A stretch of DNA of 64,000 nt from an uncultured Granulosicoccaceae bacterium. GTDB taxonomy: Bacteria; Pseudomonadota; Gammaproteobacteria; Granulosicoccales; Granulosicoccaceae. Where the stretch lies: positions 1-64,000 of the forward strand of contig CALFCF010000030.1 in the NCBI GenBank assembly GCA_937951345.1, given 5' to 3'. Position numbers and translations under genes: made by a program. Shown here piece after piece: positions 1 to 64,000 of this stretch; the first letter of the stretch is position 1; every line of letters starts with the position of its first letter. The notes under the pieces were generated by a model. The model did no database searches and was not told where the DNA came from. It saw only the letters and a program-made list of their open reading frames with translations.

Positions 1-231
1 GGCGGCACAACGCATGTTCTGTAAATGCGTCCAGGCTCCGGTCGAATGCAGCATTCGCTCTGACGCGACATTCAGGGCCGAGACGCGCAGATCATAAGGG
101 CTGTTAGTGTCAAAGCGTTGCGGAAGCTGTGTTTCGACCACCAGCGTTTTAAAACCGGCCTGTCCGGCAGCCGCGGCCAGCATGCTACCAACCATACCTG
201 CACCGACAATGACAATGTCTGCGTGGGTCAA
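1..231 (-). CDS. UbiH/UbiI/VisC-type FAD-dependent hydroxylase, N-terminal part
   Basis: This is the 5' end of a minus-strand gene that runs off the left edge; 77 codons are visible. The translation has an N-terminal Rossmann dinucleotide-binding motif (ADIVIVGAGMVGSMLA), a second-strand acidic residue (TLVVE) and then DLRVSALNVAS, typical of the ubiquinone-biosynthesis aromatic hydroxylases UbiH, UbiF, UbiI and VisC. These enzymes use FAD and NAD(P)H to hydroxylate the quinone ring at the membrane. The start is inferred as a TTG at 231-229, preceded by AGGA at six bases; another TTG lies six codons upstream. Which ring position it modifies cannot be told from this fragment. An inverted-repeat element lies just upstream of its start and may affect its expression. 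Confidence 0.8.
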   Translation of the reverse strand, partial: MTHADIVIVGAGMVGSMLAAAAGQAGFKTLVVETQLPQRFDTNSPYDLRVSALNVASERMLHSTGAWTHLQNMRCAA

Positions 232-309
232 CTGATTTCCTGGATTCAATGGGGCCTGACAGATCAGAGTGACAGGCGGTCTTATCTGCTGAGCAAATTT
301 GTGTTCAGG

Positions 310-439
310 TCTAGCCTGCTCTATTCACGAAGGCGAATTGAGCTCAACCCGTAGATTTCTACGAATTTCGCTGAATCGAGCGACCTGCCTAGGTAGCCAG
401 ACTCTGGTGGCGAACCCTTCATGAATAGAGCAGGCTAGA
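310..439. mobile_element. MITE-like inverted-repeat element flanked by CTAG
   Basis: Two 24-nt arms at 310-333 and 416-439 are inverted copies of each other with one mismatch. Both contain CTAG at the outer end (311-314 and 435-438), followed by CCTGCTCTATTCA and then GAAGG. The interior is about 80 bp, non-coding, and holds a perfect 6-bp hairpin at 350-363 (CGTAGA, TT, TCTACG). The layout fits a miniature inverted-repeat transposable element with a CTAG target duplication, which matches the YTAR target preference of some IS5-family elements; that assignment is inference. It lies 79 bp upstream of the partial hydroxylase gene. A 13-nt copy of the same terminal sequence lies at 33496-33508. 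Confidence 0.7.
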
Positions 440-480
440 TCTTCGTTGTTCTTTGTTTGATAGTCTAATACTTTATTGAG

Positions 481-3342
481 TTAGTGGTCATGCTCTAGCC
501 GTTGCCACTTGTCTTCATCGCGGCGCAGTTCAACCGTCGGCCAGAATTGATACTCCGGCTGAACACTGACGATGCCACGACGCCCCGTGGTTGTCACGAC
601 TGACAGTCGCGTAATCTGATCCTGTTCTTTTTTCAAAACCTCAGCCAGAAATTCATCAAGGTTGGTCACCGCAACACCGTCAACCGCAGTGACAAATCGA
701 TTGCGGAACAGTCTGTCCCAAAGTGCCGGTGAGCCATGCTGCGTGCTACTGATGTAGACACCGTCCGGGCTGACGCCACGATACAGTGCGATCTCACGAT
801 GCGCATCCTGAAAGGTTGCACCTGCCCATTGAATAATGCGATCCGTACCGTTGGTCGACAGTAACGAGGGTTTGATATTGAGCTGCAATACCTCACCATT
901 ACGCAAGACACTGATATCAATATTGTCTTTTTGGACACGCTTTTCAACTTCGAACAAATCAGCAACCAACTCACCATCAATCGCGAGCAGAATGTCACCC
1001 ACTTCGAGCAAGGTCTCGGCATGCGTTCCGGGAACCACTTGCTGCACATAAAGCACGCGCCGTGATTCAGCATCCAGCGCCAGATAGCGTGTCAACCACT
1101 CATCCGGTAAACCGAGCTGACGTGAAAGAGCGATGGGTCGGTAGTCAAGTGTGGCATCCAGCGAATAAAAACCCTTGTCAGATTTATACAGGCGCAACGC
1201 TTCTGCCAGTAAAGGTGCAGGCATCGCCCATTCCTGTTGCTGGATATCCTGTCCGTCCTGATAAGCGAAGCTCATCCAGATAGCCTGAACCACCCCATCG
1301 GCATTTACCAACGGACCCCCGAGCGATGGGGGCATATCCGGAACACCGTACAGATCGACCACACTTTGCTGAAATCGCGCCAACCGTGGAGATTGCAAAG
1401 CAAGCGTTAACCGGCTGGTTTCAGTCACTGGATGTTTGCGAAACGTGCCATCCTGTCGATAGCCAATCATAAACAGTGGCTGCGTGAGCGGTTGGTTATC
1501 AACCTGCAGCTCCAGTGCCTCGAAGTCCACATCACCAAGATCTGCCGGATCATATTTGAGCAGGGCAATGTTGTGCGACGGATGCAGAAAGACCACTCTG
1601 GCATCAAGCAGTGTTGAACCGAAGAATGTTATCTCTGCATCGCCGAGACCTATAGGTACGGTGTTGCGATCAACAGCAATCAGCCCTTCTTCCGTATCAA
1701 CGACAAGCCCGACGCCATTGAAGTGATTGGCGTACACATTATCAAGCGTATGCGGAATATGGAAATCCACCCGCACCAATGCAGGTGCAACACTGTTGAG
1801 CAAAGGGTCACGGTAGAACGGCAATTTGACGGCGGTCGATGCGGATGCATCAGTCGCATCTGGTAACTCGATTACCGAGCAATCCCAGAAACGGGCGTTG
1901 TCAACGCGTGTACATTGTTGATGCGAGAACCAACGATTGTCGATATCAATTTGCGCAATTGAGTTAGTGAACTCACGGCCCGGCTGTACCAAACGGGCGA
2001 GCATTTTACCGTCACGCTCCTGACGCAGTACAGATAGCAAATCATCAACGTTGTTAAGCTGCCGGCCGTCAAGTTCAGTAATGACCGATCCCGCTGGTAC
2101 GTTGGCACGTTCCAGAAAATAACCGGGGCGCACGATCACAACACCTTGTTGCGGCAGGTTCATCGCGCGCGAGTGTTGAATCGACATATTTTGAAAAATG
2201 CTGTCACCAATCTCGACGAACCGGTCAGGCGAAAGCGCATGCAGATCAGCCACTGCAACGGCAACCTGGATCGCCTCGCCCTGACGGACCAGTTCCACGT
2301 TTAACTGCTTGTCGATCGATGCATCAAGGATCGCTTCAAGATCCACATAATTGGCTATGAGCTGACCGTCAACACTGACCAGAATGTCGCCTTCGACAAA
2401 CTGCCCGTCAGCAACACCATCAGGCAGGATCTGCGATACCGTCAACATGCCGTTATTGGTCGGATCGAGTTGGCGCACACTGTCTTCAGTTGCCTGATCC
2501 AGACCAAGCCTGCGTAGTGAACGAAACGGCCGATGAGCAAACAGCGTTTGCAGCGTACCGCGATCAATAGCCTCATTGTCCTGCAAGCGTTTCAGTGCAT
2601 GCTGGACACGGTACAACGGCAGAAAGAAACTGCTGGCAGTGCGCGTGTTGGCTGCAGCGTTCAATGCAACCACATCGCCATCGAAATCAATAACAGGTGA
2701 TCCCGATGATCCCCCGGAGGTTGATGACGCCGCCTGCAGGTAAAATGTATTGAAGTCGTTGTAACCGTAACGTCCATAACTCGGTGCTTCGCGATCTATA
2801 CGCGCAATCGTGCCGGTTAGAATGGACAACTGTTCACCCCCGTCACTGCCCAGTACCCGGATATTTAAACCTGTGCGTACTTTGTCCGGGCGCAATTGCA
2901 GCGACTCGGGTTTGGCATATTGGAGTTTCGCCGGGTCATAACGCAGGAACGCAAAGTCATGCACCGGATCGCGATAAAGCGGCATGGCATCAACACGTTC
3001 CTGGTTCTGGAATGTTGCGCTGAAGCGTACCGGCCCGGAACCGACGATATGACGATTGGTCAAAATGATGCCGCGTTCAGCATCGACAACGAAACCGGTG
3101 CCACCGCTGCCGCCCTGATCCGCATCACCGAAAGAGCGTAGCTGCGATAACTGCAACGACACAACTGACTCGGCTGTGCGGGCAACTGTACGTGCCCATT
3201 GGTCATCCTGCGCGCTTACCGGGTGTGCAAGCGCCAGCAACACACAGAGGAAAGTCAGACCCGGCAGCCGGGCTGCGTATCTGATAACGCCGAAAAATCG
3301 GGCGGAACGTTGAGTTAGGGTAACAACAACCAGCTTCAACAT
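481..3342 (-). CDS. Double HtrA/DegP-like protein: active plus degenerate trypsin-like domain, four PDZ-like domains
   Basis: The protein is exported and about 953 residues long, with the hydrophobic stretch LPGLTFLCVLLALAHPVSA as probable signal peptide. It is built as two copies of protease plus two PDZ-like domains. The first protease domain keeps an HtrA triad: His in TNRHIV, Asp in PVHDFAF and Ser in GGSSGSP. In the second domain the matching segments read VDRNTV, PSHNIAL and PSLGGP, so His, Asp and Ser appear replaced by Asn, Asn and Leu. PDZ-like segments follow each domain (for example LEVGDILLAIDGELV). The duplicated plan with a dead second half resembles yeast Nma111. The start is the ATG at 3342 with GAAGGA upstream; a TTG start at 3402 would add 20 residues. 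A role in envelope protein quality control is inference from the family. Confidence 0.85.
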   Translation of the reverse strand: MLKLVVVTLTQRSARFFGVIRYAARLPGLTFLCVLLALAHPVSAQDDQWARTVARTAESVVSLQLSQLRSFGDADQGGSGGTGFVVDAERGIILTNRHIVGSGPVRFSATFQNQERVDAMPLYRDPVHDFAFLRYDPAKLQYAKPESLQLRPDKVRTGLNIRVLGSDGGEQLSILTGTIARIDREAPSYGRYGYNDFNTFYLQAASSTSGGSSGSPVIDFDGDVVALNAAANTRTASSFFLPLYRVQHALKRLQDNEAIDRGTLQTLFAHRPFRSLRRLGLDQATEDSVRQLDPTNNGMLTVSQILPDGVADGQFVEGDILVSVDGQLIANYVDLEAILDASIDKQLNVELVRQGEAIQVAVAVADLHALSPDRFVEIGDSIFQNMSIQHSRAMNLPQQGVVIVRPGYFLERANVPAGSVITELDGRQLNNVDDLLSVLRQERDGKMLARLVQPGREFTNSIAQIDIDNRWFSHQQCTRVDNARFWDCSVIELPDATDASASTAVKLPFYRDPLLNSVAPALVRVDFHIPHTLDNVYANHFNGVGLVVDTEEGLIAVDRNTVPIGLGDAEITFFGSTLLDARVVFLHPSHNIALLKYDPADLGDVDFEALELQVDNQPLTQPLFMIGYRQDGTFRKHPVTETSRLTLALQSPRLARFQQSVVDLYGVPDMPPSLGGPLVNADGVVQAIWMSFAYQDGQDIQQQEWAMPAPLLAEALRLYKSDKGFYSLDATLDYRPIALSRQLGLPDEWLTRYLALDAESRRVLYVQQVVPGTHAETLLEVGDILLAIDGELVADLFEVEKRVQKDNIDISVLRNGEVLQLNIKPSLLSTNGTDRIIQWAGATFQDAHREIALYRGVSPDGVYISSTQHGSPALWDRLFRNRFVTAVDGVAVTNLDEFLAEVLKKEQDQITRLSVVTTTGRRGIVSVQPEYQFWPTVELRRDEDKWQRLEHDH

Positions 3343-3765
3343 GATGCAGTGGATTCCTTCGTCATCGACGGGATGGAGGTAAAACAATCTGACCTTGCTC
3401 AATCGACGTTTGGCGCCTGTGTTAGCTGCATACCTTCGCCGATCGAACCACGGTTAATAAAGTAAAACTAACAGGCGAAAGCGCCTTGCCTGATAAGCGG
3501 ATAACAAACATCGGAAAATCGACTCCAGATCATACAAGCAATAAGACCGCCAGTGCGGCAAATATATCCCGACAGGGAAATGACACTGCCGTAAACGTGT
3601 CGCGCCGGCCGTCAGCACGGCTCCGACGTTAAATAAGGTCGCGTGAGTCGCGGTAATTAGCCGGACAGAGACTCCTATCACTTCCGGCAGCCGCCTGCTA
3701 AGGTAATGTATAGGCTCAGAACGGCTCCGAACAGCCTCGATTCAGTTCGTGCCCGGCACAATGCG
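3343..3765. other. Intergenic region between divergent genes
   Basis: This stretch separates the minus-strand double HtrA gene from plus-strand argA and must hold both promoters. I see a small GC hairpin near 3471-3486 (AGGCG, AAAG, CGCCT) but no convincing promoter boxes, operator or RNA gene. The two genes have alternative upstream starts at 3402 and 3706 within it, so the true non-coding part may be about 300 bases. Confidence 0.4.
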
Positions 3766-5205
3766 ATGACCGATAGACAACCCGACAACACTTTGCCACC
3801 AGAGCAACCTCTGGATAATGATGCTAACGAAATCGCCTGGTTTCGTCAGGCATCGCCCTACATAAAAGCCTACCGCAATAGTACGCTGGTGCTGCACATC
3901 GATGGCAGCTTGCTCGACAGCACCAACTGCCCAGTGATGGCACAGGATATCGCCCTGCTGAGTCACTTGGGTTTACGACTGGTGCTGGTACCCGGATTGC
4001 GTCACCGCATCAACCGTGAGCTTGAGGCCGAAAACATGACCTCAAGAGCAATCGATGCGACGCGTGCAACTGATTCTGCAACCCTTGCCATCGTGCGTCG
4101 CGTAGCTGGGGAAGTCCGCATCGAGATGGAAAGCCTGTTATCGCTCGGTCTGGTAAATACACCGATGGCAGGGGCTCACCTGAGCGTGGTCTCCGGCAAT
4201 TTCGTCACGGCGCAACCGGTCGGCGTGCGCAACGGTATTGACTTCGGCTACGCAGGCGAGGTCCGGAAAATCCACCGGCAGGCGATCGACACCCACATGG
4301 CGTCCGGCCATATCGTACTTCTGCCGCCATTGGGCTACTCGCGAACCGGCGAACTTTTCAACTTGCAAAGTGAACATCTCGCCGCAACTACTGCGGCTGC
4401 GTTAAATGCGGACAAACTGGTGTATTTATCGCCGCAGAAACTGTGTGACGAGGCGGGCAATGTTCTGGCAGAAGCGGCGGCAGAGGACGTCCGTTTGTTA
4501 GCTGACGCAACCGACGGTGATGATGTTGCACGGCTGGCGTTACTCGGTGCAGTCATCAAGGCAAGCGATACAACTGTGGGCCGTGTGCATGTACTCGATA
4601 GCAACAATCCGGATGCGTTGCTCAAGGAGCTATTTACCCGCGACGGCTCAGGCACACTGATCAGTGCCACTGACTTCGACACGATCAGACCCGCCACAAT
4701 TGATGATGTCGGTGGCATCATCGAATTGATTGAACCCCTTGAGCAGGACGGTACACTGCTGCCTCGCTCGCGCGAGCAGCTGGAGCTGGCGATAGATGAT
4801 TACGTCGTCTGCGAACGCGAAGGTATGGTTACCGCTTGTGCTGCACTGAGCGTTGCGAAAGCCCCTGCAAACTATCAGGATCAATCGTTAAAATCGGCGG
4901 AAATCGCCTGTGTCGTGACTCATCCGGCCTATCGCGACGGTGGCCGTGCCGAACAACTGCTCAGGTTGTTGCTTCAACTCGCAATCGAACGCGGGGTCGG
5001 ATTGGTTTATGTACTGACGACACGCACCAATCACTGGTTCATGGAGCGGGGATTCATCGAAGCCGAACCGGATGTTCTGCCACAGGACCGGCGCTACGAT
5101 ATAAAACGAAACTCGCGCGTGTTAATCAAAACCGTAGACGCACATAAAAGTGATCGCAAAGCAAATGATCAGAAAATCACTGCATTTACTGCTCAGCAAC
5201 GCTAA
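3766..5205 (+). CDS. argA: N-acetylglutamate synthase (amino-acid N-acetyltransferase)
   Basis: It acetylates glutamate with acetyl-CoA, the first step of arginine synthesis, in the cytoplasm. The protein follows E. coli ArgA along its length: an N-terminal amino-acid-kinase-like domain opening with WFRQASPYIKAYR, the motif GAHLSVVSGNFVTAQPVGV, then LFTRDGSGTLIS, and a C-terminal GNAT domain from TIRPATIDDVGGIIELIEPLE through REQLE, IACVVTHPAYRDGGRAEQLL and LTTRTNHWFMERGF. Translation could start at 3706 (AAGG very close to ATG) or 3766; I chose 3766 because its leader length fits the family, without a strong ribosome site to prove it. The kinase-like domain normally carries arginine feedback control. 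A polar 30-residue tail follows the GNAT core and overlaps the convergent LON-domain gene by 20 nt. Confidence 0.95.
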   Translation: MTDRQPDNTLPPEQPLDNDANEIAWFRQASPYIKAYRNSTLVLHIDGSLLDSTNCPVMAQDIALLSHLGLRLVLVPGLRHRINRELEAENMTSRAIDATRATDSATLAIVRRVAGEVRIEMESLLSLGLVNTPMAGAHLSVVSGNFVTAQPVGVRNGIDFGYAGEVRKIHRQAIDTHMASGHIVLLPPLGYSRTGELFNLQSEHLAATTAAALNADKLVYLSPQKLCDEAGNVLAEAAAEDVRLLADATDGDDVARLALLGAVIKASDTTVGRVHVLDSNNPDALLKELFTRDGSGTLISATDFDTIRPATIDDVGGIIELIEPLEQDGTLLPRSREQLELAIDDYVVCEREGMVTACAALSVAKAPANYQDQSLKSAEIACVVTHPAYRDGGRAEQLLRLLLQLAIERGVGLVYVLTTRTNHWFMERGFIEAEPDVLPQDRRYDIKRNSRVLIKTVDAHKSDRKANDQKITAFTAQQR

Positions 5206-5761
5206 ACGACAACGCGTCAAGCGCCTTCAACCTGGCATGTGTATCAAAGTTCTTTAGCATTTGATATTTATCATCCGCCGCAATCGGCAATAGTTCAAGT
5301 AGGCGGTTACATACCCATTCCGCATCATCCAGATCACGATCCGGGTAGCTGATGTGTGGCTCAATGTGTTGAAGTATCTGCGACAACTTAACGGCCAGTG
5401 ACGAATACTCCGGCGGTACGGCGAAGCTTGCCGGACGCTCCAGTAATTCCACTTCACCGATCAATAAATTATCCTTTTCCACCGTTATATCAATCAGCGT
5501 GAATTCCTGTTCACCCGTGGCCGTGATATGCAGCATACCGTCTGCACCTTGATCAAAATCGACAATTTTAACTAGCGTGCCGAGCGGAAACGGCTTTATC
5601 GGCCCTTCGCCAGATGCCGGGCGCGACAGACACGAACCAAAACCGGTACCGTTTCGAAAACAGTCGGAAACCATACGCAAATAACGCGGTTCAAACAGAC
5701 GCAGCGGCAGCGTACCACCTGGCAAGACAATACTCGGCAACGGGAAAAGCGGGATTTTCAC
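5186..5761 (-). CDS. LON N-terminal (PUA-like) domain protein
   Basis: This 191-residue protein is a stand-alone LON substrate-binding domain with no ATPase or protease part. It opens with the family signature IPLFPLPSIVLPGGTLPLRLFEPRY, whose core IFEPRY-like motif is present, and continues with GTLVKIVDFDQGADGMLHI and a helical C-terminal part rich in acidic and leucine residues. The N-terminal Lon domain recognises protein substrates, but the cellular job of these short bacterial versions is not established. It is transcribed toward argA and overlaps its 3' end by 20 nt. A strong hairpin terminator separates it from the upstream coiled-coil gene, so it probably has its own promoter. Confidence 0.9.
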   Translation of the reverse strand: MKIPLFPLPSIVLPGGTLPLRLFEPRYLRMVSDCFRNGTGFGSCLSRPASGEGPIKPFPLGTLVKIVDFDQGADGMLHITATGEQEFTLIDITVEKDNLLIGEVELLERPASFAVPPEYSSLAVKLSQILQHIEPHISYPDRDLDDAEWVCNRLLELLPIAADDKYQMLKNFDTHARLKALDALSFSVAEQ

Positions 5762-6110
5762 AGGCAGGGTGTGAGACTCCAGATCAAGGTTGGTGGTTGT
5801 TACAGCGGATTATTGTTGGCAACCGGGAAACGTAACTTATATCGTAGCTTATCTCTAGTACGATCTCGCCCCTACGCTTGGACTACCGTAGCGGTTAAAT
5901 CCAGTCGGGGATACAGGGGTTTTGTCGACAGGTGACTATTGTAGAAATCAGCTGCCATACGTGTATCGCGTGTAAATCACAGCCTGTAAAACTACACAGG
6001 CCCGGAAGAACCGGGCCTGTGTAGTTATCATCAAATTTGTCGCACTGCTTATTGCCGCAATCGTTTGCAGCCGCTAGCAGTCGAGCGAGTTGTATGAATC
6101 GTGTACCAGC
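5762..6110. other. Intergenic region with a terminator hairpin
   Basis: A 349-bp stretch between two minus-strand genes. It contains the strong hairpin at 5990-6026, which ends the upstream OmpA-domain gene, and the presumed promoter of the LON-domain gene. I see no small reading frame or RNA gene in the rest. Confidence 0.4.
5990..6026 (-). terminator. Strong rho-independent-type terminator hairpin
   Basis: Arms 5990-6005 and 6011-6026 are a perfect 16-bp inverted repeat (AACTACACAGGCCCGG) with the loop AAGAA. On the minus strand the stem is followed by TTTT. It sits 85 bp beyond the stop of the OmpA-domain coiled-coil gene and most likely ends that transcript. Confidence 0.8.
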
Positions 6111-9100
6111 TTACTGAACCGGTGATACAACGACTTCTATTCGACGATTCAATGCCCGTCCTTCACGCGTGTCGTTACCGGCAACAGGCCGGAACTCACC
6201 AAAGCCAGACGCTGATAGATTGTCCGGATCGATGCCGCCTTGATTCTGCATGAAATTAACCGCATTGGCAGCACGCGCGACTGATAACTCCCAGTTACTC
6301 GGGAACACCTGCTGAAGTTGTCCGGTTACCGGTATGCTATCAGTGTGCCCTTCAATACGGATCTGATTTTCCGGAAAACCGCGCAATACCGCTGAAACAC
6401 GCTCCATCAATTGTCGGCCGTCGGCGCTCAAACGCGCCCGCCCCGAAGCAAACAACGACTCACTGCGAAGGTTGATTCCCACACTGTTGTCGGCTCTGAC
6501 TTCAACCTGTGGGTCGTCCACACCGTTTGACTGCAATGACTGTATCAGCGAACTGCGCAGCGACTGTGCTTCACTGTCATCATTCTGGCTATTGACTGCC
6601 TGATTCAATTCGTTCTGCAGCGACGCTACACGCTCTGCAAGATTTTGTGCCAGCGCGGTTTGTTCAGAAGCACGCGATTGCTCGGCACCTATTTGCCCTT
6701 GCAACTGTTTGGCAAGCTCTGCATTAGCATCCGCTTCCTGCTGCCTGGCAGACGCGGCATCTTTCGCTGCGGCAAGTTGCTGTTCAAGATCGCTGACACT
6801 GGCGTCAAGTGTCTGTTGCGCACCTTCAGCTTCTGATAATTTGGCGTTCGCATCAGTCAGCTGGCTGGTCAGATCGATATTGATACCTTCAAGCTCACCG
6901 ATTTTTGCATTCAGATCGCCTGTCGATGTTTTGAGGTCCGCGACCATTGCGTTTGAAGAGTCAAGCTGGCTGTTCAACTCACCAATCATCGTGTTGGCAG
7001 AATCGAGCTGACCGCTCAAGTCGCCTCCACTGGCTTCAAGCTCACCCACTTTTGCCGTCAGCTCTGCGTTGGTGCCTTTCAACTCATCAATCATGGTGTT
7101 GGCGGAATCGAGCTGGCCGCTCAAGTCGCCACCACTGGCTTCAAGCTCGCCGAGCTTCGCCGTCAGATCAGCATTAGTGCCTTTCAACTCATCAATCATG
7201 GTGTTGGCGGAATCGAGCTGGCCGCTCAAGTCACCACCACTGGCTTCGAGCTCGCCGAGCTTCACTGTCAGATCAGCATTGCTGCCCTTCAACTCATCAA
7301 TCATGGTGTTGGCCGAGCTCAGCTGGCCGCTTAAGTCACCACCACTGGCTTCAAGATCAGCAAGCTTTGCTGTTAGCTCCGTGTTGTCCGCATCCAGTTC
7401 ACCGATGCGCGTATTTGCTGCCTTTAACTCCGCCGCTATCCCGGAACCGGCGGTCTCGACTTCACCGAGTTTGGCTGTCAGTTCACCATTCATACCTTCG
7501 AGTTCGCCAATGCGAACGTTGGCTTCAACTAATTGTTCACCCAATCCGTCACGCTCGGCTTCAACGTTACCAAGTAATGAATTGAGTTGGTCGGCAGCGT
7601 TGCTGACATCATCTTTTTGTGTGCCCAACAGCGCAAGCTGCGACTCGGCATCACCAAGTAATGTGTTGAGTTGGCCGGTTGCACGATTTAAATCGGCTTG
7701 CTGGGTTTTCAGCAATTCAACCTCTTTTTCAAGATCTGCCGTTGCACCCGCTGCTGATTCTTCCTGCTCGCCGATCTTCGCGAGTAACCCGTCGTTGGCA
7801 CCACGTAAATCTTCGATCTGCTGATTCAGTGAAGCCACATCGGTGTCGTACATCACTTTGAATGTTTCAAGTTCTGTTTTATCGGTGTCGCTCGTTGTTT
7901 GTGCCGTACCCAGCTGCGCTTCCAGATCACTGACTTTAGCGTTCAGCCCATCGATTTCGGCGTTAGCGCTATCAAGACCCTCAACTGTTTTTCTTAGACC
8001 GTCGAGTTCCGCCTGTAACGCAACTTCACGCGCCTGCAAGCTGGCAAGCTCCTGTTCCGCAGATGCTGTTGCACCGCCGGCTTCGTCGATAGTGGCTTGC
8101 AACTCGGCAACTTTTGTCTCGAGTTCGGCGACCTTGTTTTCAGCCTCCTTCGCTGCGGTGTCGGCGCTACTGAAACCGAGTTTGGCTTCTTCAAGTTCTG
8201 CGCTCAGGCTTGACAGTTGCCCGTCTTTCTCTGCGAGCATCGCTTCAGACTCCGCTGTATGCTCGTCGATCAACGGCTGCAGCAGTGACGCGTTATCGGG
8301 GTTCTGTAAAAAGCCCTGCGTCTGCATGGAAAGCTTACCTTCGAGCACACCAGCTTCACGCGTCAACAGCGAGTTCTGTACACGTAAATCTTCCATCCTT
8401 TCATTAGCGGCTTGCTCTGCCGCGGCGATCTGCTCGTCAAACCCTGCCTGCAGTTCAGCTAGCTTGGCTTCGTTGTCGGCCCGCAGTTGCTCTATCGCGG
8501 CGTCATGCTGAGACTGCATCTCGCCCAGCTTCGCATCACTCGCAGCCTGTGCGTCGGCGATTGCCTGTGCGCCAGCTGCTTCTGCATCAGCCACTGCTTG
8601 CGCGCCGGCTGCCTCTGCATCGGCTAGTGCTTGTGCGCCTGATGCGGCACTGTTGCTGTTGGCCTGTCGCAACTGTGCTTCAAGCTCACTGATTTGAGAA
8701 GTCAGGATGTCGACTTCTGTCGTGTCAGTGTTAACCGCAAGCAAATCTTCAATTGATGTTTTGAGCTGGTCGACTTCGGATGTATCAGAGAGTGCAGCCT
8801 CCTGTTCGGCAAGCTGCTGGTTAAGCAAGCCCAGCTGTTGAGAGGCGGCTTCGCGTTCGGATTCGAAATTTGCACTCATCTCCTGTTGCGACTGCAGAGC
8901 AGCTTGCAAGTCCAGCAATTGCGCGCTTAGAGAATCGCGTTCGCTGGTCAGTGCTTCGCCCGCCTGCGCCGCTTCTGTGCCTGATTCGTTGAGCTCAGCG
9001 ACTTTTAAATTCAGCGACTGGATTTCTTCCTGACCGCCCTGGATGGCGACCTCACGCTCCTGCAATTCAGCCTGCAGGCTTCCGACCTCCTGCTGTGACA

Positions 9101-9230
9101 GGCGATAGTCTGCCTGGATGCCTGAGCGCGATGACCAGGCGATAATTAAGGCCAGCAATGTCAGAGCCGCCAGTATCAGCTTGGTCAGGTAGGATTTCTG
9201 ACTGGGGGAATTCAACAGATCGTCGATCAT
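6111..9230 (-). CDS. Membrane-anchored long coiled-coil protein with C-terminal OmpA/MotB domain
   Basis: The 1039-residue protein has a short cytoplasmic N-terminus, one membrane segment near residues 17-34 (LILAALTLLALIIAW), about 850 residues of predicted coiled coil, and a C-terminal OmpA-like peptidoglycan-binding domain. That domain shows RIEGHTDSIP, SNWELSVARAANAV and a terminal ALNRRIEVVV, as in MotB and OmpA proteins. The coil includes an alanine-rich 11-residue repeat (GAQAVADAEAA type) and nearly identical 35-residue repeats (DLSGQLDSANTMIDEL start), equal to five heptads. The architecture suggests an inner-membrane anchor reaching across the periplasm to peptidoglycan. The specific function is unknown. 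GGATGGAG precedes the ATG, supporting the start. A terminator lies downstream. Confidence 0.88.
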   Translation of the reverse strand: MIDDLLNSPSQKSYLTKLILAALTLLALIIAWSSRSGIQADYRLSQQEVGSLQAELQEREVAIQGGQEEIQSLNLKVAELNESGTEAAQAGEALTSERDSLSAQLLDLQAALQSQQEMSANFESEREAASQQLGLLNQQLAEQEAALSDTSEVDQLKTSIEDLLAVNTDTTEVDILTSQISELEAQLRQANSNSAASGAQALADAEAAGAQAVADAEAAGAQAIADAQAASDAKLGEMQSQHDAAIEQLRADNEAKLAELQAGFDEQIAAAEQAANERMEDLRVQNSLLTREAGVLEGKLSMQTQGFLQNPDNASLLQPLIDEHTAESEAMLAEKDGQLSSLSAELEEAKLGFSSADTAAKEAENKVAELETKVAELQATIDEAGGATASAEQELASLQAREVALQAELDGLRKTVEGLDSANAEIDGLNAKVSDLEAQLGTAQTTSDTDKTELETFKVMYDTDVASLNQQIEDLRGANDGLLAKIGEQEESAAGATADLEKEVELLKTQQADLNRATGQLNTLLGDAESQLALLGTQKDDVSNAADQLNSLLGNVEAERDGLGEQLVEANVRIGELEGMNGELTAKLGEVETAGSGIAAELKAANTRIGELDADNTELTAKLADLEASGGDLSGQLSSANTMIDELKGSNADLTVKLGELEASGGDLSGQLDSANTMIDELKGTNADLTAKLGELEASGGDLSGQLDSANTMIDELKGTNAELTAKVGELEASGGDLSGQLDSANTMIGELNSQLDSSNAMVADLKTSTGDLNAKIGELEGINIDLTSQLTDANAKLSEAEGAQQTLDASVSDLEQQLAAAKDAASARQQEADANAELAKQLQGQIGAEQSRASEQTALAQNLAERVASLQNELNQAVNSQNDDSEAQSLRSSLIQSLQSNGVDDPQVEVRADNSVGINLRSESLFASGRARLSADGRQLMERVSAVLRGFPENQIRIEGHTDSIPVTGQLQQVFPSNWELSVARAANAVNFMQNQGGIDPDNLSASGFGEFRPVAGNDTREGRALNRRIEVVVSPVQ
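6991..7350 (-). repeat. 105-bp in-frame tandem repeats coding 35-residue coiled-coil units
   Basis: The string GTGTTGGC recurs at 6991, 7096, 7201 and 7306, giving a period of exactly 105 bp. The second and third units are nearly identical at DNA level; the outer ones are more diverged and the last is partial. Each unit codes 35 residues (five heptads) in the coiled coil of the OmpA-domain protein, so copy changes would keep both reading frame and heptad phase. Confidence 0.9.
8541..8640 (-). repeat. 33-bp in-frame repeats coding an Ala-rich 11-residue unit
   Basis: Three consecutive 33-bp units code GAQALADAEAA, GAQAVADAEAA and GAQAIADAQAA within the coiled-coil protein. An 11-residue (hendecad) period also fits a coiled coil. 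Boundaries are approximate. Confidence 0.8.
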
Positions 9231-9859
9231 TACTCCATCCTTTGTCTGCCCCGCAGGGCTTGGTGAATTTGCGGTTTTATCTAGCTAGATATCGTAACCG
9301 AACGCGGTATCAGTCACAATCTGATCGATCGGACAATTTACAAATATTGGCTTACCGAAGAATCAAACCGGATAAAACTGGAAGCGCAAGGTACTTCAGC
9401 GTCCATTAAACAACTTCTTACAACAAATAAGTCAATAAAAACGTTGATTTTCAACGCACCTACGGTGTTTAACAATTGTTTGATCATTACTGGCGAGGTG
9501 GCAGATATGGATGCAGAATTCACCTTACGCCTGCATTCGAGTACACGGACACGTGGAAGAATTCTCGCGCAGATTGTAAACTAGTGTTTATATCGCAACG
9601 CTCGTTGTATCGCTGCGGTCCGGGTGTATCGACAGGATTCGTACTACTTGGTATTACGCAAGTACGCTCGTTCGGCAGCGCTAATGGTACCAACCCGGAT
9701 TGCCAGCAACCTCAACCGCGTTAAGTGACGCAACCAGGTATTAATCCTGGTAGCAGTCGCGGTGGCAATTTAACGCCTGTTTTAGCGAGCTACGACGCAC
9801 TGTCGTCGCAACCGTCAATATTCAGCGGATTCTTCAGCCAACAAGGCAAGTATCTGCGT
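9231..9859. other. Intergenic region between divergent genes
   Basis: About 490-630 bases lie between the minus-strand coiled-coil gene and the plus-strand MtaB-like gene, depending on the start used for the latter. It is AT-richer than its surroundings around 9400-9480 and should hold both promoters. Reading frames here (for example 9476-9724) have no ribosome site or recognisable product. I see no RNA gene. Confidence 0.4.
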
Positions 9860-11497
9860 GTGACCCGGAGCACTCATAAAGTGCGTGTCTACTTCGGCCT
9901 GTTAGGCTGTCGCTTGAATGAAGCCGAAAATGAACGCTGGCGCGACCAGTTCGAATCCGCCGGCTGCACCATCAGCACATCCGCTCTGCAAGCGGACCTG
10001 ATTGTATTCAATAGCTGCGCGGTGACGTCAGAGGCCGTACGCAAAACCCGCCAGTCAGTAAACCGTCTGCGTCGCGATAACCCGTCGGCCAAAATAGTGG
10101 TCAGCGGATGTGCCGTCTCGCTAACCGGTGCATCAGGTTATCAACCCTCAACGCGCAGCACTTCTTGTGACAGTTCTGCGGACGGTTCTTCGGACACTAA
10201 CGCGCCTGCCTGCGTTGATCTGGTCGTTGCCAATTGCGACAAGGACCACCTCGCGGCAACCACTCTCGCCACCCTTTTCCCTGATCATCACATCAAGCCG
10301 GCACAGGCAAACAAAGATGTTGCATGCGGTTCTACGAACGCAACAGAAACTGAAACACCTAACAACCATTCGCGCACAAACTCAGGCACAAACCTGAACA
10401 GCCTTTCCTATCCGGTTTTTCCTTTACGCATTGACAGTTCAAGCGTTGAAAGCAGAACGTCACAGGCTGAAAAGAACGATGCAACGGCGACTCAATCCAT
10501 TCGTCAAAAACAACGTGCTTTTTTGAAAATCCAGGATGGTTGCCGGTACAAATGCACTTACTGCATCGTGACACAAGCACGCGGCGAAGAGCGCAGCCAG
10601 AGTATCCAGGCACTTGTTAACGAAGTACACGCCATGGAAAGCAATGGGGTACAGGAAGTTGTTTTGACCGGTGTGCATGTCGGTGGCTATGGTTCTGATA
10701 CAGGGGAATCGTTGGCATCACTTGTCAAGGCATTGCTCAATGACACTTCCATACCACGTATTCGTTTTGCATCTGTTGAACCCTGGGATCTTGAGCCAGC
10801 GATGCTGCAACTGTTTGACAACAAACGCCTGATGCCGCACATGCATTTACCGTTGCAAAGTGGAGCTGACGGGGTACTGAAGCGCATGGCCCGGCGATGC
10901 CGGACAGCAGATTTTAAAACGTTGGTGCAAACACTTCGGGATCAATATCCGGATTTCAATGTCACAACAGACGTCATCGTCGGATTTCCTGGCGAAAGTG
11001 ACATCGAATGGCAGCAGACATTGGCATTTGCTGAAGAAATGGCGTTCGGGCACATCCACGTGTTTCCTTTTTCCGCGCGTACCGGCACTCACGCAGCGAA
11101 GCTGCCAGGTCAGGTTGATCCGGTGGTGAAGAAAGCACGGGCTAAACAGTTAAGGCGGCTTGCTCGAGATTGCCGCCGCAGTTATCTGGAAACGTTTGTT
11201 GGCCGTACGATGGATATTCTGTGGGAAAGCGGCAAAACAACGAGCACTAACAAGAAACAACCCGGCAGTACTTACGCATCGACCGCGCACAGGTATCAAG
11301 GCTACACAGCGAATTTTCTGCGCGTTTTTGTCGATTTACCGGATCGATCAGACGCGACTGCCGGGAATCACGCTGAATCGCTGCAAAACAAAATACTGCC
11401 CGCGACGATCACCGGCCTCGCCGAGGACAACCCATCCGATCAATACGCCATGCTGTCGGCTAAAATCGAGCTGCAATCGCCTTGTTTGGAAATATAA
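9860..11497 (+). CDS. mtaB: MtaB-like tRNA t6A37 methylthiotransferase (radical SAM)
   Basis: This is a methylthiotransferase of the MiaB/RimO/MtaB group. It carries the N-terminal UPF0004 domain with three cluster cysteines (LLGCRLNEAE, FNSCAVTSEAVRKTRQ, VVSGCAV), then the radical SAM motif CRYKCTYC, followed by QEVVLTGVHVGGYG and HLPLQSGADGVLKRMARR. The LGCRLNEAE and TGVHVGGYG motifs favour the MtaB branch, which adds methylthio to t6A37 of tRNA. It is longer than usual because of Ser/Thr/Asn-rich, low-complexity inserts between the two cluster regions (roughly 10130-10500) and a linker near 11230-11300. I place the start at GTG 9860, which gives a leader of normal length; the frame is open from a GTG at 9725. 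The family call is firm, the subfamily somewhat less so. Confidence 0.85.
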   Translation: MTRSTHKVRVYFGLLGCRLNEAENERWRDQFESAGCTISTSALQADLIVFNSCAVTSEAVRKTRQSVNRLRRDNPSAKIVVSGCAVSLTGASGYQPSTRSTSCDSSADGSSDTNAPACVDLVVANCDKDHLAATTLATLFPDHHIKPAQANKDVACGSTNATETETPNNHSRTNSGTNLNSLSYPVFPLRIDSSSVESRTSQAEKNDATATQSIRQKQRAFLKIQDGCRYKCTYCIVTQARGEERSQSIQALVNEVHAMESNGVQEVVLTGVHVGGYGSDTGESLASLVKALLNDTSIPRIRFASVEPWDLEPAMLQLFDNKRLMPHMHLPLQSGADGVLKRMARRCRTADFKTLVQTLRDQYPDFNVTTDVIVGFPGESDIEWQQTLAFAEEMAFGHIHVFPFSARTGTHAAKLPGQVDPVVKKARAKQLRRLARDCRRSYLETFVGRTMDILWESGKTTSTNKKQPGSTYASTAHRYQGYTANFLRVFVDLPDRSDATAGNHAESLQNKILPATITGLAEDNPSDQYAMLSAKIELQSPCLEI

Positions 11498-11691
11498 TAC
11501 AAGAACTCCCGCTTTTTCAGATTTATCCGAGCTGCCACTGACGCGACAGGCAACGGAATTGCACGGTATGACAGGTTGGCCGTTGAGCGCCCTGTAATAA
11601 ACAGAGCGACATAGGAGAGGCATTAGTCGCGACTGACAGGACCACGCACCCTATGCCATTGACCCCGTGCAATCGGTAATTAGAAAGTTCT

Positions 11692-11713
11692 GCTGCGGCA
11701 AAACCGCCGCAGC
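11692..11713 (+). terminator. GC hairpin between mtaB-like gene and aceE
   Basis: An 8-bp perfect stem (GCTGCGGC, loop AAAACC, GCCGCAGC) lies 195 bp after the methylthiotransferase stop and about 55 bp before aceE. There is no long T tract behind it. It may end the upstream transcript or act in the aceE leader; the sequence does not decide. Confidence 0.45.
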
Positions 11714-11768
11714 TTGATTGTGGAAACAATCTGCGAACTATCAACATTCATTGATTTAGAAGGTACCT

Positions 11769-14459
11769 ATGACACAAGCCGAGCAGAATAGCCGCGCCAC
11801 ACAGGCAGCTTCAACGGATGCAGATCCGCAGGAAACGCTTGAATGGCTTGACGCACTGGAGGCGGTCATTGAGCAGGAAGGACCGGAACGCGCGCATTTT
11901 CTGCTTGAACAATTAATAGATAAATCAAGACGTTCCGGAATAAACCTACCGTACAATGCGAGTACTGGGTACGTTAATACGATACCGCCTCATCTGGAAG
12001 TTCGTAGCCCGGGAGATTCTGAAATCGAACAGCGTCTGCGCGCCATGATTCGCTGGAACGCGACCGCGATGGTTCTGCGCGCCAACAGAGACGGTGCCGA
12101 TCTGGGTGGACACATATCCACCTTCGCTTCAGCGGCCACTTTATACGACGTCGGATTCAACCACTTTTTTCATGCACCCACACCCGATCACGGTGGTGAT
12201 GTGGTGATGGTTCAGGGCCACTCAGCTCCAGGAATTTATGCGCGTTCCTACCTTGAAGGGCGTTTGAGTGAAGAAGATCTGGATGGCTTCCGCCGAGAAG
12301 TCGATGGCAACGGTTTGTCGTCTTATCCCCACCCGTGGCTTATGCCTGAATACTGGCAATTCCCAACTGTCTCGATGGGTTTCTGTTCGCTAACCGCGAT
12401 TTATCAAGCCCGCTTTATGAAATACCTGCAGCATCGCAGCCTTGCAAAAACCGATAACCGCACTGTTTGGGCTTTTCTCGGTGACGGTGAAATGGATGAG
12501 CCGGAATCGCTGGGTGCGATTTCACTTGCCGGTCGCGAGAAGCTCGACAACCTGGTGTTTGTGGTCAACTGTAACCTGCAGCGACTCGATGGACCGGTGC
12601 GTGGCAACAGTAAAATTATTCAAGAACTCGAAGCTGTCTTCCGGGGTGCCGGCTGGAATGTACTTAAAGTCGTGTGGGGTTCATATTGGGATCCACTGCT
12701 GGCAAAGGATACCAGCGGCAAACTGCAACAGCTGATGTTAGAAACCGTTGACGGTGAGTATCAGAACTTCAAAGCACGTGGTGGTGCCTATACCCGCGAG
12801 AAATTTTTTGGCAAATATCCGGAAACCCGAGCACTGGTTGCCAACATGTCGGATGAAGATATCTGGCGGCTTAATCGTGGTGGTCACGACCCGCATAAAT
12901 TGTATGCCGCCTACCACGCTGCTCAGGAACACCAGGGACAACCGACGCTGATACTGGCTAAGACTGTTAAAGGCTATGGCATGGGAGAGTCCGGTGAAGG
13001 CACAAACGCCACTCATCAACAAAAGAAGATGGGTATCGAGTCGCTCAAAGAAATGCGCGACCGCTTCCATATTCCACTGACTGACAAACAAGTGGAAGAT
13101 CTGGAATATATCAAACCCGAACAGGACAGCATTGAAATCAAGTACCTGCAAGAGCGACGTAAAGCGCTCGGTGGTTACTTACCGCAGCGAAACAAGTTTG
13201 CCAAACCGCTTGAAATTCCACCGTTATCCGATTTTCAATCAATACTTGACGGTTCAGGTGATCGTGAAATGTCCAGCACCATGGCATTCGTGCGGTTGTT
13301 AACTCTGCTAACCCGCGATAAAAAAATAGGCAAAAACGTGGTGCCGATCGTTCCGGATGAAGCACGCACTTTCGGCATGGAAGGTATGTTCCGTCAACTC
13401 GGTATTTATTCCTCCGTTGGGCAATTGTACGAACCACAGGATCGTGACCAGATCATGTACTACAAGGAGGATAAGTCAGGGCAAATTCTTGAAGAAGGAA
13501 TCACAGAGGCTGGTGCGTTTTCGTCATGGCTTGCAGCGGCGACTGCGTACAGCACACACGGCGTGAACATGATTCCGTTCTACATCTATTACTCCATGTT
13601 CGGGTTTCAGCGCATCGGCGACCTTGCGTGGCTTGCCGGAGATATGCGTGCCTGCGGATTTCTGATTGGTGGTACTGCCGGGCGCACCACCCTGAATGGT
13701 GAAGGACTGCAACACGGTGACGGTCAAAGTATGGTACTTGCCAACATCATACCCAACTGCAAGTCCTACGACCCCTGTTACGCCTACGAAATGGCCGTCA
13801 TTATCCATGACGGCATGAAACGCATGTTCGAGCAACAGCAAAGCCTGTTCTACTACATCACTGCGATGAACGAGAACTACACACACCCGGCAATGCCCAC
13901 GGGTGTCGAGGAAGGCATCGTGCGCGGTATATATCCATTACGCAAATCACAGGCGACAATGAAGCAACGCGTAAAGTTACTCGGATCAGGTACGATTCTG
14001 CGTGAAGTCCAGGCTGCCGCCGAGATGCTCGAAGCTGATTGGGGCATTGCAGCGGATGTGTTCAGTGTCACCAGCTACAACGAACTGGCACGCGATGGTA
14101 GTGACACGAAACGCTGGAACATGCTCAATCCAGCCGAGACACCCCGCGTGCCCTACATTACGCAGGTACTTGGTGACTCCAACGATCCGGTGATCAGTTC
14201 AACTGACTACATGAAAGTGTATGCGGACCAGGTGCGCGAATATATTCCCGGCACGTTTATGACGCTTGGCACTGATGGCTTCGGTCGCTCAGATACGCGC
14301 GCTAAGCTGCGCGACTTCTTCGAAGTCGATAGACGTTATGTGGCTGTTGCGGCGATACATGCGTTGGCTGAGGACAACAAACTGCCAAGCAGTAAAGTTA
14401 ACGAGGCGATTAAGCGTTATAACATAGACGCTACCAAACCCAATCCGGTAACGCTGTAG
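11769..14459 (+). CDS. aceE: Pyruvate dehydrogenase E1 component (homodimeric type)
   Basis: The thiamine-diphosphate enzyme decarboxylates pyruvate and hands the acetyl group to the lipoyl arms of E2. Its 896 residues match the single-chain E1 typical of gammaproteobacteria. Visible signatures are GDGEMDEPESLGAI with VVNCNLQRLDGPVRGN (the GDG...NCN thiamine-binding motif), MVQGHSAPGIYARSYLEGRL near the N-terminus, GYGMGESGEGTNATHQQKK, and GTAGRTTLNGEGLQHGDGQS in the pyrimidine domain. AGAAGG is spaced five bases before the ATG. It is the first gene of the aceE-aceF-lpd cluster; aceF starts 14 bp after its stop. I see no PdhR-type operator that I would defend in the 270-bp leader. Confidence 0.97.
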   Translation: MTQAEQNSRATQAASTDADPQETLEWLDALEAVIEQEGPERAHFLLEQLIDKSRRSGINLPYNASTGYVNTIPPHLEVRSPGDSEIEQRLRAMIRWNATAMVLRANRDGADLGGHISTFASAATLYDVGFNHFFHAPTPDHGGDVVMVQGHSAPGIYARSYLEGRLSEEDLDGFRREVDGNGLSSYPHPWLMPEYWQFPTVSMGFCSLTAIYQARFMKYLQHRSLAKTDNRTVWAFLGDGEMDEPESLGAISLAGREKLDNLVFVVNCNLQRLDGPVRGNSKIIQELEAVFRGAGWNVLKVVWGSYWDPLLAKDTSGKLQQLMLETVDGEYQNFKARGGAYTREKFFGKYPETRALVANMSDEDIWRLNRGGHDPHKLYAAYHAAQEHQGQPTLILAKTVKGYGMGESGEGTNATHQQKKMGIESLKEMRDRFHIPLTDKQVEDLEYIKPEQDSIEIKYLQERRKALGGYLPQRNKFAKPLEIPPLSDFQSILDGSGDREMSSTMAFVRLLTLLTRDKKIGKNVVPIVPDEARTFGMEGMFRQLGIYSSVGQLYEPQDRDQIMYYKEDKSGQILEEGITEAGAFSSWLAAATAYSTHGVNMIPFYIYYSMFGFQRIGDLAWLAGDMRACGFLIGGTAGRTTLNGEGLQHGDGQSMVLANIIPNCKSYDPCYAYEMAVIIHDGMKRMFEQQQSLFYYITAMNENYTHPAMPTGVEEGIVRGIYPLRKSQATMKQRVKLLGSGTILREVQAAAEMLEADWGIAADVFSVTSYNELARDGSDTKRWNMLNPAETPRVPYITQVLGDSNDPVISSTDYMKVYADQVREYIPGTFMTLGTDGFGRSDTRAKLRDFFEVDRRYVAVAAIHALAEDNKLPSSKVNEAIKRYNIDATKPNPVTL

Positions 14460-14473
14460 AGAGGGATGGTGGA

Positions 14474-16183
14474 GTGAGTAACATGGATATACGCGTACCC
14501 GACATCGGCGATATCGATTCTGTCGAAGTGATTGAAGTTCTGGTTTCAGTCGGTGATCACATCGCCATCGACGAATCTGTGATTACCGTTGAAAGCGATA
14601 AAGCCAGTATGGAAGTACCGGCGAGCGCAGCCGGTATTGTCACATCATTGGCGGTGGACATCGGCGCTACCGTTAAACAAGGCGATTTGATCGCGGTGGT
14701 CGATGCCGCATCTGGCACTGGCGTTAACAGTGATGCATCAGATGAAAATCTCAAGGACAGTAATGGCAAATTGACAAATGGCAGCGGCAGCACCAGCGGG
14801 AGCGGCACAACAACCGATACAGCTACAGTTGGCAATGCCGCCGCGGTTCAAACTGTCGTAGTACCCGACATTGGTGACAGTGCACAGGTTGAAGTCATTG
14901 AAATACTGGTTAGTAAAGGTGACGCGGTAGCACTTGAGCAATCGCTGGTGACGCTCGAATCAGATAAGGCCAGCATGGAAGTTCCCTCTCCTGTTGCCGG
15001 CACAGTTGAAGAGCTTCTGATCAATATCGGGGATCAAGTAGCACAAGGCAGTGCGCTTGTGACAGTACTTGAAAGCGCTAATGCGTCCGCCACGCACACT
15101 ACGGTTGCTGCAGAGCCACATGCACGCACAAAAACGCAATCAGTCTCGAGCACACCCGGGCACAACGATGCGGCACCGCATGTGTCTGCCGAGCCACCTG
15201 CTAATACACTCTCACCCGGCGCACGAGCACCTTCACCGACGGCACATATCAACACGGGTGGTAGTACTATCCATGCCAGTCCGGGCGTGCGTCGATATGC
15301 TCGCGAGCACGGTGCGGATCTCGCACTGATAACCGGTACGGGTAGAAAATCACGCATTCTTAAAGAGGATGTGATCGGGTTTATCAAGCAATCAATGGAA
15401 GCTGCCTCGAGCAGCTACCGTGGCAGCGGAATTGATGGCGGCGGATCAGGAATTCCTGCGGTTCCTGATATTGATTTCAGCAAATTCGGTGAGATCGAAC
15501 GCGTAGCACTCGGACGAATCAACAAGATCTCAGCGCGCAATCTTCATCGTGCCTGGTTGAACGTGCCGCACGTCACGCATCATGACGATGCTGATATCAC
15601 TGAAATGGAAGCGTTCAGGAAGGCATTGAAAAGTGAATCGCGCGACGGTGATCCGCGAATTACCGGCCTCGCCTTTCACATGAAAGCATTGACACAAACG
15701 CTTAAAGCGTTTCCCAAATTCAACACGTCTCTAACGTCTGACGGCGAATCGTTAATTCAGAAACACTACTACCACATCGGTATTGCAGTCGACACACCAC
15801 ACGGACTGGTAGTGCCGGTATTCCGGGATGTCGATCGAAAAACAATCAGCGAGCTTGCTGCCGAAATGCAGGATGTCAGTCAGCGGGCACGTGACAAAAA
15901 GCTCAAACCCGATGAGATGCAGGGTGCAAGTATGACTATTTCAAATCTGGGTGGAATCGGTGGCACCGCGTTCACGCCAATTGTTAATACACCCGAAGTC
16001 GCCATTCTCGGTTTGGCACGAGCACGCATGCAACCGGTATGGAACGGCTCGGATTTCACTCCCCGACTGATGTGCCCGGTAGATTTAAGTTACGATCATC
16101 GCGTTATCGATGGCGCGGCGGCTGCCCGGTTTGTTGCCCAATACTGCAAAACGATTAGTGACGTTAGACGTTTGCTTATCTGA
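14474..16183 (+). CDS. aceF: Dihydrolipoamide acetyltransferase, pyruvate dehydrogenase E2
   Basis: This is the core of the pyruvate dehydrogenase complex, moving acetyl groups from E1 to CoA. Two lipoyl domains lie at the N-terminus, with lipoylation lysines in VESDKASMEVP and LESDKASMEVP, each followed by a Ser/Thr/Gly/Ala/Pro-rich linker. A peripheral subunit-binding domain follows (SPGVRRYAREHGADLALITGTG), then the catalytic domain with HYYHIGIAVDTPHGLVVPV, TISNLGGIGGTAFTP and the active-site YDHRVIDGAAAARF. The start is a GTG with GGATGGTGGAG in front; an ATG three codons later is the alternative. At 569 residues with two lipoyl domains it is shorter than the three-lipoyl E. coli enzyme; the third lipoyl domain of this complex is carried on Lpd. 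Confidence 0.97.
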   Translation: MSNMDIRVPDIGDIDSVEVIEVLVSVGDHIAIDESVITVESDKASMEVPASAAGIVTSLAVDIGATVKQGDLIAVVDAASGTGVNSDASDENLKDSNGKLTNGSGSTSGSGTTTDTATVGNAAAVQTVVVPDIGDSAQVEVIEILVSKGDAVALEQSLVTLESDKASMEVPSPVAGTVEELLINIGDQVAQGSALVTVLESANASATHTTVAAEPHARTKTQSVSSTPGHNDAAPHVSAEPPANTLSPGARAPSPTAHINTGGSTIHASPGVRRYAREHGADLALITGTGRKSRILKEDVIGFIKQSMEAASSSYRGSGIDGGGSGIPAVPDIDFSKFGEIERVALGRINKISARNLHRAWLNVPHVTHHDDADITEMEAFRKALKSESRDGDPRITGLAFHMKALTQTLKAFPKFNTSLTSDGESLIQKHYYHIGIAVDTPHGLVVPVFRDVDRKTISELAAEMQDVSQRARDKKLKPDEMQGASMTISNLGGIGGTAFTPIVNTPEVAILGLARARMQPVWNGSDFTPRLMCPVDLSYDHRVIDGAAAARFVAQYCKTISDVRRLLI

Positions 16184-16270
16184 TCAAATGACAGATTACG
16201 ACGTACAGACACTGCTTAACCAGTCTGCCAGCAGAGCGATTTTTCCACCCGTGGACTGCACAGAAACCCT

Positions 16271-18094
16271 ATGAGCGAATTGTTAACCGTAGAGCTGCCC
16301 GACATGGGCGACATAGATAGCGTCGAAGTCATCGATGTACTGGTTAATGCGGGTGACCAGGTCGTCGAAGAGCAGTCGCTGTTGACGGTAGAGAGTGATA
16401 AAGCAAGCACGGATGTGCCCTCGCCTGCCAGTGGTTTGATAACCCGTGTACTGGTTGCCAAAGGTGACACAGTTTCTGTTGGCAGTCACTTGCTGGTGCT
16501 GGAGGTCTCGGAACGGGCGACAACAAACGCATCAGCCGCTGAGCCGACAATCACACCAGACGCCAATCGGGTATCCACAGCTAATCCGACAACCGAAACA
16601 ACAACTACCTCAACAGACAAAGACACCACACTGGTTGTTATAGGTGGCGGACCGGGCGGGTATACCGCCGCGTTTCGCGCTGCCGACCTCGGAATGGATG
16701 TCGTATTAGTTGAGCGCTATCCTGAATTGGGAGGCGTCTGTCTGAACGTCGGTTGCATTCCGTCAAAAGCCTTGTTGCACACCGCCGCCGTTATGGATGA
16801 GGTCGCTGATTTGCCTGCGCACGGAATTACCTACGGTAAGCCGGAAATTGACATCGATAAATTACGCAGTTTCAAGGAAGGAGTCATCAAACAACTCACC
16901 GGTGGGCTTGCCGGTCTTGCCAAACAGCGAAAGGTTACCGTTGTTCACGGTGTCGCGGAGTTCGACACACCCAATAGCATTCGGATCAAACCCCGGACAT
17001 CGAGTGACGATGCGAGTGACGATGCGAATGGCGGCCCACAGCAGCGTATTGGTTTCAAGCATGCGATTATCGCCTCCGGATCAGAGAGTATTCGTATTCC
17101 AGGCCTGCCTTACGATGATGCGCGCTTGATCGATTCAACCGGGGCGCTCGCTTTGCAGGACATTCCTGATCGCTTATTGGTTATCGGTGGCGGTATTATC
17201 GGCCTTGAAATGGGTTGCGTTTACGCAGCGCTTGGCAGTCAGGTCAGTGTTGTTGAACTATCGCCGGGGTTGATGCCCGGTGCTGATCGTGATCTGGTAA
17301 GACCGCTCGAGCGACGGCTGAAAAAAAAGTTTGCGAGCATAAAGTTAAACACCAAAGTTACCGGTATCGAAGCCACGGATGAGGAACTCGTTGCAACTTT
17401 CACGAGTGCCGACAACGAACCTGCCGGCACCGAATCCTTTGATCGCGTGCTGCTCGCCGTCGGCCGTTCACCCAACGGCAACAAGCTCAATGCCGAGGCC
17501 GCCGGTGTACAGGTTGATGAACGCGGGTTCATTCGTGTAGATCAACAAATGCGTACTAACGTACCGCACATCTTTGCTATTGGCGATGTTGTCGGACAAC
17601 CCATGCTGGCGCACAAAGCCACACACGAAGGAAAAACAGCTGCCGAGGTGATCGCCGGTCACAAGGTTTTCTTTGATCCGATGACTATCCCGTCAGTGGC
17701 TTACACTGATCCCGAAGTGGCATGGATGGGATTAACGGAAACAGATGCAAAAGCCCAAGGCATCACTTATGAAGCGGCAAGCTTCCCGTGGGCTGCCAGC
17801 GGTCGTGCACTTAGTATGGCGCGCAATGAAGGCGTAACCAAAGTTCTTTATGACCCTGAAACCAAGCGACTACTGGGCGCCGGAATGACCGGGTCACATG
17901 CCGGTGAATTGATTGCCGAAGCCGTGTTGGCGCTGGAGATGGGTGCTGATATTGAAGACATAGCGCTGAGTGTTCATCCGCATCCAACATTGTCCGAGAC
18001 GTTTAACTTTGCCTGTGAAGTTGCCGAAGGCACGGTGACTGACATTTACGCGCCTAAAACTGACTCAGTCAAAAAAGCGCGTAAGTCCTCCTGA
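16271..18094 (+). CDS. lpd: Dihydrolipoamide dehydrogenase (E3) with N-terminal lipoyl domain
   Basis: This FAD enzyme re-oxidises dihydrolipoamide and reduces NAD+. Residues 1-80 form a lipoyl domain with the modification lysine in VESDKASTDVPSP, a layout known from Neisseria and Alcaligenes pyruvate complexes. A Thr/Asn-rich linker leads into the flavoprotein: VVIGGGPGGYTAAFRAADLG, the redox disulfide in GGVCLNVGCIPSKALLH, a second Rossmann motif VIGGGIIGLEMG, FAIGDVVGQPMLAHKATHEG, and the C-terminal HPHPTLSE with the catalytic His. It follows aceF by 87 bp in the same direction. The carried lipoyl domain ties it to pyruvate dehydrogenase rather than to a general E3 pool. Confidence 0.97.
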   Translation: MSELLTVELPDMGDIDSVEVIDVLVNAGDQVVEEQSLLTVESDKASTDVPSPASGLITRVLVAKGDTVSVGSHLLVLEVSERATTNASAAEPTITPDANRVSTANPTTETTTTSTDKDTTLVVIGGGPGGYTAAFRAADLGMDVVLVERYPELGGVCLNVGCIPSKALLHTAAVMDEVADLPAHGITYGKPEIDIDKLRSFKEGVIKQLTGGLAGLAKQRKVTVVHGVAEFDTPNSIRIKPRTSSDDASDDANGGPQQRIGFKHAIIASGSESIRIPGLPYDDARLIDSTGALALQDIPDRLLVIGGGIIGLEMGCVYAALGSQVSVVELSPGLMPGADRDLVRPLERRLKKKFASIKLNTKVTGIEATDEELVATFTSADNEPAGTESFDRVLLAVGRSPNGNKLNAEAAGVQVDERGFIRVDQQMRTNVPHIFAIGDVVGQPMLAHKATHEGKTAAEVIAGHKVFFDPMTIPSVAYTDPEVAWMGLTETDAKAQGITYEAASFPWAASGRALSMARNEGVTKVLYDPETKRLLGAGMTGSHAGELIAEAVLALEMGADIEDIALSVHPHPTLSETFNFACEVAEGTVTDIYAPKTDSVKKARKSS

Positions 18095-18135
18095 TACCGG
18101 TTAACCTGATACTGATTTACCTGACACCGGTTTTA
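18091..18135. repeat. Three imperfect 15-nt tandem repeats after lpd
   Basis: Units 18091-18105, 18106-18120 and 18121-18135 start CTGATACC, CTGATACT and CTGACACC. The first unit contains the lpd stop codon. This is one of several such short arrays in the window. Confidence 0.75.
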
Positions 18136-18160
18136 GAATTAGTACCGATTTCGTGATCAT

Positions 18161-20242
18161 TCACGCGGTAGCCGGTCGACCGGATGCTGTTACCGTTATT
18201 GTGGATTCAAAAAAGACAGTTTCACCCTGATTGCTGGCAACAATATCCTGACGATCGACATCAGTTGTAATCGCCTGAGCACCGGCAGCTTCAGCCAGTT
18301 TTATTACCAGCGGATTAAGAATCGCTTCGGCTTCGCTTACCGCTACCTCCAGATCATCAAATTCAATCGGGCCACTTTCGGCATGCAGCTTGACGCGCCT
18401 ACCACCCACTGACGTGATGGTCAGACTGCGGCTTTGACTGATCGAGCCGGCAACCGCACCTATTGCATTTGCAACACCTGCCAATTCAGGTAACTCAACA
18501 CGGGTTCCAAGCAGTTCCGCCACACGAGCGTAATACCCGACAGCCGGTGCGCCGAGTCCTATTAACGGCTGCTTGAGTTTAGCCTGCAGTGTCAGATCAG
18601 AACTACCGCCCTCAAACACTTTACGAATAAAGTCACGTTGCTGGGCTGGCAGCGCGCTCGCCGACGGCCTGCGTGCCGCTGCCCTGGCCTTGTAGTTTGC
18701 GGTTGACTGGCGTTGTTCGCTGATCATTACTGTCTCGATAATCGCAAGCGCAGCATCGCGTGCGACCTGCTCATGCATGGCAGCTGCAAACGCTTCAACA
18801 CTGTCCCAGGCCGGTCCGAGATTCTGCTCGCTGTACCGCATCAAAAGTTGTGCTGCCAGATTTGCCGCTTCACGATCGGCTGCAAGGCTTGCGCTCAGAT
18901 CATCACCCAGCAATAGCAAAGCATCGGTTGGCGTGAATGCGGCAACACCCAGATGCCCCGCAGCGATCAAACGCTTCAATGCAAGTTCAAGTGTTTGATC
19001 TTCAAATAACGTTTGCAATGCAAACGGTTGCCGGCGAACACGTAGCCAGAGTTCTCGCTGTTGAGCGCTAAGCCCGTCCGGCTGTACCGGTTCAACACTG
19101 GTGTCACGATTGATAGCAGCCGGTAGAAATACGAAACGCGCATTGTGCGTATTGCCATACGGCAGTTCGAGCTGTTTATGCAATGCCGTTATCAATTGAG
19201 GTTGCGCATGAAGAAAACGCGACACAGGCAACACGCGTGATGGACCAACCACAAATTTCCTTTCCTGGCGATCAAATGCGATTTCACTGTCACCGCCGAG
19301 GCCGTAAGTATGAATCTTGATGGCCCGAACCATTGTCGTCCATCCACCAACGGTTGCACCATCCGGATCGAGTGCCGGCAACCCGTCTTCAAGCACCGCA
19401 ACATCGGTCGTGGTACCCCCCATATCACTGACCACCAGCTCAGACTGTTCACTCAGAAAATTGGCTCCAACCACACTGGCAGCCGGCCCTGACAATATGG
19501 TTTCAACCGGGCTTAACGCTGCAACAGAATCACTGACCAGCGATCCATCACCCTTTACCACCATCATCGGCGCATTGATGTCGAAGTCCTTCAACATGGC
19601 GCGGGTCGAATCGAGTAGTTGATGTATCAATGGTATGAGGCGCGCATTAAGCACCGCAGTCAATGCGCGCCGCGGCGCATCCAGACCTGAGCTCAGTTCG
19701 TACCCACAGGTCACCGGTTTTGCGGTTCGCTTGTGTAACCAGGCACGCACTGCAATTTCATGGGCCGGATTTCTCACACCGAACATGGCGGACACAGCGT
19801 AAGCATCGATGCCGTCCTGGTGCTGCTGAAGTGAACTGGCGAGCGCGTCGAAATCGGGCTCGGCAACAGGTTCCCCACCCGCTGTATGACCACCAGCAAT
19901 AAAAACCACGGGGTCACTGCCCATTACCTCCGATAATCGGGCGCGCTCCAATTGTCGTCTGCTGTATCCCACCAGAATCAAACAAACCCGACGACCATGC
20001 CCCTCAACCAGCGCATTAGTCGCCAGTGTGGTCGACAACGAAACCAGATTGATCTGGTGGTCATTGAGTGCAGCACCGAGCCCTGTAACCGCTCCTCTGA
20101 GACCGATACTCAAATCATGATGCGTGGTAGGCGATTTAGCATGTGCAGCGATATGGCCTGAAGCATTCAGCAGCACAGCGTCTGTAAACGTGCCGCCGGT
20201 GTCGAGACCGAGTTTGCACTGTTCGTTGGAAATTTTGTTCAA
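18161..20242 (-). CDS. Hydantoinase/oxoprolinase family protein (HyuA-like, ATP-dependent amidohydrolase)
   Basis: The 693-residue protein has the acetate/sugar-kinase-like ATPase fold of the HyuA and 5-oxoprolinase family. It shows the N-terminal phosphate motif GLDTGGTFTDAVLL, then SLSTTLATNALVEGHGRRV, RNPAHEIAVRAWL, and the second motif SDMGGTTTDVAVLEDG followed by HTYGLGGDSEI. Family members open cyclic amides such as hydantoins or oxoproline, or carboxylate ketones, usually with a partner B subunit. No hyuB-like gene is next to it, so the substrate is not assigned. It is convergent with lpd, with 66 bp between. The start is a TTG at 20242; the nearest conserved residue is 12 codons downstream, which leaves little room for another start. 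Confidence 0.87.
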   Translation of the reverse strand: MNKISNEQCKLGLDTGGTFTDAVLLNASGHIAAHAKSPTTHHDLSIGLRGAVTGLGAALNDHQINLVSLSTTLATNALVEGHGRRVCLILVGYSRRQLERARLSEVMGSDPVVFIAGGHTAGGEPVAEPDFDALASSLQQHQDGIDAYAVSAMFGVRNPAHEIAVRAWLHKRTAKPVTCGYELSSGLDAPRRALTAVLNARLIPLIHQLLDSTRAMLKDFDINAPMMVVKGDGSLVSDSVAALSPVETILSGPAASVVGANFLSEQSELVVSDMGGTTTDVAVLEDGLPALDPDGATVGGWTTMVRAIKIHTYGLGGDSEIAFDRQERKFVVGPSRVLPVSRFLHAQPQLITALHKQLELPYGNTHNARFVFLPAAINRDTSVEPVQPDGLSAQQRELWLRVRRQPFALQTLFEDQTLELALKRLIAAGHLGVAAFTPTDALLLLGDDLSASLAADREAANLAAQLLMRYSEQNLGPAWDSVEAFAAAMHEQVARDAALAIIETVMISEQRQSTANYKARAAARRPSASALPAQQRDFIRKVFEGGSSDLTLQAKLKQPLIGLGAPAVGYYARVAELLGTRVELPELAGVANAIGAVAGSISQSRSLTITSVGGRRVKLHAESGPIEFDDLEVAVSEAEAILNPLVIKLAEAAGAQAITTDVDRQDIVASNQGETVFFESTITVTASGRPATA

Positions 20243-20572
20243 AGCGGAAACCGGGCCTCGACGATAAAAAAGATTGATAGAGAGTCTAGCAACTGAAACT
20301 GCCTATCACATGCTCAGTAACCGGTGCGTTCAACTGTATCAACGACTTCCTGGATCAGAAATATAGCTCGCGAAGCCGATCACAAAAACACACGGAATTG
20401 CATCGCAATACCTGCGTATCGCCGATGACAGATGTACCGCTGCCAATAAAGACAGCAGCGGCAGAGGCCGCTACAGACGGTGTCCCGATGATGTGCATCA
20501 ATGGCTATGTGCGCTAACAAACAACTTGGATTCAACTTCTCTGAACGGGGCATTGCCGTGGCAGTGCTGGCC
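20243..20572. other. Intergenic region upstream of a pilY1 remnant
   Basis: About 330 bases between the HyuA-like start and the recognisable pilY1 remnant. No intact gene is visible. It may hold more diverged pilY1 sequence, but the translated frames show no alignment I can defend. The HyuA-like promoter should be near its left end. Confidence 0.35.
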
Positions 20573-20992
20573 ATCCATTTGCGGATGGTGGATGTCACGG
20601 GAGACGGTATGACCGATCAGATCTACTGCGGTGATTTGGGTGGACAAGTATAGCGCATGGATATCAAAAACAATTCGGATATTTCAGAGCTACCCGATAA
20701 CCCGATAACAGCAGGTGTTATTGCAGAGCTCGGTGGCAATGCGCCGCACAACAGCTTGCGATTCTTCTATCAACCGGATGATGCGTTGGTGGAGGATCAG
20801 GGAGAGAAAGTACTATCAAGCTGTACGACGCTCGATAATAAAGTGATATTCACCACTTACACACCTAAGCCTAATAACAACCTGTGCTCAGCAGCTATTG
20901 GCCAGGGATCTGTCTGTGTGGTTGATGTATTCACGTTAGAAGATACCCGAAAACGTTCGTTCTGGCAGGAACATGTTGATGAAAACAGTTAA
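20573..20992 (+). pseudogene. Decayed pilY1 3' remnant
   Basis: The translation aligns with the C-terminal third of the intact pilY1 at 24716-28966. The remnant reads LRMVDVTGDGMTDQIYCGDLGGQV where the intact protein has IRVIDMDHDGNADQMYVGDMGGQI. An in-frame TAG at 20651-20653 falls where the intact protein has Trp. After it come IAELGGN, LRFFYQPD, GEKVL, NKVIFTTYTP, AAIGQGSVCVVDVF and [12 protein letters not shown], each matching the intact gene in order but with the intervening stretches missing. An ATG at 20657 opens a 111-codon frame to the natural stop. The stop codon and internal deletions show it is not a functional PilY1. It lies just upstream of the pilE-like gene. Confidence 0.85.
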
Positions 20993-21011
20993 GAGAAACC
21001 GGAGCAAACAC

Positions 21012-21416
21012 ATGCTTACAATGCAGCATAAGAATTTACAGCAACGTGGCTTTACATTAATCGAAGTCATGATTGTTGTCGCGATCATCGGAATCGTATC
21101 AGCGATTGCCTACCCAAGTTACCAAAACTATGTAACGGAAACTCGGCGCGCTGACGGCCACCTGGCATTGATGAACGCGTCACAGGCTATGGAGCGTTGT
21201 AGGGCAACGGCATTCAGTTACGCCAACTGCCAGCTGCCGGCTAACTTGCAAACCTCAGACGACGGGCAATATGCGCTGGCAGTAACAACAACACGCAGTA
21301 CTTACACGTTGACAGCAACGGCGCAGGGCGCACAGACACACGATAGTAAGTGTCCAACAATCACACTGAACGATCAGGGGCAACAGGGACACAGTGGCAC
21401 CGGGCCCTGCTGGTAA
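21012..21416 (+). CDS. pilE: Type IV pilin-like protein (PilE family minor pilin)
   Basis: This 134-residue prepilin has a short basic leader ending in Gly followed by [22 protein letters not shown], the class III signal cut by prepilin peptidase PilD; Phe becomes residue 1 and Glu5 is present. The segment [27 protein letters not shown] is typical of the PilE group near PilY1 clusters. Cysteines near residue 78 and close to the C-terminus could form the D-region disulfide. I chose the ATG at 21012 because GGAG stands seven bases before it; an upstream start at 20973 would overlap the pilY1 remnant. It heads the cluster pilE-fimT-pilV-pilW-pilX-pilY1, and probably is a minor pilin of the pilus tip complex. 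Confidence 0.9.
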
Positions 21417-21501
21417 GGATCAATGAGATTTAATTCAAGCCCGATGCATATAAATTTGAGCTACTGCACAAGAACTCCGTTGTTTCGCCGCTAGGTCTCT
21501 A

Positions 21502-22116
21502 ATGAGCATTAAAAAGTCAAACGGATTCACACTGATAGAATTGATGGTGAGCCTGGCCGTCGTCCTGATCCTGGTGGGTCTGGGCGTACCGAGCTTCGTG
21601 TCCGCAATGAAAAACAGTCAGTTGAGTGCAGATTTCAGTGACCTGACCCGGTCACTCTATCTTGCACGCTCCGAAGCGGTAAAGCGAACAACTCGCGTTG
21701 TAGTGTGCGCCCGTGCGAATGACACAACCTGTGGCGCAGACTGGAATCAGGGGTGGATTGTTTTCGTGGATAACGACCAGGGTTCACCCGCCACGACCGG
21801 TGTTATTAACGGTACTGACGAAATTTTGCGATTTTTCCCGCCACTGGACACTAAACGTAAAGTCACTGCCGAGGGTTCGCCCTGGCAAACAGTAAGCTCG
21901 ACAAGTAATTCAGAAGTTCAGAGCTTTGTTCAATATCGCCCTGATGGCTCCAGTAGTTTAAGCGGCGGTACATTTGTGATGTGCGATGACCGTGGTGAAG
22001 CCCACGCTCGTTCCGTCAACATTATGTTAACCGGCGATATACGCAAGGGTAGAAAAAAAGGCAGTAATAAGCTGCAAGATGTAAACGGTGTCGATGTAGA
22101 TTGTGCCGACATATGA
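21502..22116 (+). CDS. fimT: GspH/FimT-family minor pseudopilin
   Basis: A 204-residue prepilin with leader MSIKKSNG and the hydrophobic helix FTLIELMVSLAVVLILVGLGVPSF. The region SDLTRSLYLARSEAVKRTTRVVVCA and the later GWIVFVDNDQG are characteristic of FimT/FimU and GspH proteins. These minor pilins prime pilus assembly and help place PilY1 at the tip. It lies 85 bp after pilE and its TGA stop overlaps the ATG of pilV (ATGA), which points to translational coupling. FimT and FimU cannot be told apart from sequence alone; the position before pilV is where fimU normally stands. Confidence 0.9.
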   Translation: MSIKKSNGFTLIELMVSLAVVLILVGLGVPSFVSAMKNSQLSADFSDLTRSLYLARSEAVKRTTRVVVCARANDTTCGADWNQGWIVFVDNDQGSPATTGVINGTDEILRFFPPLDTKRKVTAEGSPWQTVSSTSNSEVQSFVQYRPDGSSSLSGGTFVMCDDRGEAHARSVNIMLTGDIRKGRKKGSNKLQDVNGVDVDCADI

Positions 22117-22649
22117 AAATAATGAACACTAACAGCAACAGGCGAAAGCCTGGTATTCGACATCGACAGCGTGGTATCGGCCTCCTGGAGGTACTGATCA
22201 CCGTATTGCTACTGTCTATCGGTTTCCTGGCGGCTGCAAAAATGCAGGTGCAAGGAATGCGCTTTAGTCAGAGTGCCTATACGCAAGCGCAGGCCTATTT
22301 CATGATCGCCGAGATGATGGACCGTATGCGCAGCAACGCAGACGCGGTACGGGACGGTCACTATGATGATCTGGTCACGAGTTCAAGTATGACGAACCCC
22401 AATTGCGGTACAGCTTTTTGTACACCGCAAAGGCTCGCTGAACAGGATCTGTTCGACTGGAGCGCCATGTTGTTCCCGTTACGTGGTGATCAGAATTTTA
22501 TCCCCGTGCTCCCCAGCTCAGACACAGTCAATGCTGAAGCGAGTATAACCGCAGCCGGAAACGGTTACTACCAGCTACGCGCTGAATGGATTGAACGGAT
22601 TGGTGATCAGGATAAACCCCAGGAACTGATGCTGGAGTTTGCGTTATGA
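22113..22649 (+). CDS. pilV: Type IV pilus minor pilin PilV
   Basis: A 178-residue prepilin with a basic leader ending RQRG and then IGLLEVLITVLLLSIGFLAAAKMQVQGMR, the PilV pattern, followed by SAYTQAQAYFMIAEMMDRMRSN. The leader is longer than usual, about 24 residues. I set the start at the ATG at 22113, which overlaps the preceding stop as ATGA; an upstream in-frame TTG at 22101 is less likely. PilV belongs to the priming complex of minor pilins with PilW, PilX and FimU-type proteins. Its own TGA overlaps the pilW ATG in the same manner. Confidence 0.92.
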   Translation: MKIMNTNSNRRKPGIRHRQRGIGLLEVLITVLLLSIGFLAAAKMQVQGMRFSQSAYTQAQAYFMIAEMMDRMRSNADAVRDGHYDDLVTSSSMTNPNCGTAFCTPQRLAEQDLFDWSAMLFPLRGDQNFIPVLPSSDTVNAEASITAAGNGYYQLRAEWIERIGDQDKPQELMLEFAL

Positions 22650-23782
22650 GATACCAGCCGAGATATCAGTCGCAGACGCTCAAGCAAGTCGATCAAACCG
22701 GTTTCACAATAACCGAGTTGATGATCGCAATGACGCTTGGTGTAATTCTGTTAACCGGTATGATTAGCGCATTCGTGGGCTCAAAACGCAGCTCAGAATT
22801 AAACAGTGCGATATCGAATATGCAAGAGAGCGCTCGATTTGCTATGGAGGCGATGTCGCGCGACATACGCATAGCCGGATACCAGGGTTGTGTTGATGTT
22901 AATACATCCAGTGCAACACTTCGCGGCGACAACGTACCGACAAGCAATCTTGTAGAATCGGCTGTTACCGGCTCGATTGTCGTCTCCGCGAATACCTGGG
23001 TTCCTGCCCCACCGGTGAGTTTTCTGTATCCGCAAAACGGTGTTCAGGCGGTGCCGGGCACACATGCGCTGGCCTTACAGTTTGGTAGTGCGACGGTTTC
23101 AAGCTTAAACGGTCAGATGATAAACGAAGCGAGCGCAGTGCCATTGGCGGACAACAACGCCGGAATTCGCGATGGCGATCTGGCTATCATTTCCGATTGT
23201 GATGTCGCCGACTTATTTCGTGTAACTACGGCTCCTGAGGACGACGGACTCTTAACGCATCTTGCTGTCGACAACGATAATAACGGAAACCTGAGTAAGG
23301 CCTACGGCCACACAAGTTCAATTGATGATACGCAGGTAATGAAGTTCAATTCCAACGTCTATTTCGTTGGTACTACCGGCGAACTTAACGAAGCAGGCGA
23401 CCCGCTTCGGTCGCTTTATGTTCAGACTTTGCCTTATGCAGCCACCAACCCGCCAACCGAACTGGTAGAGGGGATTGAAAATTTACGCGTGCGCTTCGGG
23501 GTACGGCAGAATAACGGATCTCTGATCTACGTTGCACCAAATCAACCAGAGTACAATCCCGGCCGGATCGAGACTGTGCAGGTGGGTGTGCTTATGGCGT
23601 CATACGAACGTATTCGTACCGATGCAGATCAGCAAACGTATCTACTCGCCGGCCAGCCAATTGCTCCATCAAACAGCAATCAACCGGTGACAAATGGATT
23701 GACTCACAGTAGCAACACCCAATACCGGTTGGTTTTCAATACCACGATCAAGGTGAGGAATCGACGTGATCGGCAAATCTAG
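22646..23782 (+). CDS. pilW: Type IV pilus minor pilin PilW
   Basis: The 378-residue prepilin has the leader ending QTG and FTITELMIAMTLGVILLTGMISAF, followed by the conserved NMQESARFAMEAMSRDIRIAGYQGC that marks PilW. The C-terminal part contains VEGIENLRVRFGV, common to the family. It belongs to the minor-pilin complex that initiates the pilus and carries PilY1. The start overlaps the pilV stop (ATGA). The stop TAG at 23780-23782 lies inside the CTAG that borders an inserted inverted-repeat element, so the element sits immediately behind this gene. Confidence 0.93.
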   Translation: MRYQPRYQSQTLKQVDQTGFTITELMIAMTLGVILLTGMISAFVGSKRSSELNSAISNMQESARFAMEAMSRDIRIAGYQGCVDVNTSSATLRGDNVPTSNLVESAVTGSIVVSANTWVPAPPVSFLYPQNGVQAVPGTHALALQFGSATVSSLNGQMINEASAVPLADNNAGIRDGDLAIISDCDVADLFRVTTAPEDDGLLTHLAVDNDNNGNLSKAYGHTSSIDDTQVMKFNSNVYFVGTTGELNEAGDPLRSLYVQTLPYAATNPPTELVEGIENLRVRFGVRQNNGSLIYVAPNQPEYNPGRIETVQVGVLMASYERIRTDADQQTYLLAGQPIAPSNSNQPVTNGLTHSSNTQYRLVFNTTIKVRNRRDRQI

Positions 23783-24422
23783 GGAACCTCTGATTTATTG
23801 CCTGCGTTGCCAGGGCTTCGTTGAAATTCGGCTCAAAATGCTCATGTATTCGCATATACACTGCGCTTTTTCGCCAAATTTCGCCTTGCCCTGCCTGCCT
23901 CGCCTAATAAATCAGAGGTTCGCTAGAAATTTGATCGCGACTCACGGTTCACGCACTCTGGTAAACACCGATATGCGCTTCTGTTCTCGATCACAGCAAA
24001 ACGGTACCGCGCTACTCGTTGCGCTAGTCATGATTTTTATGATGACTGTGCTTGGCTTAACCGCTATGCGCGAATCATCACTTGAGAAACGCATGACGAC
24101 AAACTCTGTGCATAAGTCGACAGTGTTTCAAGCTGCGGAATCAGCAACAGAACTGACCATAAATAATCTCGATAATCTAAACGCTGCATTTTCTGCCGAT
24201 GGTGTAAAAACAACAGTCGATGTCCCGCAGCCAAGCAATATGGAAGTTATGCTTAACAGTACCATTCAATTTACAGGCAGCGGATTGCCGGTAGGGTTTT
24301 CGTCCGGCAGCGGTTTTCAGACTTTACGCTATCGTATCGAAGGCAGTGCTGATATTGAGAGCGTGCAATCATCATCACGTGTCAATCAGGGTATTACGCG
24401 CCTGGTACCGGCCCTGCAATAA
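23766..24422 (+). CDS. pilX: Type IV pilus assembly protein PilX, with MITE-derived N-terminal extension
   Basis: The PilX_N signature is clear: QNGTALLVALVMIFMMTVLGLTAMRESSLEKRMTTN, a hydrophobic helix without a classical Gly-Phe cleavage site, followed by the FQAAESATELTINNL segment. PilX joins the minor-pilin tip complex. The frame opens at GTG 23766, six bases after GAGGA and overlapping pilW by 17 nt, as the other genes of this operon overlap. That start would include 48 codons from the inserted palindromic element. An internal ATG at 23973, without an obvious ribosome site, would give a 149-residue protein of normal size. Which start is used now cannot be settled by reading; the core gene begins at 23973. 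Confidence 0.85.
   Translation: MIGKSREPLIYCLRCQGFVEIRLKMLMYSHIHCAFSPNFALPCLPRLINQRFARNLIATHGSRTLVNTDMRFCSRSQQNGTALLVALVMIFMMTVLGLTAMRESSLEKRMTTNSVHKSTVFQAAESATELTINNLDNLNAAFSADGVKTTVDVPQPSNMEVMLNSTIQFTGSGLPVGFSSGSGFQTLRYRIEGSADIESVQSSSRVNQGITRLVPALQ
23779..23926. mobile_element. 148-bp palindromic MITE-like element inserted at pilW/pilX junction
   Basis: The outer ends read CTAGGGAACCTCTGATTTATT (left, 23779-23799) and the reverse complement of CTAGCGAACCTCTGATTTATT (right, 23906-23926), differing at one position. The interior continues as an imperfect inverted repeat to a central part near 23840-23860. CTAG on both sides fits a 4-bp target duplication of the YTAR type used by IS5-family elements; the non-coding interior marks it as a MITE or large palindromic repeat. 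Element plus one CTAG is 144 bp, exactly 48 codons, and the pilX frame stays open through it. Confidence 0.8.
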
Positions 24423-24715
24423 TGGGTGCAAATCAACCCACAACAGATTTATGTAAACACATCAAGCCACCCGGTTAAGCAACACCTTGGTAGTCAAATT
24501 TTTCAACACCTCAAGCCAGGTTCAGATAGCAAACCAAATACTGCAAAATAGCCTTGCGACGTGCTGCACACTCTTAACGCTAAGGTAGTGCATCAGTAAA
24601 GAGTTGGCAGTGAACATAGTGCCAAATCGTCCACATTGCACAAAATTTCATTTCATTCGAATATTAACAGAGCCGATAACCACATCAGTCCCTTTGTAAC
24701 TGATGTAGAGCGCCT

Positions 24716-27700
24716 GTGAACAAACCGAAATCGATATTCGTACCTGAACTGTTTTCCGCATCCTACCGTGCAGATTCAAATAGGCAGCAATATGCACGAA
24801 GCAGCATCAGAGCTGGAATCGCTGCAGCGGTTACTGCATTTACACTAGCAGCCCCACTATCAATGCAGCCACTGCATGCTGACGACACGGAAGTATTTTT
24901 CGGGCGACAGGATATTGAACAACAAATAAAACCAAATGTTTTATTTGCACTCGATACATCGGGCTCGATGACTGCAAAAGACGGTGGTTCAGAAGCGCGA
25001 ATCACTCGAATGAAGCGAGCGGTTAATTCAATCATCGAGGGCGCAACGAATATAAACATCGGTTTGATGCGATTCAACGGTAGAGACGGTGGCGGACCGA
25101 TACTTTATCCAGTTGCAGATGTTGATAAGGAACTTTGTAGTGGCGACAATTGTGATGAGATAACCGAATTAAATCGTATAGGAAATCCTAACAACGATTC
25201 AGAGCAAACCCTGAGCAACGGTAACGTGGATCTCGATGGAAACTTTCTATCAATGGGTGATTTCGGCGGTACAAACGCTCAACGAATGGGATTACGATTC
25301 CCGGGATTGAATGTACCGTCAGGCGTTACGATAACATCAGCGCAACTTGAATTTACCGCAAGACGCAGTGACTCCGGTGACGCAGACCTGACGATATCTG
25401 CCGAAGCCGTTGACAATTCACCCGTGTTTACGGATAACAACAACGATCTATCCAACCGAACAATCGGTACCAGCGAGGCATGGTCCCCACAACCGTGGAC
25501 TGAAGGAGAATCGTACCGATCACCGGATATTAAATCGGTCATTCAACAGATCGTTAATCGCCCGGGTTGGTGCGCTGGTAATGCGCTATCAATCCTGATC
25601 GATGGAATCGGTTCCCGCACCGCGACACCAGCCGATGTGGATCCAAACTTATCCCCGGCGCTTCGGCTGACCTACGACATTGGTACAATACCGGAAGGCA
25701 GCGGTTGTGATACACGTCAGGTTGTTTCTACCATCAAACAACGTTCCGACGATGCAGAAGAAAATTGGTGGAACGGGGTTATGAGTTTAACCAGCAATGA
25801 TTTGGAATTGAATTTTCTCGGCAGAACACCGCAAATTGTAGGTCTTCGTTTTCAGGATATTGACATACCACGTGATGCAACAATTACTAGTGCCAGTATC
25901 GAATTTGAGATTGATGAAAACCAATCCGGTAATCTGGAAATGTCAATTGCCGGTCAAGCGACAGACAATCCAGATACGTTCAGCACTACAGGACGGAATT
26001 TAAGGAACCGGCCACGAACCGTCTCCCAAGTTTTCTGGACCAACCCGCCTGCACCGCCAATCAACAGTAAACTAACTACACCCGATCTGACCGCTGTAGT
26101 TCAAGAGGTAGTTGATCGTGGTGGATGGAACCCGGGTAACGCGATGGCATTTTTGATTTACCCGCGTGGCGGTGCACGACGCGTCGTTGAAAGCATCGAA
26201 GGCGAGCCTTCCAACGCGCCTAGATTGACCATAAATTATGAAGCAAAGGGATTTAATCGCCTGACAGTGCGCGATGTGCTAACTGAGGAGGTCGACAACT
26301 TACAAACTGCTGGAGCCACTCCGATATTGGACGTGCTCTATGAGGCGGGTAATTATTATCGCGGCAGACCGGTTGAATTCGGCAAGGCACGGGGAACTTT
26401 TAGAAACGAGCGTCACCGCGTATCCAATCCCGCCAGCTACTCCGGCGGGTCTGTGAACAGACCGACAAACTGTACTCCCGGAAATTACGAACACCCGGAT
26501 TGCAGAGATGAGCAAATAGTAGGTAACCCGGTCTACAAGTCGCCTATGACATCAAGCTGCCAATCAAACCACATTGTGTTGTTGTCTGATGGGCAACCTG
26601 TTTCACAAGCATCTGGTGCTCGCGTTAGAGCACTGATTAATCAGAACAACTGTGCAGAAAGCGGCGATTCAGCCTGTATAACAGAGCTCGCGGAATGGAT
26701 GGCGACGCGCGACAACGCGCCTCATATACCTCGCGATCAAAAAATCACCACTTATACCATTGGTTTTGGTACGGCAGAAGGACTTGATTTCCTTGAAAAG
26801 ATATCATCTGCCGGAGGCGGGCAACACTTCAAAGCTGTCACATCCGAGGAACTACAATCAGCTTTCGAGCGCATACTGTCCGATGTGTTAGATGTCAACA
26901 CCACATTTGTAGCACCCGGCGCAACGGTCAACCAGTTTAATCGCCTGACACACCGAAACGATATTTACTTTTCGCTGTTTCGCCCAAAAGATCAACCACG
27001 CTGGGAAGGCAACTTAAAAAAATACCGGCTCCACACAAGACCGGATAATATGGTGGAGATTGTTGATGCCGACGGTGAACCAGCGGTCGACGAGTCAACA
27101 GGTTTTTTTGCCTCAAGTGCCAGAAGTCTATGGTCAAACGAGGTTGACGGTAACACTGTTGGCGAAGGTGGCGCTGCTGCAGAACTCAGCCTGAATCATT
27201 TTCGTTCGGGTCCCCGCAGAGTTTACACGTATACCGGTGATGAAGAACCGGCTAATGTTGACCTGACGGCAGCTGCGCACCAGGTGCACGAGAACAACAA
27301 CGAAATTACACACCAATTACTGGCAATTGACGGTGAGACTGAGGATTACCGGGATAACCTGCTACGTTGGTCTCGTGGACTTGATGTTGACGATGAAAAT
27401 AATAACGATAGTGTGACAGATATCCGCAATCATATGGGTGACCCGATGCACTCCCGGCCACTGATTGTTAACTACAACAACGGGCAGAATACAATTGATT
27501 CCACGATATTTTCTGCCACTAACGAAGGCTTTGTTCACGCAATAGATCATCAGGACGGCAAAGAACACTTTGCCTTCATACCGCAGGAACTGTTATCAAA
27601 CCTGGATAATTTCTACCAGAATGATCCAACCACACCACACCCGTATGGCCTCGACGGTACTCTATCGTTATGGCTGGATGACAAAAACAACAACACACTT

Positions 27701-28966
27701 GTTGATGGCGACGAGAGCGCTTACATGTTTGTTGGTATGCGTCGTGGTGGCAACAGTTATTACGCACTGGATATCACAGATCGAGATAAACCAATTCTGA
27801 AGTGGGCAATACATGGCGGTCCAGGTGGTACACCAGGTTTTGAAACCCTCGGACAGACGTGGTCTCTGGCAGGTGTCCATGGTATCCACTACGATGGTGT
27901 AGATGGTCACCCGGTACTGATTTTCGCTGGAGGATATGACACAAACCAGGATGACGACCCGGCACTAGAGACACGACCACGTCGCTATGACGGCAAAGGT
28001 CAAAGTATCTTCGTTGTCGATGTAGAAACCGGTGAGCTGATCTGGACAGTGTCTGCCGAGACCGACAGAGGATCCAAACATACACGCAGGGACGAGATGA
28101 TCTACAGCATACCATCTGATATTCGGGTGATCGATATGGACCATGATGGAAATGCTGACCAGATGTACGTTGGCGATATGGGTGGCCAGATATGGCGCTT
28201 TGACTTCGATTACCAGCGCGTCGGTGGTGTATTGATCGACGGTGGTGTAATCGCAGATTTCGGTCGCAACGGTCAAGCAGAAGATGCACGTCGTTTTTAT
28301 TACGAACCTGATACTGCTGTCATCAGCTATAAAGGTCAGCGATACCTGTCATTGGCAATAGGGTCAGGCTGGCGCGCGCACCCACTGGATGACGTTGTCG
28401 AGGACCGGTTCTATGCTATGCGTTTGCCTCTCGAATTTGGAAGGCCTGAAGATGGCAACTACGGTAAGAGGGTAACAAACGGTGGGGCAACTGCCTATAG
28501 ACCCTATACGGAAGACGATTTGCTGGACGTCACTGATGATGCACACCCAAGCGAAGCAGATATCCTCGCGCACGACGGTTGGTTTATCAGACTGCCAAAA
28601 ACTGGTGAAAAAGTGCTTGGTGATGCTTTAACTATCAACAATCAAGTGATCTTCACTACGTACGTTCCAACCGCGAATGTTGTCCATTGCGAGCCGGCAA
28701 TTGGTAGCGGTCGACTGTATGCAGTTAGCGTGTTTGACGGCAGCCCGACCACAGACTTCGACGGCGACAACGACGGAAATCGTGAAAACCTCGATGCCGG
28801 CGATCGCATCAAGGAACTGGCTCATTCAGGTATTCCACCTGAACCGTCTGCACTCATCACCGAAGAGAATGTACCGGTACTGGCAGCAGGACAGGAGCTG
28901 ATCGACGAAATCGACTTTGGTACGCTGACTCATCGCACCTGGTGGCAGGAAGCGTCTACCGACTGA
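24716..28966 (+). CDS. pilY1: PilY1/PilC-type pilus tip adhesin
   Basis: This 1416-residue exported protein has a long N-region ending LAAPLSMQPLHADD as signal peptide, then a von Willebrand A domain with the MIDAS motif FALDTSGSM at residues 78-85. The VWA domain is interrupted at about residues 165-509 by two related modules, and resumes with HIVLLSDGQPVS and ITTYTIGFG. The C-terminal half is the PilY1 beta-propeller with calcium-loop-like segments DDKNNNTLVDGDES and DMDHDGNADQMYVGDMGGQIWRFD. PilY1 sits at the pilus tip, regulates retraction and mediates adhesion. The start is GTG 24716; the 293-bp leader after pilX suggests its own promoter or a long UTR. A terminator follows. Confidence 0.93.
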   Translation: MNKPKSIFVPELFSASYRADSNRQQYARSSIRAGIAAAVTAFTLAAPLSMQPLHADDTEVFFGRQDIEQQIKPNVLFALDTSGSMTAKDGGSEARITRMKRAVNSIIEGATNINIGLMRFNGRDGGGPILYPVADVDKELCSGDNCDEITELNRIGNPNNDSEQTLSNGNVDLDGNFLSMGDFGGTNAQRMGLRFPGLNVPSGVTITSAQLEFTARRSDSGDADLTISAEAVDNSPVFTDNNNDLSNRTIGTSEAWSPQPWTEGESYRSPDIKSVIQQIVNRPGWCAGNALSILIDGIGSRTATPADVDPNLSPALRLTYDIGTIPEGSGCDTRQVVSTIKQRSDDAEENWWNGVMSLTSNDLELNFLGRTPQIVGLRFQDIDIPRDATITSASIEFEIDENQSGNLEMSIAGQATDNPDTFSTTGRNLRNRPRTVSQVFWTNPPAPPINSKLTTPDLTAVVQEVVDRGGWNPGNAMAFLIYPRGGARRVVESIEGEPSNAPRLTINYEAKGFNRLTVRDVLTEEVDNLQTAGATPILDVLYEAGNYYRGRPVEFGKARGTFRNERHRVSNPASYSGGSVNRPTNCTPGNYEHPDCRDEQIVGNPVYKSPMTSSCQSNHIVLLSDGQPVSQASGARVRALINQNNCAESGDSACITELAEWMATRDNAPHIPRDQKITTYTIGFGTAEGLDFLEKISSAGGGQHFKAVTSEELQSAFERILSDVLDVNTTFVAPGATVNQFNRLTHRNDIYFSLFRPKDQPRWEGNLKKYRLHTRPDNMVEIVDADGEPAVDESTGFFASSARSLWSNEVDGNTVGEGGAAAELSLNHFRSGPRRVYTYTGDEEPANVDLTAAAHQVHENNNEITHQLLAIDGETEDYRDNLLRWSRGLDVDDENNNDSVTDIRNHMGDPMHSRPLIVNYNNGQNTIDSTIFSATNEGFVHAIDHQDGKEHFAFIPQELLSNLDNFYQNDPTTPHPYGLDGTLSLWLDDKNNNTLVDGDESAYMFVGMRRGGNSYYALDITDRDKPILKWAIHGGPGGTPGFETLGQTWSLAGVHGIHYDGVDGHPVLIFAGGYDTNQDDDPALETRPRRYDGKGQSIFVVDVETGELIWTVSAETDRGSKHTRRDEMIYSIPSDIRVIDMDHDGNADQMYVGDMGGQIWRFDFDYQRVGGVLIDGGVIADFGRNGQAEDARRFYYEPDTAVISYKGQRYLSLAIGSGWRAHPLDDVVEDRFYAMRLPLEFGRPEDGNYGKRVTNGGATAYRPYTEDDLLDVTDDAHPSEADILAHDGWFIRLPKTGEKVLGDALTINNQVIFTTYVPTANVVHCEPAIGSGRLYAVSVFDGSPTTDFDGDNDGNRENLDAGDRIKELAHSGIPPEPSALITEENVPVLAAGQELIDEIDFGTLTHRTWWQEASTD
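25208..26242 (+). repeat. Two related ~160-170-residue modules inside the PilY1 VWA domain
   Basis: Residues about 165-322 and 338-509 of PilY1 are diverged copies of one module. Matching landmarks in order: RMGLRFPGLNVP / IVGLRFQDIDIP; TITSAQLEF / TITSASIEF; SPDIKSVIQQIVNRPGW / TPDLTAVVQEVVDRGGW; GNALSILI / GNAMAFLI; and SPALRLTYD / APRLTINYE. The strand-rich pattern suggests a beta-sandwich, possibly carbohydrate-binding-like; that is inference. Confidence 0.8.
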
Positions 28967-28993
28967 CCGGGGACTGACCGGTAACTAACCGGG
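28961..28993. repeat. Three 11-nt tandem repeats at the pilY1 stop
   Basis: Units GACTGACCGGG, GACTGACCGGT and AACTAACCGGG follow without gaps. The pilY1 TGA lies in the first unit, as the lpd stop does in its own repeat array. Confidence 0.7.
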
Positions 28994-29002
28994 GTTATAC
29001 AC

Positions 29003-29057
29003 ACTGCGCCGCCTTTGAAGTTTTTTGCCTTTGAAGTTTCTTTTAAGGCGGCGCAGT
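29003..29057 (+). terminator. Large hairpin after pilY1
   Basis: Arms 29003-29015 and 29045-29057 form a perfect 13-bp stem (ACTGCGCCGCCTT) around a 29-nt T-rich loop made of two copies of TTTGAAGTTT. It stands 37 bp behind the pilY1 stop and probably ends the pilus transcript, although no T tract follows the stem directly. Confidence 0.65.
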
Positions 29058-29727
29058 ACGTTCTATGCCAGGCTTTTTACATTATAAGCTTGTCCACATA
29101 GTACCAACACACCGTTAGACCTATCGCAGACAGACCTATCGCAGAAAGACCTATGGCAGGCAGTGCTGCGGGCGATTACCCTGACAATGCCACCCGGGAA
29201 AATCACTATTCAATAAGCCTGGCATTCAAGATCACCAAAGTGGGTGCGTAGACTGTTGCAGTTACTCTATTAATACACTGATTAGCCTGGAAAAGGCGAG
29301 TTGCCGTTCAGGCAGCCGCGTGAGTTGATCTGATTTCAGGTAAAGAATGGCATTCTGTTGAGAGATTCCATCGCTGTCACAAAAAAGGTGCAACAGTCTA
29401 TGCACCCAGTTTGTAACAATCGCGCGGTAGAACCTTATTTGTATCTGTGTAGACATGATCCCTGTTCCCTCCGATCTTTTTTCACAGACACCCCAGACCG
29501 GACGGGCCAACAGGACAATCACGCTTAGCCGCGCAGCGCAAACGCGCAGGTCCGGGAACCTGTGAACATACACAATAAATCAAGCTGATCGATTTGAAAC
29601 ACTACTACAATTTGCATTAAATCACGGAAATTCAGCGCGAATCTGTCGATAGCTTTGGCGTGAATGTATACACTTGACGTGCACTGGCAGCAGTAATACG
29701 ACAATCTACCGATGAGCGATACCGACG
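29058..29727. other. Intergenic region with 15-nt tandem repeats
   Basis: About 670 bases between the pilY1 terminator and the cupin-like gene. Three 15-nt units at 29117-29161 (AGACCTATCGCAGAC, AGACCTATCGCAGAA, AGACCTATGGCAGGC) are tandemly repeated. The rest has no convincing gene on either strand; a 103-codon minus-strand frame at 29262-29573 lacks recognisable features. The promoter of the downstream gene should be near the right end. Confidence 0.45.
29117..29161. repeat. Three 15-nt tandem repeats
   Basis: Period 15, units at 29117, 29132 and 29147; the first two differ at one base, the third at three to four. The array is non-coding. Confidence 0.8.
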
Positions 29728-30711
29728 ATGCCAACAACACAACCCATCTCCTGGTCAGAAGCAGAATATTGCGATTTTGGCATTAAACCGCAAGTCTCCA
29801 GTCACAACTACCACAACCTGTCCTTGTTCGAGACCGATAACCTGATCGCGTTGCTGGATCAGTACCCGCGCAAGTGGTTACAGGCTTTCACCATGGGCCA
29901 CGACCCCTGCAAAAACGATGAATGGAAGTGTGTGGACATTGCCCCCGACACCAGCGGCGAGGACTTGTGGCAAGCCGCTGCCTCTGGTCGATTGTGGTAC
30001 AACATTACTCACATCGAGGAATTCAACGACGACTACCGTGATCTTATTAACGGTATGTATGAACATCTGAGCCAGCATTGCCGGCATATGCCGGATATGC
30101 GCGCAAACTACAGTACCCTGCTGATCAGCTCACCAGCCGCACAAGTCTACTATCACCTTGATGCCGAGCCGAACATGCTGTGGCACTTGCGTGGACAGAA
30201 AAAAATCTGGATTTACCCGGCGATGGATACCCGTTTTGCCTCGCAGGAATACATCGAAGATATTTACGCCGGAGCAGTCGATGAAAACCTGCCATACAAG
30301 CGTGAGTTCGACGAATATTCACAAGAGTATCTGCTTTCACCCGGTGACGTTGCTTCCTGGCCGCATAACGGTCCACACCGCATAGAAAACATAGATATGA
30401 ATGTCTCACTGGCAACCAGCTACCTGACCCACGGCACATACAAGCGTGAATACACGCAACTAGCCAACCGTTTTCTGCTGCGTCGAATGGGTATTAGTCA
30501 GCGCAGTATGGACGAAAGTGGCATTGTGCCCGCATTCAAACGGTTCAGTTTTCGCGCAATAAACAAATTGAAACCGTTCCCTCGATCAGCCCGAGCCAAT
30601 AGTTATATAACCGATCTGCAAGTCGATCCCGCGGCTGCCGACGGTATGCGCCGATTATCAGATCCGAAACCGGCGTCGTTCTCGGTTGCCAGCGACCGTC
30701 AGGCGGCCTGA
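29728..30711 (+). CDS. Cupin-like / JmjC-fold protein (putative Fe(II)-2-oxoglutarate oxygenase-like)
   Basis: The 327-residue protein carries the pattern YYHLDAEPNMLWHLRGQKKIWIYP followed about 60 residues later by LSPGDVASWPHNGPHRIENID. This is the HxD...H arrangement and strand order of cupin-like JmjC-fold proteins, which can bind Fe(II) and act as oxygenases on proteins or small molecules. The candidate metal ligands are His and Asp of YHLD and a His of NGPHRI. No substrate is indicated. It is convergent with the acetyltransferase gene, with five bases between stops. The N-terminal 110 residues are not assigned to a domain. Family call fairly firm, enzymatic activity uncertain. Confidence 0.78.
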   Translation: MPTTQPISWSEAEYCDFGIKPQVSSHNYHNLSLFETDNLIALLDQYPRKWLQAFTMGHDPCKNDEWKCVDIAPDTSGEDLWQAAASGRLWYNITHIEEFNDDYRDLINGMYEHLSQHCRHMPDMRANYSTLLISSPAAQVYYHLDAEPNMLWHLRGQKKIWIYPAMDTRFASQEYIEDIYAGAVDENLPYKREFDEYSQEYLLSPGDVASWPHNGPHRIENIDMNVSLATSYLTHGTYKREYTQLANRFLLRRMGISQRSMDESGIVPAFKRFSFRAINKLKPFPRSARANSYITDLQVDPAAADGMRRLSDPKPASFSVASDRQAA

Positions 30712-30716
30712 ACCGA

Positions 30717-31502
30717 TCACTGACAGTCGCCTCTGCACATAACGATCGTGCCAGTGGTGCACAAAGTAGACGAGTCTGTCGCGACAGCGGGGCGTTTTTC
30801 GGCTGAGCCATTGACGGCTGCCTGCCGCGCGGGAGCTGCCACAGCATCATCAAGTGCAACAGGTGCCGGCAACCGGTACAGATGCCTTCTGCCAATCACA
30901 AATTCACCCACCAACCCTACCCGTTCAAAACCAAAGCGTTGAAACGACGTCGACGCAGCGCGATTGGCCCAGTCGGTGGTTGTGACGAAGTGCGTGGTTT
31001 TATGTTCAGCCATTTCTCCGGTCGCCGCGTACGCTAGCAAGCGCTGCAACAGCCGCTTGCCACGTTGAGACGGCAATACGAAGCATTTGAACACGTAACT
31101 GACTCCCACTGGCAAGTCCAGCCCCACCCCCCTGAACGGGCTGCCAGCACTGTTGTATCTGGCTGGAACAACGCCATTTGCACACATCAGATAACCGAGC
31201 AACTGAGGTGTTTCTGGCTGCTCCACTGACTCTGTGAGGTTTACATCCGTACTATCTGAAATAACCCCATAGCACCTGAGACCGCGGGTAGTCATCGCGT
31301 CTATTAGCACCCTGTTCAACTCCAGTTCGTGCTGATCGACCCACGCCTGTAATTCATCCGGCGATAATTGTTTGAATACACAGCCGGGCGTATCACCCGT
31401 TACAAGCGGATGGCCAAGACTTGACACTAACAAGTAAGTGATGTCACACGGCATGAGCCGGTTGGTGATGGCATAGAGTTGCCGTAGCAGCGCATCACGC
31501 AT
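30717..31502 (-). CDS. GNAT-family acetyltransferase
   Basis: This 261-residue protein has the acetyl-CoA-binding core VSYVFKCFVLPSQRGKRLLQRLLAYA, with QRGKRL as the phosphate-binding loop, followed by HFVTTTDWANRAASTSFQRFGFERVG, the usual late GNAT strand-helix-strand ending. The acetyl acceptor is unknown. The C-terminal 60 residues are a variable tail. The frame is open upstream into the DUF218 gene (to 31682), but I place the start at ATG 31502, just after that gene ends, which removes a 145-bp overlap. The ribosome site is weak. It is probably cotranscribed with the DUF218 gene upstream. Confidence 0.75.
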   Translation of the reverse strand: MRDALLRQLYAITNRLMPCDITYLLVSSLGHPLVTGDTPGCVFKQLSPDELQAWVDQHELELNRVLIDAMTTRGLRCYGVISDSTDVNLTESVEQPETPQLLGYLMCANGVVPARYNSAGSPFRGVGLDLPVGVSYVFKCFVLPSQRGKRLLQRLLAYAATGEMAEHKTTHFVTTTDWANRAASTSFQRFGFERVGLVGEFVIGRRHLYRLPAPVALDDAVAAPARQAAVNGSAEKRPAVATDSSTLCTTGTIVMCRGDCQ

Positions 31503-31537
31503 AGGTTTTATCCGTATAGGCGCTGCCTGTCCACATG

Positions 31538-32299
31538 TCACATCCAGCCTTTTAACCGATACACCACCACGGCAATCAACTCGTGAATCGTACGAGTCGA
31601 TTTCTGCAATCCGGAAATGTACGGCAGCAAACTGACGGGCATGACAGCAGGTGAATACAGGGTATCGGTTGCCACTGAACACACCTCATAGCCCTGCTTC
31701 TCGAATGTACTACTGGCCCGCGGTACATGCAGATAAGAGGTGATCAGCTGGATCACCGGTGAATCCGCGGGTGGTAACAACTGACGCATCGCCACAGCGC
31801 TCTCAGCGGTCGAGCCACTGACGTTCTCTGTCACTATCCGTTGTGCCCCCACCCCTTGATCAATCAGCACAGACGCCATCATCTCTGCCGGTTGTCGCGA
31901 ATGCGATACGCCACCTGTGATGTAGAATGCTGCTTGTTCTCCGGCCACCTCTTGTGCACGTAACACACGAAGCAAAGAATCACGTGACAGAATCTGGTAG
32001 GGATCATCCGACAGTACATATTTGTCCAGACCACCTGTTAGCACCACAACTGGCACGTTTTCAGCCAGTGCATCACATTGCGCGCTGTTGGTACGCCAGT
32101 TTTCAATTTTCCACACGACATAATTGGAGAAACCGGCCGAGGCGAGCAACCAGAATAAACCACCAGTAAAAAAGGCCCATAAAAAGGGTAATCGCGGGCG
32201 GGCGCCATAAAACAACAACCAGACGAGAATCAGTAGCAACAGAAAAAACGCTGTCATGCCAACCGGCTGCAGAACCCAATCGATCAGTACGCCTATCAT
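31538..32299 (-). CDS. DUF218/YdcF-ElyC-SanA family membrane protein
   Basis: The 253-residue protein has two N-terminal membrane helices (about residues 15-30 and 38-57) and a DUF218 domain. That domain shows VPVVVLTGGLDKY, AFYITGGVSHSRQPAEMMASVL, the conserved ENVSGSTAESAVAM and ITSYLHVPRASSTFEKQGYEV. ElyC and SanA of this family take part in envelope and peptidoglycan homeostasis under stress, possibly through lipid carrier metabolism; the exact reaction is unknown. The downstream GNAT gene starts 36 bp after its stop on the same strand. The plus-strand gene at 32389 is divergent. Confidence 0.88.
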   Translation of the reverse strand: MIGVLIDWVLQPVGMTAFFLLLLILVWLLFYGARPRLPFLWAFFTGGLFWLLASAGFSNYVVWKIENWRTNSAQCDALAENVPVVVLTGGLDKYVLSDDPYQILSRDSLLRVLRAQEVAGEQAAFYITGGVSHSRQPAEMMASVLIDQGVGAQRIVTENVSGSTAESAVAMRQLLPPADSPVIQLITSYLHVPRASSTFEKQGYEVCSVATDTLYSPAVMPVSLLPYISGLQKSTRTIHELIAVVVYRLKGWM

Positions 32300-32388
32300 C
32301 TGCGGATAATTAATCCAGTTATAGTTTCAGACATGAATTTCTTTTACGCTTACCAACTGTCAGACAGTGCAAACATCAATACATCAGG

Positions 32389-33495
32389 ATGCGAATCGAA
32401 ATTATAAACACAGACAGCGGTTTCGATTCCCTGCGCGATAGCTGGGAGCGTCTGACAGACAATACGCCAAACTATGGCATTTTCAACAGCTTTGACTGTA
32501 ATAGATTGTGGTGGAAGCACCATCAACACCTGGGTGAGCTGTCAATTTTTGTTGCCATCGAAAACGAACAGGTCATTGGAATTGCGCCACTCTACCGCCA
32601 CACCAGTCGCCGATTCGGATTCCTGACACTCAACACATTATCCTTCATCGGAAGAGGTGCAAGCACTACGCCGGATGATCTTGATCTGATTGTAGATGCG
32701 AGCAATGCAACACATACGTTGAAAGCACTCTGTCAAGCGGTTTTCGCTGATCCGGATATAAAACGCATACATCTGCGGGATGTTCCGTTGACCAGTAAAA
32801 CACCTGACATCATCACCAGTTTTCTCGCAGACAACCCGGGGCATAAAAAATCCAGCACTGTCCGTTCAGGGCCAACCCAGACCCGACTGTATGAAGATCT
32901 GCCTGCTGACTGGCAAACTTACCTGTCCGCACAATCAAGAAACTTCCGCAAGCAGGTCAAGCGACGCAACAATCGATTGCAACGTACGGGAACAGCCCGG
33001 TTTCCGCTATGCAAAACACCAGATGAAATTGCTGCAACGTTCGATGCACTGGTCGAGTTGCACCATTCTCGTTGGGACAGTAAGTCCCAAACTGACGACC
33101 ACACAGGCTCCGAATCGTTCACAGAAAGTAGTTATCTGTCATTTCATCGCGACTTGACAGACACACTGGGTCAAAAAGACCGGCTCTGGTTGCAACGTTT
33201 CGAGCTTGACGGGCAGTTGATCGGCGTCGAGTATGCGTTTTCCTACAACAACCGTCTGTATCTTTTTCAAACCGGGTTTCTTCCCGAATACAACCACCTG
33301 GCGCCTGGTCACTTGATGATGAGCCAGCTTATCGAGAAGGCCATTACTGCCGGCATAAAAGAAATAGATCTGCTGAAGGGCGACTACGAGTATAAACAAA
33401 GTTACGCCGGAAAGCGCAGAGAGTCATTGGATATCGAAATTCTGCGCGGTCCGTTGGTAAAAACAATTAGCCGTGTATTCACTAATCGCACCTAA
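32389..33495 (+). CDS. FemAB/CelD-like GNAT acetyltransferase (Acetyltransf_6 type)
   Basis: The 368-residue protein matches the double-GNAT layout of the CelD/BcsL and FemX group. The N-terminal half shows WERLTDNTPNYGIFNSFDCNRLWWKHH and EQVIGIAPLYRH; the C-terminal half shows LSAQSRNFRKQVKRRNNRLQ, then LQRFELDGQLIGVEYAFSYNNRLYLFQTGFLPEY and LAPGHLMMSQLIEKAITAGIKEIDLLKGDYEYKQSY. Such enzymes transfer acyl or aminoacyl groups, often in envelope polysaccharide or peptidoglycan pathways; the acceptor here is unknown. It stands alone, divergent from the DUF218 gene. Its stop codon TAA is part of a CTAA that abuts a 13-nt mobile-element end. Confidence 0.85.
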   Translation: MRIEIINTDSGFDSLRDSWERLTDNTPNYGIFNSFDCNRLWWKHHQHLGELSIFVAIENEQVIGIAPLYRHTSRRFGFLTLNTLSFIGRGASTTPDDLDLIVDASNATHTLKALCQAVFADPDIKRIHLRDVPLTSKTPDIITSFLADNPGHKKSSTVRSGPTQTRLYEDLPADWQTYLSAQSRNFRKQVKRRNNRLQRTGTARFPLCKTPDEIAATFDALVELHHSRWDSKSQTDDHTGSESFTESSYLSFHRDLTDTLGQKDRLWLQRFELDGQLIGVEYAFSYNNRLYLFQTGFLPEYNHLAPGHLMMSQLIEKAITAGIKEIDLLKGDYEYKQSYAGKRRESLDIEILRGPLVKTISRVFTNRT

Positions 33496-33508
33496 CCTGC
33501 TCTATTCA
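33492..33508. mobile_element. Solo element end (CTAA + CCTGCTCTATTCA)
   Basis: The 13 bases at 33496-33508 are identical to the terminal sequence of the inverted-repeat element at 310-439, and the preceding CTAA fits the same YTAR target pattern as CTAG there. No matching inverted end is found downstream, so this is a relic, a truncated copy or a chance match; a 13-nt match by chance in this window is unlikely. Confidence 0.5.
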
Positions 33509-33683
33509 AACCCGCCAGGAAAAAAATATAGCAATTCTAGCGTTTGGGTATTGATGTGCGATACCAGACGGAAATTCTTGAGCGTAGTCGTCGCGCGACG
33601 CGATCAAGTAACAGGAATTACGGTATACTTCGACAGATCAAATCCACTTTAACGACGCTTTAAAACAAGCGGAGAATATTACG

Positions 33684-33878
33684 TTGGACAAACGCCTGCT
33701 TGATATACTTGTGTGCCCGGTAACCAAAGGGAAGCTGGTTCAGCAAGGGGATGAGCTATGGAGCCGAAGTGCGGCACTGGCCTATCCGATTAGAGATAAT
33801 ATTCCAGTGATGTATGAAGCCGAGGCACGCCAACTTTCCCAGCAGGAACTTGAAAAGTTATCAGATAAAAAAACGTGA
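33684..33878 (+). CDS. Trm112/YcaR-family small protein
   Basis: This 64-residue protein reads [15 protein letters not shown] near the start and [18 protein letters not shown] further on, the standard pattern of bacterial Trm112-like proteins such as YcaR. Only one Cys of the zinc-binding CPxC pattern is present, which is common in proteobacteria. Eukaryotic and archaeal Trm112 activates methyltransferases; the bacterial role is not settled. In many gammaproteobacteria it lies between lpxK and kdsB, but neither is here, so the gene is out of its usual context. The start is TTG at 33684 with GGAG nine bases before it. Confidence 0.88.
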
Positions 33879-34428
33879 CCGCTGTGTGATCTTTAAGAAC
33901 TGAATTTATCCATTTTTTTAGTCTCACTGAGCGACTCGGGCGTCCTATGCCTTGTCAGGCCATGCTTTTTCAGGCCATGCTTTGTCGGGTCATGCTTCGT
34001 CAGGCAACCCATTACCGATCGATACCTAATCAGTAAATCTCTTAGCCGAATTTCACAACTCTCGTTTGAAAACCTGGTTTCAACATAAACCGGCAATCTG
34101 ACCGCACGGGCTAACAGCGCTCTCCAAAAATTACCGCCGTACCTGCCGGTACATGCGAACAGAGCACATTCCGGCTTATCTACAAAACTCCTTGCTTTGC
34201 AGAAAGCCTTATCTGTGAAGGCTTGTGCAGAAACAATATCTGGAAGCCATCTCAAAATCGATCGGGGACGCCCAGTCCTGTACGCCGATGCTGCGCTATT
34301 GCTGTTCTGCGCTGCTCATTTACTGCGTGTAAACTGCGCTGCTCGAGCGCCACACGCCTTGTCTGAGCGCACAACCTCAATTATGAGATGGCTTCTAGTG
34401 TGCAGAGACTACGCTATACAAGTTCGCC
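33879..34428. other. Intergenic region with four 15-nt tandem repeats
   Basis: About 550 bases between the Trm112-like gene and the exported protein at 34429. It holds a four-unit 15-nt array at 33946-34005. A minus-strand frame of 120 codons (33893-34255) crosses the array because 15 is a multiple of three; its product has no recognisable domain and no good ribosome site, so I do not call it a gene. Nothing else is visible. Confidence 0.45.
33946..34005. repeat. Four imperfect 15-nt tandem repeats
   Basis: Units TATGCCTTGTCAGGC, CATGCTTTTTCAGGC, CATGCTTTGTCGGGT and CATGCTTCGTCAGGC at 33946, 33961, 33976 and 33991. Period exactly 15. Confidence 0.85.
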
Positions 34429-35094
34429 CTAAAGACTTTTAAGGTTTACCGGGTATACGTTGGAGTGTGATTCGATTGTTGACTGACCTGATCTGGCAAT
34501 ACGTGCCACTTGCAAGTAAACCGTTTTACCGAGCAGATTGGTATCGACCGGAATAGCATCCGGCAAATTAAGCCAGCTCATTTTCTCCATGTTGCGCTTT
34601 GAAGAAAGACGGTAGTGACTGGCGCCACCGGCTACTTTGGGTACGAGTTGTACGCGAACTGCGTTGTCCTTGACACTTACACCTTTGATTGAGGGTGATG
34701 TACCGCTACCGCTACCGGAATCAGCGAGCGAACTACCGGCTTTACAACGTGGTCCCGGCAGACCGTCACGCAACTCGATTACCTTAACCAGATTAAAATG
34801 ACGCGCAGGTTCAGAAATACGCAGGCCGGCGAAACGATTCTTCGAGACTGTTACTACCAACGGTACGGGCGGCACATCAAGTAACACACGACCGTCCGAT
34901 GATGTAAACGTTGCACCAAACTTTTTGTAATCGCCATGGGTTCCTATGCAAACTGCTGCACCAGCAATCGGCTCACCTTCGGGTGTAACGATGCGCACGC
35001 CAAATTTAGCCGCCTGTGCAGTAGAGGCTACCACCGTCAGGAGTAAACCCGTCACGGCATATCCAATTAGTTTGTGCAAGTTTCTTGTTTTCAT
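34429..35094 (-). CDS. Exported protein with carboxypeptidase-regulatory-like domain
   Basis: The 221-residue protein has a signal peptide (LIGYAVTGLLLTVVASTAQAA, cleavage after AQA). An Ig-like segment follows: FGVRIVTPEGEPIAGAAVCIGTHGDYKKFGATFTSSDGRVLLDVPPVPLVVTVSK, the pattern of carboxypeptidase regulatory-like (transthyretin-like) domains. A short Ser/Gly linker leads to a second strand-rich part that resembles a fibronectin-type fold (NAVRVQLVPKVAGGASHYRLSS). Two cysteines, in AAVCIG and GPRCKAG, may pair. It is probably periplasmic or surface-exposed. Function unknown. It lies alone on the minus strand. Confidence 0.7.
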   Translation of the reverse strand: MKTRNLHKLIGYAVTGLLLTVVASTAQAAKFGVRIVTPEGEPIAGAAVCIGTHGDYKKFGATFTSSDGRVLLDVPPVPLVVTVSKNRFAGLRISEPARHFNLVKVIELRDGLPGPRCKAGSSLADSGSGSGTSPSIKGVSVKDNAVRVQLVPKVAGGASHYRLSSKRNMEKMSWLNLPDAIPVDTNLLGKTVYLQVARIARSGQSTIESHSNVYPVNLKSL

Positions 35095-35330
35095 TTGTAA
35101 AGCCTCAATCGCCTGTCAGGCCATGACAAATCACGGCATTGCTGATCTGTGAAATTGGAGACTATTGTGCGGTTTATGCGCATCAGAGTAACCGACACGC
35201 TTCAAATTCAGCACAGATAAGGTGTGACAGACTCTACAAAGTCAACTTATTCGAGAGCTAATACAATCGACGAAACCACTGTCGCAGGTCACAAAAAACA
35301 ACAGATCCCAGGCCAGGTGTTGTGAGAGAA

Positions 35331-36059
35331 CTACTGCCAGGCCCGGACCGGACCTGTATCGATATGGATAAAGTCACGAGCCGCATAGTAACCAACACCA
35401 CCCCGGTTAGCCTCAATAGCCAGGTTCCGAAGCTTACGCGCCTTAACTGATGGCAACCTGAAATCAATCGCTTTCCCCGTGATATGCAGACTGTTAGAAG
35501 CAACGCGTTCATAGGTTTTGGCAAGTTCGGCATTGGTTTGCGCCGAGCGATAACCCGAGAGAATGTGGAGCGGCTCACGGGTATCCAACTGCGAATAAAC
35601 TGCATACATAAAATCGATTACGTACGGGTCAATCGGCCAGGCTTCTTCACGTCGAAAGTCTCTTAGCAAGTAACTGATCTGCTCGATGGCGGGCGTGAGA
35701 AAGCGACCACTGGCCCAATACGGACCTTCGTAATATTCATCAGTCTGCACGTTCCACAAACGCAGATGGCGTTCTTCAATCCGAGCAGCTTCAGCTTTCC
35801 GGTGATTGATTTTACCCACTGGCTCGGGTTTACCTTTATTGGAAGCAAATGCACTTTCAAAGGCTACTGGCGACAGGATTTCAGCCGCGGTTACTGACTG
35901 CATCAATGCCGGAGCACCAACCGTTGCAAGCGCAGTCTGTTTCAGAAAACACCGTCTGGTATTTTTTTTACGTTCCGACAACTTGTTCAAGCCGGAGCTT
36001 GTACTAGAGGTTAGTCGTTGTTTATGCTGAATTTGAGGATGTGGTTGTAGCTGTTTCAT
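35331..36059 (-). CDS. DUF882/YcbK-like exported peptidase-fold protein with Tat-type signal
   Basis: This 242-residue protein has an internal twin-arginine stretch, TRRCFLKQTALATVGAPALMQS, in an unusually long N-region of about 33 residues. The mature part matches the YcbK/DUF882 group of the M15 peptidase fold: RHLRLWNVQTDEYYEGPYW, ILSGYRSAQTNAEL, SLHITGKAIDFRLP with HxxGxAxD zinc ligands, and the terminal GVGYYAARDFIHIDTGPVRAW with the second HxD. Relatives are predicted to trim or bind peptidoglycan. Met codons inside the long N-region offer shorter starts nearer to the RR motif. It stands alone with long non-coding DNA on both sides. Confidence 0.87.
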   Translation of the reverse strand: MKQLQPHPQIQHKQRLTSSTSSGLNKLSERKKNTRRCFLKQTALATVGAPALMQSVTAAEILSPVAFESAFASNKGKPEPVGKINHRKAEAARIEERHLRLWNVQTDEYYEGPYWASGRFLTPAIEQISYLLRDFRREEAWPIDPYVIDFMYAVYSQLDTREPLHILSGYRSAQTNAELAKTYERVASNSLHITGKAIDFRLPSVKARKLRNLAIEANRGGVGYYAARDFIHIDTGPVRAWQ

Positions 36060-36462
36060 TGAATGGGTGCTTTACATTCCGTTGTATAATTTTTTTGCAA
36101 GAGATAAACGTATTGAACTGAAAAACAAGGCACATCAGTTACAACAGGCACACCAGTTACAACATCTAATGTGAATTCGACTGGTGGTTAGACAGAAGAC
36201 ATACCGGCGGTATGGACGTCTACGCTACTGACATCCTGTCAGTTGTACAAGTGGAATAGGTTCAGTGTGTGATGGTATCGCATGATGGCAGCGGGCTCAA
36301 TTTACCGCTCGCCTGTTCGCCTGTGCGATTTTGGGAAAAGGTTAAAGTTTATTATTAGAAAAAGATTCTATCTCGCTGTTTTTGCTGATTTCGTAGCACG
36401 AATACAGACTTTACTGCTGTTTTCGCAGCCGGGAGATTCAGGCACGGCAGTTAGCCGGCAGG
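36060..36462. other. Intergenic region between YcbK-like gene and greA
   Basis: About 400 bases. A tandem pair of 18-nt units lies at 36128-36163. The left end should hold the promoter of the YcbK-like gene, the right end the 3' part of the carAB-greA transcript. I see no clear terminator; a short inverted repeat (TAGCC/GGCTA) near 36453-36466 is weak. No gene recognised. Confidence 0.4.
36128..36163. repeat. 18-nt tandem duplication
   Basis: Units AGGCACATCAGTTACAAC (36128-36145) and AGGCACACCAGTTACAAC (36146-36163) differ at one base. Confidence 0.8.
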
Positions 36463-36942
36463 CTAGGCGTACTTAACCGTGGCAATTTCATACTCCTTAC
36501 CACCACCAGGTGTATCAACTGAGACATCATCCCCTTCGCTTTTGCCGATGATCGCTTTGGCAACCGGTGAGTTGAACGATATACGACCTTCGGCAAAATC
36601 TGCCTCATCATCACCGACGATCTGATAGGTGACTTTTTCGTCCGTGTCCAGATCAAGAAGCTCCACAGTTACCCCGAATACGACTTTGCCTGAAGGCTTC
36701 AACCGCGTGACATCTATAACCTGCGCAAGACTCAGCTTGCCTTCAATTTCTTTTATACGACCTTCAATGAAACTCTGTTGCTCGCGCGCTGCATGATACT
36801 CAGCGTTCTCTTTTAAATCACCGTGTTCCCTGGCCTCTGCAATAGCCTCAATGACTTTAGGGCGCCGCACGCCTTTTAACTCGGCAAGCTCCTCGCGCAA
36901 CAGCCCTTCACCGCGTACCGTCATCGGATATCGATCACTCAT
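36463..36942 (-). CDS. greA: Transcription elongation factor GreA
   Basis: This 159-residue factor rescues backtracked RNA polymerase by promoting transcript cleavage through the secondary channel. The N-terminal coiled coil shows [51 protein letters not shown], with the acidic tip residues in GDLKENAEY; the C-terminal domain reads [36 protein letters not shown]. Both halves are full length. Its ATG overlaps the carB stop (ATGA), so it is translated in step with carB, and the order carA-carB-greA is common in gammaproteobacteria. Confidence 0.97.
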
Positions 36943-39900
36943 GAAATTTCCTGATGTAACTGTTGAAGGCTATAGATGTCTTTGTTGTCAATTTCATCCA
37001 AAGCACGGCACATTGCCCGTGCAGCGGCGATTGATGTCACATAGGGCACATGCCCTGTCAGAGCCTGACTACGTATGTAATGACTGTCAAGCACGGCCTT
37101 GCTGCCTTCTACTGTATTGACAATATAGTCGATCTCACCATTTTTTAATTGATCCAGAATATTCGGTCTGCCTTGCTGAAGTTTGTTAACAGCACTGCAC
37201 GCAAGACCGGCATCCGTTATCGCGCGGCACGTTCCCCGCGTGGCAACGATGCGGAATCCCTGTGTAATTAACTGCCCGGCGATTTCGACAGCATGCGATC
37301 GATCCCGTTCACGCACTGACAGAAACGCGATACCTCGATTCGGCAGGGTCACGTTACTGGCCAATGTTGCCTTGCCGAACGCTTCGCCAAACGTTCTACC
37401 GACGCCCATGACTTCACCGGTAGATTTCATTTCCGGACCCAGCACAGGATCAACATCCGGGAATTTACCAAATGGAAACACCGATTCCTTGATGTTGTAA
37501 AAAGCCGGTTGACGCTCCCGGGTAACATCTTGCTCAGTCAATGAAATACCTGCCATACAACGCGCACCGATTCGAGCATACTGGACCCCGCAAGCCTTCG
37601 AAACGAAAGGAACGGTGCGGGAGGCACGGGGATTGACTTCAAGTATAAAAATAGACTCACCCTGCACCGCAAACTGTGCATTCATCAATCCGACAACACC
37701 AAGCTCCAGTGCCAACAAGCTTACCTGGCGCCGAATCTCATCCTGAATGGCGTTACTCAGACTATACGGTGGCAAACAACAAGCCGAATCACCGGAGTGA
37801 ACACCGGCTTCTTCAATGTGCTCCATGATGCCCGCTATAACCACATCCTTGCCATCACAAACAGCATCTACATCAACTTCGATGGCATCATCCAAAAAGT
37901 GATCAAGCAACACCGGTGAATCATTGGACACCGATACTGCTTCATCCAGGTAGCGAAGCAAAGAGGCTTCACTGCGTACAATTTCCATCGCCCGGCCACC
38001 CAGTACGTACGATGGTCTGACGACCAAAGGATAACCCAGTTTTGTGGCTGCACTTACCGCTTCGTCGCGGTTTCTGACTGTAGCGTTTGGCGGTTGACGC
38101 AAGTCAAGCTTTTGCAGCAGCTGCTGAAACAACTCTCTGTCTTCGGCTAAATCAATGGATTCAGGCGACGTGCCTATTATTGGAACACCGGCAGCTTTCA
38201 GATCACGTGCAAGCTTCAGCGGCGTCTGTCCGCCGTACTGCACGATGACACCCGTCGGTTTTTCCTTGTGCACTATCTCGAGTACGTCTTCGAGCGTCAA
38301 CGGTTCGAAATACAGTCGATCGGACGTGTCATAGTCGGTTGAAACCGTTTCCGGATTGCAGTTAACCATAATGGTTTCGTAACCGTCTTCACGTAGTGCC
38401 AACGCAGCATGGACACAGCAATAATCAAATTCGATACCCTGTCCGATTCTGTTCGGACCACCACCGAGAACCATGATCTTACGCCGATCACCCGGGTCGG
38501 CCTCGCATGCCTCGTCATAGGTTGAATAAAGATAAGCGGTTTCACTGGCGAACTCGCCTGCACAGGAGTCAACGCGTTTAAACACCGGATGCAAACCGAT
38601 CACTTGACGACGTGCGCGAATAGCCGACTGATCACATCCCAGCAGATAAGCCAGCCTGACATCGGCGAATCCCTTGCGCTTAAGGCGTGTCAGGCGCGAT
38701 GCATCGAGCGTCGCAGGATCACTCACCGAAGAATCAGCAGCAGCGTCAGCTAATAAAGCAGTTTCCTCGGCGACAAGGTCCTCCAACTGAGCCAGAAACC
38801 AGGGGTCAATGCGGGTGAGCTCAAACACCTGATCCAGTGTCCAGCCCTCACGAAACGCATCAGCTACGTAACGAATACGGTCCGGGCCAGGTTCGCGCAG
38901 CTCACGGTTAAGCGCAGATACTCGCAACTCCGCGTCTTGCTCATGCAGAATGGTGTCAAGTCCATGGATCCCGGTTTCCAGCCCGCGCAACGCTTTTTGA
39001 AGGGATTCCTGAAAATTTCGTCCGATGGCCATCACTTCGCCAACCGACTTCATCTGCGTGGTCAGTCGCGCGTCCGCATTCGGGAATTTTTCAAACGTGA
39101 AGCGCGGCACCTTGGTCACAACATAATCGATTGACGGTTCGAAAGACGCCGGAGTCGCCCCGCCAGTTATTTCGTTATCAAGTTCATCCAGCGTGTAACC
39201 CACCGCTAACTTGGCAGCAACCTTTGCTATCGGAAATCCGGTGGCTTTCGATGCCAGCGCGGATGAGCGCGACACCCGCGGGTTCATCTCGATAACAATC
39301 ATTTGCCCATCGTCCGGGTTGATCGCAAACTGGACGTTTGATCCGCCGGTATCAACGCCGATTTTCCGAAGCACCGCGATCGATGCATTGCGCATGATCT
39401 GGTACTCCTTGTCCGTTAGGGTTTGCGACGGCGCAACAGTAATCGAGTCACCCGTGTGCACACCCATTGGATCAAAATTTTCTATCGAACAGACAATAAT
39501 CACGTTGTCATTGCTGTCGCGCACCACTTCCATTTCATATTCTTTCCATCCCAGAACCGACTCCTCCAGCAACACCTCAGTGGTGGGTGACAGATCAAGG
39601 CCGCGACGAACAATCACGTCGAATTCTTCCATATTGTAGGCGATACCGCCGCCGCTACCGCCCATCGTGAAAGACGGACGTATGATGCAGGGAAAGCCGA
39701 TCATCGCCTGACCCTGATGCGCTTCTTCGAGGCTGTGAGCAATAGCAGCACGTGGTGTCGCAAGACCAATATCGGTCATGGCCTTACGAAAACGCTCGCG
39801 ATCTTCGGCCATGTCAATGGCATCGCGTGTCGCGCCGATCATCGCCACGTTATGCTCAGCGAGCACCCCTTCACGTTCAAGATCAAGTGCGCAATTGAGC

Positions 39901-40184
39901 GCTGTCTGACCACCCATGGTTGGCAGAATAGCGTCCGGTTTTTCGCGCTCAATGATCTTTGCTACCGTCTGCCATTGGATCGGCTCGATGTAGATTGCAT
40001 CAGCCATAACAGGGTCTGTCATGATCGTTGCCGGATTGGAATTAACCAATATGACCCGGAAGCCCTCCTCCGCCAGCGCTTTACAGGCTTGCGCACCGGA
40101 GTAGTCGAACTCACAGGCCTGTCCGATAACGATCGGTCCGGCACCGATTAGCAGTATGGACTCTATGTCAGTACGCTTGGGCAT
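36939..40184 (-). CDS. carB: Carbamoyl-phosphate synthase large chain
   Basis: The 1081-residue subunit makes carbamoyl phosphate from bicarbonate, ATP and ammonia delivered by CarA, for arginine and pyrimidines. It has two homologous ATP-grasp halves. The first opens [31 protein letters not shown] and contains [15 protein letters not shown]; the second opens [29 protein letters not shown] with [13 protein letters not shown]. Between them lies the oligomerisation domain, and the C-terminal allosteric MGS-like domain includes [13 protein letters not shown]. Length is normal. CarA is 44 bp upstream and greA overlaps its stop. Confidence 0.98.
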
Positions 40185-40228
40185 GGTACGTTAGGTTTTG
40201 TCTGTGTTTTTTCTGGGTTTCAAACCGG

Positions 40229-41449
40229 CTAAGCGCCGCTGTCTGGCTGCGCGTTGGTCATCAGCATGCTGACAAACCGATCAAACAAAGGTGCAACATC
40301 ATGAGGCCCGGGACTCGCTTCCGGGTGTCCCTGGAATCCGAACGCCGGCACATCGTTACGCTCGATCCCTTGTATTGAGTCGTCAAACAACGACTTGTGC
40401 GTCACAGTCATGTGGTTACCCAGTGTGTCAGGATCAACCGCGAAGCCATGGTTCTGGCTGCTGATCATGACGCGCCCGGTTTTAAGATCAACAACCGGAT
40501 GATTGGCGCCGTGGTGACCAAACTTCATTTTCAGCGTTTTCGCACCGGATGCGAGCGCCAGCAACTGATGCCCCAGACATATACCGAATACCGGAATATT
40601 GCCGTCAAGCAGTGTGCGAATTGTGTTTATCGCGTAATCGCAAGGTTCAGGATCGCCCGGGCCGTTTGATAAAAAGACGCCCGCAGGCTTTGCCGCCATG
40701 ATCTGTTCAGCAGTGGTCGTCGCCGGTACCACGTGGATATCACAACCACGGCTGGCGAGCATACGCAGGATGTTGTGCTTGACTCCGAAATCCATCGCAA
40801 CAACCAACGGTCTAGCGGATGTTCCATCTGATGCAGCAGGTTCTGCGACGGGATAGCTGTCGCTTTGCAGATCCCAAACACCGTCCGACCAGGGATAACT
40901 ATCGGTACAGGTCACGTCCCGAGCCAGATCCATCCCGGCAAGACCGGGAAATGCGCGAGCCGCCTCTTCTCCACGCGCGCGTAACTCGGCGTAATCGGTT
41001 TCAAATGTATCGGCAGCGACGATGCTGCCGGGCATCGAGCCATGCTCACGCAGGTGGCGCGTTAAGCGGCGGGTATCAATGTTGGCAATTGCAACAACCT
41101 TTTGTGCAGTCAAATAAGCCGGCAGTGATGAATGCGCCCGCCAGTTGCTGTGCACCGCGGGCAAATCGCGAATAATCAATCCGGCTGCATGCACTGCATT
41201 CGATTCTGCATCTACCGGGGTGCAACCGGTGTTGCCAATGTGTGGATAAGTAAGAGTGACTATCTGGCTGGCGTACGATGGATCCGTCAGTATTTCCTGA
41301 TAACCGGTCATTGCCGTATTGAACACCACCTCGCCGGTGGTTATACCGGCCTGCCCTATTGAGGAACCATTGAACGATGTACCATCAGCCAGCACGAGCG
41401 TTGCCGGCATCTGTCGGATTGCTGCGGATTGATAACTATCAACGCTCAT
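40229..41449 (-). CDS. carA: Carbamoyl-phosphate synthase small chain (glutaminase)
   Basis: CarA hydrolyses glutamine and channels ammonia to CarB. The N-terminal domain shows [44 protein letters not shown], typical of the family. The class I amidotransferase domain has the nucleophile Cys in [26 protein letters not shown], and the His-Glu pair in [14 protein letters not shown]. The start is uncertain: ATG 41449 gives 406 residues with a somewhat distant GGAGAG, and GTG 41470 would add seven. It heads the carA-carB-greA operon; the dapB gene often found upstream is absent. The leader of several hundred bases may hold pyrimidine and arginine control, but I cannot point to an operator. Confidence 0.96.
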
Positions 41450-41600
41450 TTGATGCTGTTGTCTCTCCACTTACTCTGCCAGGTTGTCGAAACCATCATA
41501 GACAGCCCCTAACTAGGCAACCTGGTTATTTACACGCGCGTACAGAAAATTCTGATCCGTGCACAAGGATCAGAGGCAGGCTGTTTCTATACGCTGATTA

Positions 41601-41632
41601 ACTAAAACTGACTTCGACTAAAACTGACTTCG
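41601..41632. repeat. Exact 16-nt tandem duplication
   Basis: ACTAAAACTGACTTCG occurs twice in tandem without a mismatch, in non-coding DNA upstream of carA. Confidence 0.85.
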
Positions 41633-41888
41633 GGTGACTTTTGGCGGACTGGTGGATCGCAGTGTAGTCGTGCAAGCGGTGCAAGTGCTAAAAGGAATTT
41701 ATGCAAGGTCTGCGTTTTAGCTCGCAACACGCCTTACTTAAACTTCACCTATTTTCACTTACACCGGCTACGTACGGTTAACGCTAATACTTATGGTTAA
41801 CGCTAAAAACCGCAGCTAGTAGCTTTACCGGTTACTTACTTGCACCTTTTACCGTCCCACTTGCTTTAATGGCCAAGAGCCAACAAAT

Positions 41889-41924
41889 GGTAACGGCAAC
41901 GCTGTGGGTAACGGCGACGCTGTG
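41889..41924. repeat. 18-nt tandem duplication
   Basis: GGTAACGGCAACGCTGTG and GGTAACGGCGACGCTGTG follow each other; one mismatch. Non-coding. Confidence 0.8.
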
Positions 41925-42035
41925 CCGTAGCAGCATACTGCGAGTCAGGAGCTTGCGCCTGAGTCGACGAATTATAGCCTAGGCGCTATGCATTCGGCAA
42001 CGCTCTGACCAATCGTTAATGTTAAATGACGACTA

Positions 42036-43052
42036 TCAGTTTGTCTGATAACGGATTATTCCACCGCTGGTTGTCGCCATAATTTCACCCTGATTTTCCA
42101 GGTAACGCAGGTGTGCAAGACACTCACCCATCGCGAACATCATCTGGCGAGGATCCAGCTCGCGCTGGAACAGAAGCGGCAGTAGTTGATGGGCGGTGAC
42201 CGGCTTTTGTATTGACTGGCGCAACCTGTCCAGGCGCTCGTCATGATGATCACGCAGCTGGCCCAACCGCTCGTGCAGTCCTGTAAAGGGCAAACCATGC
42301 GATGGCAGCACCAGCGCATCTGCGGGCAAACTATCGTAGTTTGCAAACGATCCCAGAAAGTCGGCCAGCGGATCCAGGCGGTTTTTATACCAGTTGAGCG
42401 AAATGTTCGGCGTAATACGCGGCAGAATTTGATCTGCTGCGATCAATACGTTAATCGCTTCCGAATACAATGTGATCTGCTCGGGTGCATGTCCGCCGCC
42501 TGTGATCACCTGCCATTTATAGCCTCCAGCCGTTAAGGAATCACCCGCTTTGACGATGTTGTCCACCTGAGGCAAACCCGCGACAATCTGGCGATAGGAG
42601 TTACCCTCGGCAGCCATTTTATGCAATAAATCATCGGGCATACCGTGCTCGCGATACCAGGCTGCCTGTGCCCCGGCAAACTCTTCATCAGTCGCCTCAA
42701 ACGCAGCTTTAGCCTGATCGAATTCCAGCTGAGACATCGTAACCGGCAATTGCGCGTGCTGAGACTGAAACCAGCTGGCAAGACCGATGTGATCCGGATG
42801 GTAGTGCGTAATGAGTAAATGACCGGGCGTTCTGCCTGTCGCACTTAATAGTTGTTGCCAAAGATCACAGGTAGCAGCTGAATCAATACCGGTATCGACA
42901 ATCATCAGATCGTCAGTTGCATTGCCAATCAACCAGACATTGACGTGGTCAAGTGCAAATGGCAACGGCATGTAGCCCCAATCAATAACAGAATGTACCC
43001 GTTGAATGGTGCCCGCAGGCGGAGCGGTATCGAAGGCGTATTGTATTGCCAA
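42036..43052 (-). CDS. Metallo-beta-lactamase-fold hydrolase
   Basis: The 338-residue protein has the MBL metal-binding motif LLITHYHPDHIGLASWF (HxHxDH pattern with Tyr and Pro between), the upstream MIVDTGIDSAATCDLW, the third metal segment GGGHAPEQITLYSEAINVLIAADQILP and ALVLPSHGLPFTGL. The C-terminal 60 residues (AHQLLPLLFQRELDPRQMMFAMGECLAHLRYLENQGEI) look like the winged-helix tail of LACTB2-like and related thioesterase or hydrolase groups. Substrate unknown. It lies downstream of parE in the same direction, 141 bp after the parE stop. Confidence 0.88.
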   Translation of the reverse strand: MAIQYAFDTAPPAGTIQRVHSVIDWGYMPLPFALDHVNVWLIGNATDDLMIVDTGIDSAATCDLWQQLLSATGRTPGHLLITHYHPDHIGLASWFQSQHAQLPVTMSQLEFDQAKAAFEATDEEFAGAQAAWYREHGMPDDLLHKMAAEGNSYRQIVAGLPQVDNIVKAGDSLTAGGYKWQVITGGGHAPEQITLYSEAINVLIAADQILPRITPNISLNWYKNRLDPLADFLGSFANYDSLPADALVLPSHGLPFTGLHERLGQLRDHHDERLDRLRQSIQKPVTAHQLLPLLFQRELDPRQMMFAMGECLAHLRYLENQGEIMATTSGGIIRYQTN

Positions 43053-43193
43053 TGTTGTTCAACCAATATTTGCGAACGGATTTTTGAACGACTTGTCCGC
43101 TTCAATTCCTGACGGATAAACGTGCAACACTATACGTGCGCCACACTACCTGCGACACGACTTTCAGCTGTTTTCGACTGTTTGTCCAAATGC

Positions 43194-46005
<2,812 letters not shown>

Positions 46006-46884
46006 ATGGCAGATTCACCTTTCATTGTTGAACTCGACGAGTCAAATTTTGTACAGGTAGTGGTCGAGGGCTCGGCCACCACACCTGTGCTGGTGGATTT
46101 CTGGGCTGATTGGTGCGGGCCGTGTAAATCGCTTATGCCAATTCTGGAGAAACTGGCGATCGAATATAACGGTGCCTTCGTCCTGGCAAAGCTCGATACG
46201 GAGCGCTTTCAGGGCATTGCGCAGCAGTTGGGAATTCGCAGTTTGCCCACTGTTAAACTATTCAAGGAAGGTCAACTGGTTGACGAGTTTATGGGTGCTC
46301 TGCCTGAGGCGGAGGTTAGAACCTTCCTATCCAACCATATTGAAGGCAACAATGCCGAGTTGGCAGGTGACCCTGCACTCGAGCAGGCCATGATGCTGTT
46401 TGAGCAGGGCGATATCAAAGGATCACGCGCACAATTACTGCAGTTACAGGCTGCAGAACCCGCTAACGTTGACGTACTGCTCGCACTTGGACAGGTGTGC
46501 GTTGCTGAAAACGACCTTGTTACAGCCGAAAGTTGTTTAAACGCGCTCTCTGACGATGACAAAAGTTCGGTTGCAGCGACACGTCTGGCTGCAACAATTG
46601 AACTATCCCGAGAGATATCGGGTGATGAGAAATCGTTGGATCAATGGCAATCACAACTAGCCGGTGACGCCAATGACAGTGAAGCGAGATATAAAGTGGC
46701 TATCCACAATGCAGCCGCCGGTAACATGGAACAAGGCATTGAAGAGCTATTGACGTTGATGCAAAAAGATCCGGAATACAACGATGGTGCAGCTCGCAAA
46801 AAACTGCTTAACCTGTTCGATGTGCTTGGCAACGACCCGCTCGCCGGCCAGTACCGACGCAAGATGTTCGCGCTTCTTCATTAA
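46006..46884 (+). CDS. Thioredoxin-domain TPR protein (CnoX/YbbN-like)
   Basis: The 292-residue cytoplasmic protein joins an N-terminal thioredoxin domain with the active site DFWADWCGPCKSLMP and cis-Pro segment IRSLPTVKLFKEG to a C-terminal tetratricopeptide region (LFEQGDIKGSRAQLLQLQAAEPANVDVLLALGQV and later DSEARYKVAIHNAAAGNMEQGIEELLTLM). This is the layout of E. coli YbbN/CnoX, a chaperedoxin that guards clients of GroEL and DnaK during oxidative stress. Both active-site cysteines are kept here (CGPC). I place the start at ATG 46006 with AGGT upstream, not at the TTG at 45985. It is convergent with the DUF2007 gene. Confidence 0.9.
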   Translation: MADSPFIVELDESNFVQVVVEGSATTPVLVDFWADWCGPCKSLMPILEKLAIEYNGAFVLAKLDTERFQGIAQQLGIRSLPTVKLFKEGQLVDEFMGALPEAEVRTFLSNHIEGNNAELAGDPALEQAMMLFEQGDIKGSRAQLLQLQAAEPANVDVLLALGQVCVAENDLVTAESCLNALSDDDKSSVAATRLAATIELSREISGDEKSLDQWQSQLAGDANDSEARYKVAIHNAAAGNMEQGIEELLTLMQKDPEYNDGAARKKLLNLFDVLGNDPLAGQYRRKMFALLH

Positions 46885-46910
46885 CAGACGCGCATTTGTT
46901 GATTGATGAT

Positions 46911-47375
46911 TCAGGAATCAATCGGCGCACCGCAACACCAACAGTGACTAAAGCGGGAGTTAGTATCCTCTCCACACTGTTTACAAACCCGCGGCCATGC
47001 CTCTTGCGAACGGGCGGCCTCGAATTCTTCAACGATGCGACGGGCGGTCTCAAAGCCCTTCGGTTCATCTGATTCGACTTCGCCCGGTTGGCCAGCGGTA
47101 CCTGCAGGCTCGATAGAATCCTTACCCACGTCGGGCGTCTGAGGAAAATACCATTTGCCAACTGACAGGGATGAGTCGGGTGATTGTCCATCACCGCTAT
47201 TGTCATGCGGGAAATTGACCATCACTTTAATCAAACCATCCGGTGGTATCTCACCGGTTGCGCCAGTCAAAAAGCCGCCGAACACCCTTGCTTCAAATCC
47301 GGCCTCAATAAGCATGTCACACAGGAGTTGTGCATCGATGACATTCTCCGCCAGATAAACCTGCTTCAGTGACAT
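46911..47375 (-). CDS. DUF2007 domain protein with C-terminal zinc ribbon
   Basis: The 154-residue protein opens SLKQVYLAENVIDAQLLCDMLIEAGFEARVFGGFLTGATGEIPP, the pattern of DUF2007 (putative signal-transducing protein family related to PII-like folds). A middle acidic linker leads to a C-terminal zinc ribbon with CKQCGE and CWCCGAP, giving two CxxC pairs. The role is unknown; small proteins of this type are often regulatory. It lies downstream of ygfZ on the same strand with 42 bp between, so the two may be cotranscribed. Confidence 0.8.
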   Translation of the reverse strand: MSLKQVYLAENVIDAQLLCDMLIEAGFEARVFGGFLTGATGEIPPDGLIKVMVNFPHDNSGDGQSPDSSLSVGKWYFPQTPDVGKDSIEPAGTAGQPGEVESDEPKGFETARRIVEEFEAARSQEAWPRVCKQCGEDTNSRFSHCWCCGAPIDS

Positions 47376-47417
47376 TCGCTTAAAGCCGGGGTATTGGTAA
47401 ATTTCGCAGCTTACTGA

Positions 47418-48476
47418 CTATGCACCGGTATCCAGTGTATACGGCAGATCCAACGCGGCAAATCCGCCACCAATACCCTCCGCGGACAGTTGCGCTATAT
47501 CGACGCTGTCTTTAACCACCACAAGCGCACGGGCGTTGCCATCAGCACCGATCGCCGCACAAACTACAATACCCGCATCCGCATCATCACCCGCGGCAAG
47601 CTTTGCACCCGCATCCGGTAATGCATCACCACTAATCATCACCTTGCGCATGCGTCGTTTTAGTTTTCCAAGGTATTGCATGCGCGCAACAATCTCCTGT
47701 CCCGGGTAACAACCTTTCTTGAAACTCAACGCATTGATTGCCTGAAGATTAAGCATCTGTGGAATGATTTGCTCGACATTGGTGTCGTAGAGCACCGGTT
47801 CACCTGCATCAATACTTTCGAGCTGCCAGCGGTTCGATCCGACAGATTGCAACTCTGCAGACAAAGTATTCCATGCGTCCATGGCCTTGTTTTCGTCAAC
47901 GACAAGCATCCAGCGATCAGCGGGCAATTTCATTGCCATGTAGCCCGGGAATTGCTTGGTGCTGTAATCACCAGCATCAGGCGTCGGATGATTGGCTGGA
48001 AACAATCCCTCTAATGCTGCGCTTACTCGAGCGCCGCTCATGCCGAAAACCCGGTACGCATCGTCTGATAATGTAAATTCCACCTGCGCTCGCAGTACAA
48101 ACATGCGCAAGCGTTTGACGAACGCGTCTGCGGTCGACGCAGGCAGTATCATACGAAAACGCGGTGTATCAGAATCGTCTTCGGCAAAGGCAACCAGGTG
48201 AAACAATGCCAGCAACCTGCCCTTGGGGTTGCAATAACCGTTGAGCTGGCCCGCTGTTCCTGACACTGGATCCAGCACAGCGACATCATTGCAAAATTGC
48301 GCTTGCAGGAATTCACTGGCATCCGCGCCGGTAACATCAATCACAACCCTGTCGGCTAGATCTGCCAGCCAATTAGAAACACCGGCTTCGGCAGCAGGTG
48401 ACAAGGTGTTAAATGTGCCGCCGGTTGCGCCTTGCGACTTTAAAAAGTCAGTCCATGATGCAGATTCGTTACTCAT
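47418..48476 (-). CDS. ygfZ: Folate-binding Fe-S cluster repair protein YgfZ
   Basis: The 352-residue protein has the YgfZ/GcvT signature KKGCYPGQEIVARMQYLGKLKRRMRK with its conserved Cys, and the N-terminal motif DRVVIDVTGADASEFLQAQFCNDV. YgfZ binds tetrahydrofolate and is needed for full activity of several Fe-S enzymes, among them radical SAM methylthiotransferases and succinate dehydrogenase; a methylthiotransferase and the sdh genes are both in this window. It is divergent from the sdh cluster, sharing a 438-bp upstream region. Starts at ATG 48476 and has normal length. Confidence 0.93.
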   Translation of the reverse strand: MSNESASWTDFLKSQGATGGTFNTLSPAAEAGVSNWLADLADRVVIDVTGADASEFLQAQFCNDVAVLDPVSGTAGQLNGYCNPKGRLLALFHLVAFAEDDSDTPRFRMILPASTADAFVKRLRMFVLRAQVEFTLSDDAYRVFGMSGARVSAALEGLFPANHPTPDAGDYSTKQFPGYMAMKLPADRWMLVVDENKAMDAWNTLSAELQSVGSNRWQLESIDAGEPVLYDTNVEQIIPQMLNLQAINALSFKKGCYPGQEIVARMQYLGKLKRRMRKVMISGDALPDAGAKLAAGDDADAGIVVCAAIGADGNARALVVVKDSVDIAQLSAEGIGGGFAALDLPYTLDTGA

Positions 48477-48914
48477 TGCATTTATAATCAGCTATCGGTT
48501 TGGTCGATCCAGCCTGCTCACCGCTGGTATACCAGAATGGGAATCGAGTGCACTGATGATGTTAAACGTGCAAGCAGTGTCTCTGAATATTATATTACGT
48601 AGAAAGACAGGGAGACGGGGCATGTGCTCGCGTCAGATTCTACCGCGCCTGTGCGCGGCGATCGCGGCGTGTGTATTATTGCAGTTTGTAGTAATAAAGT
48701 GACCCACTTTGGCGCAATCACGCAGAATTCATAGATTCTAGTAAGCTGGGAAGCCCTGATTGGCGTATCTGGTACATCTTCTGTTTATATCGATAAGCCC
48801 AAGGACAATGATTGAACCGGGTATGGGATATCGGGTATAGGGAAATCTGTACCTGGTTTGTTATAAAACCTGCCCAACCAATGATGCGAATGATGCCAAC
48901 GATGCGACACCCAG
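48477..48914. other. Divergent upstream region of ygfZ and the sdh cluster
   Basis: A 438-bp region that should hold promoters for ygfZ and for the SdhAF4-like gene and sdhCDAB. It contains a 26-codon plus-strand frame at 48622-48702 with an excellent ribosome site, listed separately. No clear operator or riboswitch is visible. Confidence 0.4.
48622..48702 (+). CDS. Possible 26-residue hydrophobic small protein
   Basis: An ATG seven bases after GGGAG opens a frame for 26 residues: a Cys/Arg/Gln start followed by a hydrophobic run (LCAAIAACVLLQFVVIK, then stop). It could be a single-span membrane peptide or a leader peptide upstream of the sdh genes. Evidence is only the ribosome site and composition, so this may be chance. 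Confidence 0.3.
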   Translation: MCSRQILPRLCAAIAACVLLQFVVIK

Positions 48915-49136
48915 ATGAGTAAAGAAGTATCCAGTAACAGCGACAAGGTGCCCCAAGCACCTTCTGATCCGCCTGCCGAAAGTCACCAGCAGTCACCGAT
49001 GAGCAATACGCACAAAGATACAAACAACAGCACTTCCGGATCGGGACAGCAACAGCCGGGTGATACAACCGCTCCGGCAGATGACCCCACACGTTATGGC
49101 GACTGGGTAAAAAACGGCCGTTGCATCGATTTTTAA
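48915..49136 (+). CDS. SdhAF4-like succinate dehydrogenase assembly factor (DUF1674)
   Basis: The 73-residue protein ends in DPTRYGDWVKNGRCIDF, which is the conserved C-terminal signature of DUF1674, the family of mitochondrial SDHAF4. That factor binds flavinylated SdhA and helps its assembly with SdhB while limiting reactive oxygen. The N-terminal 55 residues are Ser/Gln/Pro-rich and appear disordered. The gene lies 101 bp before sdhC in the same direction, which supports the function. An ATG at 48999 would give a shorter protein keeping the motif; the true start is not certain. Confidence 0.85.
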   Translation: MSKEVSSNSDKVPQAPSDPPAESHQQSPMSNTHKDTNNSTSGSGQQQPGDTTAPADDPTRYGDWVKNGRCIDF

Positions 49137-49237
49137 GCACCCGGTTATCTACGCACCTGTCACGGCTAACGGCTCGATAACGGGCGACTCCCCATCCGAC
49201 CAAACAGATAATCAACAATCCGAACGAGAACTGACGC

Positions 49238-49624
49238 ATGGCCTGGACCGATAAAAGACCGATGTCACCACATCTGCAGATCTACAAGCTGCCGTTGACT
49301 GCGCTGATATCAATCTCTCACCGTATAACCGGCGTTATCAACTTTGTTGGTATCGTATTTCTGGTGCTGGTGCTAGCGCGGGCTGCCGGTGGTGAAGAGA
49401 GCTTTGCCTTTGCCAGTGCTCTGCTGTCTTCATGGTTTGGGTACCTCGTACTATTCGGTTTCACATTCGCGTTGTACTTCCATTTTTGTAACGGTATCAG
49501 ACACCTGTTCTGGGATGCAGGCGTGGGCCTCGATTTGGAATCTGCCAAAAAGACTGCTCCAGCCGTGCCTGTTGCAGCAGCGGTACTTACGCTGGTTACC
49601 TGGATTGTGGCCATAGCGGCTTAG
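49238..49624 (+). CDS. sdhC: Succinate dehydrogenase cytochrome b556 subunit
   Basis: SdhC anchors the complex in the inner membrane and with SdhD holds heme b and the quinone site. The 128-residue protein opens with RPMSPHLQIYKLPLTALISISHRITGVINF, the family signature, has three membrane helices (about residues 25-50, 65-90 and 105-127), and shows YFHFCNGIRHLFWDAGVGLDL with the conserved His of the heme region. It is the first structural gene of sdhCDAB; sdhD follows after 70 bp. Confidence 0.96.
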   Translation: MAWTDKRPMSPHLQIYKLPLTALISISHRITGVINFVGIVFLVLVLARAAGGEESFAFASALLSSWFGYLVLFGFTFALYFHFCNGIRHLFWDAGVGLDLESAKKTAPAVPVAAAVLTLVTWIVAIAA

Positions 49625-49694
49625 CAAACCAATGGCCCGACAGATTGCTTTTTATTGACTAACTATCCGATATACAACTTACTCAACGTAAATC

Positions 49695-50078
49695 ATGAAC
49701 TCACTCAGAACACCACTGGCCAGAGTCAAAGGTATGGGATCAGCAGGTGAAGGTACTGATCATTTCTGGCTGCAACGCCTGACGGCTATAGGTCTTGTTC
49801 CACTTTGTATATGGTTCTGTTTCTCGATGGCATCACTTCCATCGATGGACTATGCGACCTTCACTGCATGGCTGGGTTCACCGTTCACAGCAGTGATGAT
49901 GATTCTCGTGATCCTGGTAGCGTTCTATCACGCGGCACTTGGTCTTCAGGTTATTGTTGAAGACTACATCGGTGAGAAAGGTATTCGTACCGCCAGCCTG
50001 ATCGCCATCAAGATCGGCTGTGTATTTTTTGCAGTCACTGGTGTTTTCTCTGTGTTGAAAATTTCATTCGCGAGCTAG
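49695..50078 (+). CDS. sdhD: Succinate dehydrogenase hydrophobic membrane anchor subunit
   Basis: The 127-residue second membrane anchor shows [31 protein letters not shown], the usual opening with Gln-Arg before helix one, and [18 protein letters not shown], holding the heme-ligand His and the conserved Asp-Tyr near the quinone site. Three membrane helices are visible. Its stop lies eight bases before the sdhA start. Confidence 0.95.
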
Positions 50079-50086
50079 GATCTACG

Positions 50087-51874
50087 ATGAGCGACAGTTA
50101 TAAAATCATCGACCATACCTACGATGTGGTCATCGTTGGCGCCGGTGGCGCTGGTTTGCGCGCAACCCTCGGTATGGCTGCAGCTGGCCTGTCGACCGCT
50201 TGCGTCACTAAAGTATTTCCGACACGTTCGCACACCGTTGCAGCCCAGGGTGGCATGAGCGCGGCTCTTGGCAACATGGGCGAAGACCACTGGAAATGGC
50301 ACATGTATGACACGGTCAAAGGATCCGACTGGTTGGGCGATCAGGATGCAATTGAATATATGTGTCGCGAGGCGGTGCCCGCCGTAATTGAACTCGAACA
50401 CTTTGGTGTACCTTTTTCACGCACTGACGAAGGCAAAATATACCAACGACCATTCGGCGGCATGACTACCAACTTCGGTGAAGGAACAGCGCAGCGCACC
50501 TGTGCGGCAGCTGACCGAACCGGACACGCTATCCTGCACACGCTCTACCAGCAATCCGTCAAACACAAGGCCGAGTTCTATATCGAACACTTTGCGCTCG
50601 ATCTGTTAATGGATGACGGTGTTTGTCGCGGTGTCATGTCACTGGATCTTGCAACCGGTGAGATGCACCGCTTCCGTGCGCACACGGTTGTACTGGCAAC
50701 GGGCGGGTGTGGCAGGACTTACTTTTCAGCAACATCGGCGCACACTTGTACCGGTGACGGCAACGCGATGGTACTGCGAGCCGGACTACCGCTGCAGGAT
50801 ATGGAATTTATACAATTCCATCCAACCGGCATTTACGGCGCCGGCGTACTGATCACTGAAGGAGTGCGTGGCGAGGGTGGTTACCTGACTAATGCGGAAG
50901 GTGAGCGTTTTATGGAGCGCTACGCACCCAATGCAAAGGATCTTGCTTCGCGGGATGTTGTCAGCCGATCCATGACCATGGAGATCAATGCCGGTCGCGG
51001 TGTTGGTAAAGACAGCGATCACATTCACCTGAACCTTATGCACCTCGGTGCAGAAGTAACCGAAAAACGACTGCCCGGTATCTCTGAATCAGCGCGCATT
51101 TTCGCCGGTGTTGACGTCAACAAAGAACCGATTCCGGTGCTGCCGACTGTTCACTACAACATGGGCGGTATCCCGACCAACTACCGCGGAGAAGTGGTCA
51201 CACTGAAAGACGGTGATCCGGAGTGTGTCGTGCCCGGTCTGATGGCGATTGGCGAGGCGGCCTGCGTGTCAGTGCACGGCGCCAACCGGCTGGGTTCAAA
51301 TTCACTGCTCGACATCGTTGTCTTCGGTCGGGCAGCTGCTTTACGGGCGGCGGAATTGATAACACCAGGGGATGAACACAAACCGCTCCCGGCAAGCTCG
51401 ACCGATGCCGTGCTGTCTCACTTTGACAGTATTCGACAGGCAAACGGCGAAACACCGACTGCGACGTTGCGTGACGATATGCAACGTACCATGCAAAAAC
51501 ATGCAGCTGTATTCCGGGATGGCGACTCACTCAACGAAGGCGTCGATAAAATGCAGAAAATTTACGACCGCTTTGCCGATATAAATGTCAGTGACAGAAC
51601 ATTAATCTGGAATACTGACCTAGTTGAAACACTTGAGCTCGAAAATCTGCTGGCGCAAGCACAAAGCATTATCCACGGTGCTGCCAACCGCACTGAAAGT
51701 CGTGGCGGTCATGCGCGCGATGATTTCGAAGAGCGTGACGACGACAACTGGATGAAACACACGGTCACATGGGTCGACGAGCAAGGTAAGGTCGACATTG
51801 ATTATCGACCGGTACACATGTACACACTGACTGAAGAGACGGAAGTTATTCCACCAAAAACACGTGTGTACTAA
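50087..51874 (+). CDS. sdhA: Succinate dehydrogenase flavoprotein subunit
   Basis: SdhA oxidises succinate to fumarate with covalently bound FAD. The 595-residue protein shows the dinucleotide motif [18 protein letters not shown], the FAD-attachment His in [45 protein letters not shown] and [36 protein letters not shown]. The C-terminus ends with PKTRVY. Length is normal. Two assembly factors for this subunit, SdhAF4-like and SdhE, flank the operon. Confidence 0.98.
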
Positions 51875-51879
51875 CGCTT

Positions 51880-51896
51880 GAATGTAAATTACATTC
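51880..51896 (+). other. Small hairpin between sdhA and sdhB
   Basis: GAATGTA, loop AAT, TACATTC: a perfect 7-bp AT-rich stem beginning five bases after the sdhA stop, in a 144-bp gap that is wide for this operon. It has no T tract and may be a processing or stability signal, or chance. Confidence 0.35.
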
Positions 51897-52018
51897 GCAT
51901 CATTTGCAGGTAAATTTCAAGACAACGAATTAACCTCAGTGCACCTACAGTATCAAGAAGTAATTAATTAGCAATTGATTCTGTAGGCAAAGTACTGAAC
52001 CAATACAGGTAGAAGGTA

Positions 52019-52801
52019 ATGGCCGAATTCAGGCTCCCGACAAATTCCATTGTAAAAAAGGGCAATCACTACCCTGCGCCAAACGGTGCCACAAACACTC
52101 GAAAATTCAGTGTTTACCGGTATGATCCCGACAGCGGAAAAAACCCACGAGTTGATACGTATGATGTCGATATGGACACCTGCGGCCCGATGGTGCTGGA
52201 TGCGATAATCAAAATCAAAAGTGAGATGGACGCCACGCTGTCGTTCAGGCGTTCATGCCGGGAAGGTATCTGTGGCTCCTGTGCTATGAATATTAATGGC
52301 AGCAACACACTCGCCTGCACCATGGCTCTGGCAGATATTGAAGATGACGTCAGTATCTATCCGTTGCCGCACCAACCCGTTGTCAAAGACCTTGTCTCTG
52401 ATCTGACCAATTTTTATGCGCAGTATGCGTCCATCGAGCCGTGGTTAAAATCTGACACACCGGCACCTCCGGATCGTGAACGGCTGCAGTCACCAGCAGA
52501 ACGCGAAAAGCTCGACGGCCTGTATGAATGTATCCTGTGCGCGTGCTGTTCGACGAGCTGCCCAAGCTACTGGTGGAATAGTGAGCGTTATCTGGGACCG
52601 GCAGCGCTTCTGGCATCCTATCGATGGTTGGTCGACAGTCGCGATGACAACACCGGTGAGCGACTTGATGCAGTTGAAGACCCATACAAACTCTATCGCT
52701 GTCACACGATTATGAATTGTGCCCAGGTATGCCCCAAAGGGCTTAACCCGGCACAAGCCATCGCGGAAACCAAAAAGATGCTGGTTGAGCGACGTATCTA
52801 A
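52019..52801 (+). CDS. sdhB: Succinate dehydrogenase iron-sulfur subunit
   Basis: SdhB carries electrons from FAD to quinone through three clusters. The 260-residue protein shows the [2Fe-2S] ligands in [21 protein letters not shown], the [4Fe-4S] ligands in [16 protein letters not shown] and the [3Fe-4S] region in [17 protein letters not shown]. All expected cysteines are present. GAAGG precedes the ATG closely. The sdhE gene follows 24 bp downstream. Confidence 0.98.
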
Positions 52802-52825
52802 TCAGGTGACCGTTACCTTAAAAGC

Positions 52826-53308
52826 GTGACCCAGTCGGCGACAGATCTACCCGCTAAAGGATTGCTGCGTTGGCGCAGCCGCCGTGGTATGCGTGAGCTT
52901 GATGCCGCTCTGCTTGCCTATCTTGACAACCACTTCGACAACGCGCCGTTTTCAGAACAGCGTGCGTTTTGTGATTTACTGGACCTGCCTGACCCGGAAT
53001 TGATGTGCATGATCGCAATGATTTCCGGTAACATGAACAGTGCAACAGGCTACGGTGTAAATCAAATAACCAGTAGCAATATGCAACCGGAAATGGAAGC
53101 CGGCCCGCATGCATCAGGCATGTCAGTTATAGACACTCTGCAAGGAAGCGAGAACAATGCACAACAAGCGCAACAACAAGCGGCGACGAGCCCGCGCGCA
53201 GCACAACACCAAGGAAAACAGGAAACGCGACAAGACACACAGCGCGACGACCCAGTCCGATTCGAACCCATCGTCAAGAAGATTCACGCCTCCCTTACTG
53301 CTGGCTAG
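52826..53308 (+). CDS. sdhE: FAD assembly factor SdhE with long Gln-rich tail
   Basis: SdhE promotes covalent flavinylation of SdhA. Residues 14-75 show the family pattern LLRWRSRRGMRELDAALLAYLDNHF, then FCDLLDLPDPELMCMI, including the RGMxELD motif. SdhE proteins are usually about 80-95 residues; this frame continues for about 160, with a polar tail rich in Gln, Ala, Asn and Ser. The last 152 nt overlap the ygfX-like gene in another frame. The start is GTG 52826. Whether the tail is made as read, or whether the stop has been lost over time, cannot be decided by eye. Position right after sdhB supports the call. Confidence 0.88.
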   Translation: MTQSATDLPAKGLLRWRSRRGMRELDAALLAYLDNHFDNAPFSEQRAFCDLLDLPDPELMCMIAMISGNMNSATGYGVNQITSSNMQPEMEAGPHASGMSVIDTLQGSENNAQQAQQQAATSPRAAQHQGKQETRQDTQRDDPVRFEPIVKKIHASLTAG

Positions 53309-53843
53309 TCAACCGTCACTGCTGCACGCTGTAACTGGTTTTCTGCTACACGGGTTTGCCCTGTTCGCAACATTCGGTGGTTGTGTCAATACTGTCCACT
53401 ATCTAAGTAACCAGTTTCTGCTGGGCGACAACCCGTACCTGACACTACCGGTCTGGTTAGCTGCAACAGCGATATGCCAATTAATAGCTGTAGGCCTGGC
53501 TACCGCTGTGCTCGCAAGCGCGATACAAGCGCAGCGCGATGCAATGAAGGAGCTGAACGTCGTCTGGCAACCTGACAACACCATTAGCCTGTCAAAGGCC
53601 GGCTCAGGCAAATTGCCGCGTGTCGTGCAGTACCTGTTCAACCACTGTATCGAGCCCACTCTTCCACTGCCCTGCGAGTTGGTTCGTGGATGCTACAGCA
53701 GTCACTGGTTTGTTGTACTGGCTGTAAGACCTGTCGATTCAAAGCGTAAAAGATGTTTCCCGGTTCATTTGATCTTTGCTCGTGATGCGCTCAGCAACCG
53801 GTCGTTCAGAAACTTGCGCTTATGGTTGAAGGTGCAGCGCTAA
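53157..53843 (+). CDS. YgfX/CptA-like membrane protein
   Basis: The 228-residue protein begins with a basic, polar stretch and has two membrane helices (about residues 58-80 and 98-118, in AVTGFLLHGFALFATF and WLAATAICQLIAVGLATAVLA). The C-terminal part ends VHLIFARDALSNRSFRNLRLWLKVQR, matching the YgfX (CptA) ending of a conserved D-x-L followed by F-R-x-L-R. E. coli has sdhE-ygfX in this same order; YgfX was described as a toxin acting on the cytoskeleton, though its role is debated. AAGGAAG stands eight bases before ATG 53157, a strong ribosome site, which puts the start inside sdhE. Confidence 0.72.
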   Translation: MHNKRNNKRRRARAQHNTKENRKRDKTHSATTQSDSNPSSRRFTPPLLLASQPSLLHAVTGFLLHGFALFATFGGCVNTVHYLSNQFLLGDNPYLTLPVWLAATAICQLIAVGLATAVLASAIQAQRDAMKELNVVWQPDNTISLSKAGSGKLPRVVQYLFNHCIEPTLPLPCELVRGCYSSHWFVVLAVRPVDSKRKRCFPVHLIFARDALSNRSFRNLRLWLKVQR

Positions 53844-54132
53844 GCCTGTTTCGACGTGTGACCGACAGAATCTCACTAGCTTGTGAGTGGGTAGTCTTTG
53901 CAGCACCAGTTAGTGACACGTACCTGCCGTACAAACAATTTCGATTCAGTCGCATTTTGCGACTTGCCACAAAATATATTGCAACCCTCTGCACAAAACT
54001 AACAGTATGCGTTAAAAACCCCGATAGGACTCCGATAACACGATCAGGGAATCACGTTGTGTTTTCAACCACTTATCGAATACAGCGTTCGATTCATACT
54101 GATAAAAACAACGAATAAAAAGATCAACAATA

Positions 54133-55503
54133 ATGACAGCAAACAACCTGGCTGTACCCGCGCTTGTACTAACCGGGTTTTGTTTTACACTCGCTGCCTG
54201 TAGTGGCGGTGGCGGTACTCAATCGCAGGAACCGTCCTTTTCCACTGAAGAACCCGGTTCTGTTGCAGTAGATAACACACAACCGGAACTGGGTGCTGCA
54301 ATTGCCGATACGGCAACCGCAGAGCAGCCAACCTTTTTTGCATCGTCTGCGACTGCCGGTTTCACCGGCAACATACTGGACGACGGTAGCGTTGCTTTGG
54401 ACTGGACAGATGAGCCGGGGGCACGAGGTTACAACGTGTATCGAGCAGGCGAATACATCGACACGGTATTCGACACTAGCTACCGGGACGAAAATCTTGA
54501 TGCTGGCGGTTATTACTATGAAGTCATCGCTTTCGATAACAACGATCAGTTTGAGTTGGTCGCCGATGCATTGACCGTTTACATAGACGTGCCATCAGCG
54601 AATGAAGCAACGGCTGCGGGCACATTACCGACGCATATCGCCGCTGACTACCAAATGGTTTTTGCTGAAGAGTTCGACACCACTACGCTTGATTTCGAGC
54701 GTTGGAACTCGGCATATCTGTGGGGCAAAGACCTGGTAATCAACAGCGAAGAGCAGTACTACGTGGATGTAGAAAACGAACCGGATTTCGGCTACAACCC
54801 GTTTAAACTGAATGGCGAGACTCTGACAATAGAGGCGATTCGCACACCGGATGAGCTACGCGATAAGGCTAACGGACAACCTTACTTGTCAGGTGTTCTG
54901 ACATCGTACGACTCTTTCCAATTTACCTACGGTTATGTTGAAGCTCGAGCGAAATTACCCTACGGAAAAGGATTCTGGTCAGCATTCTGGCTCCTGAATG
55001 CGTTTTATGTGGACCTGAGACCTGAAATAGACATCATGGAACATATTGCTGACGACCGCGACGTGGTTTTTCACACCTATCATTATTATGACGCCGCCGG
55101 CGAGCTGCGTTCAACTGAATCCATGGAAACAGCAGGTGTGGACTTCTCCAGCGAGTTTCACACTTATGGCGTCGAGTGGCGACCAGGCACCCTGATTTTT
55201 TATGTCGATGGTGTAGAGCAACGCAGGGTCAGTGATCCGAATGTGTCTGCACAGGATATGTACATTATTCTAAACACCGCTGTTGGCGGCTGGTGGCCGG
55301 GCTCACCCGATGAATCCACTGAGTTTCCGTCGCGTTATGAGATCGACTACGTACGCGCATACCAGAGAATCGGTGTTCAGTTGGACGCACCGGTCTTTAA
55401 CGACAACCACGAGCCGATTCCACTGGATACCGAAGTAATTTTCCGGGCACCCAATCATATCCCGTCACCTGAGCAATGGCCGCAAGCCTGGCCGGGATTA
55501 TAA
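54133..55503 (+). CDS. Glycoside hydrolase family 16 lipoprotein (beta-glucanase/laminarinase-like)
   Basis: The 456-residue protein has a lipoprotein signal with lipobox FTLAAC at residues 18-23, an acidic linker, a fibronectin-III-like module (about residues 73-150, SVALDWTDEPGARGYNVYRAGEYIDT) and a GH16 domain. The catalytic pattern ExDxxE appears as RPEIDIMEHI, with GYVEARAKLPYGKGFWSAFWLL upstream and FHTYGVEWRPGTLIFYVDGVEQRRV after it. GH16 enzymes cut beta-1,3 or beta-1,4 glucans and galactans such as laminarin or agar. It is probably surface-exposed on the outer membrane and used for algal polysaccharides; substrate is inference. A hairpin terminator follows. Confidence 0.9.
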   Translation: MTANNLAVPALVLTGFCFTLAACSGGGGTQSQEPSFSTEEPGSVAVDNTQPELGAAIADTATAEQPTFFASSATAGFTGNILDDGSVALDWTDEPGARGYNVYRAGEYIDTVFDTSYRDENLDAGGYYYEVIAFDNNDQFELVADALTVYIDVPSANEATAAGTLPTHIAADYQMVFAEEFDTTTLDFERWNSAYLWGKDLVINSEEQYYVDVENEPDFGYNPFKLNGETLTIEAIRTPDELRDKANGQPYLSGVLTSYDSFQFTYGYVEARAKLPYGKGFWSAFWLLNAFYVDLRPEIDIMEHIADDRDVVFHTYHYYDAAGELRSTESMETAGVDFSSEFHTYGVEWRPGTLIFYVDGVEQRRVSDPNVSAQDMYIILNTAVGGWWPGSPDESTEFPSRYEIDYVRAYQRIGVQLDAPVFNDNHEPIPLDTEVIFRAPNHIPSPEQWPQAWPGL

Positions 55504-55516
55504 TCTCGATGTCGGC

Positions 55517-55552
55517 AAACACTGCATCAGTGCAAGCGTAGATGCAGTGTTT
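55517..55552 (+). terminator. Hairpin terminator after the GH16 gene
   Basis: Arms 55517-55528 and 55541-55552 form a perfect 12-bp stem (AAACACTGCATC) with a 12-nt loop; a TTTTT run follows some bases later at about 55560. It stands 13 bp after the GH16 stop. Confidence 0.65.
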
Positions 55553-55681
55553 ATCCCAGTTTTTCTGGCATGTTTATACGGGTGAAACTTGTCCCGGGAA
55601 CCGGTGACTGGTGACCGGTGACCGTTGTAAAGAAAAACTTACCGGTCCGCTACAGCAGGAAGTTAAAGCTGTTGTCAGAAC

Positions 55682-56620
55682 TTAAGGTCGCGCAAGAAAC
55701 CAAACGCCTTCTGCCCCATCGCCATTCGTGTCACCGGGGTTTGCATCAGTGATGGAGAAGTACAACGGCTGACCGTTGTAAGCCCATTGCGCAGCACCAT
55801 TGATACGCGTGATCACCGAAAAACCACCGGATGCACGTGCACCGCGGTCAGCAAAAAACGGTGGCCATTCGTCATCACAACCAATATTGCAGGTCGACAA
55901 TCCGAACGTGTCCTGAGTGAACGTATAAAGCGACAGTCCGTCAAGATCCATGCTGCGCAACATCGCTACATCTATACCGGTATTGATCGAGCCCTGCCCG
56001 GCAAAGAATTCGGTATTCGTCGCGTCAACACTGACCTGCCAGGCAAACGGGCGCGCCACAAACCATACATCGTCAGCACCCTGCCCGTTCATATCACCTG
56101 CCACCTGATCACCACTGAATCGATAGAGTGGCGCACCATTAAACGCCCATTGCAACATGCCGTCCGGTCGCGTGATGATTGAGAGTCCAGCCAGCAACGA
56201 GAAAGGTTCTGCTACCGCTTGAGTGGATGCCAGATCCTGCAGTTGCTGGTTGTCTGCCAGTAAGGGTGGCCAGGTAAGAGCACAGTCTGCGATGCACGTT
56301 GTGGAACCGTTTGGATCACTGTCGAACGTATACAGCGAGCGGCTGTCATCACTGTTACGCAGCACCAGTCCAAGTTCTGAGGCAGCTGCTTCGATGCCTG
56401 CAAACGCAGATGAGGTGTTCAGACCAACGCCGTCCTCTGTTTCAGTCCCACCCGTGGTGGCGCCACCGAGGATTTGTTGATTCTCAGTCTCGTCGTTTGT
56501 GGATACAGTTTCAGGCAACGGACCTACATTGCTATTGTTACAAGCGGTAAGCAGGCACGCGAGCACGGTCGTCACCAGAGCGAGTTTGCTGTCGTTGAGA
56601 AGCATTCGGGAATGTGGCAT
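55682..56620 (-). CDS. Lipoprotein with two secreted-repeat (COG4315-type) units
   Basis: The protein of about 312 residues has a lipoprotein signal ending LACLLTAC. The mature part holds two copies of the secreted repeat found in COG4315 proteins: SLYTFDSDPNGSTTCIADCALTWPPLLAD ... DGMLQWAFNGAPLYRFSGDQVAGDMNGQGADDVWFVARP, and SLYTFTQDTFGLSTCNIGCDDEWPPFFAD ... NGAAQWAYNGQPLYFSITDANPGDTNGDGAEGVWFLARP. The paired Cys in each copy probably form a disulfide. The family has no settled function. Start codon uncertain: candidates at 56620, 56605 and a TTG at 56662; none has a well-spaced ribosome site, though GGAGGA lies in between. It is convergent with the GH16 gene. Confidence 0.8.
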   Translation of the reverse strand: MPHSRMLLNDSKLALVTTVLACLLTACNNSNVGPLPETVSTNDETENQQILGGATTGGTETEDGVGLNTSSAFAGIEAAASELGLVLRNSDDSRSLYTFDSDPNGSTTCIADCALTWPPLLADNQQLQDLASTQAVAEPFSLLAGLSIITRPDGMLQWAFNGAPLYRFSGDQVAGDMNGQGADDVWFVARPFAWQVSVDATNTEFFAGQGSINTGIDVAMLRSMDLDGLSLYTFTQDTFGLSTCNIGCDDEWPPFFADRGARASGGFSVITRINGAAQWAYNGQPLYFSITDANPGDTNGDGAEGVWFLARP

Positions 56621-56733
56621 CAATCGTCTACCGTGGCGAACTATATATCCTCCATGTTGCAAGTTTCAGGCAAATTCTTCGCTGTGGACACTAACCCGGC
56701 GCGTTAACCCGACAGTGCAGTCAACAACCTGAG

Positions 56734-57420
56734 CTAGCTGACTTGACGGGAACTATCTTGCGAGAAATCCGGTAGACGAAAACTTTCTATAATCCGTGTA
56801 AACAGCGCATCCAGCGCGGCAGCTTCGATGTGTTGTCCAACGACATAAATTCCAAGCGTATACCGCTTCTGCGTGACTATCGTCTGGTAGGCAACCAGAT
56901 CAATCCTGTGTTGATCAACCGGATAGGCAGGTAACTCAATACGCTCGCGCAGAGCAGATACGCCATCGACACGGATCACGCGTCGCTCGGTTTTACTATC
57001 ACTACTGAAACCTGAGGATTCACCGGGCAAGAGTTCAACCATGACATAGTCAGCAAACGGATCAGAATCTGATGTCAACGGCGACAGATAGGTGACTGCG
57101 TAGCCCTGCTCTTGCGGCGTCCGGTTATCCGGCTCTAGCGCTTCGTCATTCAACACCCGCCGATACCAGTGCTCCGGTAACGTCAATGCAAATCGCACCA
57201 CCGGATCAGTGTGATCAATCCAGTCACCCTTCATAACACCGGCAAGTTGTGGTGTCACTCGTTCGAAAGGCAGGTCTTGATTTAACGAAGCCAAGTCAGA
57301 CGTGATGCGGTCGCCGGACAACGTCGCCACCACCAACAACAGGCACGCTACACCTGTCAGATGACAGAGATTGACGAACGGAGTTGCTGTCAGTTTGTGT
57401 GGTTTAAGCAATTTCAGCAT
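56734..57420 (-). CDS. Single-span membrane or exported protein of unknown function
   Basis: I do not recognise this protein. From ATG 57420 it has about 228 residues, with a hydrophobic stretch CHLTGVACLLLVVATLSGD near residues 19-36 that could be an uncleaved anchor or signal peptide. The rest is a mixed alpha/beta domain (VVRFALTLPEHWYRRVL, GYAVTYLSPLTSDSDPFADYVMVELLPGE, VSALRERIELPAYPV, TQKRYTLGIYVVGQH, LDALFTRIIESFRL), whose order of strands and final helix resembles small periplasmic PsbP-like folds; that is only an impression. The frame is open upstream to a TTG at 57648, but that part reads like non-coding sequence. It is divergent from serC. Confidence 0.6.
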   Translation of the reverse strand: MLKLLKPHKLTATPFVNLCHLTGVACLLLVVATLSGDRITSDLASLNQDLPFERVTPQLAGVMKGDWIDHTDPVVRFALTLPEHWYRRVLNDEALEPDNRTPQEQGYAVTYLSPLTSDSDPFADYVMVELLPGESSGFSSDSKTERRVIRVDGVSALRERIELPAYPVDQHRIDLVAYQTIVTQKRYTLGIYVVGQHIEAAALDALFTRIIESFRLPDFSQDSSRQVS

Positions 57421-57674
57421 AAACGGCAAGCCGGCTGGTAAATACGTTCTGGCATTTTTCCATGAACCGGCGCTCGGCACAGGGCGCTCGTGCACAATGT
57501 GAATCGGCCCGCACAACCTGGTGCACATTTTTGACGATAATTTCTGTAACCGCGCCATTCGCGTCCAACCCGCGCCTGCAACGAAAATAAACTGACAGTT
57601 GCCGCACATTTCCCATCCGTCGTAAACTACGCGTGCCTGGTGGAGCAAACCACCCTTAACCAGAGGTTAAACAG

Positions 57675-58940
57675 ATGGACGGAACACCAATTCCGGACGC
57701 GCGCGAACCTGCGCGCGCCCAAAATAAAACGCAAGCTACAACCCAAATACCCGGGAAGACACACCCTCCGGCGGCAAAACCTGCGAATCCCAACTTCTCT
57801 TCCGGCCCGTGCGCCAAACCACCCGGCTGGTCGCTATCGTCGATAGATACGCAATGGCTCGGTAGAAGTCACCGTGCCACCGGACCCAAAGCGGATATTC
57901 AACGTGCTATAAAACGTTGTCATGCACTGATGCAGCTTCCCGATGACTGGCTGTTGGGCATAGTGCCCGGCTCAGATACCGGCGCCTTCGAGATGGCAAT
58001 GTGGTCATTGCTGGGTCGTCGCAACGTTGATGCATTTGTCTGGGAGAGTTTCTCGTCGGACTGGGCAACTGATCTTCAATTGCTTGACCTGCCGAACCTC
58101 AACGTACACAAAGCTGCCTACGGTCAATTGCCTGATTTTTCAAAAGCGGATCCGGCTAACGACCTGGTGATGGTCGCTAACGGCACAACCAGCGGGGTCC
58201 GAGTCCCGGATTTCAATTTTATCGACGCCGACAGAGAAGGTCTCGTTCTGTGCGATGCAACCTCTGCTGTGTTCGCCATACCGTTGGACTACGAACGACT
58301 CGATGTTGTTACCTGGTCGTGGCAAAAGGTATTAGGTGGTGAAGCCGCACACGGTATGTTAGCCCTCAGCCCTCGCGCCGTGCAGCGTCTGGAGGAAGCC
58401 GCACCACGTGCTGTCCCTAAACTCTTCCGCCTTGCCAAAGACGGGCAGTTGATCAAAGGGATTTTCGATGGCAGCACAATCAATACACCGAGCATGCTGG
58501 CGATAGCCGACTTACATCATGTACTCGACTGGGCTGAATCTGCAGGCGGTAATGCGGGTTTGATGCAACGCTCAGAGCGTAACTTCGAAATCATCAATTC
58601 CTGGGTTCAACAAAACGATTGGGTAGACTGGTTGGCTGCACAAATCAACACACGTTCCACCACGTCCATGTGTTTATCTATCACCGATCAGAAATTTAAC
58701 GCGCTTGATGACGATCAACAGAAGTCCGCGCTGAAGTTTATGTTGAAGTTATTAGAGGCACACGATGCCGCGTATGACATCGGAAACTACCGCAGTGCGC
58801 CGACCGGTTTCCGCATCTGGGGTGGCGCGACAGTAGAAACAAGCGACCTTGAACTGCTTACCGACTGGCTGGACTGGGCCTGGCTGTCATGGCAGGAGCA
58901 GAACAATTCGTTAACAACACAAGGAGGAACTCAAACATGA
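57675..58940 (+). CDS. serC: Phosphoserine aminotransferase
   Basis: SerC converts 3-phosphohydroxypyruvate to phosphoserine with glutamate and pyridoxal phosphate. The 421-residue protein opens its core with KPANPNFSSGPCAKPPGWS and LGRSHRATGPKADIQ, the pattern of the second SerC subtype common in alphaproteobacteria and some archaea rather than the E. coli type. The cofactor lysine is in WSWQKVLGGEAAHGML, and ANGTTSGVRVPD and LVLCDATSAVFA are also typical. About 35 extra residues precede the core. Its TGA overlaps the serA ATG (ATGA), with GGAGG inside its own 3' end serving serA. Confidence 0.93.
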   Translation: MDGTPIPDAREPARAQNKTQATTQIPGKTHPPAAKPANPNFSSGPCAKPPGWSLSSIDTQWLGRSHRATGPKADIQRAIKRCHALMQLPDDWLLGIVPGSDTGAFEMAMWSLLGRRNVDAFVWESFSSDWATDLQLLDLPNLNVHKAAYGQLPDFSKADPANDLVMVANGTTSGVRVPDFNFIDADREGLVLCDATSAVFAIPLDYERLDVVTWSWQKVLGGEAAHGMLALSPRAVQRLEEAAPRAVPKLFRLAKDGQLIKGIFDGSTINTPSMLAIADLHHVLDWAESAGGNAGLMQRSERNFEIINSWVQQNDWVDWLAAQINTRSTTSMCLSITDQKFNALDDDQQKSALKFMLKLLEAHDAAYDIGNYRSAPTGFRIWGGATVETSDLELLTDWLDWAWLSWQEQNNSLTTQGGTQT

Positions 58941-60529
58941 ACAAACCTAAAGTACTTATCTCGGATTCCATGTCCAGTCTTGCAGTCAGTCGTTTTGAAG
59001 AGCTGGGTGTTGATGTTGTGCAAAGCGCCAAACTGTCTCCTGACGAGCTGTTGGGTGTGATTGATCAATATGATGGACTGGCAGTTAGATCGGCCACCAA
59101 AGTAACACCGGAGCTACTGGCGAAAGCATCACGATTGAAAGTAGTCGGTCGAGCCGGTATAGGCGTTGACAATATCGATGTCAAAAGCTGTACCGCTGCC
59201 GGCATTCTGGTTATGAACACACCGTTTGGTAATGCCATTACAACTGCCGAACATGCCATTTCGATGATGCTGGCGCTGGCTCGCCACATTCCGCAAGCCA
59301 GTGAATCAACTCGAGCCGGCAAATGGGAAAAATCGAAATTTATGGGGATCGAACTTACCGGTAAGACGCTCGGCATTATCGGCAGTGGCAATATCGGTTC
59401 GATCGTGGCTGCAAAGGCCTTGGGTTTCGGATTGAAAGTACAAGCCTATGACCCTTTCCTGACGAACGAGCGCGCCGAATCACTCGGTGTTCGTAAAGTC
59501 GAGCTGGACGAGTTGCTGGGCACATCCGATGTGGTGTCACTACATGTACCCAGGACACCTGATACTGCCAACATCATAAACGCAACGGCGTTGAACAAAA
59601 TGAAAAAAGGCAGCATGCTGATCAACTGCGCGCGCGGCGGCCTGGTGGATGAAAACGCCCTGTTCGCCGCCCTTCAAACAGGGCATCTGCGCGGTGCAGC
59701 ACTGGATGTATTTGAAGAAGAGCCGGCACGCGAGAATCCATTGTTTGATCTTCCAAACGTCATTTGCACACCTCATCTCGGTGCATCAACAGTTGAAGCA
59801 CAGGAAAAAGTTGCAATACAGGTTGCAGAGCAAATGGCAGATTTTCTAGTGGATGGAGCAATTAAAAATGCATTGAACGCTCCGAACATGACAGCAGAGG
59901 AAGCAACAAAACTCAAACCCTACCTGCAACTGTCACAGCAACTGGGGTCATTTATCGGGCAACTCACGCATGACCCGATCAACGCGATTACAGTTACCTA
60001 CGGTGGCGACGCATCAAAAATAAATACCAAACCTGTGACGGCACACGTTGTTCAATCTGTATTGGAACAACATTCAGCTAATGTTAATGCAGTCAATGCG
60101 CTGGAGATTGCTGCCGAGCGCAATATCAACGTAACCAATGCAGTGAGCCAGGGAAAGGATGAGTACCAGTGTCGCGTCATGGTTGAAGTGAAAGCAGAAT
60201 CAGAGACCTATTGTGTTGCGGGTACCTTGATCAGCAACCGTCCGCGATTGATCAATGTCAAAGGTATCTCGCTTGAGTCACAGCTTGGTCCGCATATGCT
60301 CTATGTGACCAATCAGGACCAACCGGGTGTTGTGGGTGCGATTGGTACGATGGCAGGCAGTCAGGGTATTAATATTGCCAACCTGCACCTGGGTCGACGT
60401 TCTGAAGGAAACGAAGCGGTTGCACTGTTGGAGATCGATGACGAAGTGACGACTTCTCAGATAGAGGTCATGCGTGGCCTGCCCGGTATCACAGATGTGC
60501 AGTATTTGAACTTCGCCTCACCCACATAA
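58937..60529 (+). CDS. serA: D-3-phosphoglycerate dehydrogenase (long form)
   Basis: SerA starts serine synthesis by oxidising 3-phosphoglycerate with NAD+. The 530-residue protein has the substrate half (VLISDSMSSLAVSRFEELGVDVV, VVGRAGIGVDNID), the NAD motif GKTLGIIGSGNIGSIVAAKALGFG, NCARGGLVDENAL, and the catalytic ICTPHLGASTVEAQEKV with His-Glu support. An intervening ASB domain and a C-terminal ACT domain (HMLYVTNQDQPGVVGAIGTMAGSQGINIANLHLGR) follow, as in the long form of mycobacteria and many bacteria. Start ATG 58937 has GGAGG nine bases upstream and overlaps the serC stop. Confidence 0.97.
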   Translation: MNKPKVLISDSMSSLAVSRFEELGVDVVQSAKLSPDELLGVIDQYDGLAVRSATKVTPELLAKASRLKVVGRAGIGVDNIDVKSCTAAGILVMNTPFGNAITTAEHAISMMLALARHIPQASESTRAGKWEKSKFMGIELTGKTLGIIGSGNIGSIVAAKALGFGLKVQAYDPFLTNERAESLGVRKVELDELLGTSDVVSLHVPRTPDTANIINATALNKMKKGSMLINCARGGLVDENALFAALQTGHLRGAALDVFEEEPARENPLFDLPNVICTPHLGASTVEAQEKVAIQVAEQMADFLVDGAIKNALNAPNMTAEEATKLKPYLQLSQQLGSFIGQLTHDPINAITVTYGGDASKINTKPVTAHVVQSVLEQHSANVNAVNALEIAAERNINVTNAVSQGKDEYQCRVMVEVKAESETYCVAGTLISNRPRLINVKGISLESQLGPHMLYVTNQDQPGVVGAIGTMAGSQGINIANLHLGRRSEGNEAVALLEIDDEVTTSQIEVMRGLPGITDVQYLNFASPT

Positions 60530-60570
60530 CGCGCGGAAACCGCACAACGACACAACGGTGCTAAAATGCC

Positions 60571-60594
60571 CCATCACCCGCAACCGGGTGATGG
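60571..60594. terminator. Hairpin terminator between convergent genes
   Basis: A perfect 10-bp stem CCATCACCCG with loop CAAC lies 41 bp after the serA stop and seven bases beyond the stop of the convergent gene. On the minus strand TTTT follows shortly after the stem, so it can serve both directions, better for the minus one. Confidence 0.65.
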
Positions 60595-60601
60595 ATGCAA
60601 T

Positions 60602-60934
60602 TCATACAGCTTGTTTGCGTGGATAAAAACCGGCTGGTATCCAGATACCATTGAATGCATCGATGTTTGATTTGTCGATACGCCCTTTTGCATACATTGC
60701 CTGAAGCGCTTCTTCGTCCAGTTCTTTCTGCTGTCCGTTATCGTCGAGATACTGCCAGTCGCCATAGATAGCCATCAGATAGAGTGTCTCGATAATGTCT
60801 CCAACGCGAACAGCATTGTCGACGGCCATTTCCTGTAACAGATCCAGTGTCAAAGGAGCATCCAGTCGCTCCTGGGTCTCGCTGAGCATTGCAGCGATTG
60901 CTTCGTCCCAAAGTGGTGTCTGATCAGTTAGCAT
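60602..60934 (-). CDS. Small hypothetical cytoplasmic protein
   Basis: I do not recognise this protein. From ATG 60934, with AGGTG five bases upstream, it has 110 residues, is acidic and mostly helical: LTDQTPLWDEAIAAMLSETQERL, then LDLLQEMAVDNAVRVGDIIETLYLMAIYGDW, and ends FNGIWIPAGFYPRKQAV. No signal peptide or membrane segment. The frame extends to a TTG seven codons earlier. It stands between convergent serA and the divergent Nudix gene, apparently as its own unit. Confidence 0.65.
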   Translation of the reverse strand: MLTDQTPLWDEAIAAMLSETQERLDAPLTLDLLQEMAVDNAVRVGDIIETLYLMAIYGDWQYLDDNGQQKELDEEALQAMYAKGRIDKSNIDAFNGIWIPAGFYPRKQAV

Positions 60935-61129
60935 TGTGTCACCTGTTGTTTTCAAACCATATGTACTATTTATTCACAATAACGCAATAATCATGCTCAT
61001 CAATGTGCCAGACCATCTCATGCTGGTAGGGTCGTTGCTGTAGTAAGCAACCCATGCAAAAAACCAACAGGCAGTAATCCACAGGCTATCAGTCGCAAGT
61101 GAATATCACTGTCAAAATCACTGAAACGA

Positions 61130-61774
61130 TTGCACAACACCATGACAGCAAGTGACAACAATCCGTCCCACGGGAATAATGCATCTAACCGCAAACGGAT
61201 AGTCGATGACCTGCCGGATGTTGATACACAAAACCCATGGACCACGGTTTCACGTGACACCCGATACGAAAACCCATGGATTTCGGTGGTGCACCATGAG
61301 GTAATAAACCCGGCGGGTAATCCGGGTATTTATGGCAAGGTGCATTACAAGAACAAAGCGATAGCTGTGTTACCGCTCGATCGCGAATACAACACCTGGC
61401 TGGTCGGTCAGTATCGCTTTACTCTGCAATGCTACAGTTGGGAAATCCCGGAGGGCGGAGGAGCGTTAGACGGCGATCCGTTGCTCGCTGCCAAGCGCGA
61501 GTTACTCGAGGAAACCGGGATCAAAGCGAAGATCTGGACACCGCTTTTGCGCCTGCATTTGTCCAACTCTGTGACGGATGAGGAGGCTTTCGGATTCGTG
61601 GCACAAGATCTCGAATTCGGCGCTCCGCAGCCCGAGGAAACCGAACAACTGAGTTTGATAAAAGTACCTTTCGAAACCGCTCTTCAGTATGCCCTTGACG
61701 GAAAGATCACAGACGCACTGGCAGTTACCTGCTTATTGAAGGCAGCCAGGATGATTGATCAGGGCGATATCTAG
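61130..61774 (+). CDS. Nudix hydrolase (ADP-ribose pyrophosphatase-like)
   Basis: The 214-residue protein matches the group that hydrolyses ADP-ribose and related nucleoside diphosphate derivatives: RYENPWISVVHHEVINPAG, GIYGKVHYKNKAIAVLPLDREYNTWLVGQYRF and SWEIPEGGGALDGDPLLAAKRELLEETGI. The REULEETGU core with the metal-binding glutamates is complete; the earlier Glu of the Nudix box, eight residues before RE, appears to be Gly here. The N-terminal 45 residues are polar and outside the family core, so ATG 61142 or a later start is possible. It is convergent with the MFS gene, with 33 bp between. Confidence 0.87.
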   Translation: MHNTMTASDNNPSHGNNASNRKRIVDDLPDVDTQNPWTTVSRDTRYENPWISVVHHEVINPAGNPGIYGKVHYKNKAIAVLPLDREYNTWLVGQYRFTLQCYSWEIPEGGGALDGDPLLAAKRELLEETGIKAKIWTPLLRLHLSNSVTDEEAFGFVAQDLEFGAPQPEETEQLSLIKVPFETALQYALDGKITDALAVTCLLKAARMIDQGDI

Positions 61775-61807
61775 CTGGCTGACTGGCAGGCAGGACACAT
61801 CACACCT

Positions 61808-63085
61808 TTATACATTGTCGGGCAAGAAAAAGGTGCACACGCTGATAACTGCAGCAATAATAGCCAACATCACGAAAAGTGAATTAACACCCCCTGTTGC
61901 ATGTAACCAGGCGATCAATGGTATCGACATTGCCATGGTCGACAAGGTGACGGTGTAACGAACGGCCAGCACGCGACTGCGATACATCGCATCTGTAACA
62001 CGACCAACCAACACATCGTTAATGGGAATCTGGCCAAACGCAGCCAACATAAATCCGGCAGCAACCAGCGGCACCCACCACCCTTCAGCAAATACAGCAA
62101 GTACAAAAAACGTAACCTGTAGCAGAGCGCAAGCTATAAAAACCCGTCTTGCTGAACCACGATCAAGAAGAAACCCAACGATCAACTGCCCCAGCGACCC
62201 AATCGCAAACACGATAAAAGCCATCCAACCCAGAAAAGTCGCGTTTAGCGCCATATCACCTGTTTTCTCGAGAAGCACCCGAGGCAATGCAAATGTAGTG
62301 CTTTGGAAAACTATTCCACCACAGGCTGTTGTGATCAATACGATTGCCAGTATGTGAATTACACCGCTCTGACCGAGAACACCTTTAATCGATTTGTCAT
62401 TGCCGTTTGCTGTGTCAGGCTGCGGACTCGGTGAAGACGGTGGGGTTGCTCTGTTTGTCAGACCGGGAGAAAAATACTGAACCTTACGAGCGTATACAAT
62501 CCCCAGTAAAATTGAAAACACCCCTGGCACGATAAACGCGCTACGCCAGCTAGCAATATCAATCAAAGCACCCGTTAACAACGCCGCGACCGCTACACCA
62601 AGATTACCCCATACACCATTACTCGCTACACGCAGGCCGGTTTTGCTACGTCCTTCCAATACCAGTGCGATTCCGACCGGGTGATAAATTGCGGCAAACA
62701 TGCCGACAACAAACAAACCGACAGCCAAACTAACGGGTGTTGTCGCCAGCGCACACAAGATTGAAGCGAATCCGCACCCAAGGAAGAAAACCACCATCAG
62801 TTTTTCTCGACCAAACCGGTCTGCCAGCCAGCCGGCCGGCAAAGTGAAAGCGGCAAAGGCGATAAAACCCGGTGTTGCATAGGGTATAAGTGCTGCGTAG
62901 GAAAGGCCCCAATCATGAACCAGAACAACTGCGGCAACCGTTGAGAATATCAGCATGAACAGATGATCAAGAAAATGACCCATGTTCATAAATAGAAAAT
63001 GCACGCGTGCGCCTGTCAGTTTCTCATCATCTGGCGCATCATCCTGCACCGGTATATCAGTTGTCGCTGCAGTGTTTTGCGTCAC
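61808..63085 (-). CDS. Major facilitator superfamily transporter
   Basis: A 425-residue inner-membrane protein with about twelve hydrophobic segments and a central hydrophilic loop rich in Ser, Pro and Asp. The first half includes FAAFTLPAGWLADRFGREKLMVVFFLG, the MFS motif A (G-x-L-A-D-R-x-G-R). An equivalent GFLLDRGSARRVFIA occurs in the second half. The substrate is not evident. The start is GTG 63085 without a strong ribosome site. It is followed by the convergent Nudix gene and preceded by an exported protein gene on the same strand, 170 bp upstream. Confidence 0.88.
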   Translation of the reverse strand: MTQNTAATTDIPVQDDAPDDEKLTGARVHFLFMNMGHFLDHLFMLIFSTVAAVVLVHDWGLSYAALIPYATPGFIAFAAFTLPAGWLADRFGREKLMVVFFLGCGFASILCALATTPVSLAVGLFVVGMFAAIYHPVGIALVLEGRSKTGLRVASNGVWGNLGVAVAALLTGALIDIASWRSAFIVPGVFSILLGIVYARKVQYFSPGLTNRATPPSSPSPQPDTANGNDKSIKGVLGQSGVIHILAIVLITTACGGIVFQSTTFALPRVLLEKTGDMALNATFLGWMAFIVFAIGSLGQLIVGFLLDRGSARRVFIACALLQVTFFVLAVFAEGWWVPLVAAGFMLAAFGQIPINDVLVGRVTDAMYRSRVLAVRYTVTLSTMAMSIPLIAWLHATGGVNSLFVMLAIIAAVISVCTFFLPDNV

Positions 63086-63255
63086 GTACTGATCATATCC
63101 TTCAGGTTGGAATGACGAAGAGCTACGTCGTTAGTCCAGCGGACTTAGGGACTCATTAATCGAAACACCGGAACAATGCAAAATTTGCTCGAACAGTGGC
63201 AGGTGTCCCCTTGTGAACATGCGATTGATCAGCATGGTAGTTAATCAGAGACTAA

Positions 63256-63879
63256 CTAAAGCGGATTGACTGTAATATTGACCGGTACATCCTGAGGCGA
63301 TTGCGTGCCGCCGGAGCCTCCACCCGCTTGAGAAGCCAGCACGCCAACAGCTAAGACACCCAGCGCTGCCAGTAACCATCGGTTCCGGTTGGACACTCGC
63401 GGCGTCGCGGCAGGCACAATAATAGGATTACCTGCGCGTAGCTCTCGCACCAGCGGATCGAAAGCAAAACCGGTTAAAGACTTGTTGCCACCTGCATCTT
63501 CTGCCTGAACGTAATACTCAATGTTGCGGTTGTCCCCACTATCCGTTTCTATCGTTGCAGTAAACACATCTGTACTGCCGATTTTCTCCATCTTTTGTGC
63601 AAGATAGGCTTCGTCACCGGTAAGTCTGTGGTAGAGGATGACACTGACGAGCGTTTTGTCATCAGATACCTTGGCAGAAAAAACCTGAGCCTCCCCGGCA
63701 AACCCGCTGGCAACTTCATCAAGTGCGATGATCGGCGCGTCTATATCAGCAGATTGTGCATGCAGCGAACCAAGCACTAACAAACTAAGCGTGATGGTCA
63801 ACAACGCACTGGTCAACGCGTGACGCAAATGCATCAATCCAACCGTGAGCGAATTCAACAAACTGTGTTGATCAATCAT
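63256..63879 (-). CDS. Exported Ig-like protein with C-terminal membrane anchor
   Basis: The 207-residue protein from ATG 63879 has an N-terminal signal sequence (ALTSALLTITLSLLVLGSLHAQ), an Ig-like domain (about residues 45-150: APIIALDEVASGFAGEAQVFSAKVSDDKTLVSVILYHR, then NIEYYVQAEDAGGNKSL), and a C-terminal helix WLLAALGVLAVGVLASQAGG followed by a Gly-rich tail. The Ig part resembles domains that report on DD-x-L-V-x-V-x-L-Y-Y-R patterns in surface proteins. Function unknown; it may be attached to the inner membrane facing the periplasm. A GTG eight codons upstream is an alternative start. Confidence 0.65.
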   Translation of the reverse strand: MIDQHSLLNSLTVGLMHLRHALTSALLTITLSLLVLGSLHAQSADIDAPIIALDEVASGFAGEAQVFSAKVSDDKTLVSVILYHRLTGDEAYLAQKMEKIGSTDVFTATIETDSGDNRNIEYYVQAEDAGGNKSLTGFAFDPLVRELRAGNPIIVPAATPRVSNRNRWLLAALGVLAVGVLASQAGGGSGGTQSPQDVPVNITVNPL

Positions 63880-63912
63880 AAAATTCTCTGTTGTTTCTAA
63901 CACCGGGCTTAC

Positions 63913-64000
63913 CTATACCACGGCAGCCTGATCACCAGACGCATAAAAGGAGCCCGCTGTGGCTTTGGACAGTTTACCTGTGTCAGTTTGAATTGCCATG
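63913..64000 (-). CDS. 3' end of an unidentified minus-strand frame
   Basis: A minus-strand frame enters from the right edge and ends with a TAG at 63915-63913. The last 29 codons (MAIQTDTGKLSKATAGSFYASG and so on) are open, but too short to recognise. It could be the end of a longer gene, or a short frame starting at the visible ATG. Confidence 0.3.
   Translation of the reverse strand, partial: MAIQTDTGKLSKATAGSFYASGDQAAVV

Follow-up and report, generated by a model that had tools for sequence, protein, structure and literature searches.

A bacterial double HtrA protein with the tandem layout of plant Deg7 and a degenerate second protease half

DegP has one HtrA unit. Tandem HtrA proteins in which one half is dead have been described from plants and also occur in fungi, where yeast Nma111 (Ynm3) has the double HtrA layout. 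We take PDZ_1 (PF12812) domains to mark this eukaryotic Deg7/Nma111 family. The architecture given for plant Deg7 is PD-PDZ-PDZ-inactive PD-PDZ-PDZ, and the same source relates that the inactive domain is involved in trimerization (PMC3473262). Deg7 has been reported from the stroma, cytosol, nucleus or mitochondrion (PMC4130198), and chaperone activity has been reported for Ynm3/Nma111 (PMC4877387). Among bacteria, the HtrA-type pseudoprotease MamO is reported to activate MamE-dependent proteolysis and to bind metal (PMC4794232). The trimer of HTRA1 is described as stabilised by stacking of Y169, F171 and F278 (PMC7351529, PMC8509474). Our search of the open-licence literature found no report of a double HtrA from bacteria in which one half is dead. 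Here we describe such a protein, a bacterial instance of the published Deg7 layout, encoded in a 64,000-nucleotide stretch of DNA (the window) from an uncultured Granulosicoccaceae bacterium.

Domain layout and predicted fold

The preliminary description of this locus left the strand of the gene unstated. Reading of the open reading frames places it on the minus strand, where the frame is open for 953 residues with the stop included in the coding span; the plus frame across the same positions is interrupted by 26 stops (Table 1). The chain starts with an export-type N-terminus and then runs twice through the order protease-PDZ-PDZ_1. Pfam matches on the 953-residue protein comprised two stretches of Trypsin_2 and two of PDZ_1, together with PDZ_2 and PDZ_6. 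In frame searches of the whole genome both PDZ_1 copies scored above the cut-off of 28 bits (44.3 and 38.1), as did both Trypsin_2 copies above theirs of 27.6 (91 and 29.6). The host genome holds eight further Trypsin_2 places, so the double HtrA is not the sole protease of its kind there. The nearest NCBIfam family is that of the Do proteases (TIGR02037), which the protein matches at 131.6 bits, far below the cut-off of 416.2.

Table 1 Positions of the double HtrA gene and its parts in the window (residue numbers refer to the encoded protein; counts are alignment rows)
Feature	Positions	Strand	Basis or detail
Double HtrA gene, 953 aa	481..3342	-	coding sequence with stop
Export-type N-terminus, residues 1-44	3211..3342	-	judged from sequence, crude hydrophobicity count
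First protease domain, residues 49-262, intact triad	2557..3198	-	Trypsin_2, triad columns
His98, catalytic His codon	3049..3051	-	101/101 residues, 3 gaps
Asp129, catalytic Asp codon	2956..2958	-	101/101 residues, 3 gaps
Ser213, catalytic Ser codon, in GGSSGSP	2704..2706	-	102/102 residues, 2 gaps
First PDZ domain, residues 263-368	2239..2556	-	PDZ_6 at residues 302-353
First PDZ_1 (PF12812) domain, residues 369-470	1933..2238	-	44.3 bits, cut-off 28
Inter-half linker with Cys477 and Cys488	1873..1932	-	104/104 each
Second, inactive protease domain, about residues 512-716	1195..1809	-	Trypsin_2 29.6 bits; model and fold search
Asn560 at the His position, in D-R-N-T-V-P	1663..1665	-	Asn 95, Asp 3, Ser 3, Thr 1, Tyr 1 (n=103)
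Asn591 at the Asp position	1570..1572	-	Asn 102, Asp 1 (n=103)
Leu674 at the Ser position, in a loop shortened by three residues relative to the first half	1321..1323	-	Ser 0/103; alignment gap
Second PDZ domain, residues 717-835	838..1194	-	PDZ_2 at residues 762-824
Second PDZ_1 (PF12812) domain, residues 836-935	538..837	-	38.1 bits

Aligned as profiles, the second half matched the first collinearly over 395 columns (probability 100, E 6.8e-45). The PDZ domains also pair in order, with E values of 4.1e-25 for the first PDZ domains and 2e-14 for the PDZ_1 domains; the cross pairs are weak (4.7e-5 and 0.0024). The whole HtrA unit is present twice, as a duplication that keeps the order of its domains. 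The same alignment pairs His98 with Asn560, Asp129 with Asn591 and Ser213 with Leu674, and leaves the second-half Ser loop three residues short. The two protease-PDZ-PDZ halves, the intact first triad and the Asn, Asn and Leu of the second, all proposed earlier from the letters of the DNA, were thus recovered by Pfam, frame searches and profile alignment.

The preliminary description had further called the second half a pseudoprotease, and structure prediction agrees with a trypsin fold there. An AlphaFold2 model of the second half, built with 80 sequences, had a mean pLDDT of 90.5 and a pTM of 0.88, and its best PDB match in Foldseek was DegP (4a8d, E 8.9e-21), with DegQ, Deg2 and Deg9 behind. 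Against whole DegP chains the top Foldseek rows gave TM-scores of about 0.45-0.55 and rmsd of at least 8. VIA-align returned Z 21.6 over 353 residues for DegP 3otp_A (rmsd 8.0) and Z 20.1 over 275 residues for plant Deg8 (rmsd 3.5); we read the modest TM-scores and the large whole-chain rmsd as a matter of domain placement. The full-length model (pLDDT 87.5, pTM 0.83) likewise had DegP, DegQ and other HtrA structures as its best matches. It is weak on the active-site side of the first protease, where block means fall to 60-67 for residues ~166-215, a span that includes the Ser loop, and for residues ~226-245. By prediction, then, the second half has an HtrA (trypsin/DegP-type) fold. A search by sequence for a close solved relative of residues 481-953 gave weak matches, the best being a DegP-like protein at E 0.0056.

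Conservation of the dead site

A profile search for bacterial proteins with the double layout had been proposed; relatives were found by peptide patterns and by whole-genome searches. Peptide patterns from the window protein, none of which spans the dead site, were matched against species genomes, and the best 80 of the 494 stretches found (L003-L082) were kept. These 80 comprise 68 from Gammaproteobacteria and 12 with no class assigned, with 25 from Granulosicoccaceae and 18 from Woeseiaceae. Together with 23 rows from whole-genome searches and the window itself they make an alignment of 104 rows (103 relatives), after removal of seven redundant rows and of the copies of the window itself (L001, L002, L128); the rows share kinship and are not independent. 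The second half is present in every relative read, all of which were found by matches that may include it, so members without a second half could be missed.

Wherever a row has a residue at a position of the first triad, that residue is the catalytic one; the remaining rows are gapped (Table 1). Among the 103 rows with a residue at each dead-site position, 560 is never His and 674 is never Ser. A second half that has lost both residues in all 103 rows is neither chance nor one broken copy, and catalysis was most likely lost there before the sampled lineages separated. Asn560 is replaced in 8 of the 103 rows and its role is therefore not absolute; the most divergent of these are L146, L154, L155 and L156. 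Two of them, L146 (genome G007) and L154 (G717), are divergent doubles that no longer have the Asn motif where the catalytic His would stand, and L146 carries a lipoprotein-like LTSC close to its N-terminus.

When the 196 columns of the second protease domain are ranked by conservation, Asn591 stands 7th and Asp558 8th, followed by Val562 (14th), Thr561 (17th), Arg559 (22nd), Pro563 (23rd) and Asn560 (26th). The former Ser-loop columns 674 and 672 rank 153rd and 189th. Such conservation at positions that have ceased to be catalytic suggests that they serve structure or binding. The domain as a whole is more variable than its active counterpart (mean column entropy 1.69 versus 0.97). Adjoining the dead Asp site, His587 and His590 are conserved in an H-P-x-H-N motif (residues 587-590, positions 1573-1584), which could conceivably be a metal site, as in MamO.

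Distribution, history and surroundings

In a draw of genomes from the same class, the second-half profile scored at least 326 bits in 25 of 369, the window's own included; this is a lower bound. The next genome below (G343, 69.4 bits) carries a 50-residue piece at a contig end that may be a cut member. A draw across the phylum gave five matches among 398 genomes at E 1e-25, including the window's own; all five belong to the same class. Two of them are divergent doubles, at 164.9 and 93.5 bits, so that the scores show no clean split into two groups. Three other classes of Pseudomonadota yielded none at E 1e-20 (0/289, 0/78 and 0/48), with the scoring limited in some cases to a few candidates per genome and with the class and phylum draws serving as positive controls for the same query. 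Matches to the double HtrA are thus confined to Gammaproteobacteria among the Pseudomonadota genomes sampled. Within its own family a PDZ_1 match exceeded the cut-off in 34 of 36 genomes, in 31 of them within an open frame of >900 aa.

In trees of the halves together with single HtrAs, one branch divides each of the three sets (first halves, second halves, singles) from the rest, the branch of the singles having a support of 69 in the first tree and 100 in the second. These were quick, unrooted trees with some very long branches; the first took in five probable wrong-frame rows (L084, L087, L091, L100, L104) and L117. Of the 37 single-HtrA candidates nine, these five among them, were dropped for want of a first-half profile match, in some cases because a wrong frame had been taken, and L118 was also omitted from the second tree. 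In the first tree, first and second halves have several groupings in common (among others the window with L144, L025 and L148; L066 with L079 and L113; L146 with L154), and the placement of L146/L154 differs between its first-half and second-half parts. This pattern fits one fusion followed by joint inheritance of the halves. The half profiles recognise each other; the first-half profile gives 109.2 to the best single HtrA and a median of 105 to second halves. With scores so nearly equal, and with trees that are unrooted and have very long branches, the two halves need not be closest relatives of one another.

The order of open reading frames was read at 20 of the 80 loci, and genes were annotated at three. 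In a Granulosicoccaceae locus (L005) the gene has a divergent argA on one side and a UbiH-type hydroxylase on the other, and most other loci read from this family have flanking frames of like size and strand, L014 being one of the exceptions. Judged by position and by eye, the window seems to have the same pair, in its divergent neighbour at 3706-5205 and its partial frame at 1-249. The annotated Woeseiaceae locus (L053) runs gcvPA, thiol peroxidase, gcvPB, double HtrA, M23 peptidase, and that of Povalibacter (L066) has gcvPA upstream, a diacylglycerol kinase adjoining and a threonylcarbamoyl-AMP synthase after. No obvious partner is common to these three loci across families, which suits a stand-alone function.

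Carriage on mobile elements was considered and set aside, as the second half had no match in plasmid records and no relative in a pattern-based scan of viral contigs. The whole protein matched 26 plasmid records, in no case across more than 80% of its length; the 15 matches listed cover 30-39% and bear DegQ or Do names where annotated. A stress promoter was rejected likewise, since a simple sigma-E-like pattern has no match in the 363 bases between the gene and its neighbour; sigma-70-like sites numbered five, near expectation (shuffle mean 3.1).

Two other features of the window were seen. Just downstream of the gene lies an inverted repeat (307-442) with 27-nt arms that are 93% complementary. 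Its end 16-mer has 138 copies in the genome, against 0 for a reversed control, often in inverted pairs 233 bp apart and several near contig ends; a similar end, with 2 mismatches, occurs at 33491. The repeat family is MITE- or REP-like. On the minus strand at 6111-9230, a 1039-aa frame carries a long coiled-coil-like stretch that is internally repeated, in units such as GDLSGQLDSANTMIDELKG; its C-terminus looks OmpA-like by eye.

Export, assembly and the role of the second half

A strongly hydrophobic stretch was found within the 60 residues before the conserved Trp49 in 95 of the 100 rows long enough to judge, and 90 of those 95 have a small-x-Ala site after it; the hydrophobicity criteria are crude, start codons were not fixed, and the N-terminus to about residue 44 was judged by eye and count. 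Cys477 and Cys488 occur in the linker of every row, and no other column has 10 or more Cys. The search pattern DNARFWDC contains Cys488 and may have favoured that column, and the rows found by profile keep both Cys too. Hydrophobic N-termini and an invariant Cys pair agree with a place in the oxidising periplasm and with a disulfide where the halves join. The double HtrA is probably exported, and periplasmic rather than nuclear, and a Cys477-Cys488 disulfide probably stiffens the joint between the halves.

Hand-counting back from Ser328 on an HTRA1 alignment puts the equivalent of F278 at residue 160. There, none of 102 first halves has an aromatic residue (mostly Glu, Asn or Asp), compared with 27 of 28 single HtrAs drawn from the same searches as the doubles. 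A GNPFG-type motif stands eight residues past this position in all 28 singles; 1 of 104 doubles has such a motif at any place in its sequence. With the F278-type aromatic missing from first halves, part of the usual trimer lock is gone and another contact may hold the oligomer, if one forms. These residues hint that the double HtrA uses another mode of assembly, as reported for plant Deg7, and by analogy we infer that the Deg7 trimerization result would carry over to the bacterial protein.

We favour, with a probability of roughly 0.6, the reading that this is a periplasmic counterpart of the Deg7/Nma111 layout in which the dead half holds the oligomer and the first half cuts. An HtrA unit would have been duplicated and fused once; the second copy would have lost catalysis before the sampled relatives diverged and then been kept as a non-catalytic part. 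After export to the periplasm, the dead halves may hold the oligomer in place of the aromatic trimer lock, with the Cys pair forming a disulfide that would stiffen the joint. The four PDZ domains could capture misfolded substrates and pass them to the active first half, whose cutting would serve periplasmic protein quality control. The scaffold role is argued from the analogy with Deg7 and from the absence of one known contact (F278). Against it, the equivalent column of the second half (about residue 622) is mostly Asp, Glu or Pro and not mainly aromatic, and so points to no replacement contact. The eight rows without Asn560, the modest TM-scores of the second-half model and the weakly predicted active-site side of the first protease also count against this reading.

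The preliminary description had suggested either a scaffold or a regulator, and both are plausible. As an intramolecular regulator, the dead half would switch the first protease on or off when a ligand binds at its PDZ domains or in the pseudo-active cleft. MamO, as described in relation to MamE, offers a precedent for activation and for metal binding (PMC4794232); the dead His and Asp sites are conserved though non-catalytic, and the low-confidence active-site loops of the first protease in the monomer model would fit a switch. However, no ligand or partner was found, the three annotated neighbourhoods included, and regulation is compatible with a scaffold role, so that the two readings can both be true. 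We regard regulation as a possibility to be taken seriously, if on balance an unlikely one.

It is improbable that the second half is mainly a holdase or chaperone arm that binds unfolded clients without cutting. The activity reported for Ynm3/Nma111 (PMC4877387) and the predicted DegP-type fold speak for such an arm, but sequence does not separate a holdase from a scaffold, and general client binding leaves the conserved Asn sites unexplained. Still more doubtful is a functionless, decaying remnant: the higher entropy of the second protease domain would be expected of one, but all relatives that were read, found by matches that may include the second half, retain it; its dead His and Asp sites hardly vary, and its fold is predicted with confidence. 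Least credible is a rearranged, working catalytic site, for although conserved polar residues are at hand (His587, Asp558 and Thr561, invariant in the 80-row set, and a Ser at residue 691, position 206 of alignment A1, in at least 90% of rows), the second protease domain has no invariant Ser or Cys in the 80-row set and its Ser loop is shortened and variable.

A conserved, probably exported bacterial version would be a simpler system in which to ask what the dead half does, and it bears on the origin of the eukaryotic proteins. We offer as speculation, and think it rather unlikely, that the double arose once in bacteria, swapped the aromatic lock for pseudoprotease assembly and seeded eukaryotic Deg7/Nma111, which would then not stem from the mitochondrial ancestor.

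Compared with the described systems, the window protein has the features of the Deg7/Nma111 type: two units per chain, a first triad intact, a second triad lost from a fold that is predicted to be kept, and two PDZ_1 domains over the cut-off. Plant Deg7 (At3g03380) is laid out like it, in tandem HtrA units with the second protease inactive; the bacterial protein differs in its export-type N-terminus and linker Cys pair. The parallel with Nma111 drawn at the outset holds for the tandem layout with a pseudoprotease half, which is that of Deg7 as well, and fails for location: Nma111 (Ynm3) is a fungal, nuclear HtrA-like protein, whereas the window protein is bacterial and probably exported, with an export-type N-terminus and an invariant Cys pair. 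In DegP and DegQ of the Do family the protease-PDZ-PDZ unit resembles the predicted fold of each half, but the window protein lacks an aromatic at the F278 position and falls below the family cut-off. MamO, of the magnetosome, is likewise a bacterial HtrA-type domain whose degenerate site is described as kept for non-catalytic roles (PMC4794232), as the second half may be. MamO, however, stands as a protein of its own that has a metal site and a transporter domain, works with MamE and has no active half in tandem; the double HtrA widens the set of bacterial HtrA-type pseudoproteases to which MamO belongs.
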